Assembly: GCA_949282265.1 (NCBI GenBank)
Contig: CASDOZ010000010.1
Coordinates: 1 to 64,000, forward strand
Direction of reading: 5' to 3'
Length of the DNA: 64,000 nt
From: an uncultured Bacteroidales bacterium
Lineage (GTDB): Bacteria; Bacteroidota; Bacteroidia; Bacteroidales; Paludibacteraceae
Shown: piece by piece, positions 1 through 64,000 of the stretch
How the letters are laid out: every line of letters begins with the position of its first letter
Position numbering within the stretch: the stretch's first letter is position 1
Program-made: the position numbers and the translations under genes
The notes under the pieces: generated by a model
What the model saw: the letters and a program-made list of their open reading frames with translations, nothing else
What the model was told of the DNA's origin: nothing
Databases searched by the model: none

Positions 1-5
1 AACAC

Positions 6-30
6 GCCGGGAAACCGGCCTCTTTTTTTT
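6..30 (+). terminator. GC-rich hairpin followed by T run at left edge
   Basis: A perfect 5-bp stem GCCGG/CCGGC (6-10, 15-19) closed by a GAAA tetraloop is followed by eight T's (23-30), the form of a rightward Rho-independent terminator. However, two leftward promoters start just to its right, so it may instead be a hairpin in the leader of the leftward transcript. The gene that would decide this lies outside the window. Confidence 0.4.
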
Positions 31-47
31 CAGAGCGAAAGGGACTG

Positions 48-78
48 CAAAGGTAAGGACTATTTTCCATTCCCGCAA
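48..78 (-). promoter_or_regulatory. Leftward promoter P2, near-consensus
   Basis: On the minus strand, TTG (78-76), exactly 20 bp, then TACCTTTG (55-48) match the Bacteroidota primary-sigma promoter. The start point would be near 41, firing leftward out of the window. An A-tract plus GTTGC lies upstream, as in the promoter at 162-192. Confidence 0.6.
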
Positions 79-161
79 TACCCGGCGCAACTTTTTTTTT
101 CATTTACTTTTCCAAGCCCGAGGCTGCCGAACACCGCCGTGTTGTTCCTCAAAAGCGGGTG

Positions 162-192
162 CAAAAGTACAACACTCTTCCCAATTACGCAA
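162..192 (-). promoter_or_regulatory. Leftward promoter P1, near-consensus
   Basis: On the minus strand, TTG (192-190), 20 bp, then TACTTTTG (169-162). It has the same spacing, A-tract and GTTGC element as the promoter 114 bp downstream of it, so the two look like a tandem pair driving a strongly expressed gene or stable RNA beyond the left edge. Confidence 0.6.
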
Positions 193-4287
<4,095 letters not shown>

Positions 4288-4308
4288 AACGGGATAACCA
4301 AATATCTG

Positions 4309-4351
4309 AACAGCCTGTTTTTCATGAAGGGGAAACAGGCTGTTTGTTTTC
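4309..4351 (+). terminator. Rho-independent terminator after lacZ
   Basis: A 12-bp inverted repeat (AACAGCCTGTTT at 4309-4320, AAACAGGCTGTT at 4333-4344) is followed by TGTTTTCT. It begins 21 bp after the lacZ stop codon. Confidence 0.8.
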
Positions 4352-4554
4352 TCATAAAAAGAACGGCCAATATATAACTAATCCGCAAAACGAAATGCAT
4401 CCAAGAGAATAGTTCTGGCATTTGGCTATGATGCGCAAACATTATGACGTGTCTTTACTATGACAACGATAAGGCAACATGTCCAAGACGAAGCGCAACG
4501 TCAGCAATAAAAAAGAATTAACAGTTCAATTGAAAGCAAACGGCGAAGTTGTAA
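4352..4554. other. Intergenic, no feature recognised
   Basis: About 200 bp between the lacZ terminator and the promoter of the transporter gene (the full gap between genes is 324 bp). I find no ORF, RNA structure or repeat worth naming here. Confidence 0.5.
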
Positions 4555-4583
4555 TTGAGGATTGAAAAAAAAGTGTAACTTTG
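4555..4583 (+). promoter_or_regulatory. Promoter of the MFS transporter gene
   Basis: TTG (4555-4557), 18 bp, then TAACTTTG (4576-4583). The leader to the ATG at 4612 would be about 20 nt. Confidence 0.65.
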
Positions 4584-4611
4584 CCCGTTAGTTTTTCAAA
4601 AGAAGAGAGCC

Positions 4612-5871
4612 ATGAAATTTAGACTGATTGTAATGAATTTTCTCCAATTCGCTGTTTGGGGAGCTTATTTGACTTGTATGGGCCGCTATTTAAGCACAGT
4701 GGACATGAGCAGCCATATCGGTATATTCTATTCCATACAAGGCATCGTATCCATATTCATGCCTGCATTGATAGGTATCGTAGCCGACCGTTGGATACCT
4801 GCGCAAAAAATGTTAGGGATTAGCCATCTCATCGCAGGTATCAGTATGCTTGCCGCAGGATATTACGGGATTTCAAGCGGTAGCAACGTAGATTTTTCCG
4901 TTCTATTCACCCTCTACACAATAAGCGTGGCTTTCTATATGCCTACATTGGCTTTATCCAATTCGGTAGCATACAATGCACTGGAAAAGGCAGGACTGGA
5001 TACCGTCAAAGATTTCCCGCCCATACGGGTTTTCGGTACAGTCGGCTTTATTTGCTCCATGTGGGCCGTTGATTTATTAGGTTTCCAAGAAAGCCCCAAG
5101 CAGTTTATCGTAAGCGGCCTCATCGGAATCGTACTGGCCATATATGCATTCACACTACCCCATTGCCCCACCAGCAAAAGCGCGGAACGGAAATCGGTTG
5201 CCGAAGCCCTTGGCTTGCAGGCCTTCGCGTTGTTCAAACAAAAACGCATGGCCATATTTTTCATATTTTCCATGCTTTTGGGCGTATCGCTGCAAATCAC
5301 CAATGGATTCGCAAATCCGTTCATATCCAGTTTCGGCCAGTTTGAAGAATACCAGCATACTTTCGGCGTGCAACATACCAATATGCTGATTTCACTGTCG
5401 CAAATATCCGAAACATTGTGTATCCTGCTAATCCCGTTCTTTCTGAAACGGTTTGGCATCAAGAACGTCATGCTAATGGCCATGATTGCCTGGGTGCTGC
5501 GGTTCGGATTCTTCGGACTCGGCAATCCGGGTTCAGGCGTGTGGCTGTTTATCCTTTCCATGATTGTGTACGGCATGGCATTCGATTTCTTCAATATTTC
5601 CGGTGCATTGTTCGTTGACAAAGAAACCGACCCTTCCATCCGTTCATCTGCCCAAGGGCTTTTCATGCTGATGACCAACGGTATCGGCGCAACCATCGGC
5701 ACATTAGGCGCACAAGCAGTCGTAAACAGATTTGTAGAATCACAAACCGAACCGGTTGCCATTATCCAAGGTTGGCAAACAGCATGGTATATTTTTGCGG
5801 GTTATGCATTAGTGGTTGCCATTACATTCGCACTTGTGTTTAAATACAAACACACGGCTGAAACAAAATAA
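4612..5871 (+). CDS. MFS transporter, nucleoside-permease (NupG) type
   Basis: A 419-residue inner-membrane protein of the major facilitator superfamily, with hydrophobic segments consistent with 12 helices and a C-terminal basic tail. The opening, MKFRLIVMNFLQFAVWGAYL, is characteristic of the NupG/XapB nucleoside:proton symporter branch. The likely role is proton-coupled uptake of nucleosides or related ribosides; substrate cannot be fixed from sequence. It is monocistronic, with its own promoter and the tRNA promoter following 49 bp later. A long open frame on the opposite strand (4935-5762) is a shadow. A purine nucleoside phosphorylase is encoded at 52.4 kb, so salvage enzymes are present in this genome. 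Confidence 0.85.
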   Translation: MKFRLIVMNFLQFAVWGAYLTCMGRYLSTVDMSSHIGIFYSIQGIVSIFMPALIGIVADRWIPAQKMLGISHLIAGISMLAAGYYGISSGSNVDFSVLFTLYTISVAFYMPTLALSNSVAYNALEKAGLDTVKDFPPIRVFGTVGFICSMWAVDLLGFQESPKQFIVSGLIGIVLAIYAFTLPHCPTSKSAERKSVAEALGLQAFALFKQKRMAIFFIFSMLLGVSLQITNGFANPFISSFGQFEEYQHTFGVQHTNMLISLSQISETLCILLIPFFLKRFGIKNVMLMAMIAWVLRFGFFGLGNPGSGVWLFILSMIVYGMAFDFFNISGALFVDKETDPSIRSSAQGLFMLMTNGIGATIGTLGAQAVVNRFVESQTEPVAIIQGWQTAWYIFAGYALVVAITFALVFKYKHTAETK

Positions 5872-5897
5872 AAAATCACGAACCATAAAAAAAGAGT

Positions 5898-5927
5898 TTG
5901 TTTTTTCGGAAAAAGTCCCTATCTTTG
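5898..5927 (+). promoter_or_regulatory. Promoter of the tRNA gene
   Basis: TTG (5898-5900), 19 bp, TATCTTTG (5920-5927): an essentially perfect Bacteroidota promoter 20 bp upstream of the tRNA. Confidence 0.8.
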
Positions 5928-5947
5928 CACCCGCTTACGAAAAAGCA

Positions 5948-6022
5948 GGTCCCATAGCTCAGTTGGTTAGTAGCACCTGACTCATAATCAGGGGGTCCTT
6001 GGTTCAAGCCCAAGTGGGACCA
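5948..6022 (+). tRNA. tRNA with CAU anticodon, probably elongator tRNA-Met
   Basis: A 75-nt cloverleaf: acceptor stem GGTCCCA/TGGGACC (5948-5954, 6015-6021), anticodon stem CCTGA/TCAGG with loop CTCATAA and anticodon CAT at 5983-5985, T stem CTTGG/CCAAG with loop TTCAAGC, discriminator A6022. G1-C72 pairing excludes initiator tRNA. CAU may also be tRNA-Ile2 read with lysidine; I favour Met. The 3' CCA is not encoded. The D arm reads GCTC...TAGC, so only three D-stem pairs form and the fourth position is C/T. Confidence 0.95.
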
Positions 6023-6034
6023 CACAAGACTCAG

Positions 6035-6066
6035 AAAAGCATCGGCAAGTTGCCGATGCTTTTTTG
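6035..6066 (+). terminator. Terminator after the tRNA
   Basis: A 9-bp perfect stem GCATCGGCA/TGCCGATGC (6039-6047, 6051-6059) with a 3-nt loop is followed by six T's. It ends the tRNA transcript. Confidence 0.88.
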
Positions 6067-6238
6067 TTTTTATTGCGCTTACAATGTAATGACAAGTCAC
6101 AATCCCCAACAATTGAATTACCGAAATCCATTTCTTGTAAATGTACAACACCATCACTTGCAACAAATCCAGCCCCTCCACAATCGTTAAAAAAACACAA
6201 CAGCACTCCAACAAAGAACAATCTCCTCAAAAAACACA

Positions 6239-6246
6239 TACATTTG
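6239..6246 (+). promoter_or_regulatory. Promoter -7 box of the efflux operon
   Basis: TACATTTG, upstream of the TetR-type regulator. The preceding 170 bp back to the tRNA terminator hold nothing else that I recognise. No good TTG is found at the -33 spacing. Confidence 0.6.
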
Positions 6247-6253
6247 CAACGAA

Positions 6254-6269
6254 TTAACAATACTGTTAG
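6254..6269 (+). promoter_or_regulatory. Possible TetR operator
   Basis: An imperfect inverted repeat TTAACA-ATAC-TGTTAG lies between the promoter -7 box and the regulator's start codon, where a TetR-family repressor would block its own operon. The match to an operator is inference; the dyad itself is visible. Confidence 0.4.
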
Positions 6270-6275
6270 ACAAAT

Positions 6276-6911
6276 ATGTTAGCACATATGGATACACAAA
6301 AACAAGGAAAAACGGAACAAGCCATCATGGCGGCCGCAGAAGAGCTTTTCTTAGAAAAAGGCTATCATTTGGCTACTACTACCATGATAGCCCGTAAAGC
6401 TGGCGTAACACATGCCATGCTACATTATTATTTCCGGACAAAAGAACAAATTTTCGGGCAAGTGCTTGACAAATACATAAACGAGATTATCGCTTCGTTC
6501 CAACCCGTCATGCAGAAAGAAGCACCGTTTTGGGACACCATGGAAAAAGGAATTGCGACACATTTTGATTTTCTGGCCAAACATCCTTTGCTACCTGCTT
6601 TCATTTTTGATGTCGTACGCTTCAATCCTGAATTATTGGAAAGCTACAAAGACTATTTCAGCAAAACAATCGGAAAAGTGATTGAATTCCACTGTTCCAT
6701 GATTCAAGCAGAGATAGACAAAGGAAATATAAGAAAGGTTGAGCCCATCCAATTGCTTATGGACATAGCCATGCTCAATGTGTCCACATTCATGCTGCTT
6801 CCCGTCGCGGGAAAACTGGCAAATACAGACAAGGAAACTATTCAGAAAATGCTGCAATCCAGGAAAAACGAAACCATTACTTTAATCAAATCCAGATTAT
6901 ATGGCAACTAA
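6276..6911 (+). CDS. TetR/AcrR-family transcriptional regulator
   Basis: A 211-residue repressor-type protein. The N-terminal TetR helix-turn-helix is clear (residues about 14-60: AEELFLEKGYHLATTTMIARKAGV followed by THAMLHYYFRTKEQIF, the family's YYF-K-E signature). The C-terminal ligand-binding part is variable, as usual. An alternative ATG lies at 6288. It is the first gene of the efflux operon: the stop overlaps the following reading frame. By analogy to TetR-controlled pumps it probably represses the operon until a toxic ligand binds; the dyad at 6254-6269 is a candidate operator. Confidence 0.9.
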   Translation: MLAHMDTQKQGKTEQAIMAAAEELFLEKGYHLATTTMIARKAGVTHAMLHYYFRTKEQIFGQVLDKYINEIIASFQPVMQKEAPFWDTMEKGIATHFDFLAKHPLLPAFIFDVVRFNPELLESYKDYFSKTIGKVIEFHCSMIQAEIDKGNIRKVEPIQLLMDIAMLNVSTFMLLPVAGKLANTDKETIQKMLQSRKNETITLIKSRLYGN

Positions 6912-6924
6912 CAAAATCCGAATC

Positions 6925-8223
6925 ATGGCTACGAAAAGATATATAATAAGGCATTCCATTTCCATGCTTTCCTTGTATGCCCTATCTATATGTGCGGCAA
7001 ACGCACAAATCAGCATAGAACAGTGCATGGAACTGGCGCGGGAGAATTATCCGCAAATCAAACAGCTCAATCTGATTGAAGAAGCCGCGAAATATGATGT
7101 TGCAAGCGTTTCAAAATCATGGTTGCCGCATCTGAACATATCAGGCAAAGCCACTTACCAATCCGAAGTTGTGGAAATGCCGTTCGACATTCCCGGATTT
7201 TCTTTTAACCTGCCACACGACCAATATTCATTAGTCGGCGACATAACCCAGAGCATTTGGGATGGCGGGACCAGCAAAGCCCAAAAAAACGTATTAACGA
7301 CAAGTAGCGAAATGCAAAAAAAACAAGTGGAAGTTTCTATGTATTCCATAAACGAACGGGTGGAAAAAATTTTCCTCGGCATTCTGCTGCTTGATGAGCA
7401 AATCAAACAAAACGACATTCTGAAAGAAAGCCTTGAAAGGAATGCCCGACAGGCACAAGCCGGGATTGAAAATGGGATTGCCTACAAATCGGACCTTGAC
7501 ATGATTAAAGTAAACATACTCAACTGCGAACAACAAAAAACAGAACTACTGTCAGACCGCTCAACCTACGTGGCCATGCTCGAAAAACTCACGGGAACAG
7601 ACATCAAGCCAGAAATGCTGCTCGTGCCAGAAACCAATACGGACGACATTTTCCCAGACGAAATCACGCGGCCGGAAATAGCATATTATGATGCCCAGCT
7701 CAACCAGAATGCTGCACAACAAAAGCAGCTCAATTCCAAAATATCACCCAAATTCAACCTGTCACTGCAAGGAGGCATAGGAAGGCCCGGGCTAAACATA
7801 CTCAAAAACGAGTTCCAGCCATATTACACAGCCGGTATCAAAATGTCGTGGGACATAGGCGCCCTATACACCAGGCAAGATGAAAAGCGGAAATTGGAAA
7901 CACAGGTCAGAAGCATCGAATCAGACAGGGAAACATTCTTGTTCAACACTAACCTTGAAATTGCGGAAAAGCGGAATGCCATCGACAAGGCGCGCGAACT
8001 GCTCGAAAAAGACGATGAAATCATTGCTTTGCGCGAATCAATCAGGATTGCAGGAGAGGAGCAATACAGCAACGGGACCATCTCCATGACAGACCTAATG
8101 GACAGAATAGACGATGAACACAATGCAAAAGTATCGGAATCCATACATCGGATTCAACTGCTGCTTGCCATTTACGACTTGAAAAACAGCATTGGATATC
8201 AAACTGAAACAACCAACCAATAA
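6925..8223 (+). CDS. TolC-family outer-membrane efflux protein
   Basis: About 432 residues from the chosen ATG at 6925; an upstream ATG at 6901 overlaps the regulator by 11 bp and would put eight residues before the signal peptide (MATKRYIIRHSISMLSLYAL...ANAQ). The mature part starts ISIEQCMELARENYPQIKQ, the usual opening of outer-membrane efflux (OEP) domains, and contains long alpha-helical coiled-coil stretches in two repeats. It forms the trimeric outer-membrane duct for the pump encoded downstream. It is co-transcribed with the adaptor gene, three bases further on. Confidence 0.9.
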   Translation: MATKRYIIRHSISMLSLYALSICAANAQISIEQCMELARENYPQIKQLNLIEEAAKYDVASVSKSWLPHLNISGKATYQSEVVEMPFDIPGFSFNLPHDQYSLVGDITQSIWDGGTSKAQKNVLTTSSEMQKKQVEVSMYSINERVEKIFLGILLLDEQIKQNDILKESLERNARQAQAGIENGIAYKSDLDMIKVNILNCEQQKTELLSDRSTYVAMLEKLTGTDIKPEMLLVPETNTDDIFPDEITRPEIAYYDAQLNQNAAQQKQLNSKISPKFNLSLQGGIGRPGLNILKNEFQPYYTAGIKMSWDIGALYTRQDEKRKLETQVRSIESDRETFLFNTNLEIAEKRNAIDKARELLEKDDEIIALRESIRIAGEEQYSNGTISMTDLMDRIDDEHNAKVSESIHRIQLLLAIYDLKNSIGYQTETTNQ

Positions 8224-8226
8224 ACA

Positions 8227-9138
8227 ATGACGACGATGAAAACCCAGATTAACATCCTGACAATAGCGACAAGCGCCATTTTCATGGTTGCCTGCGGCAG
8301 CAGAAACACCGATTTCGACGCCTGCGGGCAAATAAACGCTACCGAAATAACCGTCTCGGCCGAAAACAACGGACGTCTGACCGACTTGTCGCTCAAAGAA
8401 GGCGACAAACTCATGAAAGGCGAACATGTCGGCACGATTGATTCCTTGCAAACCTACCTGAAAAAAGAAGAACTCATCAAGCGGAAAGAAAGTACCATTA
8501 TCAAGAAAGTGGACATAAAATGCCAAATGGAAGCCCAATACGCCAAATTGGAAAACCTCAACACAGACCTCCGGCGTTTCCAGGATTTGCTGGCAAAAGA
8601 TGCGGGAACGCAAAAACAAGTCGATGACCTCAAATCGGAAATAGCCATCCTGAAAGGGCAAATAGCGGCAGCTGAACAAAACTACCGGCAAAATAACGAT
8701 GAAATCGACAGAGAAATCAACACATTGGATGTACAAATTGCCCAAACGCAGGACATGCTTGACAAATGCCGCATCAAATCGCCCATAGCTGGAACCGTAC
8801 TGAGCAAATACGCCGAAGAAGGCGAACTGGTAACCACGGGAAAGCCCCTGTTCAAAATAGCGGACATGGACGACTTATACGTCAAGGCATACTTTACCAC
8901 AGAACAGCTGGCCGCACTCAAATTGGGAGACAAAGTAACCGTAATTCCCGACGACGGGACAAACACCCCACGCACATACGAAGGAACCGTCGGTTGGATT
9001 TCCGACGAAGCTGAATTTACCCCCAAAAACATCCAGACAAAAAATGAACGCGCCGACCTTGTTTATGCCACAAAAATCTATGTAGAAAACGATGGCTACT
9101 TGCGATTGGGCATGTACGCATACGTAAAAATCAAATAA
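8227..9138 (+). CDS. HlyD/YbhG-type periplasmic adaptor lipoprotein
   Basis: A 303-residue membrane-fusion protein. The signal ends in a lipobox (IFMVAC, Cys23), so it is a lipoprotein anchored in the inner membrane. Next come a split biotinyl-lipoyl half motif (about residues 38-75), a long alpha-helical hairpin (about 80-180), the second lipoyl half (CRIKSPIAGTVLSKYAEEGE), and a beta-barrel. It bridges the ABC permeases and the TolC-like channel. An in-frame ATG at 8236 is an equally plausible start. Closest in layout to E. coli YbhG. Confidence 0.9.
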   Translation: MTTMKTQINILTIATSAIFMVACGSRNTDFDACGQINATEITVSAENNGRLTDLSLKEGDKLMKGEHVGTIDSLQTYLKKEELIKRKESTIIKKVDIKCQMEAQYAKLENLNTDLRRFQDLLAKDAGTQKQVDDLKSEIAILKGQIAAAEQNYRQNNDEIDREINTLDVQIAQTQDMLDKCRIKSPIAGTVLSKYAEEGELVTTGKPLFKIADMDDLYVKAYFTTEQLAALKLGDKVTVIPDDGTNTPRTYEGTVGWISDEAEFTPKNIQTKNERADLVYATKIYVENDGYLRLGMYAYVKIK

Positions 9139-9159
9139 CGAAACATTTGCAGGTTCTTC

Positions 9160-10068
9160 ATGAATGCCATAGAAATAGAACATATTTCCAAGAATTACAA
9201 AACCGTATCCGCTGTCAAGGACATTTCACTTTCCGTGAAAGAAGGTGAGATTTTCGGGCTCATCGGGCCGGACGGAGCAGGAAAAACAACCCTGTTCAGA
9301 ATCATGACGACCCTCATGTTGGCCGATGCGGGCAAAGGTAGGATTTGCGGATTCGATATTGTGAAAGATTATGCACAGATACGGCAGATAATCGGATACA
9401 TGCCCGGCCGATTTTCACTTTACCAGGATTTGAGCGTACAAGAAAATATCGATTTTTTCGCCACTATGTTCGGAACGACCCTGCAAGATAACTACGAAAC
9501 CATCCGGGAAATCTATTCGCAGATAGAACCGTTCCGGAAACGCAAGGCCGGCAAACTTTCAGGCGGCATGAAACAAAAACTCGCACTTTGCTGCGCACTT
9601 GTCCACAAGCCATCCGTCCTTTTTCTGGATGAACCGACAACCGGCGTGGATGCCGTCAGCCGCAAGGATTTCTGGAATATGCTTTACCGCATAAAAGCCT
9701 CGGGCGTAACGGTTTTCGTGTCCACGCCTTATATGGATGAAGCCGGATTGTGCGACAGAATGGCCTTGATAAGGCAAGGCAACATCATCGACACCGGCAC
9801 ACCGGCCGAAATCGTGGCCAAATATCCGTATGCGCTGCTTGCCGTCAAAGGAACGCCCATGTACCCCCTGCTAAAAGAATTGCGGAAGCTGGATGGCGTC
9901 ATCAGTTGTTTTTCATTCGGAGATTCGCACCATTTGGCATACGATCCCGCAAAGACACAAAAAGAGAATATCCTGGCGGCCGCCGTCGCCGCCGGATTCA
10001 AGGATTGCACGGCATGGGAGATAAAACCCGGAATTGAAGATTGTTTCATGCAACTGTCAGAACAATGA
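9160..10068 (+). CDS. ABC transporter ATPase (first YbhF half)
   Basis: A 302-residue nucleotide-binding protein with intact motifs: Walker A GPDGAGKT (36-43), signature LSGGM (133-137), Walker B VLFLDEP (about 153-159) and a switch-type region after it. The last 90 residues form a C-terminal extension typical of drug-export ATPases. In E. coli YbhF two such ATPase domains are fused; here they are separate genes joined by a 4-bp ATGA overlap, which implies translational coupling and a heterodimer. It powers the export complex with the two permeases downstream. Confidence 0.92.
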   Translation: MNAIEIEHISKNYKTVSAVKDISLSVKEGEIFGLIGPDGAGKTTLFRIMTTLMLADAGKGRICGFDIVKDYAQIRQIIGYMPGRFSLYQDLSVQENIDFFATMFGTTLQDNYETIREIYSQIEPFRKRKAGKLSGGMKQKLALCCALVHKPSVLFLDEPTTGVDAVSRKDFWNMLYRIKASGVTVFVSTPYMDEAGLCDRMALIRQGNIIDTGTPAEIVAKYPYALLAVKGTPMYPLLKELRKLDGVISCFSFGDSHHLAYDPAKTQKENILAAAVAAGFKDCTAWEIKPGIEDCFMQLSEQ

Positions 10069-10826
10069 GCACTGAATTAGACACAAACAGCAGTTACGCC
10101 ATGGAAATCCGGAACCTGACAAAGAAATTCGGAAATTTCACTGCCGTGGACAATATCAGTTTCAACGTCCGCAAAGGCGAGATTTTCGGTTTCCTTGGGG
10201 CAAACGGTGCCGGAAAAACCACAGCCATGAAAATATTGTGCGGTTTGAGTAGGCCGACAGCAGGCGAAGGCACAGTCGCCGGTTTCGATATAAACAACGA
10301 ACAGGAAAAAATCAAACGCCACATCGGCTACATGAGCCAAAAGTTCGCGCTCTATCCCGACCTGACCGTACGTGAAAACATACGGCTTTTCGGAGGTATT
10401 TACGGACTGGCAGACCCAGAAATCAAGGCAAAGACAAACAACATGCTGCAAACCCTGGAAATGGAAAACGTCCGGGACAAACTTGCCGGAGAACTCCCGT
10501 TGGGCTGGAAACAAAAACTGTCATTCAGCATTGCTTTGATACATGGGCCAGAAATCATATTCCTAGATGAACCGACCGGAGGCGTCGATCCGGAAACCCG
10601 CCGGCGCTTCTGGGAAATGATATACGAAGCGTCAGAAAAAGGAATAACCGTGTTTGTAACAACACACTACATGGACGAAGCAGAATATTGCGACCGCGTG
10701 TCCATCATGGTGGACGGCCGGATTGAAGCCTTGGATTCGCCCGCCGCACTCAAAACAAAGTACAAGGCAACAAACATGGACGCAGTGTTCCGCACCATCG
10801 CCCGAAAAGCACAAAGGGAGGAATAA
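10065..10826 (+). CDS. ABC transporter ATPase (second YbhF half)
   Basis: 253 residues from the ATG that overlaps the previous stop (ATGA); a TTG at 10041 also opens the frame but is less likely. Walker A is GANGAGKT (45-52) and Walker B IIFLDEP (about 164-170), but the signature LSGGQ is degenerate, LPLGW (144-148). From memory, the same kind of degenerate signature occurs in the second domain of YbhF and RbbA, so this may be a family trait and not damage: one composite ATP site would be weak. It probably pairs with the preceding ATPase. Confidence 0.92.
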   Translation: MSTELDTNSSYAMEIRNLTKKFGNFTAVDNISFNVRKGEIFGFLGANGAGKTTAMKILCGLSRPTAGEGTVAGFDINNEQEKIKRHIGYMSQKFALYPDLTVRENIRLFGGIYGLADPEIKAKTNNMLQTLEMENVRDKLAGELPLGWKQKLSFSIALIHGPEIIFLDEPTGGVDPETRRRFWEMIYEASEKGITVFVTTHYMDEAEYCDRVSIMVDGRIEALDSPAALKTKYKATNMDAVFRTIARKAQREE

Positions 10827-10829
10827 AAC

Positions 10830-11942
10830 ATGAAAGAATTTTTCGCATTCATCAAAAAAGAATTCCTGCACATTTTCAGAGACAAACGCACCATTCTGAT
10901 TGTCATGATCATGCCCATTGTGCAAATCATCCTGTTCGGTTTTGCCATCAGCACGGAAGTGAACAATGTGCGTGTTGCCATTGTAGGCGACACGACAGAT
11001 CCCGAAGTACGCAAAGTCATAGACCGGATAGACAACAACAAATACCTGACAGTGACAGAAATACTATCAAACACGAATGAAATATCCCCAAAATTCCAAC
11101 GCAACGAAGCGGATGTGGCTGTCTGCTTCAGCCGGAACTTCGATTCTGAATTGCATTCCGGCGGAAAAGCCTCTATCCGAATCATAGGCGATGGCTCCGA
11201 CCCAAATACGGCACAAATGATTACCAGTTATGTTTCCGGTGCCATTCAGGACGAACAGGACGACATTACCATCGACTATGCGGGAGAGCAGAAAACATCC
11301 ATGTCGCCCGTCGTACAACTCATGTACAATCCGGCCATGAAATCGTCCTACAACTTCGTTCCCGGCGTGATGGGATTGATACTAATGCTTATCTGCTCCA
11401 TGATGACTGCCATTTCCATTGTCAAGGAAAAAGAAACCGGCACAATGGAACTTTTGTTGGTTTCCCCCGTCAAACCGTTATGGATAATCATCAGCAAGGC
11501 TATGCCATATCTCGTTTTGTCAATAGCCAATTTCGTCAGTATCTTGCTGTTATCGCATTATGTAATGGAAGTGCCGGTAAACGGCAGCCTGTTCCTGCTC
11601 TCCGGCGTGGCGTTGCTCTTTATCATCGCATCGCTTGCCATTGGCCTGCTCATTTCCGTCATTGCCTCAAACCAACGCACGGCACTGCTCATATCCGGCA
11701 TGGGACTGACTATGCCGACCATGATTTTTTCGGGCATCATTTTCCCATGCGAAAGTATGCCTGAAATCTTGCAATGGGTTTCACACATCATTCCGGCCAA
11801 ATGGTTCATTATCATGGTCAAGAAAATCATGATACAAGGTGACGGATTCGTATACATCATCAAAGAATTGTCTATACTGGCAGGCATGGCGGCCGCATTG
11901 CTCGCCATCAGCATCAAGAGTTTCAAAACCAGACTGCAATAG
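10830..11942 (+). CDS. ABC-2 type permease (YbhS/YbhR-like), first
   Basis: A 370-residue inner-membrane subunit: one helix near the N terminus after a FIKKEFLHIFRDKRT start, a large periplasmic domain (about 50-170), then five helices with the ABC-2 hallmark EKETGTMELLLVSPVKP between them. With its paralogue downstream it forms the membrane channel of the exporter. Substrate unknown; YbhFSR-type pumps move cationic drugs and sodium in E. coli. Start is 3 bp after the ATPase stop. Confidence 0.92.
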   Translation: MKEFFAFIKKEFLHIFRDKRTILIVMIMPIVQIILFGFAISTEVNNVRVAIVGDTTDPEVRKVIDRIDNNKYLTVTEILSNTNEISPKFQRNEADVAVCFSRNFDSELHSGGKASIRIIGDGSDPNTAQMITSYVSGAIQDEQDDITIDYAGEQKTSMSPVVQLMYNPAMKSSYNFVPGVMGLILMLICSMMTAISIVKEKETGTMELLLVSPVKPLWIIISKAMPYLVLSIANFVSILLLSHYVMEVPVNGSLFLLSGVALLFIIASLAIGLLISVIASNQRTALLISGMGLTMPTMIFSGIIFPCESMPEILQWVSHIIPAKWFIIMVKKIMIQGDGFVYIIKELSILAGMAAALLAISIKSFKTRLQ

Positions 11943-11955
11943 GAGGAAATACATT

Positions 11956-13056
11956 ATGTGGAAATATCTATTGGAGAAAGAATTCAAACAGTTTTTCAGG
12001 AATCCCGGACTGCCAAAAATGGCGATTGCCTTTCCCGTGCTAATGATGCTTGTCTTTCCATTCGCAGTCAGCATGGAAATAAGAAATATAAACCTTGTCG
12101 TGGTCGATAACAACAAATCAACTGTTTCGGCACAACTTATCGAAAAATGCACATCTTCCGGCTACTTCAAACTCATTGACATTTGCCAGAGTCCTGAAAA
12201 GGCCCAAGAATACATGGATGACAACCGCGCTGATGCCATCATCACCATCGAATCCGATTTCGATGAAGAAACAGGCAAAGGGACGGGACTGCCGTTAGGC
12301 ATCAAAGTCAACACGGTGAACGGGACGAAAGGAAGCATCGGCGCGCAATACATTGCAAGTTGCATCCGCATGTTCCTGAAAGAACAGGATACAGGAACGG
12401 CAGGAAACAGCACGCCAACCATAGACATCTCCGAAAAATATTATTACAACCCATACATGGACTACAAAGTATTTATGGTGCCCGCGCTGATTGTGATTGC
12501 CATAACGATGGTAACCGGTTTCTTCCCTGCCCTGAACATTGTCGGCGAAAAGGAAACCGGCACAATAGAGCAAATCAACGTCACACCGGTCAAGAAAACG
12601 GCTTTCATCATTTGCAAGCTGATTCCGTATTGGGTCATCGCGCTGTTCATCCTAACCGCGTGCCTGATAATAGCGTGGTTGGTTTTCGGATATACCTGCC
12701 ACGGAAATTTGCTGTCGCTTTACTTGTTTAGCGGCCTGCAAATCATCGTTACGGCCGGGCTCGGGCTGCTGATTTCCAATTACAGCAACAACGCCCAGCA
12801 AGCCATGTTCATCATCTGGTTTTTCATGATGATTTTCATGCTTATGAGCGGCATTTTCACGCCAATAGCTTCCATGCCCGAATGGGCGAAAGTTATCACC
12901 TACTTCAACCCGATGCGCTATTACGCCGATGCCATGCGTGCCATATTCCTCAAAGGAAGCAGCCCGCTCGATGTATGGTATGATGCCGCCGGACTGTTGG
13001 CTATCGGCACAGCTGTCGTCAGTTGGGCAATATTCAGCTACAAAAAAACAGAATAG
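11956..13056 (+). CDS. ABC-2 type permease (YbhS/YbhR-like), second
   Basis: A 366-residue paralogue of the preceding permease with the same plan and the motif EKETGTIEQINVTPVKK. The frame stays open upstream to 11839, but I choose ATG 11956: it follows the previous stop by 13 bp, and an AGGAGG at 11941-11946, rare in Bacteroidota, sits at a good distance and overlaps that stop codon. Last gene of the efflux operon; no clear terminator follows before the next promoter. Confidence 0.92.
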   Translation: MWKYLLEKEFKQFFRNPGLPKMAIAFPVLMMLVFPFAVSMEIRNINLVVVDNNKSTVSAQLIEKCTSSGYFKLIDICQSPEKAQEYMDDNRADAIITIESDFDEETGKGTGLPLGIKVNTVNGTKGSIGAQYIASCIRMFLKEQDTGTAGNSTPTIDISEKYYYNPYMDYKVFMVPALIVIAITMVTGFFPALNIVGEKETGTIEQINVTPVKKTAFIICKLIPYWVIALFILTACLIIAWLVFGYTCHGNLLSLYLFSGLQIIVTAGLGLLISNYSNNAQQAMFIIWFFMMIFMLMSGIFTPIASMPEWAKVITYFNPMRYYADAMRAIFLKGSSPLDVWYDAAGLLAIGTAVVSWAIFSYKKTE

Positions 13057-13103
13057 CGCAGCCGATTTTGATGTAGGACAAATTTCCTGCATAAGAAATT
13101 GTG

Positions 13104-13111
13104 TACCTTTG
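13104..13111 (+). promoter_or_regulatory. Promoter -7 box of the acyltransferase gene
   Basis: TACCTTTG, 40 bp before the ATG at 13152. The -33 element is not obvious. Confidence 0.55.
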
Positions 13112-13151
13112 CCCCAAAATACAGAACGGGAACATTCACGCCAAACACATT

Positions 13152-14318
13152 ATGCAGAAAATATCTTCTTCCGCATTCATCGACACAAAGCCGCATTATG
13201 AACTACTCGACGGTTTGCGGGGAGTCGCCGCCCTTGTCGTAATCTGGTACCACATTTTTGAAGGCTTCGCCACAAGCCCGATAGACCAACGGTTCAACCA
13301 CGGCTATTTGGCTGTCGATTTCTTTTTCATGCTTTCTGGATTCGTTATCGGGTATGCCTACGATGACCGCTGGCAAACCACATTGACCATAAAAAATTTC
13401 TTCAAACGCCGTTTGATCCGCCTGCATCCCATGGTCATTCTTGGCACAGTGCTAGGAGCAATTACTTTTTATATACAAGGTTGCGAAAAATGGGATGGTA
13501 CACATGTTCCCATATCCATGCTTATGCTGGCCGTCTTATTGAACTTATTCCTGATTCCAGCTGTACCGGGAACAGGTCCTGAGATACGGGGAAATGGCGA
13601 GATGTACCCCCTGAACGGCCCCAACTGGTCGCTATTTTTTGAATACATCGGGAACATCATGTATGCACTATTTATCCGGCGCATGTCCACCAAAGCTTTA
13701 AAATGGCTTGTCGCCGTAGCAGGAGCCGGACTTGCGTCGTTCGCTTTGCTAAACCTTTCTGGCTTCGGCCATTTGGGCGTAGGCTGGACACTTGCCGGGA
13801 ACAACTTGCTTGGCGGCTTCCTGCGTCTGACGTTCGCATTCTCTACCGGATTGCTGATGTCGCGCAATTTCAATCCAAAGCCGGTCAGGGGGAGCTTCTG
13901 GATTTGCAGCGCCGCCATCATTGCATTGCTGTCCATACCGCATATCGGCGGTAGCGAAATGCCTTGGTTGAACGGGCTTTACGATTCCGTATGCATTATC
14001 CTGATTTTTCCGCTGCTTGTGCGCTTAGGAGCATCCGGCAAGGCGACAAACAAAGCCACTGCCGGGATATGCAAATTTTTAGGTGATATATCCTACCCTA
14101 TCTATGTAATCCACTATCCATTTGCCTATTTGTTCTACGCATGGCTATGGAACGGTGAAAAACTGGCTTTTTCCCAAGCCTGGCCTATTGCCGTACTCCT
14201 GTTCTTCGGCAGCATCCTACTAACTTACCTTTGTCTGAAACTTTACGACGAACCCATTAGAAAATGGTTAAGCAGAAAAATATTAATGCGAAAAGATACA
14301 AAACAGAAAAGCCTATAG
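13152..14318 (+). CDS. Acyltransferase family 3 (OafA/YrhL-like) membrane protein
   Basis: A 388-residue integral membrane O-acyltransferase with about ten helices. The opening LLDGLRGVAALVVIWYHIFEGF and the following HGYLAVDFFFMLSGFVI carry the family's catalytic-region motifs (R, H and the FFxLSGF box). Such proteins transfer acetyl or other acyl groups to exported sugars, polysaccharides or lipids. The upstream frame to 13101 overlaps the promoter, so I start at the ATG after it. No glycan genes adjoin, so the acceptor is unknown. Its stop codon overlaps that of the convergent nuclease gene in the palindrome CTATAG. Confidence 0.85.
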   Translation: MQKISSSAFIDTKPHYELLDGLRGVAALVVIWYHIFEGFATSPIDQRFNHGYLAVDFFFMLSGFVIGYAYDDRWQTTLTIKNFFKRRLIRLHPMVILGTVLGAITFYIQGCEKWDGTHVPISMLMLAVLLNLFLIPAVPGTGPEIRGNGEMYPLNGPNWSLFFEYIGNIMYALFIRRMSTKALKWLVAVAGAGLASFALLNLSGFGHLGVGWTLAGNNLLGGFLRLTFAFSTGLLMSRNFNPKPVRGSFWICSAAIIALLSIPHIGGSEMPWLNGLYDSVCIILIFPLLVRLGASGKATNKATAGICKFLGDISYPIYVIHYPFAYLFYAWLWNGEKLAFSQAWPIAVLLFFGSILLTYLCLKLYDEPIRKWLSRKILMRKDTKQKSL

Positions 14319-15719
14319 GTCAAATTCCTGTCCCTGACTTGGAATTTCTATATTCGGGTATCCTTGTTCTTTCAAGTATTCCCGAAATTTTTGTTGTGTT
14401 TCATACTCGCCATGTACAATGAAAACTTTTTTCAACTGCTTTCTGTCCTGGCAATTCAAATAAGCTATCATCTCTCGATAATCAGCATGGCCTGAAAAAC
14501 CTTCAATTTTACGTATTTCAGCCTTTATTTTATGCACAATACCAAAAATTGATATTTCACGCAAACCTTTCTGCTGTATACGCGCACCCAAAGAAGACGG
14601 CGTACAATAACCTACAATCAGAATTGTATTACGCCAATTTGAGATATTGTTTGCCACATGATGCTTAATGCGTCCGGCTTCCATCATGCCCGAAGCAGAA
14701 ATAATTATGCAAGGTGTGCGACGGGTATTCAGTTTTTTTGATTCGTTTACGTTCTTAACATACTTCAACGTATTGAAACCAAACGGATTCGGATCTGTCA
14801 GCAAGGTTTGTTTTACATCATCATTCATACTGTCCGTGTGCATACGGAATATTTCTGTCGCATTCACAGAAAGCGGACTGTCCACAAACACATCGACCAG
14901 TTTAGGCAAGCGTTTCTCATTGTAGAATTTATTGAGCACGTAGACAATCTCTTGTGTACGTCCGATTGAGAACGACGGTATAATCAGTTTTCCACCTTTT
15001 TGCACACACGTTTCCATGACTACATTCAACAAATCTTCTTCCACAGCTTTGTCCGCTTCATGCAATCGATCGCCATAAGTTGACTCCGTTATCAAATAAT
15101 CGCATTGAGGGAAAGAGTCTGGTGAACGCAGCAAACGGTTATGCGGACGACCGATGTCACCCGTAAAAGCAATACGTTTGCTCCGGCCATCTTCCTCTAT
15201 TTCCAAACAGACGACTGCACTTCCCAACAAATGTCCGGAATTGACAAAAGTAACATAAATACCTGCATCAACCTGAAAACGACGATTATAGGCCACACCT
15301 ATAAATAACTCCATGCAGCGTTCTGCATGATTTACAGTATAAATGGGCGCAATATGCTGCAACTTTTTCCGGTCGGCCTTTTTATTATACCACTTGGCAT
15401 CCAATTCCTGTATATGTGCACTGTCAGTCAGCATAATTGAACAAAGGTCACGCGTGGCATTAGTACAAATAACCGAACCACGAAAACCCTGCTTGTACAA
15501 ATAAGGAATTAACCCAGAATGGTCAATATGAGCATGCGACAAGATCACATAATCCAATTCTTTCGGATTCAGCATCATATTCCGATTCATCTGGTCTGTT
15601 TCCAAGCCTTTACCTTGGAACATTCCACAATCAAGTAGAATACGTTTACCTGCATTTGTAGTTATCAAATGCTTACTGCCTGTAACCTCACGAGCAGCTC
15701 CGATGAATTTAATTTTCAT
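14313..15719 (-). CDS. Beta-CASP metallo-beta-lactamase RNA nuclease
   Basis: 468 residues. An N-terminal metallo-beta-lactamase fold carries the HxHxDH metal motif (LSHAHIDHSG), followed by a beta-CASP domain and the C-terminal GFSGHADYREM histidine motif. This architecture is that of Ysh1/CPSF73-like exo- and endonucleases, so RNA processing or decay is the likely role. The frame continues to 15758, but ATG 15719 begins the conserved MKIKFIGAAREVTGS and overlaps the upstream DUF3276 gene by 11 bp, implying co-expression. Convergent with the acyltransferase gene. Confidence 0.88.
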   Translation of the reverse strand: MKIKFIGAAREVTGSKHLITTNAGKRILLDCGMFQGKGLETDQMNRNMMLNPKELDYVILSHAHIDHSGLIPYLYKQGFRGSVICTNATRDLCSIMLTDSAHIQELDAKWYNKKADRKKLQHIAPIYTVNHAERCMELFIGVAYNRRFQVDAGIYVTFVNSGHLLGSAVVCLEIEEDGRSKRIAFTGDIGRPHNRLLRSPDSFPQCDYLITESTYGDRLHEADKAVEEDLLNVVMETCVQKGGKLIIPSFSIGRTQEIVYVLNKFYNEKRLPKLVDVFVDSPLSVNATEIFRMHTDSMNDDVKQTLLTDPNPFGFNTLKYVKNVNESKKLNTRRTPCIIISASGMMEAGRIKHHVANNISNWRNTILIVGYCTPSSLGARIQQKGLREISIFGIVHKIKAEIRKIEGFSGHADYREMIAYLNCQDRKQLKKVFIVHGEYETQQKFREYLKEQGYPNIEIPSQGQEFDL

Positions 15720-16062
15720 TGTCGTTACCTTGGTTTTTCCTACTTTCGTACTCTTCACGCGTTACGATCTTACCTCCGATCGCACCTTTGGCATAACTTA
15801 CCACATTGCTCAATTCCGCCATAAAACTATCGAAATCTTCCTTGTATAAAAACAGCTTGTGGCGTTTGTAAGTGGCGTTTCCTGCCGCATTTGAGTCCTG
15901 CAAGTTTTTCTGGCTTTCGGTGATGGAAATAAAAAAATCACCGTTGGAACTTTTCTTTACATCGAAATAATAAATACGTCTTCCAGCTTTCAAATTACGC
16001 GTAAACACGATATTTTCATGTTCCATTTCAACTGAGGATACTTTTTTTTCATCAAAATCCAT
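15709..16062 (-). CDS. DUF3276 (PUR-alpha-like) nucleic-acid-binding protein
   Basis: A 117-residue protein of the PUR-alpha-like DUF3276 family common in Bacteroidota. Visible traits are FTRNLKAGRRIYYFDVKKSSNGDFFISI, whose alternating aromatic and basic residues fit a single-strand nucleic-acid-binding PUR repeat, and a charged tail. It lies directly upstream of, and overlaps, the RNA nuclease gene, so a joint role in RNA handling is plausible inference. Function has not been fixed by anything in the sequence. Confidence 0.82.
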   Translation of the reverse strand: MDFDEKKVSSVEMEHENIVFTRNLKAGRRIYYFDVKKSSNGDFFISITESQKNLQDSNAAGNATYKRHKLFLYKEDFDSFMAELSNVVSYAKGAIGGKIVTREEYESRKNQGNDNEN

Positions 16063-16241
16063 AATGCATACAATTTTAATCCGTCAATAAAAATCGTTTG
16101 AAGTTAGTAGTTTGTATCAAAAAACAAAATACCAGTTCAATTTATTTAACACAATAAACTCCTTACATTTACACATTGATTTTTATTAACACTCAGGTTG
16201 AATACAAAATAAATTTACTTGTTCCGGTTGCATTTCTTGCA

Positions 16242-16271
16242 TTGTGATATAAAAAAAATGCTGTACATTTG
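16242..16271 (+). promoter_or_regulatory. Promoter of nusB
   Basis: TTG (16242-16244), 19 bp, TACATTTG (16264-16271); leader of about 28 nt to the ATG at 16306. Confidence 0.75.
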
Positions 16272-16305
16272 CAGAAATTTTTCAAAAGCGTTTTTTTACA
16301 TTTTT

Positions 16306-17256
16306 ATGATTAATAGAAATCTAATTCGCACCAAAGTAGTTTTGATCTTGTTTTCCTACTATAAAAACAATGACAAAACGATCTTATCGCTTGAAAAAGA
16401 ACTCCTTTTCAGTTTTCAAAAAGCCTACGATTTATACTACTATTTATTGCAACTTGCCGTTGAAATAACAAGGTTCTCACGTCAAAAAATAGAAAACGGG
16501 CTCGCAAAGCTACGCCCGACATATGAAGAACAGAACCCCAATAGACGCTTTGCTGACAACCGATTCATCGCCCAGTTAGAGCAAAACGAACAATTGAACA
16601 AATACCTGGAAACCAACAAACTTTCATGGGCTGACCATTTGGAGATAGTCAAGGAAATAGCCGGCATCATCGCTGCATCCGACTTCTACAAGGCATACAT
16701 GGAAGCCGAAACATGTACTTATGAAGATGACAAAGCCATTTGGCGCAAGATTTTCAGCAAAATCATCATGTACAACGACTTGTTGGACGAGCATCTGGAA
16801 GAACAAAGCATCTATTGGGTCAATGATATTGAGTTAGTGTTGAGTTTCATTGACAAGACCATAAAGAAATTTGAACAGGAACAAGGCAGCGAACAACCGC
16901 TTATGCCCATGTTCAAAAGCGAAGATGACCTGGACTATGCAAAGAAACTGTTGCGCACAGCCATTCAAAACGAAACGGAATACCAGAAAATGATTTCCGA
17001 ACATACGGAAAACTGGGAATACGAGCGCATGGCTTATATGGACAGGATTATCATGCAGACGGCAATTGCCGAATTGATGGCATTCCCGACGATTCCGGTC
17101 AATGTAACCCTGAACGAATACGTGGAAATAGCCAAACAGTTTTCATCTGACAACAGCTTCAAATTCATCAACGGAGTCCTGGACGACTTGGTTGACATGT
17201 TAAAAAAAGAAAAGAAACTTATGAAAGCTGTTATTTTGCCCGATATGAAACCATAA
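16306..17256 (+). CDS. nusB: Transcription antitermination factor NusB, long form
   Basis: 316 residues, about twice the usual bacterial NusB. The C-terminal half (about 180-305) is the NusB helical domain, with WEYERMAYMDRIIMQTAIAE and the IPVNVTLNEYVEIAK signature. The N-terminal half, starting INRNLIRTKVVLILFSYY, is a lineage-specific extension with its own NusB-like opening. NusB binds boxA RNA with NusE to promote antitermination in rRNA operons. I chose ATG 16306, downstream of the promoter, over an open frame reaching 16219. yajC follows with its own promoter. Confidence 0.92.
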   Translation: MINRNLIRTKVVLILFSYYKNNDKTILSLEKELLFSFQKAYDLYYYLLQLAVEITRFSRQKIENGLAKLRPTYEEQNPNRRFADNRFIAQLEQNEQLNKYLETNKLSWADHLEIVKEIAGIIAASDFYKAYMEAETCTYEDDKAIWRKIFSKIIMYNDLLDEHLEEQSIYWVNDIELVLSFIDKTIKKFEQEQGSEQPLMPMFKSEDDLDYAKKLLRTAIQNETEYQKMISEHTENWEYERMAYMDRIIMQTAIAELMAFPTIPVNVTLNEYVEIAKQFSSDNSFKFINGVLDDLVDMLKKEKKLMKAVILPDMKP

Positions 17257-17269
17257 AAAAGTACATTTG
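17236..17269 (+). promoter_or_regulatory. Promoter of yajC
   Basis: TTG (17236-17238, inside nusB), 23 bp, TACATTTG (17262-17269); about 32 nt leader. Confidence 0.6.
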
Positions 17270-17307
17270 CAAACGATTAATCAATTAACTACATATTTAT
17301 CAAAACT

Positions 17308-17643
17308 ATGACCATTTTAAATTTATTATTGGATGCCAGCCAACAAGGGACGCAGAACAATGGAATGATGTCCATTATCATGCTCGTATTGATTTTCGTC
17401 GTATTTTACTTTTTCATGATCCGCCCGCAAACAAAGAAGCAAAAAGAAATCCAGAAACAGCGTGCTGCCATGAAAGCCGGCGACAGCGTAATCACATCGG
17501 GCGGCATATACGGCAAAATCAAAGAAGTGAAGGAAAACACCCTGCTCATTGAAGTTGCTGAAAACGTGCGCATCAAAGTGGACAAGAACTCCGTATTCGT
17601 TACTGCTGACGACGCACAGCAAGCTGCCGCCGCCACAAAATAA
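17308..17643 (+). CDS. yajC: Preprotein translocase accessory subunit YajC
   Basis: A 111-residue single-span membrane protein: helix at about residues 20-37, then FMIRPQTKKQKEIQKQ and the conserved GDSVITSGGIYGKI, a textbook YajC. It associates with SecDF in the translocon. nusB-yajC-YbbR is a familiar gene order in Bacteroidales. Confidence 0.95.
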   Translation: MTILNLLLDASQQGTQNNGMMSIIMLVLIFVVFYFFMIRPQTKKQKEIQKQRAAMKAGDSVITSGGIYGKIKEVKENTLLIEVAENVRIKVDKNSVFVTADDAQQAAAATK

Positions 17644-17707
17644 GAACAGGCAACCTTATGCGCATGGCATAAGAATACAAGCGTCGGTCTATTAAAATTC
17701 ACAACTC

Positions 17708-18688
17708 ATGAAAATTGATTTTTCCGGCATAAGCAAAAAGATTAAAGCATTTTTTACCTCAAAAGATGTTTTAATCTTTTCGTTATTTGTCTTGCTATCA
17801 ACTGCATTCTGGTTCATGAACACGTTGAACATAAACCGCGAAATGCGATTGTCCGTACCTATTCATTACATAGGACTGCCGGAAAACATCATGATAGAAG
17901 AACCATTGCCACACAACATATCGCTTAGGATACAAGACAATGGGAAAAACCTGTTCACCTATTACAAGAAAGAAAACATAACTCCTGTCATAATCGACCT
18001 GTCGAACACGCAATTTGAACCGGAAGGCGAAATAAGCATATCCAAAACGCAAATGCAGCAAAAAATCACCAGCAGCCTGCGTTCGACAACACACTTATTG
18101 GGCTTTTCGCCGGACACACTCGGCATCCAATACACGAAATTGACAAGCAAACGGATTCCCGTGCGGCTGAACGGGAAAGTAAGCCCTGCACCACAACATG
18201 TTTTCAGGCAAAAGGCAACTATCCAGCCCGATTCCATCACCATATTTTGTGCCGAACAGCTTGCCGCACAAGTAACAGAAGCGCGCACACAATATGTGGA
18301 CAAAGAAAACATAACGGACACATTATCCGAAACCATACCATTGCAAGCCATTGAAAACGTACGTTTCTCAAAAAATGCAGTCAAACTAACCGCCATATCG
18401 GAAATGTTCACCGAAAAATCATTCACATTGCCGATAAAACCGGCCAACATGCCATTCCATCTGAATGTACGCACATTCCCAGCCGACGCGACCGTAACGT
18501 TCAATGTCGGCATCAGCAATTTCAACGACATAGAAGCCAAAGACATTACAGTCCTTTTCGATTACCGCGACCTGCGACCCGGAAGCAACAGGCACGAATT
18601 GGAAATCGCATACGACAGTTTGAAAACACCTATTTTCAATATACGCATTAAACCACACGAAGTTGAATATATATTAGAAGAACAATGA
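17708..18688 (+). CDS. YbbR/CdaR-like membrane-anchored protein
   Basis: A 326-residue protein with one N-terminal helix (about 23-40, LIFSLFVLLSTAFWFMN) and an extracytoplasmic region of beta-rich YbbR-type repeats. YbbR-domain proteins act in the envelope; in Firmicutes CdaR regulates the diadenylate cyclase CdaA, but no cyclase is seen nearby, so the role here is open. Follows yajC by 64 bp; its stop overlaps the next start in ATGA, so the aminotransferase is likely coupled to it. Confidence 0.8.
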   Translation: MKIDFSGISKKIKAFFTSKDVLIFSLFVLLSTAFWFMNTLNINREMRLSVPIHYIGLPENIMIEEPLPHNISLRIQDNGKNLFTYYKKENITPVIIDLSNTQFEPEGEISISKTQMQQKITSSLRSTTHLLGFSPDTLGIQYTKLTSKRIPVRLNGKVSPAPQHVFRQKATIQPDSITIFCAEQLAAQVTEARTQYVDKENITDTLSETIPLQAIENVRFSKNAVKLTAISEMFTEKSFTLPIKPANMPFHLNVRTFPADATVTFNVGISNFNDIEAKDITVLFDYRDLRPGSNRHELEIAYDSLKTPIFNIRIKPHEVEYILEEQ

Positions 18689-19815
18689 AGAAAATACAAA
18701 TGGTAGATTTGCATACGCAGTATGAAGCTATCAAATCAGACATCGATTCCGGTATCCAGGAAGTTTTGGATACATGCACATTTATCAAAGGAGGAAAAGT
18801 AAACGATTTCCAGAAACATCTGGAAGAATATCTGGGCGTCAAGCATGTCATTCCGGTGGGCAACGGAACGGATGCGTTACAGATAGCCATGATGGGGCTC
18901 GGCCTGAAACCTGGCGATGAAGTCATCACGCCGACATTCACGTTCATAGCCACAGCCGAGGTTGTCGGGCTGCTTGGATTGACCCCTGTCGTTGTCGATG
19001 TGGAAGAAGATACGTTCAACATATCCCCGGAAGCCGTACGCAAGGCCATCACCCCGCGGACAAAAGCCATTGTCCCGGTGCATCTGTTCGGGCAGAACGC
19101 CAACATGGAAGAAATACTGGCCATAGCCAAGGAACACAACTTGTATGTTGTGGAAGATGCTTGCCAATCCATCGGGGCGGAATACACCTTTTCCGATGGC
19201 CGCAAGCTGAAATCGGGCTGTATCGGCAACATTGGCTGCACATCGTTCTTCCCGTCCAAGAATTTAGGCTGTTACGGTGATGGAGGTGCCATTTTCACCA
19301 ATGACGATGAATTGGCTGCCAAAATGCGCGCAATAGCCAACCATGGTATGGTTGTACGTTATTACCATGATTTCATCGGCGTAAATTCACGATTGGACAG
19401 CATACAAGCCGCCGTTCTGGATGTCAAACTTAAACATTTGGACGATTACATCGCCCGCAGGCAAAAAGCAGCCGCCTACTATACCGAAGCATTCCGAAAC
19501 AACCCGAATGTCATCACACCGACCTGGGATGCTGCGCACACCACGCATGTTTTCCACCAATATACACTGAAGCTGGAAAACGTAAACCGCGATGAATTGC
19601 GGGAAAAGTTGGCCGAAAAAAACATACCGGCCATGATTTACTATCCCGTTCCGCTCCATTTGCAGAAAGCCTATCAAGACCCGCGGTACAAAGCCGGCGA
19701 TTTCCCCGTGGCCGAAAAGCTGGTGAAGTGCGTGCTCAGTTTGCCCATGCACACGGAACTAGATGAAGAACAATTGAAATATATCACTGAGTGCGTTAAT
19801 GAATTGACCGCATAA
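18685..19815 (+). CDS. DegT/DnrJ/EryC1 sugar aminotransferase
   Basis: A 376-residue PLP-dependent enzyme that aminates a keto-sugar nucleotide, of the WbpE/WlbC type. It starts MKKIQMVDLHTQYEAIKSDI; other landmarks are GNGTDALQIAM (phosphate binding), EDACQSIGAEY (Asp to the PLP ring) and SFFPSKNLGCYGDGG with the Schiff-base lysine K192. Length is normal. It is probably used for lipopolysaccharide or capsule amino-sugar synthesis; which sugar cannot be told. It is coupled to the YbbR gene and lies 22 bp before rpoN. Confidence 0.9.
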   Translation: MKKIQMVDLHTQYEAIKSDIDSGIQEVLDTCTFIKGGKVNDFQKHLEEYLGVKHVIPVGNGTDALQIAMMGLGLKPGDEVITPTFTFIATAEVVGLLGLTPVVVDVEEDTFNISPEAVRKAITPRTKAIVPVHLFGQNANMEEILAIAKEHNLYVVEDACQSIGAEYTFSDGRKLKSGCIGNIGCTSFFPSKNLGCYGDGGAIFTNDDELAAKMRAIANHGMVVRYYHDFIGVNSRLDSIQAAVLDVKLKHLDDYIARRQKAAAYYTEAFRNNPNVITPTWDAAHTTHVFHQYTLKLENVNRDELREKLAEKNIPAMIYYPVPLHLQKAYQDPRYKAGDFPVAEKLVKCVLSLPMHTELDEEQLKYITECVNELTA

Positions 19816-19837
19816 AACCGAAAAAAAAGCCGGAGCC

Positions 19838-21301
19838 ATGTTAAAACAGCAATTGCAGCAAAAATTACAGCAAAAGCTATCACCTGCGCAAATCCAGATG
19901 ATAAAAATGCTTGAGTTGCCCACACTTGAGCTGGAAGAACGTATCATGCAGGAAATGGAGGAAAATCCCGTATTGGAAGAAGGAAGCGAAATTTCCGATG
20001 AAGACACGCATGTGGAAGAAGAAAACATGGAAGAGACCGACAGCAACGATTTCGGCGATGAAGATTTCAATTTGGACGAATATATCTCGGATGATGATAT
20101 CCCGGACTACAAACTAAAAACAAACAACACATCCAGAGATGACAAGCACGAGGACATTCCATTTTCGGCAGGTATGACTTTCCACGAAAATCTCTTGGAA
20201 CAGCTTGGCCTACAACACACTTCATCCAAGGAACGCACTATCGCTGAATTTGTCATCGGCAATATAGATGAAGACGGCTATTTGCGCCGCCCCATAGAAT
20301 CCATGGTGGATGATTTGGCTTTCCAGCAGAATGTGGAATGTTCGGACGATGACATGCGCAAAATGGTCGGGCTGATACAAACACTGGACCCGGCAGGTGT
20401 TGGCGCACGTAACCTGCAAGAATGCCTGCTGCTGCAAATCCAGCGCAAGCAACAGACTCCCGGAGTAAAATATGCCACACGCATATTAAAAGAGGCTTTC
20501 GAGGAATTTTCAAAAAAACATTACGACAAAATTTGCCAGAGGCTCAACATCTGCGATGACGATCTGAAACTGGCCATCAACGAGATAGTCAAATTGAATC
20601 CACGCCCCGGAAACGCATGGAGTGGCAATTTGTACGAAAAAAGCATGACCACGCTTGTGCCTGACTTCATTCTGGAAAACGACAACGGGGAAATATCCAT
20701 ATCGTTGAACAACAGCAACATCCCGGAACTACGCATTAACAAGGAATACAACGATATGCTACAAAACTACGCCGCCAGCAAGGATAACCAGACGCGCGAA
20801 ATGAAAAATGCCATTACCTTTGTCAAGCAAAAAATCGACTCCGCACGTTGGTTTATAGACGCCATAAAGCAGCGAAACGAAACTTTGTTGAACACCATGC
20901 GCGCCATTGTCGAATTCCAGAAGGACTTTTTCCTGGAAGGCGATGAAACTTACCTACGGCCGATGATATTGAAAGATATTGCCGACCGTACCGGTTACGA
21001 CGTATCGACTATTTCACGCGTCAGCAACAGCAAATACGTGCAAACCGAGTTCGGTGTGTTCCCGCTCAAATTCTTCTTCTCCGAAGCCATGACCAACGAT
21101 GCCGGTGAAGAAATATCGACCCGGGAAATCAAGAAAATCTTGCAGGAATCAGTAGATGCGGAAAACAAGAAACGCCCTCTCACCGATGAACAGCTGATGC
21201 AAGTGTTAAAACTGCAAGGTTACCCGATTGCACGCCGCACTGTTGCCAAATATCGGGAACAACTGAACATACCTGTGGCGCGCCTGCGCAAAGAAATCTG
21301 A
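19838..21301 (+). CDS. rpoN: RNA polymerase sigma-54 factor
   Basis: A 487-residue sigma-54. Region I is glutamine/leucine-rich (LKQQLQQKLQQKLSPAQIQM, ELEERIMQEMEENP), then comes an acidic region II (about 45-80), the core-binding domain, and at the C terminus a perfect RpoN box ARRTVAKYRE (465-474) with its helix-turn-helix before it. It would direct transcription from -24/-12 promoters with AAA+ activators, none of which is encoded in the window. It is in the same transcription direction as the aminotransferase and PAP2-like gene. Confidence 0.96.
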   Translation: MLKQQLQQKLQQKLSPAQIQMIKMLELPTLELEERIMQEMEENPVLEEGSEISDEDTHVEEENMEETDSNDFGDEDFNLDEYISDDDIPDYKLKTNNTSRDDKHEDIPFSAGMTFHENLLEQLGLQHTSSKERTIAEFVIGNIDEDGYLRRPIESMVDDLAFQQNVECSDDDMRKMVGLIQTLDPAGVGARNLQECLLLQIQRKQQTPGVKYATRILKEAFEEFSKKHYDKICQRLNICDDDLKLAINEIVKLNPRPGNAWSGNLYEKSMTTLVPDFILENDNGEISISLNNSNIPELRINKEYNDMLQNYAASKDNQTREMKNAITFVKQKIDSARWFIDAIKQRNETLLNTMRAIVEFQKDFFLEGDETYLRPMILKDIADRTGYDVSTISRVSNSKYVQTEFGVFPLKFFFSEAMTNDAGEEISTREIKKILQESVDAENKKRPLTDEQLMQVLKLQGYPIARRTVAKYREQLNIPVARLRKEI

Positions 21302-21315
21302 ACAGACACCAGCCT

Positions 21316-21939
21316 ATGCCGCCCATGCCTGCCAGAATCATTGCCAAAACGGTATCCATAATCCTCATGCCGCTATTCATGCCGACATACGGCATTGCCT
21401 TGCTCATGTTCATGCCACCCTACTCTCTGCCGAACATGCATTTTTACAGGCTTCTCACCATTTCCAGCACATTGTTCTTCACTTGCCTGATACCAGGAGG
21501 CCTTATTTTCTGGATGAAAAAGACCGGTTACATTTCCAGCCTCACCCTTGACGAACGGAAGCAGCGCACCGTTCCCTACCTGTTATCAGCCATTTCATTC
21601 ATAGCATGGGCTTCATTTCTAATGGAAAAGTTGCACGCGCCCAACTACTTGGCGGCTGTCGCTATCGGTGCCGCCGTTGCCCTGCTGCTTGTCCTGCTCG
21701 TGAACCTACGCTGGAAAATAAGCGCGCACCTCACCGGCTGGGGCGGATTTATGGGCGGCTTTTTCGGTATATGTTTCCAATATGGAATAAATCCCATCGG
21801 ACCGCTCATCGTTTTGTGCCTGACGGCAGGACTACTTATATGGGCACGGCTTTGTTTACATGCCCACACGCCCATGCAAACCGTGGCAGGGCTGTACACC
21901 GGTTTCCTTTGCAGTTTTATACCCTGCATCCTGTTCTGA
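21316..21939 (+). CDS. PAP2-like membrane protein
   Basis: A 207-residue protein with about six hydrophobic segments. The C-terminal part (KISAHLTGWGG ... ARLCLHAHTPMQTVAGLYTGF) resembles the last two motifs of the PAP2 lipid-phosphatase superfamily, where His and the H-x(n)-G region take part in catalysis; the first KxxxxxxRP motif is not clear, so enzymatic activity is uncertain. It begins 15 bp after rpoN and is probably co-transcribed with it. Confidence 0.65.
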   Translation: MPPMPARIIAKTVSIILMPLFMPTYGIALLMFMPPYSLPNMHFYRLLTISSTLFFTCLIPGGLIFWMKKTGYISSLTLDERKQRTVPYLLSAISFIAWASFLMEKLHAPNYLAAVAIGAAVALLLVLLVNLRWKISAHLTGWGGFMGGFFGICFQYGINPIGPLIVLCLTAGLLIWARLCLHAHTPMQTVAGLYTGFLCSFIPCILF

Positions 21940-21987
21940 CAAAATCAAAAAAAGATCCCATAACTCCGAGATTTTACAAAAAAGTTA

Positions 21988-21995
21988 TATATTTG
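21988..21995 (+). promoter_or_regulatory. Promoter -7 box of the lipoprotein/radical SAM pair
   Basis: TATATTTG, 39 bp upstream of the lipoprotein ATG, between this pair and the rpoN group. It suggests the two genes form their own operon. Confidence 0.55.
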
Positions 21996-22034
21996 CGAGT
22001 CTAAAAAATGACAAACCAACCATAAAACTTGACC

Positions 22035-22484
22035 ATGAAAACAAGACTGTACAAAACCATAGACAAACTTCTGACATGCCTATTGGGCGTGCTTGGATTA
22101 AGCGCATGTGATTCATTAATCTGCGAATACGGAAGTCCTCATGCGACCTATCAAATAACAGGAAAAGTAACAGACAAGTCAACCGGAAAAGCCATACCAA
22201 ACATACAAATCACATTCAGCCATTCATGCGATACCATATATACCGACAATAACGGCGAATACGGATATGGGATAAATGGCTTCATCGCATACGACACACT
22301 GCAAATAAAAGCAGAAGACATTGATGGAGCCGCCAATGGCGGAATGTTTGCTTCTGACAGCGCACAGGTCATTTTCACTGAAGCGGACAAAACCAGTGAG
22401 GGCAATGGTAATTGGGATAAAGGCAGCTACGCCAAAACCATAAATTTCACACTTGCGCCCCAAACCACCGGCAACAAAGAATAA
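22035..22484 (+). CDS. Putative lipoprotein of a radical SAM/lipoprotein pair
   Basis: A 149-residue exported protein. The signal peptide ends GVLGLSAC, giving a lipid-modified Cys25. The mature part has a carboxypeptidase-regulatory-like beta fold: YQITGKVTDKSTGKAIPNIQI and YTDNNGEYGY. I recognise it as the partner lipoprotein that repeatedly sits next to a SPASM-type radical SAM protein in Bacteroidales (the rSAM/lipoprotein system, TIGR04134-type). It may be the substrate modified by the neighbour; that is family-level inference. Start ATG 22035 preferred to TTG 22029. The radical SAM gene begins 7 bp downstream. Confidence 0.75.
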   Translation: MKTRLYKTIDKLLTCLLGVLGLSACDSLICEYGSPHATYQITGKVTDKSTGKAIPNIQITFSHSCDTIYTDNNGEYGYGINGFIAYDTLQIKAEDIDGAANGGMFASDSAQVIFTEADKTSEGNGNWDKGSYAKTINFTLAPQTTGNKE

Positions 22485-22491
22485 ACCGGCC

Positions 22492-23562
22492 ATGGGTTTG
22501 AAACAACAAATAGCCATCCGGCTGTTCCAGCATTACCGCAAAAACCAAGTACGGTTGCATGAACTCAACTATTTGTTTTGGGAATGTACGTTGCGCTGCA
22601 ACTTCTCATACCTGCATTGCGGAAGCGACTGCACCAAGGAAGCTGCCGTTGCAGACATGCCATTAGCTGATTTCCTGCAAGCCCTGGACACCATAACCCC
22701 ACACGTAAATCCACACAAGACCCTCATTGTCCTGACCGGCGGCGAACCACTTATGCGCAAGGACTTGGAACAGTGCGGCATGGAATTCTATCGCCGTGAA
22801 TTTCCATGGGGCATGGTTACCAACGGGTACGGCCTGACGCCGGAACGTTTCAACAAACTGCTCAACGCCGGATTACGCTCGCTCACCATCAGCCTTGATG
22901 GGCTGACGCCCGAAACACACGACTGGTTCCGTGGCAAACAAGGCGCATGGGAACGGGCTATAAACGCTATTGGAATCTCAGCCAAAGCGCCCGGGTTGAC
23001 ATTCGATGTCGTCACATGCGTCAACCAACGGAACAAACAAGAACTTGACGGACTAAAACAACTACTCATATCGCTGGGCGTGAAACAATGGCGTCTTTTC
23101 ATGATTTTTGCCAAAGGACGCGTGGCAAACAACCCTCTGCTCAAACTCACACCGCAAGACCTCCGCAACCTCATGGAGTTTATACGGCAAACACGCCTTG
23201 AAGGACAAATAAAAGCTTCTTTCGGCTGTGAAGGCTATCTTGGAAATTACGAGACCAAAGTACGCGACACGCCTTTTTTCTGTCGCGCCGGCATACAAGT
23301 AGGTTCTGTGCTTGCCGATGGTTCCATAAGCGCATGTCCAAGTTTGCGGAACGACTACGTACAAGGAAACATCTACCACGATGACTTCTGGGAAGTATGG
23401 GACAAACGTTTCCAAATCATGCGCGACCGTTCATGGACACGCACGGGCAAATGTGCCGGATGTACAGCCTACAAATACTGTGAGGGGAATGGACTGCACC
23501 TGCGCGACCAGCACAGCGGCCAACTCCTTTGCTGCCATCTGGAAATGCTGCAAACCCATTAA
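22492..23562 (+). CDS. Radical SAM/SPASM protein, partner of the lipoprotein; cluster cysteine replaced
   Basis: 356 residues. It has a radical SAM core with TGGEP (GGEP motif) and a C-terminal SPASM-type region rich in cysteines (FFCRAG, SACPSL, CAGCTAYKYCEGNG, LCCHLE). Family members (TIGR04133-type) carry CX3CX2C for the 4Fe-4S cluster that cleaves SAM. Here the region reads C36-NFS-Y40-LH-C43: the middle cysteine is tyrosine, codon TAC at 22609-22611, one base from TGC. All else is full length. Either the enzyme is dead or altered, or the base is a sequencing error. The upstream frame to 22453 overlaps the lipoprotein, so I start at ATG 22492. Confidence 0.85.
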   Translation: MGLKQQIAIRLFQHYRKNQVRLHELNYLFWECTLRCNFSYLHCGSDCTKEAAVADMPLADFLQALDTITPHVNPHKTLIVLTGGEPLMRKDLEQCGMEFYRREFPWGMVTNGYGLTPERFNKLLNAGLRSLTISLDGLTPETHDWFRGKQGAWERAINAIGISAKAPGLTFDVVTCVNQRNKQELDGLKQLLISLGVKQWRLFMIFAKGRVANNPLLKLTPQDLRNLMEFIRQTRLEGQIKASFGCEGYLGNYETKVRDTPFFCRAGIQVGSVLADGSISACPSLRNDYVQGNIYHDDFWEVWDKRFQIMRDRSWTRTGKCAGCTAYKYCEGNGLHLRDQHSGQLLCCHLEMLQTH

Positions 23563-23777
23563 ACCAGTTTCCCATAAACATTATCATTCTGCCACAATTG
23601 CAGGAAATCATACGCGAAAATTTGCAACCGCATCACCGATAAACGTCGTCATATTTTCATACACAGCAACATTTGCATAATGCCCCGTTTAAATACCAAC
23701 TTCACTGCAAAGCACGTTTTCCACATTTGTTACCGTCTTTTATCATGGTACAAAGCTATTGTTTCTACTTTTTATGC
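23563..23777. other. Intergenic, no gene recognised
   Basis: Part of a 302-bp gap. A 62-codon frame at 23680-23868 has no recognisable features and crosses the promoter and start of the next gene. I see no repeat or RNA structure. Confidence 0.5.
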
Positions 23778-23785
23778 TATCTTTG
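23778..23785 (+). promoter_or_regulatory. Promoter -7 box of the TlpA-like gene
   Basis: TATCTTTG with a TTG 16 bp upstream (23759-23761), slightly short spacing. A leader of about 73 nt precedes the ATG at 23865. Confidence 0.55.
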
Positions 23786-23864
23786 CAGCGGAAATCCAAG
23801 CCCTACCCGAAGGTTGTAAAGTGGCTTCGATTTGCCTGAATAATAATCATCAATATACGTATTT

Positions 23865-24965
23865 ATGAAAAAATCATTGTTTCTATTGTTGGCGGTTTTG
23901 TCGTTGGCCGCATGTACGAACCATTCGTATAAAATCAACGGAAATTTTGCGGATGGCCTGGTGGCCGATAGCACGGTTGTTTATATGCAACAGCGCGTCG
24001 TACGCGAATGGGTTGTTTTGGACAGTGCCATTGTTTCCGAAGGACACTTTTCCTTCGATGGACAAGTTGCAGAGCCGTTTTTCGCATACGTCACATATAC
24101 AACGGCAGAAGGGCAAAAACGTTTCGCCGACATAATTGTAGAACCCGGGAATCTTGAAATCTCCATCGATGCAAAACAAATCCAACGTACCGGTGCCCCT
24201 CAAAATGATTTGTTACAGTCGTTCTATGATAAGGAAGATGCCTTGTTCGCCACCTACGAAGCAAAGTACGAAGAACAACAATCACAACCACAAACGCCTG
24301 AACGTCAGGATGCATGGGAAATTTATGTGGATTCATTGCAAAATGCCGCCATTGCACAAACGGTTGACTTCGTGTTGGCCAATGCCAATACCTTGCCTGC
24401 CAACATAATATTCACGACCCGTTATTATAACATGTCCATCGAGCAAAAAGATGCGATCATTGCAGCCTTGGATGAAAACAGCCGAGCTTATGATCGCATT
24501 CCATTGATTATCGAAACGCTGGAAATTGAACGGCGTACTGCTATAGGACAATCTTATACAGACATTGCTTTGCCTGATACAACCGGACAAGAACTCGCAC
24601 TGTCATCGGTTGTAGGTACAGCTGATTACGTATTGGTCGATTTTTGGGCGTCATGGTGCGGTCCATGCCGCGCTTCATTTTCTGAATTAACAGCATTATA
24701 CAGCAAATATACCGGTACAAATAAATTTGAAATATTTGGTGTTTCACTTGACAACAAGGCCGATGACTGGAAAGGCGCCATTGCTTCGGAAGGCTTGTCT
24801 TGGAAACATGTGTCCGACCTGAAAGGTTGGGAATGTGCCGGTGCACAAACCTATGGCGTGAATGCAATCCCCTGCACGGTGCTGATTAACAAGGAGGGTA
24901 CAATCGTCGGCAGAAATTTGGGCATTCAGGAAATTGAACAATTTATCACTGGCGCGGCAAAATAG
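23865..24965 (+). CDS. TlpA-like thioredoxin-domain lipoprotein (DUF4369)
   Basis: 366 residues. Signal peptide and lipobox (LSLAAC, Cys17), an N-terminal DUF4369-type beta domain (about 20-110), a helical linker, and a C-terminal thioredoxin/TlpA domain (about 235-365) with WCGPC at 264-268 and the cis-proline loop NAIPCTVLI. It is probably a periplasmic or outer-membrane-anchored thiol-disulfide oxidoreductase reducing or isomerising exported proteins. It is monocistronic. Confidence 0.9.
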   Translation: MKKSLFLLLAVLSLAACTNHSYKINGNFADGLVADSTVVYMQQRVVREWVVLDSAIVSEGHFSFDGQVAEPFFAYVTYTTAEGQKRFADIIVEPGNLEISIDAKQIQRTGAPQNDLLQSFYDKEDALFATYEAKYEEQQSQPQTPERQDAWEIYVDSLQNAAIAQTVDFVLANANTLPANIIFTTRYYNMSIEQKDAIIAALDENSRAYDRIPLIIETLEIERRTAIGQSYTDIALPDTTGQELALSSVVGTADYVLVDFWASWCGPCRASFSELTALYSKYTGTNKFEIFGVSLDNKADDWKGAIASEGLSWKHVSDLKGWECAGAQTYGVNAIPCTVLINKEGTIVGRNLGIQEIEQFITGAAK

Positions 24966-25007
24966 GGCATGGAAAAGTTTTTTTTGAGAAAAAACAGCCT
25001 AAATGTT

Positions 25008-25036
25008 TTGCAATCAGAATAAAAATCGTATATTTG
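25008..25036 (+). promoter_or_regulatory. Promoter of the HU gene
   Basis: TTG (25008-25010), 18 bp, TATATTTG (25029-25036), about 64 bp before the ATG. Confidence 0.7.
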
Positions 25037-25100
25037 CACCCCGTTTCCCAAACTCAGATATTACTTAATTTATTATATTAAACAATTTAATCTCAGAACA

Positions 25101-25373
25101 ATGACTAAAGCTGAAATTGTAAACGAAATCGCCAAAAATACCGGGATTGACAAGGCGACTGTTTTGACCACTATTGAATCTTTTATGGAAGCAGTGAAAG
25201 ATTCCTTGTCCAAAAAAGACAATGTTTATTTAAGAGGATTTGGTAGCTTCATAATCAAGGAACGTGCTGAAAAGAAAGCCCGTAACATTTCAAAAAACAC
25301 GACTATTACGATTCCTGCGCACAGCATTCCTGCTTTCAGGCCGGCCAAATCGTTCACAGAAGTAGTAAAGTAA
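25101..25373 (+). CDS. hup: HU-family DNA-binding protein
   Basis: A 90-residue histone-like protein: MTKAEIVNEIAKNTGIDK, GFGSFIIKERAEKKARN and the beta-arm region ending IPAHSIPAFRPAKSFTEVVK, with the conserved proline-tipped arm modified to IPAHSIP. It forms dimers that bend and compact DNA. An AURKAIP1-type mini-gene follows at 27 bp, and a terminator after that, so the two are likely one transcript. Confidence 0.95.
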   Translation: MTKAEIVNEIAKNTGIDKATVLTTIESFMEAVKDSLSKKDNVYLRGFGSFIIKERAEKKARNISKNTTITIPAHSIPAFRPAKSFTEVVK

Positions 25374-25400
25374 TTTTCTAATTTTTAAAATCATAAAAAT

Positions 25401-25490
25401 ATGCCAAGCGGAAAGAAAAGAAAAAGACATAAAATGTCAACGCACAAGCGTAAAAAAAGACTTCGCAAGAATAGACATAAGAAGAAATAA
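25401..25490 (+). CDS. AURKAIP1/COX24-type basic mini-protein (29 aa)
   Basis: A 29-residue, extremely basic protein: it starts MPSGKKRKRHKMSTHKRKK and ends RLRKNRHKKK; 20 of 29 residues are K, R or H. The pattern K-KRKRHKM-xxHK-RKKRLRKNRHK is that of the AURKAIP1/COX24 domain, found in mitochondrial ribosome proteins and in bS22 of mycobacteria, so a small-subunit ribosomal role is likely. Similar standalone mini-genes are typical of Bacteroidota. The gene is 27 bp after hup and 36 bp before a terminator, consistent with a shared mRNA. Too short for most gene callers. Confidence 0.8.
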   Translation: MPSGKKRKRHKMSTHKRKKRLRKNRHKKK

Positions 25491-25526
25491 ATGTCTATGA
25501 AATGGTCTAAAAGAAAAAATCAAAAA

Positions 25527-25570
25527 CAAGCTTAAAAACAAAATGCGATTTGTTTTTAAGTTTGTTTTTC
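25527..25570 (+). terminator. Long AT-rich terminator after hup and the mini-gene
   Basis: A 16-bp stem (25527-25542 with 25549-25564, one G-T pair) around the loop ATGCGA is followed by TTTTTC. It separates the HU transcript from rng. Confidence 0.8.
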
Positions 25571-25582
25571 TGTTTCACACAG

Positions 25583-25627
25583 GCCGGAAGGAAACATGGG
25601 TTTTGAGCGAAAAACCATACTTCCGGC
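25583..25627 (+). promoter_or_regulatory. Two-tier hairpin in the leader of rng
   Basis: An outer stem GCCGGAAG/CTTCCGGC (25583-25590, 25620-25627) encloses an inner stem ATGG(G)TTTT/AAAACCAT (25596-25604, 25611-25618) and loop GAGCGA. It ends 21 nt before the GTG start and has no T run after it, so it is not a terminator. By analogy to the structured rne leader of E. coli it might serve autoregulation by the nuclease; this is inference. Confidence 0.5.
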
Positions 25628-25648
25628 ACTACAAAATCTGATAGAATA

Positions 25649-27217
25649 GTGACAAGCGAATTAGTAGTTGATGTTCAACCTTCCGAAATTTCGATTGCGC
25701 TGCTTGAAAACGGGCGTCTGGCCGAGGTAAACAAGGAAACCCGCGAACAGACCTATGCCGTCGGGAATATTTATTACGGACGGGTAAAAAAAATCATGCC
25801 CGGGCTGAATGCAGCATTTGTGGACGTCGGTTACGGAAAAGACGCTTTTTTGCACTATCTTGATTTAGGTTCAAATTTTGAGACCCTTTATCGTTACACC
25901 AAACAGGCTGTCAGCGACCGAAAAAGAACGCCTGTCATGAACAAGGCCAAAATCCAGCCCGAATTAGGCAAAAGCGGTTCAATAACGGACGTGCTTTCCG
26001 TAGGGCAAGAATTGCTTGTGCAAGTAACGAAAGAACCGATATCGACAAAAGGCCCGAGACTCTCGGCCGAGATATCCATTGCAGGGCGCTACCTGGTTTT
26101 GATTCCCTTTGCCGAAAAAGTATCGGTTTCCGCAAAAATAAGTTCCGAAGCGGAACGCGTGCGTTTGAGGAAACTGGTGCAAAGCATAAAACCCAAAGGA
26201 TTCGGCGTGATTATCCGCACGGTGGCGGAAGACAAAAAGGTGGCGGAACTTGACAATGAGTTGAAGATATTGGTAAAACGCTGGGAAGATGTGGTGGCAA
26301 AACTGCAAAAATCCCAGGCAGTTTCGCTTATTTCGGAGGAAATAGGCCGCACGATTGGCATTATCAGGGACATTTTTAACCCGACTTTCCAGCACATACA
26401 CATAAACGACAAAGCCGTGTTCGCTGAAGTCAAGGACTACGTGGAACTGATTGCACCCGATCGGAAAAACATTGTGAAATTATACACCGGGGAACTGCCC
26501 ATTTTTGACAATTTCGCCATTACCAAGCAGTTGAAAACCGGCTTGGGACGTACGGTTTCCTTTAAAAACGGGGCTTACCTGATTATTGAACATACGGAAG
26601 CCCTGCACGTGATAGATGTGAACAGCGGCAACCGTTCCAAATCGGATGACCAGGAAACCAATGCATACGAGGTCAATCTGGCGGCAGCGGACGAAATCGC
26701 CCACCAGTTACGCTTACGTGATATGGGCGGAATTATCGTTGTCGACTTTATCGACATGGCCAAGGCGGAACACAAACAAGGCTTGTACGACCACATGCGC
26801 GAAATCATGGAGAACGACAGGGCCAAGCACAACATCTTGCAATTGAGCAAATTCGGCTTGATGCAAATCACGCGCCAGCGTGTCCGGCCTGCGGTCGATA
26901 TGGATGTTACAGAAACATGCCCGACCTGCCTGGGAACACACAAGGTGCAACCGACGATTTTGTTTGTCGATGAACTGGAAGGCAAAATCAGGCAACTTGT
27001 TGAGAACTCCGGCAAACGTAACCTTACGCTGTACGTGCATCCGTATGTGGAAGCCTATATCACCAAAGGATGGCTGAAATCCATTATACGCCGTTGGCGT
27101 CAAAAATACGGTCGCATTCGTGTCATTCCTTCGCAGAAACTCGGTTTCCTGCAATGGGAATTTTACGATAACAAAGGAAACAAATTGGACTTGAAAAAGG
27201 AAAGTGCTGAAAATTAA
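25649..27217 (+). CDS. rng: Ribonuclease E/G family endonuclease
   Basis: 522 residues with a GTG start (GTG ACA AGC GAA, giving MTSELVVDVQ). The S1 RNA-binding part lies at about 35-125, then the RNase E/G catalytic domain with both metal-binding aspartates: D323 in VIDVNSGN and D366 in GGIIVVDFIDMA. The zinc-link CPTC follows at 424-427. Length fits RNase G, without the long RNase E scaffold tail. It processes rRNA 5' ends and degrades mRNA. It follows hup, as in many Bacteroidales, and ends before a bidirectional terminator. Confidence 0.94.
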   Translation: MTSELVVDVQPSEISIALLENGRLAEVNKETREQTYAVGNIYYGRVKKIMPGLNAAFVDVGYGKDAFLHYLDLGSNFETLYRYTKQAVSDRKRTPVMNKAKIQPELGKSGSITDVLSVGQELLVQVTKEPISTKGPRLSAEISIAGRYLVLIPFAEKVSVSAKISSEAERVRLRKLVQSIKPKGFGVIIRTVAEDKKVAELDNELKILVKRWEDVVAKLQKSQAVSLISEEIGRTIGIIRDIFNPTFQHIHINDKAVFAEVKDYVELIAPDRKNIVKLYTGELPIFDNFAITKQLKTGLGRTVSFKNGAYLIIEHTEALHVIDVNSGNRSKSDDQETNAYEVNLAAADEIAHQLRLRDMGGIIVVDFIDMAKAEHKQGLYDHMREIMENDRAKHNILQLSKFGLMQITRQRVRPAVDMDVTETCPTCLGTHKVQPTILFVDELEGKIRQLVENSGKRNLTLYVHPYVEAYITKGWLKSIIRRWRQKYGRIRVIPSQKLGFLQWEFYDNKGNKLDLKKESAEN

Positions 27218-27240
27218 GCCTTTTCCGTGACTGGAAAATA

Positions 27241-27280
27241 AAAGAAAGGCTGGCTGGATTATTCCGGCCAGCCTTTCTTT
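27241..27280. terminator. Bidirectional terminator between rng and kdsB
   Basis: A perfect 14-bp inverted repeat (AAAGAAAGGCTGGC at 27241-27254, GCCAGCCTTTCTTT at 27267-27280) gives a T-rich 3' arm on either strand, serving the convergent rng and kdsB genes. Confidence 0.85.
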
Positions 27281-27308
27281 TACCGTACTTTCACACAAAC
27301 ATCCCGTT

Positions 27309-28055
27309 TCAATCAATCAACTTCAACGCTTGTTCCATATCAGCCGGGGTATCAATACCGATACTGCAAGCCGTCGAAATGCCGACTTTGATTTTGTATC
27401 CGTTCTCAATCCAACGCAATTGCTCCAGCGATTCCGCCAACTCCAACGGCGATTGAGGCAAGCGGGTTATCTCCTCCAAAATATCAGCCCGATATGCGTA
27501 CATGCCTATATGGTGGTAATACTGATGCGACTGCAACCATTCCATATGGTGTAGCCCGCGCTTGTATGGAATAATGGAACGGCTGAAATATATTGCCTCA
27601 TGGCTTTTTTCGGAAAAAATAATTTTGGGCGTATTAGGGTCGAATAATTCATCAAACGTACTGTCCGGGCCATAAGGCTTGGCCAATGTCGCAATTTGCG
27701 TGTCGCCTGTGTCAAAACAAGCCTTAATGGCTTCGATTTGTTCCGGCTGTATAAAAGGTTCATCTCCTTGGATATTAATAATGACATCGGCTTCATAGCC
27801 GCATTTCCGGTATGCTTCATAACAGCGGTCGGTGCCGCTGCGGTGCTTGTCCGATGTCATAATGGCTTGCCCGCCAAAAGCAGCCACAGCATCGGCTATG
27901 CGTTGGTCGTCCGTGGCGACACAAACCTTGTCCAAAGCCTTTCCCACCTGTTCATAAACCCGCTGTATCATGGGTTTTCCTTTCATGTCGGCCAGAGGCT
28001 TGCCCGGGAAACGCGTCGAAGCATAACGCGCCGGTATGATTCCAATAAAATTCAT
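27309..28055 (-). CDS. kdsB: 3-deoxy-manno-octulosonate cytidylyltransferase
   Basis: A 248-residue cytoplasmic enzyme that makes CMP-Kdo from CTP and Kdo for the lipopolysaccharide inner core. It shows the nucleotidyltransferase opening IGIIPARYASTRFPGKPLADM, the VATDD motif, INIQGDEPFI with the metal-binding acid, and RSIIPY. Full length. Its start overlaps the nnrD stop in ATGA, so it is translated from the same mRNA as nnrD. Confidence 0.96.
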   Translation of the reverse strand: MNFIGIIPARYASTRFPGKPLADMKGKPMIQRVYEQVGKALDKVCVATDDQRIADAVAAFGGQAIMTSDKHRSGTDRCYEAYRKCGYEADVIINIQGDEPFIQPEQIEAIKACFDTGDTQIATLAKPYGPDSTFDELFDPNTPKIIFSEKSHEAIYFSRSIIPYKRGLHHMEWLQSHQYYHHIGMYAYRADILEEITRLPQSPLELAESLEQLRWIENGYKIKVGISTACSIGIDTPADMEQALKLID

Positions 28056-28900
28056 GATTCCTGTATATTTAGTTGTTGTATGATGTCTGAAGCAATCAGT
28101 GCTTCCTGCTTTTTGTACTTGAGCACTGCATCGCCGGCTTTCCCGTGCATGAAAACACCTTTTATGGCTGCCTCCTCCGGCGAATACCCCTGCGCAAGCA
28201 AACCACCGATGATTCCGGCCAACACATCCCCGCTGCCAGCCGTCGCCATTCCCGGATTGCCGGTTGTATTTTTATATAATTTACCCGATGGAACGGCAAC
28301 CAATGTTCCGACTCCTTTCAGCAGAATTACAAGTCCGTATTTCGCAGAAGCAGCCCGCAAAGTGCGTATGCGCTCGTCCGGCTCTCTGGCAGTCCCGAAC
28401 AGCCGCTCAAATTCCTTGACATGCGGTGTCAATATTGACCCTTCCGGAAGCAGGTCCAACCAGTCCTTATGCGCGGAAATCAAGTTCAGGGCATCGGCGT
28501 CCACAACGCATGGCATGTGCAAACGCGGAAGCAGGTCGGACAACATGTGTGCCGTCTGTTCATGCGTGCCGATTCCCGGCCCGATGACTAATGTGGCGTA
28601 TCTGCCAATGTCGCCGACGGCAGAAATCCGCCCTTCCTCCACATCCGAGACAAACATGGCTTCCGGCAGCGCCGTCTGCAAAATAATCCGGTTGCAAGCA
28701 GGACCATGCACAGTAACCATGCCGCAACCGCTACGCAACGCAGCATGTGCCGCCAGCAACGATGCGCCGGCCATACCCTTGCTTCCGGCAACAACCAGCA
28801 GGTGGCCGAACGTCCCTTTATGGGCGTTGAGCGGGCGCGCCTTATCGGGCAATATGCCTTCATTCAAAAAAATACAGTCTCTTTCAGCCGTATATATCAT
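28052..28900 (-). CDS. nnrD: ADP-dependent NAD(P)H-hydrate dehydratase, standalone
   Basis: A 282-residue repair enzyme converting damaged (S)-NAD(P)H hydrate back to NAD(P)H with ADP. It has the ribokinase-like fold: HLLVVAGSKGMAGASLLAA, VIGPGIG, ILTPHVKEFERL and the catalytic GNPGMATAGSGDVLAG. In many bacteria, including Bacteroides, NnrD is fused behind the NnrE epimerase; this one has no N-terminal YjeF_N domain, so an epimerase must be elsewhere or missing. Co-transcribed with kdsB. Confidence 0.92.
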   Translation of the reverse strand: MIYTAERDCIFLNEGILPDKARPLNAHKGTFGHLLVVAGSKGMAGASLLAAHAALRSGCGMVTVHGPACNRIILQTALPEAMFVSDVEEGRISAVGDIGRYATLVIGPGIGTHEQTAHMLSDLLPRLHMPCVVDADALNLISAHKDWLDLLPEGSILTPHVKEFERLFGTAREPDERIRTLRAASAKYGLVILLKGVGTLVAVPSGKLYKNTTGNPGMATAGSGDVLAGIIGGLLAQGYSPEEAAIKGVFMHGKAGDAVLKYKKQEALIASDIIQQLNIQES

Positions 28901-28924
28901 TTAATAACGCTATTAATTCTGCTG

Positions 28925-28932
28925 CAAATATA
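28925..28932 (-). promoter_or_regulatory. Promoter -7 box of nnrD-kdsB
   Basis: Minus-strand TATATTTG, 24 bp upstream of the nnrD start; a TTG 23 bp further up (28958-28956) could be the -33 element. Confidence 0.55.
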
Positions 28933-28977
28933 GTGATAAATCAAGAATGTGTACACAATCCCTGCAGAATAGGTAAT

Positions 28978-29093
28978 AAAAAGCATTACCATTAATATCT
29001 GCCAACAACAAATATTCGAAACTTGTAAAAAAACAAAAAATCACCGTATTACTGTACAAAATCCGTATCTTTGTTGCTGGTATAATGCTTTTT
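28978..29093. repeat. 11-bp inverted repeat in the divergent nnrD / Fe-S protein intergenic region
   Basis: AAAAAGCATTA (28978-28988) and TAATGCTTTTT (29083-29093) are perfect inverted copies 94 bp apart. They flank the Fe-S gene promoter and lie just upstream of the divergent nnrD promoter. They may be operator half-sites or chance in AT-rich DNA. Confidence 0.35.
29066..29073 (+). promoter_or_regulatory. Promoter -7 box of the Fe-S/reductase operon
   Basis: TATCTTTG, with a leader of about 60 nt before the ATG at 29140. Confidence 0.55.
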
Positions 29094-29139
29094 AGTAGGC
29101 AGATTACTTACTGTGTGATTAGATTATCAGTTTTAAGTT

Positions 29140-30639
29140 ATGTTGCGAAAAATCAGAAGGACGCTCGCTGTATTGTCTATTGCGTTGCTCACCTTGTTGT
29201 TCCTTGATTTTACGGGAACATTGCATGTTTGGTTCGGCTGGTTGGCCGACATACAGTTCGTACCGGCCGTTTTGGCGCTGAATGCGGCTGTTATCGTCGG
29301 ACTGCTTGTCCTAACATTGCTTTTTGGACGCGTATATTGCTCCGTTATTTGCCCGTTGGGCATATTCCAGGACATTATTTCGTATGTCAGCGGCTTGCGC
29401 CGCCGCAAACGGCACCGTTTCTCCTACTCTCCTGCCATAAATTGGCTGCGCTATATTTTCCTTGCCTTGTTCATAGTCGCCTTGGCGGCCGGCTTCGCAT
29501 CATTTGCATCCCTGATTGACCCATACGCGGCATACGGGCGCATGGCCTCCCATTTACTGGCACCGGTTTACCGTTGGGGAAATAATTTATTGGCCGGCAT
29601 GGCCGAAAAACTTGACAGCTATGCTTTTTACAATACGGAAATATGGCTGAAAAGTTTGCCTGTGTTGATAGTCGCCATTGCAACCTTGGTTGTACTATGC
29701 GTATTGGCATGGAGGAACGGCCGCACTTATTGCAATACGGTTTGTCCTGTGGGCACAGTATTGGGCTTTATATCACGCTATTCCCTGTTCCGTCCGGTCA
29801 TCGACACGGAAAAATGTACACACTGCCATCTGTGTTCACGGACGTGCAAAGCATCGTGCATAGATTCGGAACACACACAAATCGATTATTCACGGTGCGT
29901 AGCATGCATGGATTGCTTGGACACATGCCGCCAAAAAGCGATTACATATCGGAGCCGTTTCCGAATGGGAAAAGCACATGCAACAGAAACGACAAGCGCT
30001 GCACAACCGGACAAAGAACGCCGCCGGTTCTTGTCCACAACGGTCCTGCTTGCAACTTCTGCCGTCCTGAAAGCACAGGAAAAAAAAGTGGACGGCGGAC
30101 TGGCCGTAATTGAGGACAAAAAAATTCCGGCACGTGCCACACGCCTGACACCGCCCGGCTCATTGGATACACAGCATTTTGCACAACATTGCATAGCATG
30201 TCAGTTATGCGTTTCCGCTTGTCCGAACCAAGTGTTGCGGCCCTCGTCCGATTTACGCACATTCATGCAGCCGGAAATGTCCTACGAACGCGGTTATTGC
30301 CGTCCCGAATGTACAGAATGTTCTAAAGTATGTCCGGCCGGTGCCATTCTCCCGATTACACCAGCAGAGAAATCGGCCATCCAAATCGGACACGCCGTCT
30401 GGATTGCCAATAATTGCGTAGTGCTGACAGATGGCGTGGCGTGCGGTAATTGCGCCCGTCATTGTCCGACCGGCGCCATCAGCATGCTGCCTTACGTGGC
30501 GGAAGATGCATCCTCTCCGAAAATTCCCGTGGTAAATACGGAACGGTGCATCGGTTGCGGTGCGTGCGAGAATTTATGTCCGGCACGGCCGTTCAGTGCC
30601 ATTTATGTGGAAGGGCACGAAGTGCACAGGACAATATAA
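29140..30639 (+). CDS. NapH-like membrane ferredoxin fused to a NapG-like Tat-type ferredoxin
   Basis: 499 residues in two parts. Residues 1-275 look like NapH: about four helices, CysPro motifs (C67..C71P, C198..C202P) and two 4Fe-4S motifs (C226-C236, C253-C263). Then RRRFL at 294-298 and a short hydrophobic stretch (299-310, ending LKA) form a twin-arginine signal in mid-protein. Residues 340-490 look like NapG, with four more cysteine clusters (C351-C361, C387-C398, C426-C442, C470-C480). In nitrate-reductase operons NapH and NapG are separate, and NapG is Tat-exported. Likely role: passing quinol electrons to a periplasmic acceptor, perhaps the reductase encoded next. No nitrate reductase is seen. 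Confidence 0.8.
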   Translation: MLRKIRRTLAVLSIALLTLLFLDFTGTLHVWFGWLADIQFVPAVLALNAAVIVGLLVLTLLFGRVYCSVICPLGIFQDIISYVSGLRRRKRHRFSYSPAINWLRYIFLALFIVALAAGFASFASLIDPYAAYGRMASHLLAPVYRWGNNLLAGMAEKLDSYAFYNTEIWLKSLPVLIVAIATLVVLCVLAWRNGRTYCNTVCPVGTVLGFISRYSLFRPVIDTEKCTHCHLCSRTCKASCIDSEHTQIDYSRCVACMDCLDTCRQKAITYRSRFRMGKAHATETTSAAQPDKERRRFLSTTVLLATSAVLKAQEKKVDGGLAVIEDKKIPARATRLTPPGSLDTQHFAQHCIACQLCVSACPNQVLRPSSDLRTFMQPEMSYERGYCRPECTECSKVCPAGAILPITPAEKSAIQIGHAVWIANNCVVLTDGVACGNCARHCPTGAISMLPYVAEDASSPKIPVVNTERCIGCGACENLCPARPFSAIYVEGHEVHRTI

Positions 30640-30664
30640 TTTCAACAATAAAAACGGAAACATT

Positions 30665-32050
30665 ATGAGCGAAGAACATAACAAAGACATGAACCGGCGT
30701 GATTTCCTGAAAATCGTAGGCATTAGCGCAGCGACCAGCACATCGCTATTTTACGGCTGTAACGGGAAAAACGGGAATACAACGGATGCTGCCGCACAAA
30801 CAGCCGTGCCGGCTGACAAAATGACTTTCCGCACATCCAAACGGGGCGACCGCGTTTCATTGTTGGGCTACGGCTGTATGCGTTGGCCGACCATGCCGGC
30901 TGCCGATGCTTCGGGCAATGTCATCGACCAGGACAAAGTAAACCGTCTGGTGGATTATGCCATTGCACACGGCGTGAACTATTTCGACACATCGCCGGTG
31001 TACGTACAAGGATTCTCGGAGAAATCGACAGGACTTGCCTTGAAACGCCACCCGCGCGAAAAACTTTTCATTGCGACCAAGCTGTCCAACTTCCAGAACA
31101 GCACGCGGAGCAATTCCATGGCCATGTATGAACAGTCGTTCAAGGACCTGCAAGTCGATTACATCGATTATTACCTGCTGCACTCAGTCGGGAACGGAGG
31201 CATGGAAACCTTCCGAGCACGCTACATCGACAACGGCATGTTAGACTTCCTGCTGGAAGAACGCGCAAAAGGACGCATCCGCAATTTGGGCTTCTCGTTC
31301 CACGGCACAGTCGATGTGTTCGACCAAGTTCTGGCTTTGGATGATTACGTGCATTGGGATTTCGTGCAAATCCAAATGAACTATGTGGACTGGCGCCATG
31401 CTTCGGGCCGCAACGTAAATGCGGAATATTTGTACGGTGAATTAGTGAAACGTGGCATTCCGGCCGTCATCATGGAGCCCTTGCTGGGCGGACGTTTGTC
31501 CAACGTGCCGGAACATATCATGCTGCGCCTAAAACAGCAGCGGCCGCAAGACAGCGTGGCATCGTGGGCATTCCGGTTCGCAGGTTCATATCCGAACGTA
31601 CTGACCGTATTGAGCGGAATGACCTACATGGAACATCTGCAAGATAACATCCGCACATATTCGCCCTTGCAGCCACTGACGGATGAAGAAAAAATCTTTC
31701 TGGAAGAAACGGCACAGCTAATGATAAAATACCCGACAATCCCGTGCAACGAATGCCAGTATTGTATGCCATGCCCTTACGGCATAGACATTCCGTCCAT
31801 TTTAGTGCATTACAACAAATGTGTAAATGAAGGCAGTATCCCGCGTAGCCGCCAGGATGAGAACTACCGGAAAGCCCGCCGCGCCTATCTGGTCGGCTAT
31901 GACCGGAGCGTGCCCAAATTGCGGCAGGCAAACCATTGTATCGGTTGCGGACAATGTTCGCCGCATTGCCCGCAAAGCATCGATATTCCGAAAGAACTGC
32001 ACCGCATCGACCATTTTGTGGAACAACTGAAACAAGGCACACTGCCATGA
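30665..32050 (+). CDS. Exported aldo/keto reductase with C-terminal ferredoxin clusters
   Basis: 461 residues from ATG 30665. The N terminus is a twin-arginine signal, MNRRDFLKIVGISAATSTS, ending in a possible lipobox LFYGC (Cys32), so a Tat-exported lipoprotein is predicted. The aldo/keto reductase barrel follows, with the tetrad region GVNYFDTSPVY (Asp, Tyr), IATKLSN (Lys) and YYLLHSV (His). The C terminus has two 4Fe-4S motifs: CNECQYCMPCPYGIDIP and CIGCGQCSPHCPQSIDIP. Cytoplasmic relatives use NADPH; an exported one would need another donor, which fits the Fe-S membrane protein upstream. Substrate unknown. The stop overlaps the next gene in ATGA. Confidence 0.85.
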   Translation: MSEEHNKDMNRRDFLKIVGISAATSTSLFYGCNGKNGNTTDAAAQTAVPADKMTFRTSKRGDRVSLLGYGCMRWPTMPAADASGNVIDQDKVNRLVDYAIAHGVNYFDTSPVYVQGFSEKSTGLALKRHPREKLFIATKLSNFQNSTRSNSMAMYEQSFKDLQVDYIDYYLLHSVGNGGMETFRARYIDNGMLDFLLEERAKGRIRNLGFSFHGTVDVFDQVLALDDYVHWDFVQIQMNYVDWRHASGRNVNAEYLYGELVKRGIPAVIMEPLLGGRLSNVPEHIMLRLKQQRPQDSVASWAFRFAGSYPNVLTVLSGMTYMEHLQDNIRTYSPLQPLTDEEKIFLEETAQLMIKYPTIPCNECQYCMPCPYGIDIPSILVHYNKCVNEGSIPRSRQDENYRKARRAYLVGYDRSVPKLRQANHCIGCGQCSPHCPQSIDIPKELHRIDHFVEQLKQGTLP

Positions 32051-32457
32051 ACGATTTGATCCAACGTTTGCACGAGGGCGGATATTCGTGCGTCATTTAC
32101 AACAAAGGCAAAACAGCCGCCTTTACCCGCCGCGGGGTAATAGATTTGTTTGAATTGCTGGCAAAAGAGCCGGACTTCCTGCGGGGAGCATCGGTTGCAG
32201 ACAAAGTTGTTGGAAAAGGAGCGGCGGCCTTGATGTTGCTGGGCGGCGTAAGCCGGTTGCACGCCAATGTCATTAGCACGCCGGCCTTGGAATTGCTGAA
32301 AAACAGTTGTTTGAAAGTAACTTACGGACAGTCAGTACCTCATGTGCAAAATAGGACAAAGACAGACTGGTGCCCGGTAGAGAAATTGTGCTACAACTTA
32401 CATACGCCGCAGGAAATGTTCGAAGCGATACGCACATTCTTGGATGCACAGAAATAA
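32047..32457 (+). CDS. DUF1893 domain protein
   Basis: A 136-residue cytoplasmic-looking protein of the DUF1893 family: MNDLIQRLHEGGYSCVIYNKG, FTRRGVIDLFELL, VADKVVGKGAAALMLLGGV and LHTPQEMFEAIRTFL. The fold is related to a cytidine-deaminase-like family by description only; the biochemical role is not known. It is coupled by a 4-bp overlap to the exported reductase, so it belongs to the same unit. The open frame extends upstream, but the ATGA start is clearly best. Confidence 0.82.
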   Translation: MNDLIQRLHEGGYSCVIYNKGKTAAFTRRGVIDLFELLAKEPDFLRGASVADKVVGKGAAALMLLGGVSRLHANVISTPALELLKNSCLKVTYGQSVPHVQNRTKTDWCPVEKLCYNLHTPQEMFEAIRTFLDAQK

Positions 32458-32551
32458 AGAAGCGGAAATGTCCTTACCCATATCCTATATCAAATTTTGT
32501 TTCTGTGTTGCCAGATATATAGAATTTGTAGAATCGTCCGGCAAAATTAGG

Positions 32552-32579
32552 TATATTTGAATAAGATTTATTACTTTTG
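32552..32579 (+). promoter_or_regulatory. Overlapping promoter boxes before the ECF-type gene
   Basis: Two -7 boxes, TATATTTG (32552-32559, with TTTG at 32525-32528, 23 bp upstream) and TACTTTTG (32572-32579), precede the gene. They suggest that the ECF/tat group can be transcribed apart from the reductase operon. Confidence 0.55.
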
Positions 32580-32638
32580 TTCGGTAAAAACCGGCTTCCG
32601 CACGGATATAACCAATAACGAATAATAAACAGACAAGT

Positions 32639-33148
32639 ATGGAAAATACTGTAAAATTATATGCATTGCCTTACAGCAAATCGAAAACCTATTGGCTGGC
32701 TGGCCTTTTTATAGCCGGCAATATCGTTTTGCCCCAACTGTGCCATTTGCTGCCGCAAGGTGGCCTCGTCTGGTTGCCAATCTATTTCTTCACTTTGGTT
32801 GGAGCCTACAAATACGGCTGGAAAGTCGGATTGCTGACAGCGATATTGTCACCGTTGCTAAACTCTTGGCTATTCGGGATGCCTCCCGTTGCGGCTTTGC
32901 CGGCCATTTTGTTCAAATCGTCCATATTGGCCATTGCTGCCGGCCTCGCCGCCGCATATTTTCAGAAAGTTGCTGTTTGGACACTTGCCATCGTCGTCCT
33001 GGGCAGCCAATTCATCGGTACAGCCTTTGAATGGCTCATCGTGCAAGATTTCCACATTGCCATACAGGATTTCCGTATCGGAATTCCGGGAATGCTCGTC
33101 CAAATTTTTGGAGGATATTTGCTAATTAACCATGTAATCAGAAAATAA
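32639..33148 (+). CDS. ECF-transporter S-component-like membrane protein
   Basis: A 169-residue hydrophobic protein with about five or six helices, resembling substrate-binding S components of energy-coupling-factor vitamin transporters ([23 protein letters not shown], then an [14 protein letters not shown] motif). No ECF ATPases or T subunit are nearby, so it would share a module or act alone. Substrate unknown and no riboswitch is visible in its short leader. tatA starts 4 bp after its stop. Confidence 0.65.
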
Positions 33149-33152
33149 GATT

Positions 33153-33374
33153 ATGACAACTTTATCGGCAATTCTATTATTCGGCAATATCGGAATTCAG
33201 GAAATTCTGGTCATTGCACTAATCATTTTGCTTTTATTCGGCGGGAAAAAGATTCCCGAACTGATGAAAGGACTTGGAAAAGGCGTTCGTAGCTTTAAAG
33301 ATGGAATGAAAGAAGTGGAAAAGGACATAAAATCCGATGAAAACGCTTCTTCCGACAAAACAAAGGAACAATAG
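33153..33374 (+). CDS. tatA: Twin-arginine translocase subunit TatA
   Basis: A 73-residue protein: one short N-terminal helix ([16 protein letters not shown]), then the [21 protein letters not shown] hinge and amphipathic helix, and an acidic/lysine tail. This is a typical TatA that forms the translocation pore for folded proteins. No TatB is seen, so a minimal TatA-TatC system is likely. tatC starts 4 bp after its stop. Confidence 0.95.
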
Positions 33375-33378
33375 ACCG

Positions 33379-34176
33379 ATGACCGAAGCGGAGCAAGGAA
33401 ATACCATGTCCTTTTGGGACCACTTGGATGTGTTGCGGGCTGCCCTATTAAAAATCCTGGCAGTTACACTGATTTTCGGCACACTTGCATTCGTGTTCAA
33501 AGACGTGCTTTTTTCTATCATTCTAGCTCCCAAAGAAAGCGATTTCATCGTTTATCGGCTCTTCCATTTTATCAGCACCCGACTTGGGACACAAGCATCG
33601 CCAGACAATTTCACCATCGATTTGATAAACACGGGATTGGCACGGCAGTTTATCATGCACATGAAAGCGGCCATGTATGCCGGTTTCCTTGTAGCTTCCC
33701 CATATGCCTTGTTCCAGTTGTTCCGTTTTATCTCGCCTGCGCTTTATATAAATGAACGCAAATACGTCGTTCGGGTTGCCGGTAGCGGTTACCTTATGTT
33801 CATGTTAGGTGTCTTATTTTGTTATTTCCTGCTATTCCCGCTGACATTCCGTTTTTTAGGGACATATCAGGTAAGCGGAGAAGTGCAAAACCTGATTTCT
33901 CTCGATTCATATATGGGAACCTTGATTACAATGAGCCTCCTAATGGGAGCCGTGTTTGAGATTCCTGTCCTTTGCTGGCTGTTCGCCAAATTGGGTTTCC
34001 TGAAAGTTACATTCATGCGCCGCTACCGCAAGCACGCCATTGTCGCTATTCTGGTTCTGGCGGCCGTAATCACGCCTACTGCCGACATTTTCACCCTTTC
34101 GCTGGTTTCGTTGCCCATGTGGTTACTGTATGAGCTGAGCATTCTGATTGTAAAACGTACGGAGATAAAGAAGTAA
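33379..34176 (+). CDS. tatC: Twin-arginine translocase subunit TatC
   Basis: A 265-residue six-helix membrane protein that recognises the RR signal. It starts near MSFWDHLDVLRAALLKI (family: F-H-EL-R) and contains FLGTYQVSGEVQNLISLDSY and the C-terminal RRYRKHAIVAILVLAAVITPT with TatC's conserved pattern. An upstream start at 33337 would overlap tatA. The two likely Tat substrates within the window, the exported aldo/keto reductase and the Fe-S fusion protein, lie 1-4 kb upstream on the same strand. Confidence 0.94.
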   Translation: MTEAEQGNTMSFWDHLDVLRAALLKILAVTLIFGTLAFVFKDVLFSIILAPKESDFIVYRLFHFISTRLGTQASPDNFTIDLINTGLARQFIMHMKAAMYAGFLVASPYALFQLFRFISPALYINERKYVVRVAGSGYLMFMLGVLFCYFLLFPLTFRFLGTYQVSGEVQNLISLDSYMGTLITMSLLMGAVFEIPVLCWLFAKLGFLKVTFMRRYRKHAIVAILVLAAVITPTADIFTLSLVSLPMWLLYELSILIVKRTEIKK

Positions 34177-34272
34177 ATATATACAACTGACTATCAGTAT
34201 ATTTACATTTTACACCACTCGAACTTGAATAGAAATATTCAAATATTATGATTTATTTTATTTGTTTTTTTG

Positions 34273-34280
34273 TATCTTTG
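34273..34280 (+). promoter_or_regulatory. Promoter -7 box of the sugar transferase/Wzi pair
   Basis: TATCTTTG, 44 bp before the ATG at 34325. The remaining 100 bp back to tatC is AT-rich with a weak hairpin (ACTGA-CTA-TCAGT) but no clear terminator. Confidence 0.55.
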
Positions 34281-34324
34281 CGGTTGTTTTGATATGCTAA
34301 CCATCTATTGAAAATTCCTCATCA

Positions 34325-35860
34325 ATGAACAAACGAATACGACAAATTTTTGCATACCGGATCAAATGGAGCTATTTGCTACTCGATATTTGTTTGCTAG
34401 CATTGATTTTTTTTGTCATATTGCAGTTCTTTCCCCTGAGCACACCTATCCCGTTCAAAAAATACAAGACGTTCATTTTAGTCTTTTCCGTGCTTTGGGT
34501 GTTTATTAGTTATTGTGCACATCGCTATGTTTCCGTCAAGTTTCTGAAACTGCGGTCGCATTTCATGCGTTTATTCATTACCACACTGGTTGTTTTCTTG
34601 GCTTCATTACTATATGATTGGGCATTCCCACAGAAAAATCTGTCTTTTAATGTCATTCTTTGCATCACCCTGTCCGTGGCTATAACGAATGCCATCTGCC
34701 TGTCGGTGCTTTATGCCTACAAATACGCCTTGAACATAGAGCCGGAACTAGTACGCAAACATCGCAGCCACCAACAAGTATTGTACGTGCCAGAAAAGCT
34801 GTCTGCAGAAGCTATAGCACAACGACGTGAAACCTTGGTTGCACAAACATCAGAAAACGTTTATAGCTTTTTACAGCAAAATATTGATATAAATTCTTCC
34901 AATACGTTGTTCCTAAAATCCAAGAATTTGAATGATTTCAAGAATCTGGATTATTACCGCTACGATACAATTGTCAATTTGGAACGCTTGAACCATATCC
35001 GAGGTATAAACAAAATGTTTGGAATTGTAAATGACAAACTTCCTGACAATAGCCTATGGATATGTTGTTTCGAGCCCAAAAGTACACGTAAACGCCGTTT
35101 TCTTGCCAAATACCCACCCGTTATCAATTATATCTTATATTCCTTTGATTTCCTGTTCATGCGCGTCATGCCCAATATGTTCGCGACCAGTCGTTTATTT
35201 TTTGACATAACTGGAGGCAGGCACAGGGTTTTGTCCAAGACGGAAGTGCTTGGCCGCTTATGTTATTGCGGCTTTGAGATAGCGGCCGAGACCAAACAAA
35301 ACGGGATAGTCTATGTGGTGGCACGCCGTGCTTTTACGCCCAAAACAATACAACGCCGTGTGTACGGTGCCATTATCCGCCTGAAACGCATAGGAAAAAA
35401 TGGCAAGGAATTCGATTTTTACAAGATGCGTACCATGTATCCCTATTCGGAATACTTACAAAGCTATATTTACGAAAAGAACCGTTTGCAAGAAGGCGGA
35501 AAGTTCAACCATGACATCCGCATTACATCCATGGGACGGTTCATGCGGCGTTTCTGGATTGATGAATGGCCAATGGTCATCAACCTGCTGAAAGGAGACA
35601 TGAAACTGGTTGGCGTACGACCGATAAGCAAACAATATTTCAGTTTATATAGCAAGGAACTACAAGAAAAACGTATTAAATTCAAACCGGGCTTGTTACC
35701 ACCTTTTTACGCCGATATGCCCAAAACATTAGAGGAAATACAGGCTTCAGAAATGAAATATTTGACAGCATGTGAACAAAAAGGAGTGTTTCTGACCGAC
35801 ATAACTTATTTTTGTAAAATCTTGTACAACATAATCTTCCGATGCGCACGAAGCAAATAA
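34325..35860 (+). CDS. Divergent membrane sugar transferase (PF02397-like)
   Basis: 511 residues. The N-terminal 150 residues have four helices, the middle looks like a Rossmann-type domain, and the C-terminal 180 residues resemble bacterial sugar transferases of the WbaP/WcaJ type: FYKMRTMYP and MRRFWIDEWPMVINLLKGDMKLVGVRPI. Usual members then have a PGITG motif; here it reads FKPGLLPPFYADMP, so the family end is altered. Such enzymes load phospho-sugar onto undecaprenyl phosphate to start glycan synthesis. It overlaps the Wzi gene by 19 bp. Confidence 0.78.
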   Translation: MNKRIRQIFAYRIKWSYLLLDICLLALIFFVILQFFPLSTPIPFKKYKTFILVFSVLWVFISYCAHRYVSVKFLKLRSHFMRLFITTLVVFLASLLYDWAFPQKNLSFNVILCITLSVAITNAICLSVLYAYKYALNIEPELVRKHRSHQQVLYVPEKLSAEAIAQRRETLVAQTSENVYSFLQQNIDINSSNTLFLKSKNLNDFKNLDYYRYDTIVNLERLNHIRGINKMFGIVNDKLPDNSLWICCFEPKSTRKRRFLAKYPPVINYILYSFDFLFMRVMPNMFATSRLFFDITGGRHRVLSKTEVLGRLCYCGFEIAAETKQNGIVYVVARRAFTPKTIQRRVYGAIIRLKRIGKNGKEFDFYKMRTMYPYSEYLQSYIYEKNRLQEGGKFNHDIRITSMGRFMRRFWIDEWPMVINLLKGDMKLVGVRPISKQYFSLYSKELQEKRIKFKPGLLPPFYADMPKTLEEIQASEMKYLTACEQKGVFLTDITYFCKILYNIIFRCARSK

Positions 35861-37659
35861 ACAAGACAAGAAAATGTTGGCGGCAACTTGCTGCCACGTT
35901 GGCTACTTTGTCGTTGGCTTTATGTTTGCAGGCACAGGATATTCCCCAACATATATCCTATACACAAATATACGATTTCATCGATGAATTGGCGGCAGAG
36001 CATATCATTGAAATCAACTCGGCAGTAAAGCCATACAGCCGGAACTTGATAGCGCAAAAATTGCAGGAGGCGCAATTGCAACGCGAACATCTAACCCGCC
36101 GCCAACAGGCCGATTTGAATTTTTTCCTGAACGACTACGCATTGGAATGCGATACGATACCCGATGCCATTGTGCAATGGACCAACCGGACGAATTTTTC
36201 GCTGGGCTTGCTGCAACCGGCATTCCACTACAAAGACCGCCTGTTCAAGTGCCGGATTACGCCTTTGCTGGGTATGCACGTGTACGCCAACCGCAAAGGA
36301 GCTATCCTAAAACGTTGGTGGGGCGCATCATTCCAAGCGGATATAGCATCGCATGTGTCCGTATGGGGCGACCTGCGCGACCAATCCTACAACGGAACTG
36401 CCTTGTTGCGCGACAGCTATTATGAAACGAACAATGCCAAAATACAAGGTGCGCGCCTCTCGCAACCGCAATACTTGAACATGTTGCCGGGCTGTGAATA
36501 CAAGGAAGCAAGTTATGGCGGCGATTTCAGCGATTCACGCGGCGGCATCAAAGCATATACCCCGTGGGGAAGCATTGGTCTGGTAAAAGACAATATCGTT
36601 TGGGGCGATGCCTACCATTGTTCCAACATTTTGTCAGGCAGGGCACCTTCCTTCCCGATGGTAACACTGCAACTAAAACCCGTCAAATGGTTCGAATTGA
36701 ACTATTTCCATGCATGGCTTATCAGCAACGTGCTGGATTCGACCCGGCAATATACGGCCAATGCCGGTACAGAATATGAAAAAACATATTACCGCCCGGC
36801 CAACAAATTCATGGCGGCCAACATGCTTACGTTCCGCCCGATTCCATACTTGAACCTGTCGGTTGGTAACTCTATTATCTACGCGGAAAACAATGTGCAG
36901 GCGGCTTATTTCATCCCTATCGCATTTTACAAATCATTAGATCATTTGCTGACCAAAGGTCTGGCCGTGGAAAACCAGAATTCACAGTTTTTTTTCTCCC
37001 TAAGTACACGCAATGTCAAATACTTGAACCTGTATGCTTCTGTTTATGTCGATGAAATCAAGTTTGCACGCTTCAAGAAATCCAATCCGGAAAACAATCC
37101 CATTTCATGGCAAGCAGGATTCAGCTTGACGAACTTTCCGGTGGAAAACCTGTCCTTGCGCGGCGAATACACACGTACTAACATTCTGAACTACAAGCAC
37201 TTCATCAATACGCTCAATTATGCTTCCAACGACTACAATCTGGGGCATTACATGGGCGATAATGCACAAGAAATCTATTTGGAACTGCAATACAAGCCGA
37301 TACGCAGCCTGAATATGAAGCTCTGGTGGTGCTATGCCACCAAAGGCAATGACTATGAAGATGTGCGGACACGCATTGATGGACAAAGCACCGTGAGCCA
37401 AATTATCAGCCAGCCGGTTTTGGGCGAAAAGGTTTGGCAAAACAACACGGTGGCCTTTGATGCCGTCTATGAGGTTTTCAATAACTGTTATGCCGTGTTG
37501 AATGTGGCTTGGAACAACGCACAGGCCTTTGAACCGGCATCAGAGCCAATCGTGGGGGAAAACCGCTTGACCGCACAAGGTTATCTGGATAAATTTACGC
37601 CAGTATTTTATCAAGGCCAGAACCTGACCGTAACGGCCGGATTCAGTTTCGGATTCTAA
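35842..37659 (+). CDS. Wzi-like capsule-assembly outer-membrane protein
   Basis: 605 residues. Signal peptide (ATLATLSLALCLQAQ), then a segment with helical repeats (about 40-110), then a long stretch of alternating aromatic/polar strands ending in FSFGF, typical of an outer-membrane beta-barrel and of the capsule-assembly Wzi family. It would hold capsular polysaccharide on the surface. It overlaps the transferase gene by 19 bp, so they work together in capsule or exopolysaccharide production; the main polysaccharide locus in this window is 19 kb away. Confidence 0.85.
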   Translation: MRTKQINKTRKCWRQLAATLATLSLALCLQAQDIPQHISYTQIYDFIDELAAEHIIEINSAVKPYSRNLIAQKLQEAQLQREHLTRRQQADLNFFLNDYALECDTIPDAIVQWTNRTNFSLGLLQPAFHYKDRLFKCRITPLLGMHVYANRKGAILKRWWGASFQADIASHVSVWGDLRDQSYNGTALLRDSYYETNNAKIQGARLSQPQYLNMLPGCEYKEASYGGDFSDSRGGIKAYTPWGSIGLVKDNIVWGDAYHCSNILSGRAPSFPMVTLQLKPVKWFELNYFHAWLISNVLDSTRQYTANAGTEYEKTYYRPANKFMAANMLTFRPIPYLNLSVGNSIIYAENNVQAAYFIPIAFYKSLDHLLTKGLAVENQNSQFFFSLSTRNVKYLNLYASVYVDEIKFARFKKSNPENNPISWQAGFSLTNFPVENLSLRGEYTRTNILNYKHFINTLNYASNDYNLGHYMGDNAQEIYLELQYKPIRSLNMKLWWCYATKGNDYEDVRTRIDGQSTVSQIISQPVLGEKVWQNNTVAFDAVYEVFNNCYAVLNVAWNNAQAFEPASEPIVGENRLTAQGYLDKFTPVFYQGQNLTVTAGFSFGF

Positions 37660-37669
37660 AATCCATAAT

Positions 37670-38251
37670 ATGCAACAATTGGTAGGACTTACAGGAGGTA
37701 TCGGAAGCGGAAAATCCACATTGGCAAACGAACTGCGCAAGCAGGGAATACCCGTGTATGATTCCGACTCGGAAGCACAACGCATTATCAGCCAAGACAC
37801 AGATGTGCGCAACGAATTATGTGCCTTGTTCGGCCAAAATGTATATACCGGCACACTGCTCGACCGCCCCAAAGTGGCGCAAATAGTGTTCCGTAACCCC
37901 GATTTGTTGCAACGCATGAATGCGATTGTGCATCCGCGCGTGCGCACCGATGTGTCGGAATGGGTGAAACGGCACAACAATGCGCGTTTGTTGTTCGTCG
38001 AATCAGCCATCCTGTACCAGAGCGGCTTCGACAACTTATGCGACAAAACCGTATGGGTAACTGCACCGGAACAAGTGCGTATTGCACGTGTCATGCAGCG
38101 GGACAATGCAACAGAAGCCGACGTGCGCTTGCGCATGGCACGCCAAGGCGACGAAACCGCTTTCTTGCGCCGTGCCAATATTGTCGTAAATAACGACGGA
38201 TTTACCGCCGTTCCGGAACTTGCCGCAGAACTGTTGCGGAAATTATGCTAA
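37670..38251 (+). CDS. coaE: Dephospho-CoA kinase
   Basis: 193 residues; last step of coenzyme A synthesis. P-loop GGIGSGKS (about 9-16), DSDSEAQRI for substrate, and FVESAILYQSGF, as in CoaE. It starts 10 bp after the Wzi gene, so it is probably read from the same transcript. In other Bacteroidales coaE often sits near yajC and YbbR; here it is elsewhere. Confidence 0.94.
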   Translation: MQQLVGLTGGIGSGKSTLANELRKQGIPVYDSDSEAQRIISQDTDVRNELCALFGQNVYTGTLLDRPKVAQIVFRNPDLLQRMNAIVHPRVRTDVSEWVKRHNNARLLFVESAILYQSGFDNLCDKTVWVTAPEQVRIARVMQRDNATEADVRLRMARQGDETAFLRRANIVVNNDGFTAVPELAAELLRKLC

Positions 38252-38374
38252 TTCCGGTATTCTCCATTTTTTTATAAACCAACCATTTACGCCTCATACC
38301 GATATATTGGTTGCCCGTTTTTTGCGTCCAGTTTATCGGCGGAAACAGCAAGAAAAACACTGCCTTTGCATAAT

Positions 38375-38406
38375 CTCCCCGAAACATCTACTTTTGCGGA
38401 CACAAA
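38375..38406 (+). promoter_or_regulatory. Promoter of mutY
   Basis: TTTG (38375-38378), 20 bp, TACTTTTG (38399-38406): close to consensus, 20 bp before the ATG. Confidence 0.7.
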
Positions 38407-38426
38407 CATTTCCAACCGACAACCAC

Positions 38427-39506
38427 ATGGACTTACAACATATCAGGCAAGAACTGAAAAAATGGTATGCGGAAAACAAACGTATCCTGCCCTGGCGGGA
38501 AATAAGCGACCCGTACAAAATATGGATTTCTGAAATTATCCTGCAACAGACACGTGTCGCACAAGGCTACGACTATTACCTGCGTTTTATCGAGAAATTT
38601 CCTGATGTTCAGACATTGGCCGCCGCCTCGGAAGACGAAGTTCTCCGCTGCTGGCAAGGATTAGGCTATTACAGCCGCGCCCGCAACCTGCACCATGCAG
38701 CACAGCAAATCATTTCCGATTTCAACGGGTATTTTCCAAAAGAATACAAGCATGTACGCAACCTGAAAGGCATTGGCGACTACACCGCCGCAGCCATTTG
38801 CTCGTTTGCATACAATCTGCCCTACCCTGTGCTTGATGGCAACGTGTTCCGTGTGCTGTCACGCCTGTTCGGCATACAAACCCCCATAGACACGACCGAA
38901 GGCAAAAAAGAATTTGCACAAATGGCGCAAATGCTGATGGACACCGAAGAGCCTGCCATTTACAACCAGGCCATCATGGAATTCGGTGCATTGCAATGCA
39001 CGCCAAACAACGCCCAATGCGTCCAATGCCCGTTGATGGAAACATGCGTGGCAACACGCACGAATACCGTAAATAAGTTGCCGACAAAAGCCACCAAAAC
39101 AAAAGTTTCCGACCGCTATTTCAACTATCTTTTCATCCGTGCCAATGGCTATACCTTCTTGCAAAAACGTGGCGGCAACGACATTTGGAAACATCTATAC
39201 GAATTTCCCCTTATCGAGACCGATGCTTTACTTAACAGCGATACATTGTTGCAACATCCAGATTTCAAACACTATACAAAACAACTCACGAAATTGGAAC
39301 TAGTCGATGTATCCAATGAGGTAATACACGTTCTAAGCCACCAGCGCATACATACCCGTTTTTTCAGTTTTATCTGCTCCGATGGCGAAATAAAAACCTG
39401 CAAGAAAGTAGCCCTAAACAACTTGGAACGATATGCAGTTTCACGACTGACTGAAAAATACATGGAGAAGTTCATGCAAGGCTGCATACGTTTTGATAAC
39501 GATTAA
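38427..39506 (+). CDS. mutY: A/G-specific adenine glycosylase
   Basis: 359 residues; removes adenine paired with 8-oxoguanine. Catalytic E36 lies in ISEIILQQT, the helix-hairpin-helix is LKGIGDYTAAAICSFAYNLP with D137 in VLDGNVFRVLSRLFG, and the 4Fe-4S cysteines are in CTPNNAQCVQCPLMETC. The C-terminal half is a NUDIX-like 8-oxoG recognition domain. An open frame reaches back to 38220 across the promoter, so ATG 38427 is used. Confidence 0.95.
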   Translation: MDLQHIRQELKKWYAENKRILPWREISDPYKIWISEIILQQTRVAQGYDYYLRFIEKFPDVQTLAAASEDEVLRCWQGLGYYSRARNLHHAAQQIISDFNGYFPKEYKHVRNLKGIGDYTAAAICSFAYNLPYPVLDGNVFRVLSRLFGIQTPIDTTEGKKEFAQMAQMLMDTEEPAIYNQAIMEFGALQCTPNNAQCVQCPLMETCVATRTNTVNKLPTKATKTKVSDRYFNYLFIRANGYTFLQKRGGNDIWKHLYEFPLIETDALLNSDTLLQHPDFKHYTKQLTKLELVDVSNEVIHVLSHQRIHTRFFSFICSDGEIKTCKKVALNNLERYAVSRLTEKYMEKFMQGCIRFDND

Positions 39507-39525
39507 TTTTACCACCCATCGTGAC

Positions 39526-39556
39526 TTGTAAATATTGAAAAAAAAAAGTACCTTTG
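39526..39556 (+). promoter_or_regulatory. Promoter of the bactofilin gene
   Basis: TTG (39526-39528), 20 bp, TACCTTTG (39549-39556), 28 bp before the ATG. Confidence 0.75.
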
Positions 39557-39584
39557 GCGGTCAAAATACAAGCGACAGAACATT

Positions 39585-39965
39585 ATGGCAAAAGAAGTAG
39601 CAAATAACACAGGCGGTGCTTTATACAACGCACTCACAACAGGCAGCAAAATCATAGGTACCATCACTGCCGACAGCGATTTCCGGATTGATGGCATCGT
39701 AGAAGGCGATTTGGACTGCAAAGGCAAGGTTGTCATCGGACAACAGGGATTCATGAAAGGCACTATCCACTGTACCAATGCCGAAATCCTTGGCTCATTG
39801 GAAGGCAAACTGGATATTACGGAAACACTCGCCGTGCGCGAAACAGCCAATATCACAGGGGAAATCAAGACGAAAATCCTGATTGTGGAACCCAATGCAG
39901 TCATAAACGGCACATGCTCCATGAACAGCAACAAGGCAAAAACAAAAAATACGACTACTGACTAA
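39585..39965 (+). CDS. Bactofilin (polymer-forming cytoskeletal protein)
   Basis: A 126-residue protein with the DUF583/bactofilin core, repeated short strands such as GTITADSDFRIDGIVEGDLDC and LEGKLDITETLAVRETANITGEI that stack into a right-handed beta-helix. Bactofilins polymerise without nucleotide at the membrane or in the cytoplasm and affect shape or wall synthesis. It starts 79 bp after mutY with its own promoter; DUF1015 follows 12 bp later. Confidence 0.92.
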   Translation: MAKEVANNTGGALYNALTTGSKIIGTITADSDFRIDGIVEGDLDCKGKVVIGQQGFMKGTIHCTNAEILGSLEGKLDITETLAVRETANITGEIKTKILIVEPNAVINGTCSMNSNKAKTKNTTTD

Positions 39966-39977
39966 AAATTTAATGCT

Positions 39978-41225
39978 ATGGCTACCATCAGACCATTCAA
40001 GGGCATACGTCCGCCCAAAGAATTAGTAAAACAGATTTCGTCCCGTCCGTACGACGTGCTGAATTCCGATGAAGCGCGGGCCGAAGCCGCAGGCAACGAA
40101 ATGTCATTATACCACATCATCAAACCTGAAATAGATTTTCCCGTCGGTACGGATGAACACGATCCCGCCGTTTATGAAAAAGCGGCCGAGAATTTTGCCA
40201 AATTCAAACAAAAAGGCTGGCTGAAACAAGATGCAAAAGAGCAATATTACGTTTATGCACAAACCATGGACGGGCGTACGCAATACGGTTTGGTTGTTTG
40301 CGCCGCCGTGGAAGACTACATGACCGGCAAAATCAAAAAACACGAACTGACGCGCCGCGACAAGGAAGAAGACCGCATGAAACACGTCCGCGTAAACAAC
40401 GCTAACATTGAGCCGGTATTTTTTGCCTATCCGCACCGCGACGATTTGGATGCCATCATCGCCCGTGTTACTGCCCAAACGCCGGAATATGACTTCACGG
40501 CTGACTTGGATGGCTTCGGGCATCATTTTTGGGTAATTGACGATGATGAAACCATTCGCCAGATAACCGATATTTTCGCACAGATCCCGTCACTTTACAT
40601 TGCCGACGGGCATCATCGTAGCGCGGCCGCCGCGTTGGTCGGACATGAAAAAAAACTGCAAAACCCGAACCACCGCGGCGACGAGGAATACAACTATTTC
40701 CTGGCCGTCTGCTTCCCCGACAACCAGCTGAACATTATCGACTACAACCGCGTAGTGAAAGACCTGAACGGTCTGTCGGAAAACGAATTTCTGGCAAAAC
40801 TGTCGGAAAATTTCACGGTTGAAAAAAAAGGCACGGAAATTTACAAACCCAATAAATTGCACAATTTCTCGTTATACTTGGCAGGAACATGGTATTCACT
40901 CACAGCAAAACCCGGGACATACGACGACAACGACCCGATCGGCGTGTTAGATGTAACCATTTCGTCAAATCTGATATTGAACGACATTCTGGGCATCAAG
41001 GATTTGCGCAGTGACAAACGTGTTGATTTCGTCGGTGGCATCAGGGGATTGGGTGAGCTGAAACGTCGGGTAGATAGTGGCGAAATGAAAGCCGCGCTCG
41101 CGCTTTATCCAGTTTCCATGAAACAGTTGATAGACATTGCTGATTCCGGAAATATCATGCCTCCAAAAACAACTTGGTTTGAACCAAAATTGCGTTCTGG
41201 TCTGATCATCCATGAATTGGTATAA
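39978..41225 (+). CDS. DUF1015 protein
   Basis: A 415-residue cytoplasmic protein of the DUF1015 family: RPFKGIRPPKELVKQISSRPYDVLN, the YVYAQTMDG strand, and SLYIADGHHRSAAAALVG, the family's most conserved segment. In Bacteroidetes such genes are often close to serine-biosynthesis genes, but none are here. Function unknown; the GHHR motif suggests a metal or phosphate site. Co-directional with bactofilin. Confidence 0.88.
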   Translation: MATIRPFKGIRPPKELVKQISSRPYDVLNSDEARAEAAGNEMSLYHIIKPEIDFPVGTDEHDPAVYEKAAENFAKFKQKGWLKQDAKEQYYVYAQTMDGRTQYGLVVCAAVEDYMTGKIKKHELTRRDKEEDRMKHVRVNNANIEPVFFAYPHRDDLDAIIARVTAQTPEYDFTADLDGFGHHFWVIDDDETIRQITDIFAQIPSLYIADGHHRSAAAALVGHEKKLQNPNHRGDEEYNYFLAVCFPDNQLNIIDYNRVVKDLNGLSENEFLAKLSENFTVEKKGTEIYKPNKLHNFSLYLAGTWYSLTAKPGTYDDNDPIGVLDVTISSNLILNDILGIKDLRSDKRVDFVGGIRGLGELKRRVDSGEMKAALALYPVSMKQLIDIADSGNIMPPKTTWFEPKLRSGLIIHELV

Positions 41226-41275
41226 CCATAGAAGGGAAAACGACAGCCGAAATACAGACAGAATTTGCTAAAATA

Positions 41276-43294
41276 ATGCCGACAAAACAGACAACATATA
41301 AAAAACATTCTATTTTCCCATCAAGGAATATACGCATTTGCATTTGTTGCGGGATTATCGGCATATTGGCAACAAGTTGCGGCATCAATGCACGCATCAA
41401 AAAAGCTGACAAAAAATACAACATAGGCGAATATTATACAGCCGGTGAAATGTATAAAAGCATTTACGGCCGTATTTCCTACAAAGACAAAGCCAAGCGT
41501 GCTGAAATCGCATACAAACAAGCCGACTGTTACAAACGCCTGAATCACAGGCGCACGGCTCAGGTTTATAATTATGCCATCCGGAACAATTATCCCGATT
41601 CCATCGTCTATTTGCGTTATGCACAAGTGCTCCAACAGAACGGCAAGTACGCCGATGCCGCCAAACAATACAAAATCTATCTGGAATCTAATCCAGACGA
41701 TCCTGTCGCTTTAGACGGATTAGAAGCCTGCGAACAAGTGAGCGTATGGCGCACTGTCCCGAGCCGTTACAAAGTGCGGCTTGCCACCGATTTCAACGCC
41801 AAACGGAGCAGCACATTTGCACCTGCCTTTATAGGTGAATCAGCCGATGCATTAATATTTACTTCCAACAGGAACCTGACCAGAGCTATAGGGAAGAACA
41901 GTGCCATTACCGGCGTACCTGAAAACCATATGTACTCCGTACGGAAAAACGTAACCGGCAAATGGGAAGAAGTGGAAAAAGTAGAAGGACTAACATCTGA
42001 AAACGATGAAGGTGTCTGTTCATTCACTGCAGATGGGAAAACCATGTACTTCACGCGCTCCATATCTGTAAGCGGGAGCGACTGCGGCGCACGTATTTAC
42101 ATGTCCAGCCGCGCCGGCGGCGAATGGAGCGAACCGCAATCCCTAACATTGTTCCAAGACAGTACCATCACGACAGCGCATCCGAGCATCTCGCCCGACG
42201 GACTGACGCTCTATTTCGTGTCGGATGCCCCCGGCGGATTCGGCGGGAACGACATCTGGAGGGCCACCTACGAAGAAGGCGAATGGAAAGCCGTCGAGAA
42301 CTTAGGGCCGGAAATCAACACATCAGAAGACGAAATGTTCCCTACCCTCCGCAACGACACGACCTTGTATTTCTCGTCGCGTGGACATGCCGGCTACGGA
42401 GGCCTCGACTTGTTCAAAGCAGTTTACACTAACGAACACTGGCAAGTGGAAAACATGGGACAGCCTTTCAACACAAACGGCGATGATTTTGGAATCACGT
42501 TTGCAGGAGCGACCGAAAGCGGCTTTTTCAGCTCCAACCGAAATGACAAGAAAGGATATGATGCCATTTATGCTTTTGAATTGCCAGAACTGGTGTATCA
42601 AATAGAAGGAAAAGTTACCGATTATAACGGTGAACCAATAACCGACGCATACGTGCGCATTGTCGGCTCCAACGGCATGAACGCGAAAATCCAGGCTAAA
42701 AAAGATGGGTCATACCGTTTCAAGTTAGCCCAAAACACAGATTATGTCATGCTGGCCTCATGCCGCGGTTTCCTGAACCAAAAACAAGACGTTTCCACAC
42801 AAGGGCTGACCGACAGCAAATCATACAAACAAGATTTCCTGCTTACACCCATCAGTAAGCCCGTCACGATGGACAATATCTTTTACGAATTCGGAAAATG
42901 GGATATTACACCCGACTCGGAAGCATCATTATTAGAGTTGGTCAAACTATTGAATGACAACCCGAATATCACCATCGAATTGAGCGCACACACCGACAAG
43001 GTGGGCAATGCCGAGCAGAACAAAATACTTTCAGAAAAACGCGCGCAATCGGTTGTAAACTTCCTGATTTCAAAAGGAATAGAAAAAGAAAGACTGACAC
43101 CCATAGGCTACGGCAAAGAAAAACCCGTGGTTGCCGACAAGGCACTCCACGACAAATATCCGTTCATCCCGATTGACACGGAATTGAACGAGGCTTTTAT
43201 CGACTCACTGACACCCGAGCAACAAGAAATAGCCAACCAGATAAACAGACGTACCGAGTTTAAAGTACTGAAAACAACATATAAACTGTTTTAA
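41276..43294 (+). CDS. OmpA-family lipoprotein with TPR and PD40 propeller (PorE-like)
   Basis: 672 residues. The signal ends GILATSCG (Cys35, likely lipidated). Then come TPR-like helices (about 45-150), WD40-like PD40 strands forming a propeller (about 170-430; e.g. AHPSISPDGLTLYFVSD), a carboxypeptidase-regulatory domain (445-530), and a C-terminal OmpA peptidoglycan-binding domain (570-670; HTDKVGNAEQNKILSEKRAQ). This four-part order is that of PorE of the type IX secretion system, and of general Bacteroidota OmpA-like lipoproteins. No other T9SS genes are in the window, so I do not call it PorE outright. Confidence 0.88.
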   Translation: MPTKQTTYKKHSIFPSRNIRICICCGIIGILATSCGINARIKKADKKYNIGEYYTAGEMYKSIYGRISYKDKAKRAEIAYKQADCYKRLNHRRTAQVYNYAIRNNYPDSIVYLRYAQVLQQNGKYADAAKQYKIYLESNPDDPVALDGLEACEQVSVWRTVPSRYKVRLATDFNAKRSSTFAPAFIGESADALIFTSNRNLTRAIGKNSAITGVPENHMYSVRKNVTGKWEEVEKVEGLTSENDEGVCSFTADGKTMYFTRSISVSGSDCGARIYMSSRAGGEWSEPQSLTLFQDSTITTAHPSISPDGLTLYFVSDAPGGFGGNDIWRATYEEGEWKAVENLGPEINTSEDEMFPTLRNDTTLYFSSRGHAGYGGLDLFKAVYTNEHWQVENMGQPFNTNGDDFGITFAGATESGFFSSNRNDKKGYDAIYAFELPELVYQIEGKVTDYNGEPITDAYVRIVGSNGMNAKIQAKKDGSYRFKLAQNTDYVMLASCRGFLNQKQDVSTQGLTDSKSYKQDFLLTPISKPVTMDNIFYEFGKWDITPDSEASLLELVKLLNDNPNITIELSAHTDKVGNAEQNKILSEKRAQSVVNFLISKGIEKERLTPIGYGKEKPVVADKALHDKYPFIPIDTELNEAFIDSLTPEQQEIANQINRRTEFKVLKTTYKLF

Positions 43295-43306
43295 ACACAC
43301 CTTATC

Positions 43307-44101
43307 ATGAAGCAATATTTAGATTTGCTGAACAGGGTCCTTACAGAAGGCGTACACAAAGAAGACCGCACAGGAACCGGCACCATCAGCGTTTTCGGGC
43401 ACCAGATGCGTTTCAACCTCGCAGATGGTTTTCCGTGCCTCACCACAAAAAAATTGCATTTAAAATCCATCATATATGAGTTGCTTTGGTTCCTGAAAGG
43501 TGATACGAACGTAAAATTCCTGCAAGACAATGGCGTGCGCATCTGGAACGAATGGGCCGACGAAAATGGTGATTTAGGACATATTTACGGATACCAATGG
43601 CGCTCATGGCCGACATACGACGGCGGTTTCATCGACCAAATCTCGGAAGCCGTGGAAACCATCAAGCACAATCCGGATTCGCGGCGCATCATCGTCAGCG
43701 CCTGGAATGTGGCCGACTTGAACCGGATGAACCTGCCACCTTGCCATGCGTTTTTCCAGTTTTACGTAGCCAACGGCAAATTGAGCCTGCAACTGTATCA
43801 ACGCAGTGCCGATATTTTCCTCGGCGTGCCGTTCAACATAGCTTCTTATGCCCTGTTGCTGCAAATGATGGCACAGGTAACCAGATTGCAGTGCGGCGAT
43901 TTTGTGCACACCCTGGGCGATGCGCATATCTACAACAACCATTTGGAACAAGTCAAACTGCAACTGACACGCGAACCGAGGCCACTGCCGACCATGAAAA
44001 TAAATCCCGAGATAAAGGATATTTTCCAGTTCACCTACGATGACTTTGAATTGATAAATTATGACCCGCATCCGCACATTAAAGGTGTCGTGTCGGTTTA
44101 G
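43307..44101 (+). CDS. thyA: Thymidylate synthase
   Basis: 264 residues, same length as E. coli ThyA. It converts dUMP to dTMP with methylene-tetrahydrofolate. Active-site C146 is in [12 protein letters not shown]; other landmarks are [25 protein letters not shown] and [20 protein letters not shown]. Starts 12 bp after the lipoprotein gene. The folA gene for recycling of the dihydrofolate product follows, a common partnership. Confidence 0.97.
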
Positions 44102-44158
44102 AAAGACAATTACAAAATAAAACAACGTGCATTTGAAAATCCAGAATCCTGCAAAATC

Positions 44159-44650
44159 ATGATATCCATTATTGTTGCCATAGCTGAAAATTATGCCATA
44201 GGCAGAAGCAACGAACTGCTTTGCCATTTGCCCAACGACCTAAAACATTTCAAGGAAAAAACAAGCGGCAAGACCGTCATTATGGGCAAACGCACTTTTT
44301 TCTCCCTGCCGAAACATCCGCTGCCGAACCGGCGTAACATTGTGATTTCGGACATACAGGGCGAACAGATTGAAGGTGCCGAAATGGCCTATTCCATCGA
44401 AGAAGCCGTCCGTGTGGCCGATGCCGGACAGGAAAACTTCATCATAGGAGGCGGCATGGTATACAGGCAATTCATGGACATAGCCGACAAGCTGTACATT
44501 ACGCACATACATCACAGTTGGCCGGATGCTGACACATTTTTCCCCGAAATCAGACCAGAAATTTGGCAAGAAACGCAACGCGAACGGCACGAAGCGGACG
44601 AAAAAAATCCATATCCCTACTCATTTGTGGAATATATCCGGAAAAAATAA
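44159..44650 (+). CDS. folA: Dihydrofolate reductase
   Basis: 163 residues; reduces dihydrofolate to tetrahydrofolate with NADPH. It opens MISIIVAIAENYAIGRSNELL, then LPNDLKHFKEKT (catalytic Asp in the LPxDLxxFK motif), VIMGKRTFFSLP and IIGGGMVYRQFM. Typical length. Pairs with thyA upstream; the GNAT gene starts 6 bp later. Confidence 0.96.
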   Translation: MISIIVAIAENYAIGRSNELLCHLPNDLKHFKEKTSGKTVIMGKRTFFSLPKHPLPNRRNIVISDIQGEQIEGAEMAYSIEEAVRVADAGQENFIIGGGMVYRQFMDIADKLYITHIHHSWPDADTFFPEIRPEIWQETQRERHEADEKNPYPYSFVEYIRKK

Positions 44651-44656
44651 ATTACC

Positions 44657-45127
44657 ATGGTTACGTTTGAACTTTGCAATTTTGACAATCAGGAACATGT
44701 GCAAGCCTTGCTGGACTTGTATGCCCATTACATGCAAGACCCGATGGGCAATGCGCCGGCATTAGAGCCGGAACAACAAGCCAAACTGATTGAGGCACTC
44801 AAAACGCAGCCGAAAACATTCGTATTGTTTATCAGGATGAACGGCGAATATGCCGGCTTAGCAACATGTTATGAACTGCTATCGACATTCAAAGTGCAAC
44901 CCTACTTGTATATCCACGATGTCATTATCCACAGCCACTTCCGCGGTCAGAGGTTAGGACGCAAATTATTGGAACAAATCACGGCGGAAGCCCGAAAAAG
45001 GAATTGTTGCAAAATAACCCTGGAAGTCCGTGAAGACAACCAGGCCGCACTCAGGCTGTATCACCACATGGGATTTGCCGATTGCCAGCCGAAGCAATAT
45101 TTCTGGACCAAAAACCTGAATCCATAA
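44657..45127 (+). CDS. GNAT-family N-acetyltransferase
   Basis: A 156-residue acetyltransferase with the acetyl-CoA loop SHFRGQRLGRKLLEQI (Q/RxxGxG/A motif, about residues 93-110) and the C-terminal EVREDNQAALRLYHHMGF hallmark. Substrate unknown: small amines, amino acids or protein N termini are all possible. Its position in a run with folA and the LacI-type gene is suggestive of one transcript but tells nothing about substrate. Confidence 0.88.
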   Translation: MVTFELCNFDNQEHVQALLDLYAHYMQDPMGNAPALEPEQQAKLIEALKTQPKTFVLFIRMNGEYAGLATCYELLSTFKVQPYLYIHDVIIHSHFRGQRLGRKLLEQITAEARKRNCCKITLEVREDNQAALRLYHHMGFADCQPKQYFWTKNLNP

Positions 45128-45138
45128 ATAAGGTAAAC

Positions 45139-46206
45139 ATGACCATGAAAATACGCATCAAGGATATTGCAACAATGGCCGGCGTTTCGGAAGGGACTGT
45201 GGACAGGGTATTGCACCACCGGGGCGAAGTTTCTGAAAAAAGCAGGGTCGCCGTACAAAAAATCTTAGACGAACTGAATTACAGGCCGAACATCTATGCC
45301 CGATCATTAGCACTGAAAAAACAGTACACTTTTGCTATCTGTCTGCCTGCATATCACCAAGGAGATTATTGGGAAGCCGTGGACAAAGGTTTTTCGCAGG
45401 CTGAAAGCGAGTTCAGCAACTTCCATGTCATAACAAAACGCTATTTTTACAACCAGTTCGAGCCAGAATCGTTCAAAGATCAGGCAAAAAAAATAACGGC
45501 GGATTCGCCGGATGCCGTCATCATGGCGCCTTTTTTCAGCGAGGAAGCAAAAAAGTGGATTGAAACGCTGCAAGCCGAACAGATTCCATACGGTTTTGTG
45601 GATTCCATGGTTGATACAAACGATTTCTTGTGCTATTATGGCCAACATTCATTCCAAAGCGGCTGGATTGCTGCCAAGCTCCTGCTGGAACAATTGCCGG
45701 AAATGTCGGAAGTACTACTGGTACGCATGTACCGTTCCCAGAATGCCATAAGCAACCAGACCAAAAATCGGTATGAAGGATTCATGGAATACGTGGAGGC
45801 GCACAAACTGAAAAACCGATACAAATTCCTCACCATGTTGCTGCAAGACAGCAATCCACTTGGCAACCATGATACGTTGGAACGTGTTTTCATGGAAAAC
45901 CAGAATATCAGGGCGGCAGTCATTTTCAATTCGCGCGCCTACCGGCTGGCACAATTCTTTGAGGAAACAAACCGCAGTGGCATCCGCCTTATCGGCTACG
46001 ACCTGCTGGAAAAAAATGTAGCATACCTGAAAAGCGGCCTGATCAATTATCTGATTGCGCAACGCCCGGAACAACAAGCCTACTTGCTCATCAGGGATTT
46101 CTGCCGGAAATTGGTGTTCGGGCAGGAAATCACACAGACCAACTATATCCCTATCGACATTTTGATGAGTGAAAACATCGATTACTACCTGAATTTCAAC
46201 GAGTAA
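45139..46206 (+). CDS. LacI-family transcriptional regulator
   Basis: About 355 residues. N-terminal LacI helix-turn-helix, IKDIATMAGVSEGTVDRVLHHRGEVS with hinge helix LNYRPNIYARSLAL, then a periplasmic-binding-protein-like sensor domain (about 60-340). ATGs at 45139 and 45145 both fit. The opening SEGTVDRVLH, with D in place of the common S, fits the sugar-responsive branch seen in Bacteroidetes. No sugar-use genes are adjacent, so the target is unknown. It converges on the thioredoxin-like gene. Confidence 0.9.
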   Translation: MTMKIRIKDIATMAGVSEGTVDRVLHHRGEVSEKSRVAVQKILDELNYRPNIYARSLALKKQYTFAICLPAYHQGDYWEAVDKGFSQAESEFSNFHVITKRYFYNQFEPESFKDQAKKITADSPDAVIMAPFFSEEAKKWIETLQAEQIPYGFVDSMVDTNDFLCYYGQHSFQSGWIAAKLLLEQLPEMSEVLLVRMYRSQNAISNQTKNRYEGFMEYVEAHKLKNRYKFLTMLLQDSNPLGNHDTLERVFMENQNIRAAVIFNSRAYRLAQFFEETNRSGIRLIGYDLLEKNVAYLKSGLINYLIAQRPEQQAYLLIRDFCRKLVFGQEITQTNYIPIDILMSENIDYYLNFNE

Positions 46207-46217
46207 AATCCAGAAAA

Positions 46218-46475
46218 CTATTCCAAGGCCTTGTCAAAAAGAGCCTTGACTTCATCGCGGAAGATGCCGCCTTCATGCACCTTCTCCCCATCAATGTAAA
46301 ACGTCGGCACGTAATAGTAATCGTACTGGTCAGCCAGCTCCGGCTGCTCGGTTTCTTCAATTTTTTCTATTTGCAGGCCTTTATATGGCTCCTGTTGCAA
46401 CAATTCGTCCATATAGGCAAAAGCCTTTTTGCAAAACGGGCAACGCCGTTGATAAAACATCGTTATGGTTTTCAT
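46218..46475 (-). CDS. Small thioredoxin-fold protein (glutaredoxin-like)
   Basis: An 85-residue protein, MKTITMFYQRRCPFCKKAFAY, with a CPFC redox motif at residues 12-15 and the cis-proline region YYVPTFYIDGEKVHEGG. It lacks a signal and probably works in the cytoplasm as a thiol reductant or sensor. It lies 25 bp downstream of dnaE on the same strand and is likely expressed with it; a dnaE-thioredoxin pairing is also seen in other Bacteroidales. Confidence 0.85.
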   Translation of the reverse strand: MKTITMFYQRRCPFCKKAFAYMDELLQQEPYKGLQIEKIEETEQPELADQYDYYYVPTFYIDGEKVHEGGIFRDEVKALFDKALE

Positions 46476-46500
46476 ATATGTTCTATTTTAAAATTTCCAT

Positions 46501-49500
46501 TTACAAATTGACAGTAAAATCCAACTGGTTATCGTATTTCTGTTTTTTCAAGTAGCGGAACAACTCAGGTGTCATCCTGACAGGACATGAACGGCTTCGG
46601 AAAAGAACCGAATTACGTTTGTTTTCATAGACCTGGATATACAAAGGCACATCACCTTTATTTTGCTGTAAAACGTCCTTCAATTCGCTTATCCATACCG
46701 GCTGCAAGGTATTGATAGGAATTTGCAATGTCAGCGAACGGAGCATTTTCGACGCAATGTCGGAAAGAGGCTCTATTTTCTGGATTTTCATTTCCCACTC
46801 ATCAGTAGGCTTACGGTCGAATCCCATACGCTGCTGGGCTGATACGGTTACCATCAAATACAAATCTTTAATCAGGTATTTGCTGAAATCGATGTATGTC
46901 TGGCCAAACAACCCGAATTCATAAGGACCTTCCTGGTCTTCCAAAGTCATAAAACCATAAGGTTTGCCCGTTTTTTGGGAGGTTCCCTGCTTAACAGCCG
47001 TTACAACGCCGCCGACACGCAACACCTTACCCTTGCACGAATCCATATCCTTCAACTGCGAAGTTGTCGCATTGCACAAATACTTAATTTCAAACTCGTA
47101 ATCATCAAGCGGATGGGCAGAAAGATACATGCCTATAAACTCCTTCTCACGCCCGAGCCTGTAAAGTGCCGACCAACGGGGCGTTGCCGACAATTTCGGC
47201 CGCATGACCGGAACGGTTTCCATATCCCCGAAAAGCGAATTTCCGGCAAAAGCCGCATCCGACTGATATTTGTTCCCATACCGCATGATATTATCATCAA
47301 ACGCCCACTCTCCTTTTTCGTTCAGGACAAAATATTGTTCCCGATACGCATCCTCAAAACTATCAAATGCGCCGGAGAAAGCCAGACTTTCAATTGTTTT
47401 CTTGTTGCAAGTATTCAAATTGACGCGCTCTACAAAATCATAGATATTTTTATATTTCCCGTTTTTCTGGCGTTCGTTCAGAATCATCTCGGCAGCACCC
47501 TCGCCTACTCCTTTGATTCCGCCCAGACCAAAACGGATATGCCCAGCCTCATTCACGCTGAAATGCAGTTCACTCTCGTTCACATCTGGCTCAAGCACGT
47601 TGATTCCCATAGCCTTGCACTCATCCATAAACTTGGCGACTTCCACGATATTATCCATGTTCCGCGTCAAGTTGGCCGCCATAAATTCAGCAGGATAATG
47701 TGCTTTCAGATAGGCTGTCTGGTAGGAAACCCAGGAATAACACGTAGCATGTGATTTGTTGAACGCATACGAAGCGAAATGTTCCCAATCGGCCCAGATT
47801 TTTTCCAGTACCTTGGGGTCATGCCCGTTTTGCTTGCCACGTTCGATGAAATCGGGCTTCATGTGGTCCAGCTTGTCCTTCTGTTTTTTTCCCATGGCCT
47901 TCCGCAAAGTATCTGACTCACCGCGCGTAAAATTGGCTAACAACCTCGACAGAAGCATGACCTGCTCCTGATATACCGTAATTCCATACGTGTCCTTCAA
48001 ATACTTTTCCATAATCGGGATATCATATTTGATAGGTTCCTTGCCATGCTTGCGCGCAATGAATTGCGGAATATACTGCATGGGGCCCGGCCGATAGAGT
48101 GCATTCATCGCAATCAAATCCTCAAAGGTAGATGGCTGAAGTTCACGCAGGTATTTTTGCATGCCGGCCGATTCAAACTGGAACGTCCCGACTGTTTTCC
48201 CCTGGCTATACAATTCGTATGTTGCTTTATCATCAATCGGAATCTTGTCTATGTCCAAATCTATGCCTTTCGATTTTTTGATGTTTTTCAGCGTTTCCTT
48301 GATGATGGACAGGGTTTTCAAGCCGAGGAAGTCCATTTTTATCAACCCGACACTCTCAATAACCGAGCCTTCATATTGTGTTACGAGCACATCCTGGTCA
48401 CTTCCTTTTTCCTTGGCTGTGCTGAGCGGCACAAATCTGGTCAGGTCATCCGCACCGATAATAACGCCGCAAGCGTGTACACCCGTCTGGCGTACCGTAC
48501 CTTCCAACATGGTTGCGTATTTCAGCACATCGGATATATTCCTGTCTTCCGACTGGCTCGCTTTCTGCAATTCAGGTACGTATTTCAGGCAATTTTTCAA
48601 ATTAACCTTCGGGACCTTACCGGTTTTCGGATCGGCCAAACTGTCATCGAACTTGTCCGGCACATAGGATTTCAGTTCGTTCACCACCGCCAACGGCACA
48701 CGTTGCACACGCCCAACATCGGCTATGCTTGATTTAGTAGCCATTGTCCCATAAGTAATGATATGGGCAACCTTTTCCTTGCCGTATTTTTCCGTAACCC
48801 AACGCAATACTTCTGCACGGCCGTCATCATCAAAGTCTATGTCTATATCAGGCAATGAGATACGGTCAGGATTCAAGAAACGCTCAAACAGCAAATCATA
48901 TTTCAATGGGTCTATGTCCGTAATATGCAGGCAATAGGCCACCACGGAACCGGCAGCAGAGCCACGTCCCGGACCAACAGAAACACCCATTTTACGCGCG
49001 GCATTGATAAAGTCCTGCACAATCAGGAAGTAGCCCGGGAAACCCATGGTTTTCATGATATGCAATTCAAACACAATGCGTTCGTGTATTTCATCCGTCA
49101 TTTCTTCATAACGTTCAGCAGCACCTTTCCATGCGAGTTCAGCCAGATAATCCGCTTCCAGCTTGATACGGTACAACCGGCCATATCCGCCCAACGCTTC
49201 GACTTTTTTTTGCGCCTTGTCTTCCGACATGACCACATTGCCCTTTTCATCCTGCGTAAATTCATCGAAAAGTTGCTTTTCCGTAAACTTCTGCCTGTAT
49301 TCAGCTTCTGTCCCGAATGATTCGGGAATATCGAACATAGGCATCAACGGGCCGGAATCAATGCTATATGTTTCAATCTTATTGACAATTTCCTGCGTAT
49401 TTTCCAGAGCCTGCGGAATATCAGCAAACAATTCAGCCATTTCATCGGGAGTTTTCAGCCATTCCTGCATCGTATAATGCATACGCCCCGCTTCATCCAG

Positions 49501-50325
49501 GAAACGGCCAGTGCTCAAGCAAATCAGGCGGTCGTGTGCCTCCGCATGTTCCTCTTCCACAAAATGGACATCGTTGGTAGCAATTAATTTCGTGCCAGTC
49601 TTTTCGGCCAATTCCTGCAAGGCCTTGTTCACAACCAACTGATGCTGGTAAACTTCCTGGTCGGCATTCGGTTTGTCTGTCTTATGGCGTTGCAATTCCA
49701 GGTAATAATCATCACCAAACAAGGATTTGAACCAACGAATGGTATCTTCCGCCCCCTGCATATCATCATGCATGATTTTTTGCGGAACTTCGCCACCCAG
49801 GCACGCCGAACACACAATCAGCCCCTCATGATATTTTTCCAAAATTTCCTTGTCAATACGAGGCCGATAGTAAAACCCATCAATCCACGAAATGGAAACC
49901 AATTTGCAAAGGTTCTGATAGCCTTTTTTGTTCTTGGCCAGCAAAATCAAATGCCAGCCGCTGCGGTCATCCAGCTCTTTCTGGTTTTTCAGCGATGTGT
50001 GGGCACAATAGGCTTCCACCCCGACTATCGGTTTGAAAATCTGCGCACGGGTTGCAGCCAATTGTTCCTGCAAGGCAGGTTTATCCGTCTCGGCTGTTTC
50101 TGCGCTCGCCAGCTTCCGCTCCAACTCGCGGATTTTATCTTTGACTTTGCCATTGTATTTTCCCGCATAATCCAAAAACTCCTTGATACCGAACATGTCT
50201 CCATGATCCGTCAACGCGATGGAATACATACCTGTGCGCACACATTTGTCGATCAAATCGGGAACTTTCGACATGCCGTCGAGGATGGAATAATGTGAAT
50301 GGACATGCAAATGGGTAAAATTCAT
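46501..50325 (-). CDS. dnaE: DNA polymerase III alpha subunit
   Basis: 1274 residues; the replicative polymerase. It begins with a PHP domain (MNFTHLHVHSHYSILDG), with a helical region at about 85-120 (KIRELERKLASAETAETDKP) that is an insert relative to E. coli. Catalytic aspartates lie in the PDIDIDFDDDGR motif (about residue 490); later come GPGRGSAAGSVV upstream of it, helix-hairpin-helix, OB-fold and C-terminal parts. The open frame starts at 50472, but that would overlap the promoter at 50372-50379 and the terminator of the upstream operon, so I use ATG 50325. Confidence 0.96.
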   Translation of the reverse strand: MNFTHLHVHSHYSILDGMSKVPDLIDKCVRTGMYSIALTDHGDMFGIKEFLDYAGKYNGKVKDKIRELERKLASAETAETDKPALQEQLAATRAQIFKPIVGVEAYCAHTSLKNQKELDDRSGWHLILLAKNKKGYQNLCKLVSISWIDGFYYRPRIDKEILEKYHEGLIVCSACLGGEVPQKIMHDDMQGAEDTIRWFKSLFGDDYYLELQRHKTDKPNADQEVYQHQLVVNKALQELAEKTGTKLIATNDVHFVEEEHAEAHDRLICLSTGRFLDEAGRMHYTMQEWLKTPDEMAELFADIPQALENTQEIVNKIETYSIDSGPLMPMFDIPESFGTEAEYRQKFTEKQLFDEFTQDEKGNVVMSEDKAQKKVEALGGYGRLYRIKLEADYLAELAWKGAAERYEEMTDEIHERIVFELHIMKTMGFPGYFLIVQDFINAARKMGVSVGPGRGSAAGSVVAYCLHITDIDPLKYDLLFERFLNPDRISLPDIDIDFDDDGRAEVLRWVTEKYGKEKVAHIITYGTMATKSSIADVGRVQRVPLAVVNELKSYVPDKFDDSLADPKTGKVPKVNLKNCLKYVPELQKASQSEDRNISDVLKYATMLEGTVRQTGVHACGVIIGADDLTRFVPLSTAKEKGSDQDVLVTQYEGSVIESVGLIKMDFLGLKTLSIIKETLKNIKKSKGIDLDIDKIPIDDKATYELYSQGKTVGTFQFESAGMQKYLRELQPSTFEDLIAMNALYRPGPMQYIPQFIARKHGKEPIKYDIPIMEKYLKDTYGITVYQEQVMLLSRLLANFTRGESDTLRKAMGKKQKDKLDHMKPDFIERGKQNGHDPKVLEKIWADWEHFASYAFNKSHATCYSWVSYQTAYLKAHYPAEFMAANLTRNMDNIVEVAKFMDECKAMGINVLEPDVNESELHFSVNEAGHIRFGLGGIKGVGEGAAEMILNERQKNGKYKNIYDFVERVNLNTCNKKTIESLAFSGAFDSFEDAYREQYFVLNEKGEWAFDDNIMRYGNKYQSDAAFAGNSLFGDMETVPVMRPKLSATPRWSALYRLGREKEFIGMYLSAHPLDDYEFEIKYLCNATTSQLKDMDSCKGKVLRVGGVVTAVKQGTSQKTGKPYGFMTLEDQEGPYEFGLFGQTYIDFSKYLIKDLYLMVTVSAQQRMGFDRKPTDEWEMKIQKIEPLSDIASKMLRSLTLQIPINTLQPVWISELKDVLQQNKGDVPLYIQVYENKRNSVLFRSRSCPVRMTPELFRYLKKQKYDNQLDFTVNL

Positions 50326-50371
50326 AATACGAGAAGGATATAAATTGTGAATAATCGTTTTTCGTCTTGGG

Positions 50372-50379
50372 CAAAGATA
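50372..50379 (-). promoter_or_regulatory. Promoter -7 box of dnaE
   Basis: Minus-strand TATCTTTG, giving a leader of about 40 nt. It lies between the ABC exporter's terminator and dnaE. No TTG at proper spacing. Confidence 0.55.
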
Positions 50380-50446
50380 AGCAATAATTCGCCGATTTTT
50401 GGGAATTGTTGATAAGTTTTCCCAAGCAGGCGGAATCATCCGGTAC

Positions 50447-50483
50447 ACAAAAAAACCGGCAAGAATCCACAAATTCCTGCCGG
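50447..50483 (-). terminator. Terminator after the ABC exporter
   Basis: CCGGCA-(A)GAAT / ATTC-(C)TGCCGG (50456-50466, 50473-50483) forms a strong stem, followed on the minus strand by seven T's. It starts 24 bp after the ABC gene stop. Confidence 0.8.
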
Positions 50484-50506
50484 CTGCAATTCAAAAAAAC
50501 GGATAA

Positions 50507-52342
50507 TCACGACTGCATTTCCCAGTATTTGGTGTAAAAACCACCCAAAGCGAGCAATTCTTCGTGCTTGCCGCGTTCCACAATCCGGCCTTCGTGCATT
50601 ACGCAAATCAAATCGGCGCGCTTGATTGTGCTGAGCCGGTGTGCAACCACCAAAGTCGTGCGGTTCTGCATCAGTTTTTCCAAGGCATCCTGCACCATTT
50701 TTTCCGATTCCGTATCGAGTGCCGAGGTGGCTTCGTCCAAAATCAGGATGGGCGGATTCTTCAAGATAGCGCGCGCAATACTGATACGCTGGCGTTGCCC
50801 GCCCGAAAGTTTGGAGCCACGGTCACCCACGGTCGTCTGGTAGCCATCGGGAGTAGCCATGATAAATTCATGCGCATTGGCTATGCGTGCAGCACGTTCC
50901 ACATCCGCTTGCGTGGCGTTCTCCACGCCGAAAGATATATTGTTGAAAAACGTGTCATTGAAAAGCACGGCTTCCTGGTTCACATTGCCCATCAGGGAAC
51001 GCAAATCGTAGGTGGACAAGTTGCGTATGTCCACGCCATCGATGGTGATGGAACCCTCACACACATCGTAGAAACGTGGCAACAAATCAAGCATAGTCGT
51101 TTTTCCGCTGCCGCTCTGCCCTACCAGAGCCACCGTCTTGCCCTTTGGAATTTCCAGCTGTATGTTTTGCAAAACCTGCCGTCCCGTCTGATAATGGAAA
51201 CTGACATTATCATACACAATTCCTTTGGAAAATTCTGGCAGAGGAACGGGATTTTCCGGCTCGACAATCGTACTCTCAGTCTGCAATATTTTATCGATAC
51301 GCTCCAACGATGCCATACCTTTCCTGATACTGTACGCTGCTTTCGAGAAATCCTTGGCCGGATTGATTATGCTGTAAAAAATAACCAAGTAATAAATAAA
51401 TTCCGGCGCGGCAATTGGGCTGTTATCCGCCAAAATCAAGCTACCGCCGTACCATAACAAAGTGGCTATCACAAAAGTACCTAAAAACTCGCTGACCGGA
51501 TGCGCCATGGCATAACGCCGGTTCAGGCGGTTGAACGTATGTCTTGTTGCATCGTTCTGGTTGTCAAAGCGTTCCGTAAGTTTGTGTTGTGCATTGAAAG
51601 CTTTCACGACACGCAAGCCCCCCAAGGTTTCTTCTATCTGCGTCAGCAAGTCGGCTGTCTGCTCCTGCCCCTTGGTAGAACGCTTTTTCAATGATTTCCC
51701 GATGCGCCCTATCAGCCAACCGCTAACCGGCAAGAGCAACAACACGAACAAAGTCAGTTGCCAGCTCATCAAAAACATGGTAACCAGGTAGATAAGAATC
51801 ATTATGGGATTCTTGAACATCATGTCCAAAGAACTCATAATGGATGCCTCCACCTCGCCGACATCGCCTGTCATACGCGCAATAATGTCGCCTTTACGTT
51901 CCTCCGAAAAGAAGCCTATCGGTAACGATATGACTTTCCGATAAAGGCTGGAACGCAAATCGCGCAACACGCCGGTACGGATAGGAATCATGTAGAACGA
52001 AGCCATATAAGATGCCCAAGTCTTGAGAAATGTCATAATGACCAAGAAAAGGCCGATGTAGAACAACATCCATCCGGCTCCGAGCGACTGCACCGAGCCG
52101 GCAATATATACCAGCAAATTATTTTTCCATGCCGAAACAATATCGCCTACACTCATGCCCCAATCCCACGCCACAGTAGTGCCGACCTCAGTCGTTATGC
52201 CAAACAGGATTTGCAAAACCGGGATTATGGCCGCAAAAGAAAACAGACTGAACAGCGTGCTCAACAAATTGAAGAGCACGTTCAGCGCGACTTCCTTTTT
52301 ATAAGGCGGAATGAAACGACGTAATAATTTCAGAAAATCCAT
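50507..52342 (-). CDS. ABC exporter, MsbA-like (fused membrane and ATPase domains)
   Basis: 611 residues: a six-helix membrane domain (about 1-320) then an ATPase domain with Walker A GQSGSGKTT, signature LSGGQRQRIS and Walker B ILILDEATSALD. It works as a homodimer that flips lipids or exports drugs. It is the last gene of an envelope operon including lpxK, so lipid A-core flipping (MsbA role) is a good guess, though drug export cannot be excluded. Confidence 0.88.
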   Translation of the reverse strand: MDFLKLLRRFIPPYKKEVALNVLFNLLSTLFSLFSFAAIIPVLQILFGITTEVGTTVAWDWGMSVGDIVSAWKNNLLVYIAGSVQSLGAGWMLFYIGLFLVIMTFLKTWASYMASFYMIPIRTGVLRDLRSSLYRKVISLPIGFFSEERKGDIIARMTGDVGEVEASIMSSLDMMFKNPIMILIYLVTMFLMSWQLTLFVLLLLPVSGWLIGRIGKSLKKRSTKGQEQTADLLTQIEETLGGLRVVKAFNAQHKLTERFDNQNDATRHTFNRLNRRYAMAHPVSEFLGTFVIATLLWYGGSLILADNSPIAAPEFIYYLVIFYSIINPAKDFSKAAYSIRKGMASLERIDKILQTESTIVEPENPVPLPEFSKGIVYDNVSFHYQTGRQVLQNIQLEIPKGKTVALVGQSGSGKTTMLDLLPRFYDVCEGSITIDGVDIRNLSTYDLRSLMGNVNQEAVLFNDTFFNNISFGVENATQADVERAARIANAHEFIMATPDGYQTTVGDRGSKLSGGQRQRISIARAILKNPPILILDEATSALDTESEKMVQDALEKLMQNRTTLVVAHRLSTIKRADLICVMHEGRIVERGKHEELLALGGFYTKYWEMQS

Positions 52343-52352
52343 ATCTGTTCCG

Positions 52353-53168
52353 TCACGACAAACCGTTAATCAGTTCCTTCATGATCAGCGTCATCAAAGG
52401 CTGGGCATTGTTGCCGATTTCCTGAACTTCTTCATGGCTGACCTCCACGATTTTTCCAGGAACGCCCAAATCTGTGATAATACTCATGCCGAACACGCGC
52501 ATTCCCATGTGGTTGGCCACAATGACTTCCGGAACAGTGCTCATACCGACTGCATCACCGCCAATAATACGGAAATAACGGTATTCGGATGGCGTTTCAT
52601 ACGTCGGCCCCGATGTCCCTACATAAACACCTTTCACAACACGTATGTTATGTTGTTCCGCAATTTTTTCTGCCTGCTCAATCAATTTCTTGTCGTAAGC
52701 CTCGCTCATGTCCAGGAAACGCGGCCCTAATTCGCTGTAATTTTTCCCGCGCAGCGGATGTTCTGGAAAGAGGTTGATATGATCGGTGATAATCATCAAA
52801 TCGCCGATTTCGAAATCAGGATTCACGCCGCCGGAGGCGTTCGACACAAACAAGGTTTCAATGCCCAACAAGTGCATGACCCGGACTGGAAACGTTACCT
52901 GCTTCATATCATAACCTTCATAGAAATGGAAACGCCCCTGCATGGCAAGCACTTCCGTATCGCCCAATTTTCCGACAATCAGTTTGCCGCTATGCCCTTC
53001 CACCGTCGAAACCGGAAAATTGGGAATGCTTGTGTACAAAATTTCCTGCTTGTCCGTTATCTGCGTGGCCAAATTTCCAAGGCCAGTCCCAAGAATAATC
53101 CCTACTTTGGGGTGCAATTTCATTTCTTTCCGCAAAAAAGCTGCGGTTTCTTTCATTTTTTCCAACAT
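52353..53168 (-). CDS. Purine nucleoside phosphorylase
   Basis: A 271-residue trimeric-type phosphorylase that splits guanosine, inosine and deoxy forms into base and ribose-1-phosphate. It shows VGIILGTGLGNL, VEGHSGKLIVGKLG, MQGRFHFYEGYDM, NASGGVNPDF, GTSGPTYETPSEYR and GGDAVGMSTVPEV with E and N of the active site. Its place within an lpxK/sppA operon has no obvious metabolic reason. A nucleoside-permease-like gene lies at 4.6 kb. Confidence 0.94.
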   Translation of the reverse strand: MLEKMKETAAFLRKEMKLHPKVGIILGTGLGNLATQITDKQEILYTSIPNFPVSTVEGHSGKLIVGKLGDTEVLAMQGRFHFYEGYDMKQVTFPVRVMHLLGIETLFVSNASGGVNPDFEIGDLMIITDHINLFPEHPLRGKNYSELGPRFLDMSEAYDKKLIEQAEKIAEQHNIRVVKGVYVGTSGPTYETPSEYRYFRIIGGDAVGMSTVPEVIVANHMGMRVFGMSIITDLGVPGKIVEVSHEEVQEIGNNAQPLMTLIMKELINGLS

Positions 53169-53200
53169 AAATAACTCCTTTCTTTGTCAAAAAATGACAA

Positions 53201-54259
53201 TCAAATTTTTTGTTTCATGTATTTCAGAATAGGTTTTTGCCATTCGTCCATGCCGTTCACAATTTCCACATCAATCGGCAAGACATAAATATACGATTTC
53301 AATTGTTCCGGAAAGTGCTTCCACGCACAAAGACGCGCTGCATCCTTTTGGGTGGTAATGATAACGCGACGGCCTGTCTGCAACGCATCAAATTCCTGCT
53401 GCAAACGTTTCATGTCCCGTGTGTGATAATTATGATGATCTGGGAAACATAAAGGCTTGACCACCTTGAAACATTTTTCCAAATAACGCTGCATATAGCC
53501 CGGCAAAGCTATTCCGGCCAACATGCAAACTTGCGTTTCCTTAGTGACAAACTCAGAAAGAGGAGATGCCTCCGCCTTTTCTGGAAACAACGGATACAAT
53601 TCGCCATAACGCATTTTGGAGAACAGCAAAGTCTGATATGGCGGCAATTGCAAGGTTGAAATGACCACACGCATGTCTATCGGGCGCAAATCATCCGGGC
53701 ATTTGGTAACAATCACCATATTAGCCCGCAAACTGCCATGTTTCGATTCGCGCAAAGTGCCCAACGGCAAATAATGATCATGCACATATAGATTATCGTA
53801 TGGCGTCAGCAGAATGGAATAACCGGCCTCAATGTAACGGTGCTGGTAGGCATCATCCAAGATAACCACATCCAAATCCGGGAACATCTTCAACAGACGC
53901 TTAACGCCATGCACGCGCTTTTCGCACACAGCCACCGGAATGTCAGGGAAAACCGTATGCAACAACATCGGCTCATCGCCTATGTCATGCACCGTACTGT
54001 CCGCACCGGCCAAATGGAATCCCCGCGTTTTCCGTTTATAGCCGCGGCTCAAAACCGCCACTTTATAATCTTGGCGGAGCATCTGCACCAGCGCCATTGT
54101 ATGTGGCGTCTTGCCTGTTCCTCCAACCGACAGGTTACCCACGCAAATTGTTGCCACCAGCGGCTGCCATTTATACAAATAACCTTTGTCGAACAACCAG
54201 TTACGCAGTCCGACAACTATGGCATAAAGCCCCGACAATATGGCAAGGAGAATCTTCAA
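53201..54259 (-). CDS. lpxK: Tetraacyldisaccharide 4'-kinase
   Basis: 352 residues; phosphorylates the lipid A precursor at the 4' position, at the inner face of the inner membrane. An N-terminal hydrophobic segment is followed by the P-loop motif VGNLSVGGTGKTPHT (about 41-55). DEPMLL and VVILDDAYQHR are also family motifs. Its start is 10 bp after the sppA stop. Confidence 0.95.
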   Translation of the reverse strand: MKILLAILSGLYAIVVGLRNWLFDKGYLYKWQPLVATICVGNLSVGGTGKTPHTMALVQMLRQDYKVAVLSRGYKRKTRGFHLAGADSTVHDIGDEPMLLHTVFPDIPVAVCEKRVHGVKRLLKMFPDLDVVILDDAYQHRYIEAGYSILLTPYDNLYVHDHYLPLGTLRESKHGSLRANMVIVTKCPDDLRPIDMRVVISTLQLPPYQTLLFSKMRYGELYPLFPEKAEASPLSEFVTKETQVCMLAGIALPGYMQRYLEKCFKVVKPLCFPDHHNYHTRDMKRLQQEFDALQTGRRVIITTQKDAARLCAWKHFPEQLKSYIYVLPIDVEIVNGMDEWQKPILKYMKQKI

Positions 54260-54269
54260 ACTTTCACAC

Positions 54270-56039
54270 TCAGTTGATTATGACATACGGCATAACAGCC
54301 TGCAAACCTTGAACTTCTGTTGCCTCACGGATACGTTTCAGCATATCGTATTGCTCACCGAATTTCGCGCGTGCGATTTTATCGGCCAACGCTTCCGTGT
54401 TCATGCTTTCCAACATTTTGGTAACGAAATCTTTCTTGGCCGGATATTCCGCCACGCGGTATGTCGAAAGGCCTGCACAATTGGCAGCGATTTCAACTGC
54501 ACGCTGCAAACCGCCGATTTCATCGACCAAACCGATTTCCAAAGCATCTTCGCCTGTCCAAACGCGGCCTTCGGCTATGGCCTTTATGGCATCCACGCTC
54601 ATACCGCGTCCATCGGCACAACGCTTCACAAACAACTCATAGCCACGGTTCACATAAGCCTGCATCAAGGCACGTTCATCGCCGTTCATGCCCCGCAAAA
54701 TCATGTTCGTTTCCATGTTGCTCATCTTATTGGTTTGCACGCCGTCGAAGCTAATCCCGACTTTCTTTGTCAGGCCGGAAATATTCGGGATTGTCCCGAA
54801 AATACCGATGGAACCGGTCAATGTATTTGGCTGAGCCACAATGCTGTCAGCCATACAGGAAATATAGTATCCGCCCGAAGCGGCATAATCACCCATCGAC
54901 ACAATCAACGGTTTCTCGGCTTTGAGTTGCACAAGGCTGCGCCAAATCTGCTCACTAGCATACGCACTTCCTCCCGGCGAGTTGACCCGCAATACTACGG
55001 ATTTCACGCTCTCATCGGCCGCCACATCGTCAATGGTCTTGACCAGCGATTTTGAATTAATGCCGTCGCCGCCTTCCACTTGGATGCCGCCGGTTGCATA
55101 AATAATCGCGATTTTTTCTTTCTGGTATTTCTGTTTGGGAACGAACTTGCACATGGCACTATGCTTCACGAAATTAACCGTCGCTGTCGAATCCAGACCT
55201 GCACACGCCTTGATTGCGCTTTCCACCTGATCTTCATACACTAACGCATCGATCAAACCATATTGCACGCACTTTTCCGCTTCCTGGAAAGCCATCATTT
55301 CATCGGCATACTCATTCAGTTGCACGGATGACAACCCTCTCGATGCGGAAACTTCCGCGACCATATTGCCCCAAATGGAATGTAAATAGGTTTCTATCTG
55401 CTCGCGGTTGGCATCGCTCATCTTCGTGTTGACATACGGTTCTACCGCCGACTTGTATGTCCCGACCTTCACAATCTGCATCTCAATGCCCAGTTTGTCC
55501 AACGTATTTTTATAAAATTCCAGTTCGGAATACATGCCACGCCAGTCGAGCATCCCTTGTGCATTCATCAACAAAGTATCGGCCACCGTAGCCAAATAAT
55601 AATTTGCCTGGCCGTAATTGTCCGCGTATGCCGCCACGAACTTGCCGGAGGTCTTGAAGTCAAGCAACGCATCACGGATTTCCTTTTTGCTCGCATATCC
55701 GGAATTCAACTGCCCGCCTTTCAGGTAGATACCAATCACATTGGCATCATTTTTGGCTTTCCGGATATTCGCCAACACATCATCCAACCCCTTCACAGCC
55801 ACAGCAGAATTGCCCATTGCCCCTGCAAGCGCTTCGGCAAACGGGTCATCCTCCGAGCGTTCCTGCAAAGTTCCCGTCAAATCCAGCACGTAAACAGAGT
55901 TTGGCTTCAGCTCCGACGTTGTCGCCTCCGACATGCTGGCCAACGAGCCAATTATGCCCATAAACAAAAAGAAAACAATAACAGAAAATACAAAAACACC
56001 CAGAATAGTCGCAAAAGTGTACTTAAAAAACTGTTTCAT
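54270..56039 (-). CDS. sppA: Signal peptide peptidase SppA, 67K type
   Basis: 589 residues in two homologous halves. One N-terminal helix (about 7-30) anchors it in the inner membrane. The catalytic dyad is K196 (GTYKSAVEPY) in the first half and S388 (MGDYAASGGYYIS) in the second; NSPGGSAYAS precedes it. It clears cut signal peptides from the membrane. First gene of a minus-strand operon: sppA, lpxK, purine nucleoside phosphorylase, ABC exporter. Confidence 0.95.
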   Translation of the reverse strand: MKQFFKYTFATILGVFVFSVIVFFLFMGIIGSLASMSEATTSELKPNSVYVLDLTGTLQERSEDDPFAEALAGAMGNSAVAVKGLDDVLANIRKAKNDANVIGIYLKGGQLNSGYASKKEIRDALLDFKTSGKFVAAYADNYGQANYYLATVADTLLMNAQGMLDWRGMYSELEFYKNTLDKLGIEMQIVKVGTYKSAVEPYVNTKMSDANREQIETYLHSIWGNMVAEVSASRGLSSVQLNEYADEMMAFQEAEKCVQYGLIDALVYEDQVESAIKACAGLDSTATVNFVKHSAMCKFVPKQKYQKEKIAIIYATGGIQVEGGDGINSKSLVKTIDDVAADESVKSVVLRVNSPGGSAYASEQIWRSLVQLKAEKPLIVSMGDYAASGGYYISCMADSIVAQPNTLTGSIGIFGTIPNISGLTKKVGISFDGVQTNKMSNMETNMILRGMNGDERALMQAYVNRGYELFVKRCADGRGMSVDAIKAIAEGRVWTGEDALEIGLVDEIGGLQRAVEIAANCAGLSTYRVAEYPAKKDFVTKMLESMNTEALADKIARAKFGEQYDMLKRIREATEVQGLQAVMPYVIIN

Positions 56040-56129
56040 AAGATTCTACAATTAAACATCAACTTTTCAAACAGGAAAAAACCTTGCTTTTACACAAGCA
56101 TTTCCCTGCTTTTCCATAAATTCAAACTG

Positions 56130-56161
56130 CAAATATACAAAAACAGTTCATGTAGCACCAA
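56130..56161 (-). promoter_or_regulatory. Promoter of the sppA operon
   Basis: Minus strand: TTG (56161-56159), 21 bp, TATATTTG (56137-56130). The leader is about 85 nt. The rest of the 292-bp gap holds only this and the terminator at 56232-56264. Confidence 0.7.
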
Positions 56162-56231
56162 TTTATAACGGAATTTAATTGGAAAAATTCACATAAAATT
56201 TTATCGGGCAACAATCGGAATGGAACATAAA

Positions 56232-56264
56232 AAAAAGATTGCCTACCGCACAAGCAATCTTTTT
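56232..56264 (-). terminator. Terminator of the polysaccharide operon
   Basis: An 11-bp stem AAAAAGATTGC/GCAATCTTTTT (56232-56242, 56254-56264), followed on the minus strand by a T run. It lies 67 bp after the DUF354 gene stop and marks the left end of the AT-rich glycan locus. Confidence 0.8.
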
Positions 56265-56331
56265 ATCTGGTTTTTAAGAGTCTGAAAAAACATGTGTACA
56301 AAAAAATCATAAAACATTGCCACAAAAAGAT

Positions 56332-57465
56332 TTAATAATCAGTTGCCCAATATATTTTTTTATCAATGACTGTGTTATCACTTATTTGTGCTGGATAAAA
56401 ATGATCCATATATTGAGGGTCTTCTTTAATAATTTCTTTACTTCGAGGATAGTTTTCAATAAACCATATTAAAAATTCTGTTGGATTAATTGTACTGTAC
56501 TCAAGAGTTCTTCTTATTATATTAGCTTTCTCCCAGACTTCCTCTTTCTCTATTTTATTTATAGCATTCTTTATCTCATATTCATCCGTAGTGTTAATCA
56601 CAATATCAGGAAAAGTAGCTGATTGAATGCCTGTATTCCCAACATGCAATGGATTGATGTATAAAGTTGGTACACCCAGCACAAAAGATTCCGATGCCAT
56701 TGTAGCTCCTTCTGTTATCATGAACTTGGCATTAGCTTCCATGTCATGCATTTGTTCCGGCCGTATTTTCAAAGCAAATTCCTCATATGGATTTGGCAAT
56801 GACTCATGTGAAACAAAAACACGATATTTTTTAGACAATTCTTTAACGATTAATCTTTTGCTGTCCTCCGACAAAGGTTTTGCCACCAAATCATGATGTG
56901 CATCGTACGAAATAAATCTCACTAAAACGTACTCATTTGGCTTGACTCCTAATTTATCCAGAACATCCGTTTGGGGAGAATAAAGTGAAGAATGTAAATA
57001 TAACTGCTCAACAAACGCATTAAAATATAATTGTTTTTCACCAAGATTCTTTTTAAAATAGAAAGGTGTAAGAACACATGAACAAAACCGAAGATAAATC
57101 TTATGGTTCATTGTATTATGTTCAGTATCATCCAATAGTATACATGGCTTACTAAATACGGCAGAGGTGATTGCACACGCAGAAGAAGCAAAGCCAAGAT
57201 ACATATCTGGTTTAAAGGCAACACTTGCTTTTATACAAGCAAATACCATTTTTAATAGATTAACAAGAGAGGCAATAACTCCCTTTTTCTTAGGACGCGG
57301 ATTCCTAACAATGTGATTAATATCGTAATAATCCAACAGATAGTTTATAATCGGACTACTTCTATTAACAACCAGAAACGAATGCCCTTTAGTTTCCATG
57401 ATTTTAATAAAATTCCGGAAATAATGGACATGTGCAGGATGATTAATGTCAATTAGTATCTTCAT
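56332..57465 (-). CDS. DUF354 glycosyltransferase-like protein
   Basis: 377 residues, starting MKILIDINHPAHVHYFRNFIK, the DUF354 signature. The fold is expected to be a GT-B type related to UDP-GlcNAc epimerase and MurG-like enzymes; late motifs GATMASESFVLGVPTLYINP fit a donor site. The gene is AT-rich like its neighbours and last in the polysaccharide operon. Its exact sugar is unknown. Confidence 0.82.
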   Translation of the reverse strand: MKILIDINHPAHVHYFRNFIKIMETKGHSFLVVNRSSPIINYLLDYYDINHIVRNPRPKKKGVIASLVNLLKMVFACIKASVAFKPDMYLGFASSACAITSAVFSKPCILLDDTEHNTMNHKIYLRFCSCVLTPFYFKKNLGEKQLYFNAFVEQLYLHSSLYSPQTDVLDKLGVKPNEYVLVRFISYDAHHDLVAKPLSEDSKRLIVKELSKKYRVFVSHESLPNPYEEFALKIRPEQMHDMEANAKFMITEGATMASESFVLGVPTLYINPLHVGNTGIQSATFPDIVINTTDEYEIKNAINKIEKEEVWEKANIIRRTLEYSTINPTEFLIWFIENYPRSKEIIKEDPQYMDHFYPAQISDNTVIDKKIYWATDY

Positions 57466-57771
57466 ATTTTTTACTTATAACGTTTAGATTTATCGTTGCT
57501 GATTGACTAACGCGTGTTTTCTCGCAGCAAAAATATTTTACTTTCCCAAACTTTTTACATCTCATGTATTTATAAAATTTTGCAGAATCTCTTTTTCTCT
57601 CTAATAGTAATCTGGTAAACCCATAATATATTCTTCTCAATAGCCATAACTTTATTAACTCGTCAATTATACACGAAATAATATCTAAAACACCCTATAC
57701 AAAATTCGAATTACAATTCCCTGCACTTCTCCATTAAGTTATCACATACTATCCTACTAATAACACCACAT
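57466..57771 (-). other. AT-rich gap with possible gene remnant
   Basis: 306 bp between the ligase and DUF354 genes. A minus-strand frame of 63 codons (57640-57449) starts only with TTG and overlaps the DUF354 start; it has no recognisable domain, though its basic, aromatic N-terminal part might be the rump of a transferase gene. I cannot support it as a real gene. Confidence 0.3.
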
Positions 57772-59100
57772 TCAATTTAAGAAAAACAAGTTTTTGCCAT
57801 TCTTCCTATTTGCTATTGAATCAGAATACTTTATTATTATGTTGCAATCATTTCCTGCATGTTTATGCATCGTGTCAACAATTAATTTTTCTTCATCCTG
57901 GTCGTAACCATGCCCCTTAACTATCTCTACCGTAATTTGCATTGGTGCGCTTTTGAATATACGATACCCGATGACATGCAAATCCTTAAACAATATCGTA
58001 AAACCCGGTCCCGTAAGATTTCGTCCATTTTCCAGTTCTATAATATCCGACGTCCGTCCTATTACTTTCTTCAAGACCTGACCATTATAGAACGTATTAT
58101 ATCCATCGCCCAATTCCAATTCATCTCCAAGGCGATAACGGATAAACGGAAATACCATATTAGTCACATCAGTCAAAAGCGCAACTCCCGTATTTTTTCT
58201 ATCCTGACTCTGGCTTTGTTCAATCTGCACAATACAATTATATCCCACTTTATATCCACTTCCCGTACTATGAGCTACAATACCTCCATCATTAGCCCCA
58301 TAAGAATCAAGAACAACACATCCAAAAGCATCTTCAATAGTAGCCCTATATGTGTTTGTAAGTATCTCGGAAGTCGGGAAACATGCTTTAATGCTAAGTT
58401 GTTCTCCTAAATTCTTCCGTTTCACATATTTGGCGAGCAGATAAATTGCAGATGCATACCCATATATAAAATGTATATTCCTTTTTTGAATTGTTTTGAC
58501 ACAATTCATAAGCACTTCTTCCGAAAGGTTCATGGCGTTGAACGGGTACTTTCCTTTCATTCTATAGAACAGAGTATGCAAAACGGAGCATTTGTTTGTC
58601 GGGAAGATGGAAGAACTTCCTAACGCCAAAAACCTGTCACCGTAATGATATCCGACCTGTTTCCACATTATCGTATTAAACGCATTATCAAATCCCCACG
58701 ATTCATTGTCTTTTATATATTTCGTCGGATCTCCCGTAGATCCACCCGTAGCACTTGGTTTATAATAATACCGATCTTTATTGGAAAGCAATATGTCATT
58801 GAATCTCTCCCTGATAATTTCCTTTGTTAAAGGAGGAATCTTCTCAAGGTCACTGAAAGTCAATATATCCGAAGGCTTTATGTGGTTTGTATCAAATAAT
58901 TCACGATAATATACTGAATAATTGTAGGCATTGTCAATCAATTGATGCAATTTTGATAATTGCCATTCCTTGATCTGGTCAGGCGACCATTTTTGCATAT
59001 TACCTATTGTCTTATACCAATGCGCCATGTTGGTATGAAAAAAAGTGTCCACTACAGGCAGCACACCTCTTAAAATAATAGATTCCTTGAATGAACTCAT
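57772..59100 (-). CDS. PaaK/CapK-like adenylate-forming ligase
   Basis: 442 residues of the phenylacetate-CoA-ligase-like superfamily: an N-terminal part, then TGGSTGDP (ATP-phosphate loop, SATGGSTG), SYGANDGGIVAH, FIRYRLGDEL and IGRTSDIIELENG with the hinge. In polysaccharide loci such CapK-like proteins are thought to activate acids for decorating sugars; the real substrate is not known. It lies between GT4 and DUF354 in the operon. Confidence 0.82.
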   Translation of the reverse strand: MSSFKESIILRGVLPVVDTFFHTNMAHWYKTIGNMQKWSPDQIKEWQLSKLHQLIDNAYNYSVYYRELFDTNHIKPSDILTFSDLEKIPPLTKEIIRERFNDILLSNKDRYYYKPSATGGSTGDPTKYIKDNESWGFDNAFNTIMWKQVGYHYGDRFLALGSSSIFPTNKCSVLHTLFYRMKGKYPFNAMNLSEEVLMNCVKTIQKRNIHFIYGYASAIYLLAKYVKRKNLGEQLSIKACFPTSEILTNTYRATIEDAFGCVVLDSYGANDGGIVAHSTGSGYKVGYNCIVQIEQSQSQDRKNTGVALLTDVTNMVFPFIRYRLGDELELGDGYNTFYNGQVLKKVIGRTSDIIELENGRNLTGPGFTILFKDLHVIGYRIFKSAPMQITVEIVKGHGYDQDEEKLIVDTMHKHAGNDCNIIIKYSDSIANRKNGKNLFFLN

Positions 59101-59137
59101 AATTCCAATATGTTTATAAAATAATATATTTTACATT

Positions 59138-60151
59138 TCAATTAATACCGTAGCAAGAATACAATTGTCCTTTTATGTTGTCCCACGAATAGTTCGAAAG
59201 AGATTTTTTAGCCGTTTTAATTATCTCCAATGATTTATCGCCATGCTCAATAGCCCAAATCATTTTTTCAGCTAATTGCCTAAAATTATCTGACTCTACA
59301 AGCAAGCCGGTCACATTGTCCTCCAACATATATGGAACACCACCAACGTTACTTGATATTACCAAAAGGCCACATTCACTTGCTTCTAAAATAGACATAG
59401 GTTGGTTATCTATTTTGGGCATAGAAATAAAAATATCAGATTGATCAAGGTAATCATATACCTTTGAATTGGGAACCCGCCCCTCAAAATAGACATCTTC
59501 AAGTTTTAAATCCAAAACCAACTGTTCCAGATTTTTACGGCATGGTCCATCGCCCAATATGCACAATTTGGCCTCCGGCATAGACTGCTTTACTATAGTG
59601 AAAGCCTTTATTATACACTCTATATTATAAAGTGGTTGCAATGTGCGTACGCTAATAAAATTAGGCTGAATCTCATGACGCTCCCGATAATGCGATTCAT
59701 TTGGAGGCAGGATATTCGGAATAATCTGACTATCTAACCCATATTTATCGAATATTTTTGCCAAGAAACCAGACAATACTATATTTACATGCGTCTGCTT
59801 CAAATAATACCTCACACACCAAGAAAATTTCCTAAAAAAAGATTCAGCACTCCCTCCGTGATAAGTACATACAATTCTTTTACCTAATCGTTTAGCAACC
59901 GTAATGGCTAAAACAGCCGGAAAGAAACCTATATATGAACAACAATGGACATGAATTATATCATAGGCTTTGGCCTCACAATACAAGTTATGGAACATTC
60001 CCAATCGAGATATCATTCCTCCCTTTGTTGAATATATATCTGCTTCTACGCCTTCTTTATTTAGACATTTACATAATAACTCAACTTGACTTGATATTCC
60101 TCCTGTCGATGAAATATAATTTGCAACAATCAAAATTCTCAGCATATCCAT
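59138..60151 (-). CDS. GT4-family glycosyltransferase
   Basis: 337 residues, GT-B fold: SSTGGISSQVELLCKCL near the N terminus, FISVRTLQPLYNIECIIKAF, LCILGDGPCRKNLEQL (donor-site entry) and ILEASECGLLVISSNVGG with the E-x7-E-like pair. A retaining transferase that adds one sugar from a nucleotide donor to the growing repeat unit in the cytoplasm. ATGs at 60151 and 60145 are both possible. Confidence 0.9.
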   Translation of the reverse strand: MDMLRILIVANYISSTGGISSQVELLCKCLNKEGVEADIYSTKGGMISRLGMFHNLYCEAKAYDIIHVHCCSYIGFFPAVLAITVAKRLGKRIVCTYHGGSAESFFRKFSWCVRYYLKQTHVNIVLSGFLAKIFDKYGLDSQIIPNILPPNESHYRERHEIQPNFISVRTLQPLYNIECIIKAFTIVKQSMPEAKLCILGDGPCRKNLEQLVLDLKLEDVYFEGRVPNSKVYDYLDQSDIFISMPKIDNQPMSILEASECGLLVISSNVGGVPYMLEDNVTGLLVESDNFRQLAEKMIWAIEHGDKSLEIIKTAKKSLSNYSWDNIKGQLYSCYGIN

Positions 60152-60166
60152 TCCATTATAAAGGTT

Positions 60167-61540
60167 TCATGCACAAGGCAAATAGACTTTATCATATTTT
60201 CTTGATATAAAAATCACAATCATTAGCATGACCTGCATGGCTATATTTCCCATAATCTGCCCATTATAAAATACGAAATCAAATAACACCGTTCCTATCA
60301 AAATCCATCGGAATCCTTTTTGTGGGATACGGAACATGATTTGCATATAATATAACAAAAACAAAAATAGGCCAAATAAGCCTGATATAAAATACATCAT
60401 GACTATTCCTGTAACTCCTCCCCGATAACTTATACCAAAGTAATAGTCAGAGTTGAAATAATCTGCCCGATCTGCATACTTTATATATTCGTTTCCAACA
60501 CCGAAAAGTTTTTGCCTGTCATAATCAAAAACATGAATCAGATCATTCCAGAAAAACACAACCGCTCCCAATCTGCCTTCTCCTTCCTTGACTTCAATCT
60601 CTCCCGCATTGGTTCTCGTACCTCCCGAATAATTCAAAGCATAATTATAAGCATACAACGGATCAAAACTGCCCCACACCTTGTGTTCCGGATTCAATGT
60701 TGGCGACAAACGCAAACCAAAATAAAAAAACATCAATGCAAACAAAGACAATGGCACGGATATCTTCAAGAATTGAGGAACAGTGTGTATATTATAATAT
60801 GCCATCAAGATCGCATATAACAAAGGGAACATTAACCAAACAGCCCGCTTACCCGTCATAAATCCGATAAAAAGAAAGCCAATCATTAACAACAGGTTTT
60901 TCCACGTAAACTTCATACGCGTATTTACCGCCAGCCACAACAAACACAACAAAGGAAACGATGTACCAGCCCCGCCGCCTCTGATTCCCGTCAGTGAACC
61001 AACCCAACCTTCCTGGGTTGCTTGCAGAATCAACAATTTAATCCCGCAAAAAACAATCTGGGCGATAATCAAGTCACGCAAAACCATATTCAGCAACACC
61101 ATCCCCCGAAGCCGATACCTTATCAGAAAAGCATCAACAACCAGAAACATTGCAACCGGTATCGTGTAACTCAATACTTGCGAAACTACAAGCCCCAGAT
61201 TATCGTCATGCAAAAATACGGAAATAAAAAAGAAATATAAAATATAAATTACAAAACACAACAAAATTGCATTGTTCTTCTTATTATATCCATAGCGTCT
61301 GAACAAAAAGAAAGCCCATACAATCACACACACCTTGTAAATATGGGACATGCTATTTCCCAGAGAAAAAATTTGTCCTAAATCAGAAAAGACTCCTGAC
61401 ATAAAAATCAATACAATGCATTGTGCAAACGATGCATTCCTATACTTCCAAAACAAGTATAGGAAAACAGCTATCATCAACACATTATACAGTATCAACT
61501 GAAAGCTGGAGATATTGTTATAGGTAACAAAAAAATCCAT
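60167..61540 (-). CDS. O-antigen/capsule polymerase-like membrane protein (Wzy type)
   Basis: 457 residues, about ten to twelve helices with a larger loop at about 290-380 (PEHKVWGSFDPLYAYN ...). No family motif is strong, as usual for Wzy, but the topology, length and place between glycosyltransferases fit a repeat-unit polymerase in the inner membrane. No Wzx flippase is seen in the window; it may be beyond the right edge. Confidence 0.75.
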   Translation of the reverse strand: MDFFVTYNNISSFQLILYNVLMIAVFLYLFWKYRNASFAQCIVLIFMSGVFSDLGQIFSLGNSMSHIYKVCVIVWAFFLFRRYGYNKKNNAILLCFVIYILYFFFISVFLHDDNLGLVVSQVLSYTIPVAMFLVVDAFLIRYRLRGMVLLNMVLRDLIIAQIVFCGIKLLILQATQEGWVGSLTGIRGGGAGTSFPLLCLLWLAVNTRMKFTWKNLLLMIGFLFIGFMTGKRAVWLMFPLLYAILMAYYNIHTVPQFLKISVPLSLFALMFFYFGLRLSPTLNPEHKVWGSFDPLYAYNYALNYSGGTRTNAGEIEVKEGEGRLGAVVFFWNDLIHVFDYDRQKLFGVGNEYIKYADRADYFNSDYYFGISYRGGVTGIVMMYFISGLFGLFLFLLYYMQIMFRIPQKGFRWILIGTVLFDFVFYNGQIMGNIAMQVMLMIVIFISRKYDKVYLPCA

Positions 61541-61542
61541 AC

Positions 61543-62484
61543 TTAAACAATTTCCTTATACGATTCTTGTATGGTTTTGGGCCAAAAGAACAACACGTTC
61601 CATGTAAACAAGATATCCCTACAAATAGCATTATAAAAAGACTTAAACACAGAAACTTTATTTTTAGCTGCAGCACGAAAAGCCCTGTAAAACCAACCCG
61701 ACAAACAAACAAGCCATACCCACGGGCAAAACCAACATAGCAATGCAGAAAACCAAAACACCAAAACCGAGTAATTCTGGCAAATAAAAATTTTTAAATA
61801 ACCTGTTTCTAAACAATGTTTCCTAAACAACAATGATGAATACCTAATATATGACAAGGCTTCTTCCCTATGCAGATACAACACCATATAATGATTCGCT
61901 ATATGTACAGGTTTACGCAAAAGTTTGACCCCCTTTTTAGCCAAACGAAGCGCCAAATCGTAGTCCTGGCTTCTTTTTTGCCTCGTATCCATTCCTCCAA
62001 CACGATTCCACAGTTCTTTTTCTATCAAAAAAACACCTCCGGTCACAACTTGGTAAGTGTCTTTATTGACTTTAGCCCTATAATTATTCCTTATAAAAAC
62101 CCAATTCTCATCATAACAGTAATCAACCAAATAACCAGACACGAAAGGATATACAAGCCGGCCATTCTGATCTAAAACAGTTGGCAGGAAACCGGACTGT
62201 ATTTCCATATCGCCATCGATAAAAAACAGTATCTGGCCTTTTGCCTCTTTGGCACCTATATTACGGGCAACTGCCGCATTGCATTCACCTGTTATTAAAA
62301 ACACACGAATATTTATCTTGTCGTAATGTTTTGCTATTTCAACACTGTTATCTGTCGATTGGCTATCCACGTAAATCACCTCATAACAATCGATATGGTC
62401 GTTTGCTATCACCTCATAAATAGCAGCAAAACATTTATCCAAATGGCGGCCCTCATTCTTTCCTATCACAATAAATGAAATCAT
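61543..62484 (-). CDS. GT2-family glycosyltransferase
   Basis: 313 residues, GT-A fold: MISFIVIGKNEGRHLDKC, EVIYVDSQSTDNSVEIA, GECNAAVARNIGAKEAKGQ and LFFIDGDMEI (DxD-type metal site FIDGD). A hydrophobic segment near 250-270 suggests membrane association. An inverting transferase for the repeat unit. Its start overlaps the stop of the preceding gene in ATGA. Confidence 0.9.
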   Translation of the reverse strand: MISFIVIGKNEGRHLDKCFAAIYEVIANDHIDCYEVIYVDSQSTDNSVEIAKHYDKINIRVFLITGECNAAVARNIGAKEAKGQILFFIDGDMEIQSGFLPTVLDQNGRLVYPFVSGYLVDYCYDENWVFIRNNYRAKVNKDTYQVVTGGVFLIEKELWNRVGGMDTRQKRSQDYDLALRLAKKGVKLLRKPVHIANHYMVLYLHREEALSYIRYSSLLFRKHCLETGYLKIFICQNYSVLVFWFSALLCWFCPWVWLVCLSGWFYRAFRAAAKNKVSVFKSFYNAICRDILFTWNVLFFWPKTIQESYKEIV

Positions 62485-63623
62485 GTCTTTTCTATCTTTT
62501 TGAATTCCTGTTCCACGAATGAGATTGCAGCCTGTTCGGAAGTTATTTTGGAATATATCAAATCATAATTATATCTTGCCTTTTCCTCTGACAAAGGGGT
62601 AGAGAGTTCCTGTTCGTTCAAATCATCTTCTATCGTGTACACATAAAATCCATATAACTCTTTGAATTGTTTATACAAGACACTGTCTTTATAGAAGAAA
62701 ACCTTTACTCCTGATTTTAAGCACAAGTGTATATTCCCTACTGCCTGCTGTCTCATATTACCGAAAATGGCATGCGAACAGGTTTTTACAAGAGTATTGT
62801 ATTCGTCCAATGGTATAAATGTATCCAATACACGCACGGCATCAACATCAAAAGATTTATTAATATAGCTTTTGACAAAATCACGGTAAAGTCCATTCCC
62901 ATAACTCATGGGAACGATAATAGTTCCTGCCTTCGGCATGTTTTTCAGAATGCTCAGAACATCAACATGATTGTTTGTCGGAGTTGCCGAATTTCCCACC
63001 AATATATTTTGGGCAACAGGAAAACAAGAAAAAACCGAAGCCGAATAACGTTTAGGGACTGCCGACCAGAACAACTCTCCTTTGATTTGCTGAGACTTCT
63101 TTAAATACTCAAACTCAATAGGCAAAACTGGAGAATAATACTGAATACGTTTTAATACATAGTTCCTTTTAAACTTGTCAAAAGGGTATAACAAGCAAAA
63201 ATACATTCTTTTCAACCATGACCAGATATTCTGTTTATCACTTTTAAAGAAACGGCTTGTCTGTTCTTTATACAACGGAATCTTTACCAATGGAGGCAAC
63301 ATTCTGTATGAAGCATACATATCATACCCCCATATCCACCAAATAATTTTCACGCCTCGTGGTATGGCAAAAATCAGTTTATATCTTTTAGGTGACAATG
63401 AATGCACATACACACAAGAAAAATTTCCTTTTCGTATCATTCCGGCCAGTTCCATCATGCTTGAACAGAAGAGCAAACCTTGCGTATTTTTAATATACCT
63501 CAACTGGCATTTCTTATCCGGCACATACAAAACATACGTATTTTCAAAAGTCGGAATCGAATCGAAAAATTTCCTAGACCCCTCATAAAATTTGTCATCA
63601 ACAACAAGATGCAATATTTTCAT
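62481..63623 (-). CDS. WecF-like (GT56) TDP-Fuc4NAc:lipid II transferase family protein
   Basis: 380 residues. I recognise the GT56 family by IIWWIWGYDMY, and by VGNSATPTNNHVDVLSILK, the analogue of the WecF motif GNSxxPSNNH, followed by IVPMSYGN. In E. coli WecF adds Fuc4NAc to lipid II of enterobacterial common antigen. Here it serves an AT-rich Bacteroidota glycan locus; the exact sugar may differ. Coupled to GT2 by 4-bp overlap. Confidence 0.82.
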   Translation of the reverse strand: MKILHLVVDDKFYEGSRKFFDSIPTFENTYVLYVPDKKCQLRYIKNTQGLLFCSSMMELAGMIRKGNFSCVYVHSLSPKRYKLIFAIPRGVKIIWWIWGYDMYASYRMLPPLVKIPLYKEQTSRFFKSDKQNIWSWLKRMYFCLLYPFDKFKRNYVLKRIQYYSPVLPIEFEYLKKSQQIKGELFWSAVPKRYSASVFSCFPVAQNILVGNSATPTNNHVDVLSILKNMPKAGTIIVPMSYGNGLYRDFVKSYINKSFDVDAVRVLDTFIPLDEYNTLVKTCSHAIFGNMRQQAVGNIHLCLKSGVKVFFYKDSVLYKQFKELYGFYVYTIEDDLNEQELSTPLSEEKARYNYDLIYSKITSEQAAISFVEQEFKKIEKT

Positions 63624-63754
63624 ACTTTATCTATACCAAAAGAGGAAACGCCTCCTCATGAGACTCTTGTTTTATCCTTGACAATGGAAATCTACCTGAA
63701 TACAATGTATAAATATCACTTAAAAAACAAATAACTAATAACTAGACAAACTGA

Positions 63755-64000
63755 TTATTTGTTGTTGCTTTTAGACAATTCGAATCTTTTTATAATATTC
63801 CTCGCCATTTTCACCATAGGAGGCCCGATAAATTTATTGTCCTTGACTGCGACTCCCTTGCCTTGAGCAACGGCCTCTTCCGACAAACGCAACATTTCTT
63901 CAGCCCACTCCACTTCTTCCTGAGTTGGAGAATAGTATTTATGACACAAAGGCAACTCTTTCGGATTCAGAACCAACATTCCTTCAAAACCAAGTTTTTT
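63755..64000 (-). CDS. HpcH/HpaI aldolase or citrate lyase beta family, C-terminal end (partial)
   Basis: The last 81 residues of a longer gene running off the right edge; the frame is open to base 64000. Reading KKLGFEGMLVLNPKELPLC, then AQGKGVAVKDNKFIGPPMVKMA, it matches the C terminus of CitE/malyl-CoA-lyase type proteins. These cleave or form carbon-carbon bonds in acyl-CoA acids. Gap to the WecF-like gene is 131 bp, in which I see no terminator. Whether it belongs to the glycan operon cannot be said. Confidence 0.8.
   Translation of the reverse strand, partial: KKLGFEGMLVLNPKELPLCHKYYSPTQEEVEWAEEMLRLSEEAVAQGKGVAVKDNKFIGPPMVKMARNIIKRFELSKSNNK

Follow-up and report, generated by a model that had tools for sequence, protein, structure and literature searches.

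In textbooks, aldo/keto reductases are cytoplasmic enzymes that use NAD(P)H. How would one that carries a Tat signal and two 4Fe-4S motifs exchange electrons on the far side of the membrane? The question is raised by a locus in the window, the 64,000-nt stretch of DNA that we analyzed from an uncultured Bacteroidales bacterium (GCA_949282265.1, contig CASDOZ010000010.1, positions 1 to 64,000, forward strand). We re-derived the coordinates and identities given earlier for a NapH-NapG fusion (NapHG), the aldo/keto reductase (AKR), DUF1893, tatA, and tatC, and they hold (Table 1). The original prediction correctly placed tatA and tatC downstream of DUF1893, but it overlooked a gene for an ECF S-component-like (ECF-S-like) membrane protein in between.

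Table 1. Features of the locus in the window. The promoter-like element was called by the Bacteroidota promoter consensus.
Feature	Coordinates	Strand	Remarks
Promoter-like element TANNTTTG (TATCTTTG)	29066..29073	+	Upstream of operon; weak, with 37 plus-strand occurrences of the motif in the window
NapHG, NapH-NapG fusion polyferredoxin with internal twin-arginine motif	29140..30639	+	499 aa; domain matches, hydropathy, cysteine motifs
AKR, Tat-type exported, putative lipoprotein, two C-terminal 4Fe-4S motifs	30665..32050	+	461 aa
DUF1893 (TM1506 family)	32047..32457	+	ATGA overlap with AKR; PF08973; fusions in relatives
ECF S-component-like membrane protein	32639..33148	+	PF12822 below cut-off; AF2 model fold; recurs near AKR loci
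tatA	33153..33374	+	Above profile cut-off
tatC	33337..34176	+	Above profile cut-off

NapHG had been read as NapH joined to NapG through an internal twin-arginine signal, and we found that its sequence bears this out. Hydropathy gives four helices (residues 8-26, 44-62, 108-126, and 172-190), and the twin-arginine stretch "ERRRFLSTTVLLATSAVLKAQEKK" lies past the fourth, before a weakly hydrophobic segment and then positive charges. The protein has two CxxxCP motifs and six 4Fe-4S cysteine motifs; two 4Fe-4S motifs are predicted to be cytoplasmic and four periplasmic, the latter with invariant cysteines at 351-361, 387-398, 426-442, and 470-480. Its scores fall below the cut-offs of the NapH and NapG families: 80 bits against NCBIfam napH_ (cut-off, 213), 75 against NapG PRK09476 (cut-off, 269), and 73 against mauM_napG (cut-off, 179). 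Fusions of NapH and NapG with an internal Tat motif have been described as dual Sec/Tat membrane proteins (Tooke et al. 2017, PMC5449189), and NapHG has the predicted four-helix/twin-arginine and four-periplasmic-cluster features of that class.

The AKR was likewise as first described, with two ferredoxin motifs and a Tat signal of its own. It matches PF00248 with 124.8 bits (cut-off, 24), Fer4_9 is over its cut-off too, and the N terminus carries the Tat motif "MNRRDFLKIVGISAATSTSLFYGC". Eight of its cysteines are invariant, and it has two 4Fe-4S motifs. The lipobox that had been proposed is atypical in sequence (FYGC), yet a cysteine follows the RR by 12 to 32 residues in each of the 52 family AKRs for which a start was called. 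Homologues lacking the RR signals had been named beforehand as evidence against the idea. The signals proved to be conserved, which does not look like chance. Of the exported-type AKRs, 157 had a called start, and RR was present in 152 of these; for 10 other loci no start was obtained. Among 49 NapHG sequences, the window's included, the internal motif was RR in 41 and KR in 8.

We also found that the AKR keeps an intact Asp-Tyr-Lys-His tetrad (D108, Y113, K139, and H173) and the SGM...N nucleotide motif common to NAD(P)-dependent AKRs, which aligns with L-galactose dehydrogenase. Because both are kept, the AKR may hold a bound nicotinamide rather than work without one. The earlier argument that an exported AKR needs electrons from something other than NADPH is thereby weakened: with the nucleotide-binding motif in place, nicotinamide-free wiring is hypothetical. 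Among solved structures, the best sequence-profile match was L-galactose dehydrogenase (8scc), with further sugar-oxidizing AKRs among the matches. The fold, taken from relative L126, is an aldo/keto reductase barrel, and its best matches were other AKRs, DepB and AKR11C1 among them. All 50 fold matches listed share only 18 to 24% identity, and we abandoned assigning a substrate by nearest structure.

Does the set recur in other genomes, as the original prediction had asked? We surveyed 167 exported-type AKR loci, a set in which a genome is sometimes represented more than once (L162 and L210, for example, have identical NapHGs), and counted as neighbors genes within 8 kb. NapHG was near 154 of the 167 (49/55, 76/80, and 29/32) and near none of 8 short AKR paralogues, mostly signal-less; one of these paralogues, L223, has RR and no NapHG nearby. 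Where NapHG and AKR were on the same strand, the gap was -30 to 200 bp in 130 of 137 pairs. Failure of the genes to co-occur had also been named as counting against the idea; they do co-occur, and this test, like that of the RR signals, did not refute it, although the 13 loci without NapHG within 8 kb and the paralogue L223 count against it. The NapHG-AKR pair is also present at loci from named isolates (Phocaeicola faecalis, L088; Dysgonomonas sp., L093; Prevotella sp. ne3005, L160). In genomes where the AKR is unlinked, all 7 that were searched have a NapHG at another site, and in 6 of these it reaches AKR-type scores (734 to 825 bits). The NapHG tree has a 56-row clade with a support of 100, made up of 50 AKR-adjacent rows and 6 whose genome has an AKR elsewhere; apart from two exceptions, the AKR-type NapHGs group together in one supported clade. 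Among multicopy genomes, NapHG lies near both AKR copies in G065, G498, and G425, near two of three in G573, and near one of two in G471. Synteny, paralogue pairing, and the tree together support the NapHG-AKR link well. With the AKR profile, 37 of 198 genomes in an order-level draw were positive at E 1e-50, short paralogues included. A phylum-wide draw, which seems poor in Bacteroidales (the rows listed include two more from this order), returned the window's own genome alone with the AKR and DUF1893 profiles (1/247 each).

DUF1893 was near 70 of the 167 loci. The sequences thus show a conserved set in Bacteroidales that consists of NapHG and an exported-type Fe-S AKR, in many cases together with DUF1893. 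The DUF1893 protein scores 166.9 bits against PF08973 (cut-off, 27) and matches structure 1vk9 by profile (E 2e-13), and its coupling to AKR by the ATGA overlap was as predicted (start, 32047). Ten loci have DUF1893 fused to AKR, and at five (L080 to L084) it is fused to a DUF362 lipoprotein; DUF1893 is therefore probably part of an exported complex. Against this, we saw no export signal on standalone DUF1893 among the N termini listed. In the open-access literature, we found nothing on DUF1893 and, for TM1506, only unrelated work. In relatives without AKR, NapHG adjoins a gene for a Tat-type DUF362 protein, and partners thus appear to be exchanged, AKR or DUF362, on the NapHG scaffold. A search of the window's genome found no DUF362. 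DUF362 belongs to the same Pfam clan as LarA, as given in PMC11770544.

The remaining neighbors are less constant. For DUF1893, the receptor described below, ECF-S, DUF362, flavodoxin, and tatC, the number of the 167 loci with the gene nearby ranges from only 9 to 70, which counts against a single module. The tatAC genes, noted earlier as lying next to the set, often adjoin it, but tatC is near only 49 loci; tatAC is a frequent neighbor and not a fixed member. TatC was present in 54 of 56 AKR-positive versus 48 of 94 AKR-negative genomes (Fisher P = 6e-10, not corrected for kinship). In the window's genome, the RRxF[L/I/M]K DNA pattern, which does not catch NapHG itself, had 14 matches versus 38 in a reversed control and so was not enriched. 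Near the start of a long open reading frame, it marked only AKR and one apparent FAD-dependent oxidoreductase (L238). This second apparent substrate speaks against a Tat system dedicated solely to NapHG and AKR.

The ECF-S-like protein scores 23.4 bits against PF12822 (cut-off, 30.7); 23 of 27 aligned family members match that profile at E 0.01, and a sequence-profile search of the PDB gave no matches at E 10. With its AF2 model, the 15 best Foldseek matches were ECF transporter chains (RibU, FolT, ThiT, PanT, and others, with 4huq titled merely "a transporter") at probabilities of 0.85 to 1.00, none with E <0.001. The modeled protein has the S-component fold. Its gene is near 36 of the 167 loci, and a gene for a BtuB-like receptor is near 26. 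The receptor gene directly adjoins the ECF-S gene (14 to 27 bp) in 8 of the 14 loci that have both. TonB receptors are common in Bacteroidota, which weakens the weight of this neighbor. The recurrence of the two genes hints at a vitamin-like substrate.

We think that there is about an even chance that the locus encodes a periplasmic redox module of Bacteroidales in which NapHG feeds the exported Fe-S AKR, which reduces a carbonyl-type substrate. NapHG would be inserted by Sec, its ferredoxin part then passing through Tat, and would draw electrons from menaquinol or, via its two cytoplasmic clusters, from a cytoplasmic Fe-S donor. Electrons would run through its four periplasmic clusters to the two of the AKR, which would fold with its cofactors in the cytoplasm, exit by Tat, and be anchored as a lipoprotein. 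Reduction would most likely use a tightly held nicotinamide, to which the Fe-S chain would return electrons either straight or with an exported flavodoxin in between. DUF1893 would bind AKR and be coexported as a hitchhiker, a mode of Tat export that is known (PMC4273604), or as a fused domain. In fuller loci, the BtuB-like receptor would admit the substrate across the outer membrane and the ECF-S-like protein would take the product in. We infer both the supply of electrons from NapHG to AKR and its direction. Further points count against this reading: the potential of menaquinol (about -74 mV) is poorly suited to driving ordinary carbonyl reduction (about -200 mV), and we know of no described case in which an Fe-S cluster passes electrons straight to nicotinamide with no flavin in between. 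A narrower version, reductive periplasmic salvage of a vitamin-like compound, with BtuB-like import, AKR reduction on menaquinone-pool electrons via NapHG instead of free NAD(P)H, and uptake by the ECF S-component, strikes us as unlikely.

It is possible, if somewhat doubtful, that electrons flow the other way. The AKR would then be a periplasmic dehydrogenase with bound NAD(P), oxidizing, for example, an aldose to a lactone or an alcohol to a carbonyl, and NapHG would pass the electrons to menaquinone and fumarate respiration. By textbook potentials, menaquinone lies energetically downhill of alcohols and sugars; an Fe-S chain can in principle run in either direction, and the L-galactose dehydrogenase and other sugar-oxidizing profile matches fit such a role. 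The best fold matches, however, are other AKRs whose low identity tells little about substrate, and the characterized NapGH relatives discussed in PMC5449189 oxidize quinol. Unlikely, in our view, is an AKR that works alone in the periplasm on NAD(P)(H) that it never releases, with an oxidation and a reduction coupled as in glucose-fructose oxidoreductase, with structural clusters, and with a NapHG linked for something else. The intact tetrad and nucleotide motif suit it, as does the existence of Tat-exported nicotinamide enzymes (glucose-fructose oxidoreductase is given as periplasmic and TAT dependent in PMC4628093); the NapHG pairing, the AKR-type NapHG clade, and the eight invariant cysteines do not. 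Redox repair or homeostasis of exported proteins or cofactors, comparable to methionine sulfoxide repair by MsrPQ, with AKR or DUF362 as interchangeable end enzymes, seems very improbable. It would account for their exchange on one scaffold, and Tooke et al. treat both MsrPQ and NapGH as split versions of such fusions (PMC5449189), but the recurrent receptor and ECF-S neighbors suggest a small imported molecule. That the genes are chance neighbors of unrelated function is hardly credible: tatAC, ECF-S, and the receptor are missing from most loci, but order-wide NapHG-AKR synteny, the fusions, and the shared tree signal contradict it for NapHG, AKR, and DUF1893.

If NapHG does feed the AKR, Bacteroidales, an order with many gut bacteria, would have a further respiratory branch in the form of a conserved exported Fe-S AKR served by its own membrane carrier. 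NapHG would be a general scaffold for different periplasmic enzymes, and a testable role would open up for two domains of unknown function, DUF1893 and DUF362. Such an AKR would be the first that we know of to be wired to a respiratory chain. In the open-access literature on AKRs with Tat, Fe-S, or menaquinone, we found no description of the NapHG-AKR-DUF1893 set. SpiR, which we also considered, is described as another enzyme type.

The AKR shares its barrel, tetrad, SGM...N motif, and C-terminal two-cluster domain with related Fe-S aldo/keto reductases, which we take to be of the COG1453 type. Unlike them, it has about 50 extra N-terminal residues with a Tat signal and cysteine, a NapHG partner, and, in some cases, a DUF1893 fusion. 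Glucose-fructose oxidoreductase is a precedent for a Tat-exported nicotinamide enzyme; it has tightly bound NADP and is not known to have Fe-S clusters or a quinone link. It is described as a member of the Gfo/Idh/MocA family, a fold that the AKR barrel does not share. NapHG is related over both halves (napH_ and mauM_napG) to the NapGH quinol dehydrogenase of periplasmic nitrate reductase, but it is one polypeptide and scores far under the family cut-offs; among the neighbors scanned, we found no nitrate reductase gene. The dual Sec/Tat fusions of PMC5449189 resemble NapHG in having four helices followed by a twin-arginine motif and a final, weakly hydrophobic segment, as well as Fe-S motifs on the cytoplasmic side and four periplasmic 4Fe-4S motifs. 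They differ in that three cytoplasmic clusters are predicted for the example there, versus two motifs here, and NapHG is paired with an exported AKR ("aldo" is absent from that main text). The pairing of NapHG with a Tat-signal DUF362 protein is similar in layout, with the same membrane part and the gene for an exported partner alongside, although, unlike in the window, that partner is DUF362 and there is no AKR.

The window comes from contig C10 of a 28-contig, 2.47-Mb genome that its named relatives place in Bacteroidota. The operon in the window encodes NapHG, a NapH-NapG fusion polyferredoxin with an internal twin-arginine motif, and an exported-type aldo/keto reductase (AKR), the longer form with a Tat signal. 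Both the NapH and NapG matches of the fusion lie far under the NCBIfam cut-offs. By hydropathy it has four helices, along with two CxxxCP motifs, and its 4Fe-4S motifs flank the segment ERRRFLSTTVLLATSAVLKAQEKK, two ahead and four behind. The AKR has the tetrad D108, Y113, K139, and H173 and two 4Fe-4S motifs (residues 361-370 and 425-435). The ECF S-component (ECF-S)-like gene is followed by tatA and then tatC, and there is no receptor gene beside the operon. Divergent NAD(P)H-hydrate dehydratase and cytidylyltransferase-family (kdsB-like) genes lie just upstream (27312-28900), possibly by coincidence.

Genes of the window operon
Feature	Position	Length	Remarks
NapHG	29140-30639	499 residues	N half matches NapH, C half NapG
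AKR	30665-32050	461 residues	MNRRDFLK, cysteine at 32
DUF1893	start 32047		overlaps AKR stop
ECF S-component-like gene	32639-33148		downstream of DUF1893

We found a strong AKR match in 56 of 150 family genomes (57 matches, E ≤ 2.4e-84); 56 of the 57 neighborhoods were fetched, the remaining one being the window's own, and dropping the short fragment L086 left 55 loci. With 80 named-genome loci (the best 80 of at least 587 matches) and 32 order-level loci (two partial matches of G541 left out), this gave 167 exported-type AKR loci, in sets that may share genomes (the NapHGs of L162 and L210 are identical). NapHG and the AKR recur together: NapHG lay within 8 kb of the AKR at 154/167 loci (49/55 family, 76/80 named, and 29/32 order) and near 0/8 short AKR paralogues (8 of 9 short matches from the order-level set). 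DUF1893 was within 8 kb at 70 loci and tatC at 49. Within the same distance we found an ECF-S gene at 36, a BtuB-like receptor at 26, a flavodoxin at 14, and a DUF362 lipoprotein at 9 of the 167. In comparison, 20 phylum loci having NapHG without an AKR had nearby DUF1893, tatC, ECF-S, and receptor genes in 0, 0, 1, and 1 cases. Because gene order differs between loci (NapHG 5' or 3' of the AKR, DUF1893 ahead of NapHG, tat genes on either side), the linkage has outlasted rearrangement. One contig, titled Candidatus Kapaibacterium (L138), carries an AKR 59% identical to that of the window, through either transfer or contamination.

A NapHG profile search of the genomes with unlinked AKRs (all six family genomes and the order genome G413) found NapHG elsewhere in 7/7, six at 734 to 825 bits and G099 at 563 bits. 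Two further loci without NapHG (L209 and L212) are in genomes that have another, linked copy. Among 13 hand-picked AKR-negative family genomes, the profile found nothing in 8 at E 1e-30, lower-scoring NapHGs (495 to 591 bits) in 4, and fragments in 1. Two of these four NapHGs adjoin a Tat-type DUF362 gene, and one of the two is also beside tatC. A FastTree tree was built from 81 NapHGs out of 178 rows. It took in the NapHG of the window, every one of the 30 non-AKR rows, and 50 of the 147 other AKR-adjacent rows. One clade (support 100) held 50 AKR-adjacent rows and 6 rows with the AKR elsewhere, and all 20 DUF362-adjacent rows fell outside it. Two rows broke the rule by also falling outside, namely L249 (the copy of G099) and L218, a divergent sequence adjacent to an AKR. 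TatC was present in 54/56 AKR-positive versus 48/94 AKR-negative genomes, kinship being ignored.

Judged from sequence, both the AKR and NapHG carry export signals, and those predicted in the window are kept in homologues. RR was present in 152 of the 157 exported-type AKRs with a called start (52/52, 72/75, and 28/30 in the family, named, and order sets; 10/167 loci gave no start); RK or GR takes its place in the remaining five. A cysteine follows 12 to 32 residues past RR in 147/152 (52, 71, and 24). Only one of 7 short paralogues with a called start carries RR (L223). The internal motif of NapHG is RR in 41/49 and KR in 8/49. A second Tat-type protein of the window's genome (L238:133-1539, contig C11), an apparent FAD-dependent oxidoreductase on reading its sequence, begins MGQTKITRRDFLKK.

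The premise that an exported AKR must do without nicotinamide is unsupported, because the fold matches are to ordinary AKRs and S317, G318, M319, and N328 are invariant across 25 aligned AKRs. These residues were also found in the 7 short paralogues aligned, and they align with the corresponding end of L-galactose dehydrogenase. An AlphaFold model of an AKR-DUF1893 fusion (L126; mean pLDDT 86.4, pTM 0.74) gave 50 listed Foldseek matches, all ordinary AKRs spanning the AKR part only, several solved with NADP or NAD. Glucose-fructose oxidoreductase has a bound nicotinamide, and by analogy it is at least as likely that the exported AKR has one too.

Going by midpoint potentials, electrons have to move uphill for menaquinol to reduce an ordinary carbonyl, and they move downhill when menaquinone accepts them from an alcohol or aldose. 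The latter favors the main rival explanation, in which the exported AKR oxidizes its substrate and electrons run to menaquinone. We rank the outward, reductive direction first. A cytoplasmic Fe-S donor could raise the potential, and the characterized NapGH oxidizes quinol (PMC5449189), which argues against the oxidative direction. Flavodoxin_4-type genes lie near the module in L037, L039 (verified by Pfam), L071, L072, L084, L112, L120, L155, L187, L192, L193, L194, L211, and L215. Most of their products start with an export-like signal (that of L120 does not), and this protein is possibly a flavin step linking the Fe-S clusters to a two-electron reaction.

DUF1893 is fused to the C terminus of the exported AKR at ten loci (L050, L051, L052, L058, L064, L079, L126, L132, L147, and L202), called from lengths and shared ends (L202 from length and match position only; L050 confirmed by Pfam). 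In L080-L084 a DUF362 lipoprotein carries DUF1893 fused to its C terminus (called from shared ends; L081 confirmed by Pfam), and some of the fusion loci are close kin. In L080-L084 this lipoprotein gene sits between the BtuB-like receptor and NapHG-AKR. Since DUF1893 is fused to two different exported proteins, it most likely works outside the cytoplasm. The 12 DUF1893 N termini inspected had no export signal, so coexport with the AKR would be the simplest reading.

The receptor is similar to BtuB along its length and scores 150.9 of 599.7 bits against the vitamin B12 receptor model, far under the cut-off; siderophore and heme receptor models match it too. TonB receptors are common in Bacteroidota, so closeness alone is weak evidence. 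Better evidence is the spacing of receptor and ECF-S genes, 14 to 27 bp apart in 8 of 14 loci with both. The 15 best matches of the ECF-S-like model (pLDDT 82.7) were all ECF transporter chains, none with E < 0.001. Together, the two genes suggest a vitamin-like small molecule. In L167 (10072-16980), only a few genes separate a gene for cobalamin biosynthesis, with CbiJ and CbiD domains (Pfam), from an ECF-S-like gene, a phosphoribosyltransferase gene, a Tat-type DUF362 gene, and NapHG.

NapHG without an AKR adjoins a Tat-signal DUF362 gene in 19/20 phylum loci (L167-L186, fetched from 27 other genomes with NapHG) and in two family genomes without the AKR (L247 and L250). NapHG with Tat-signal DUF362 is thus a second NapHG module. 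The fused NapH-NapG class is already known. Our searches of the open-access PMC literature found no description of NapHG paired with an exported AKR and no role for DUF1893.
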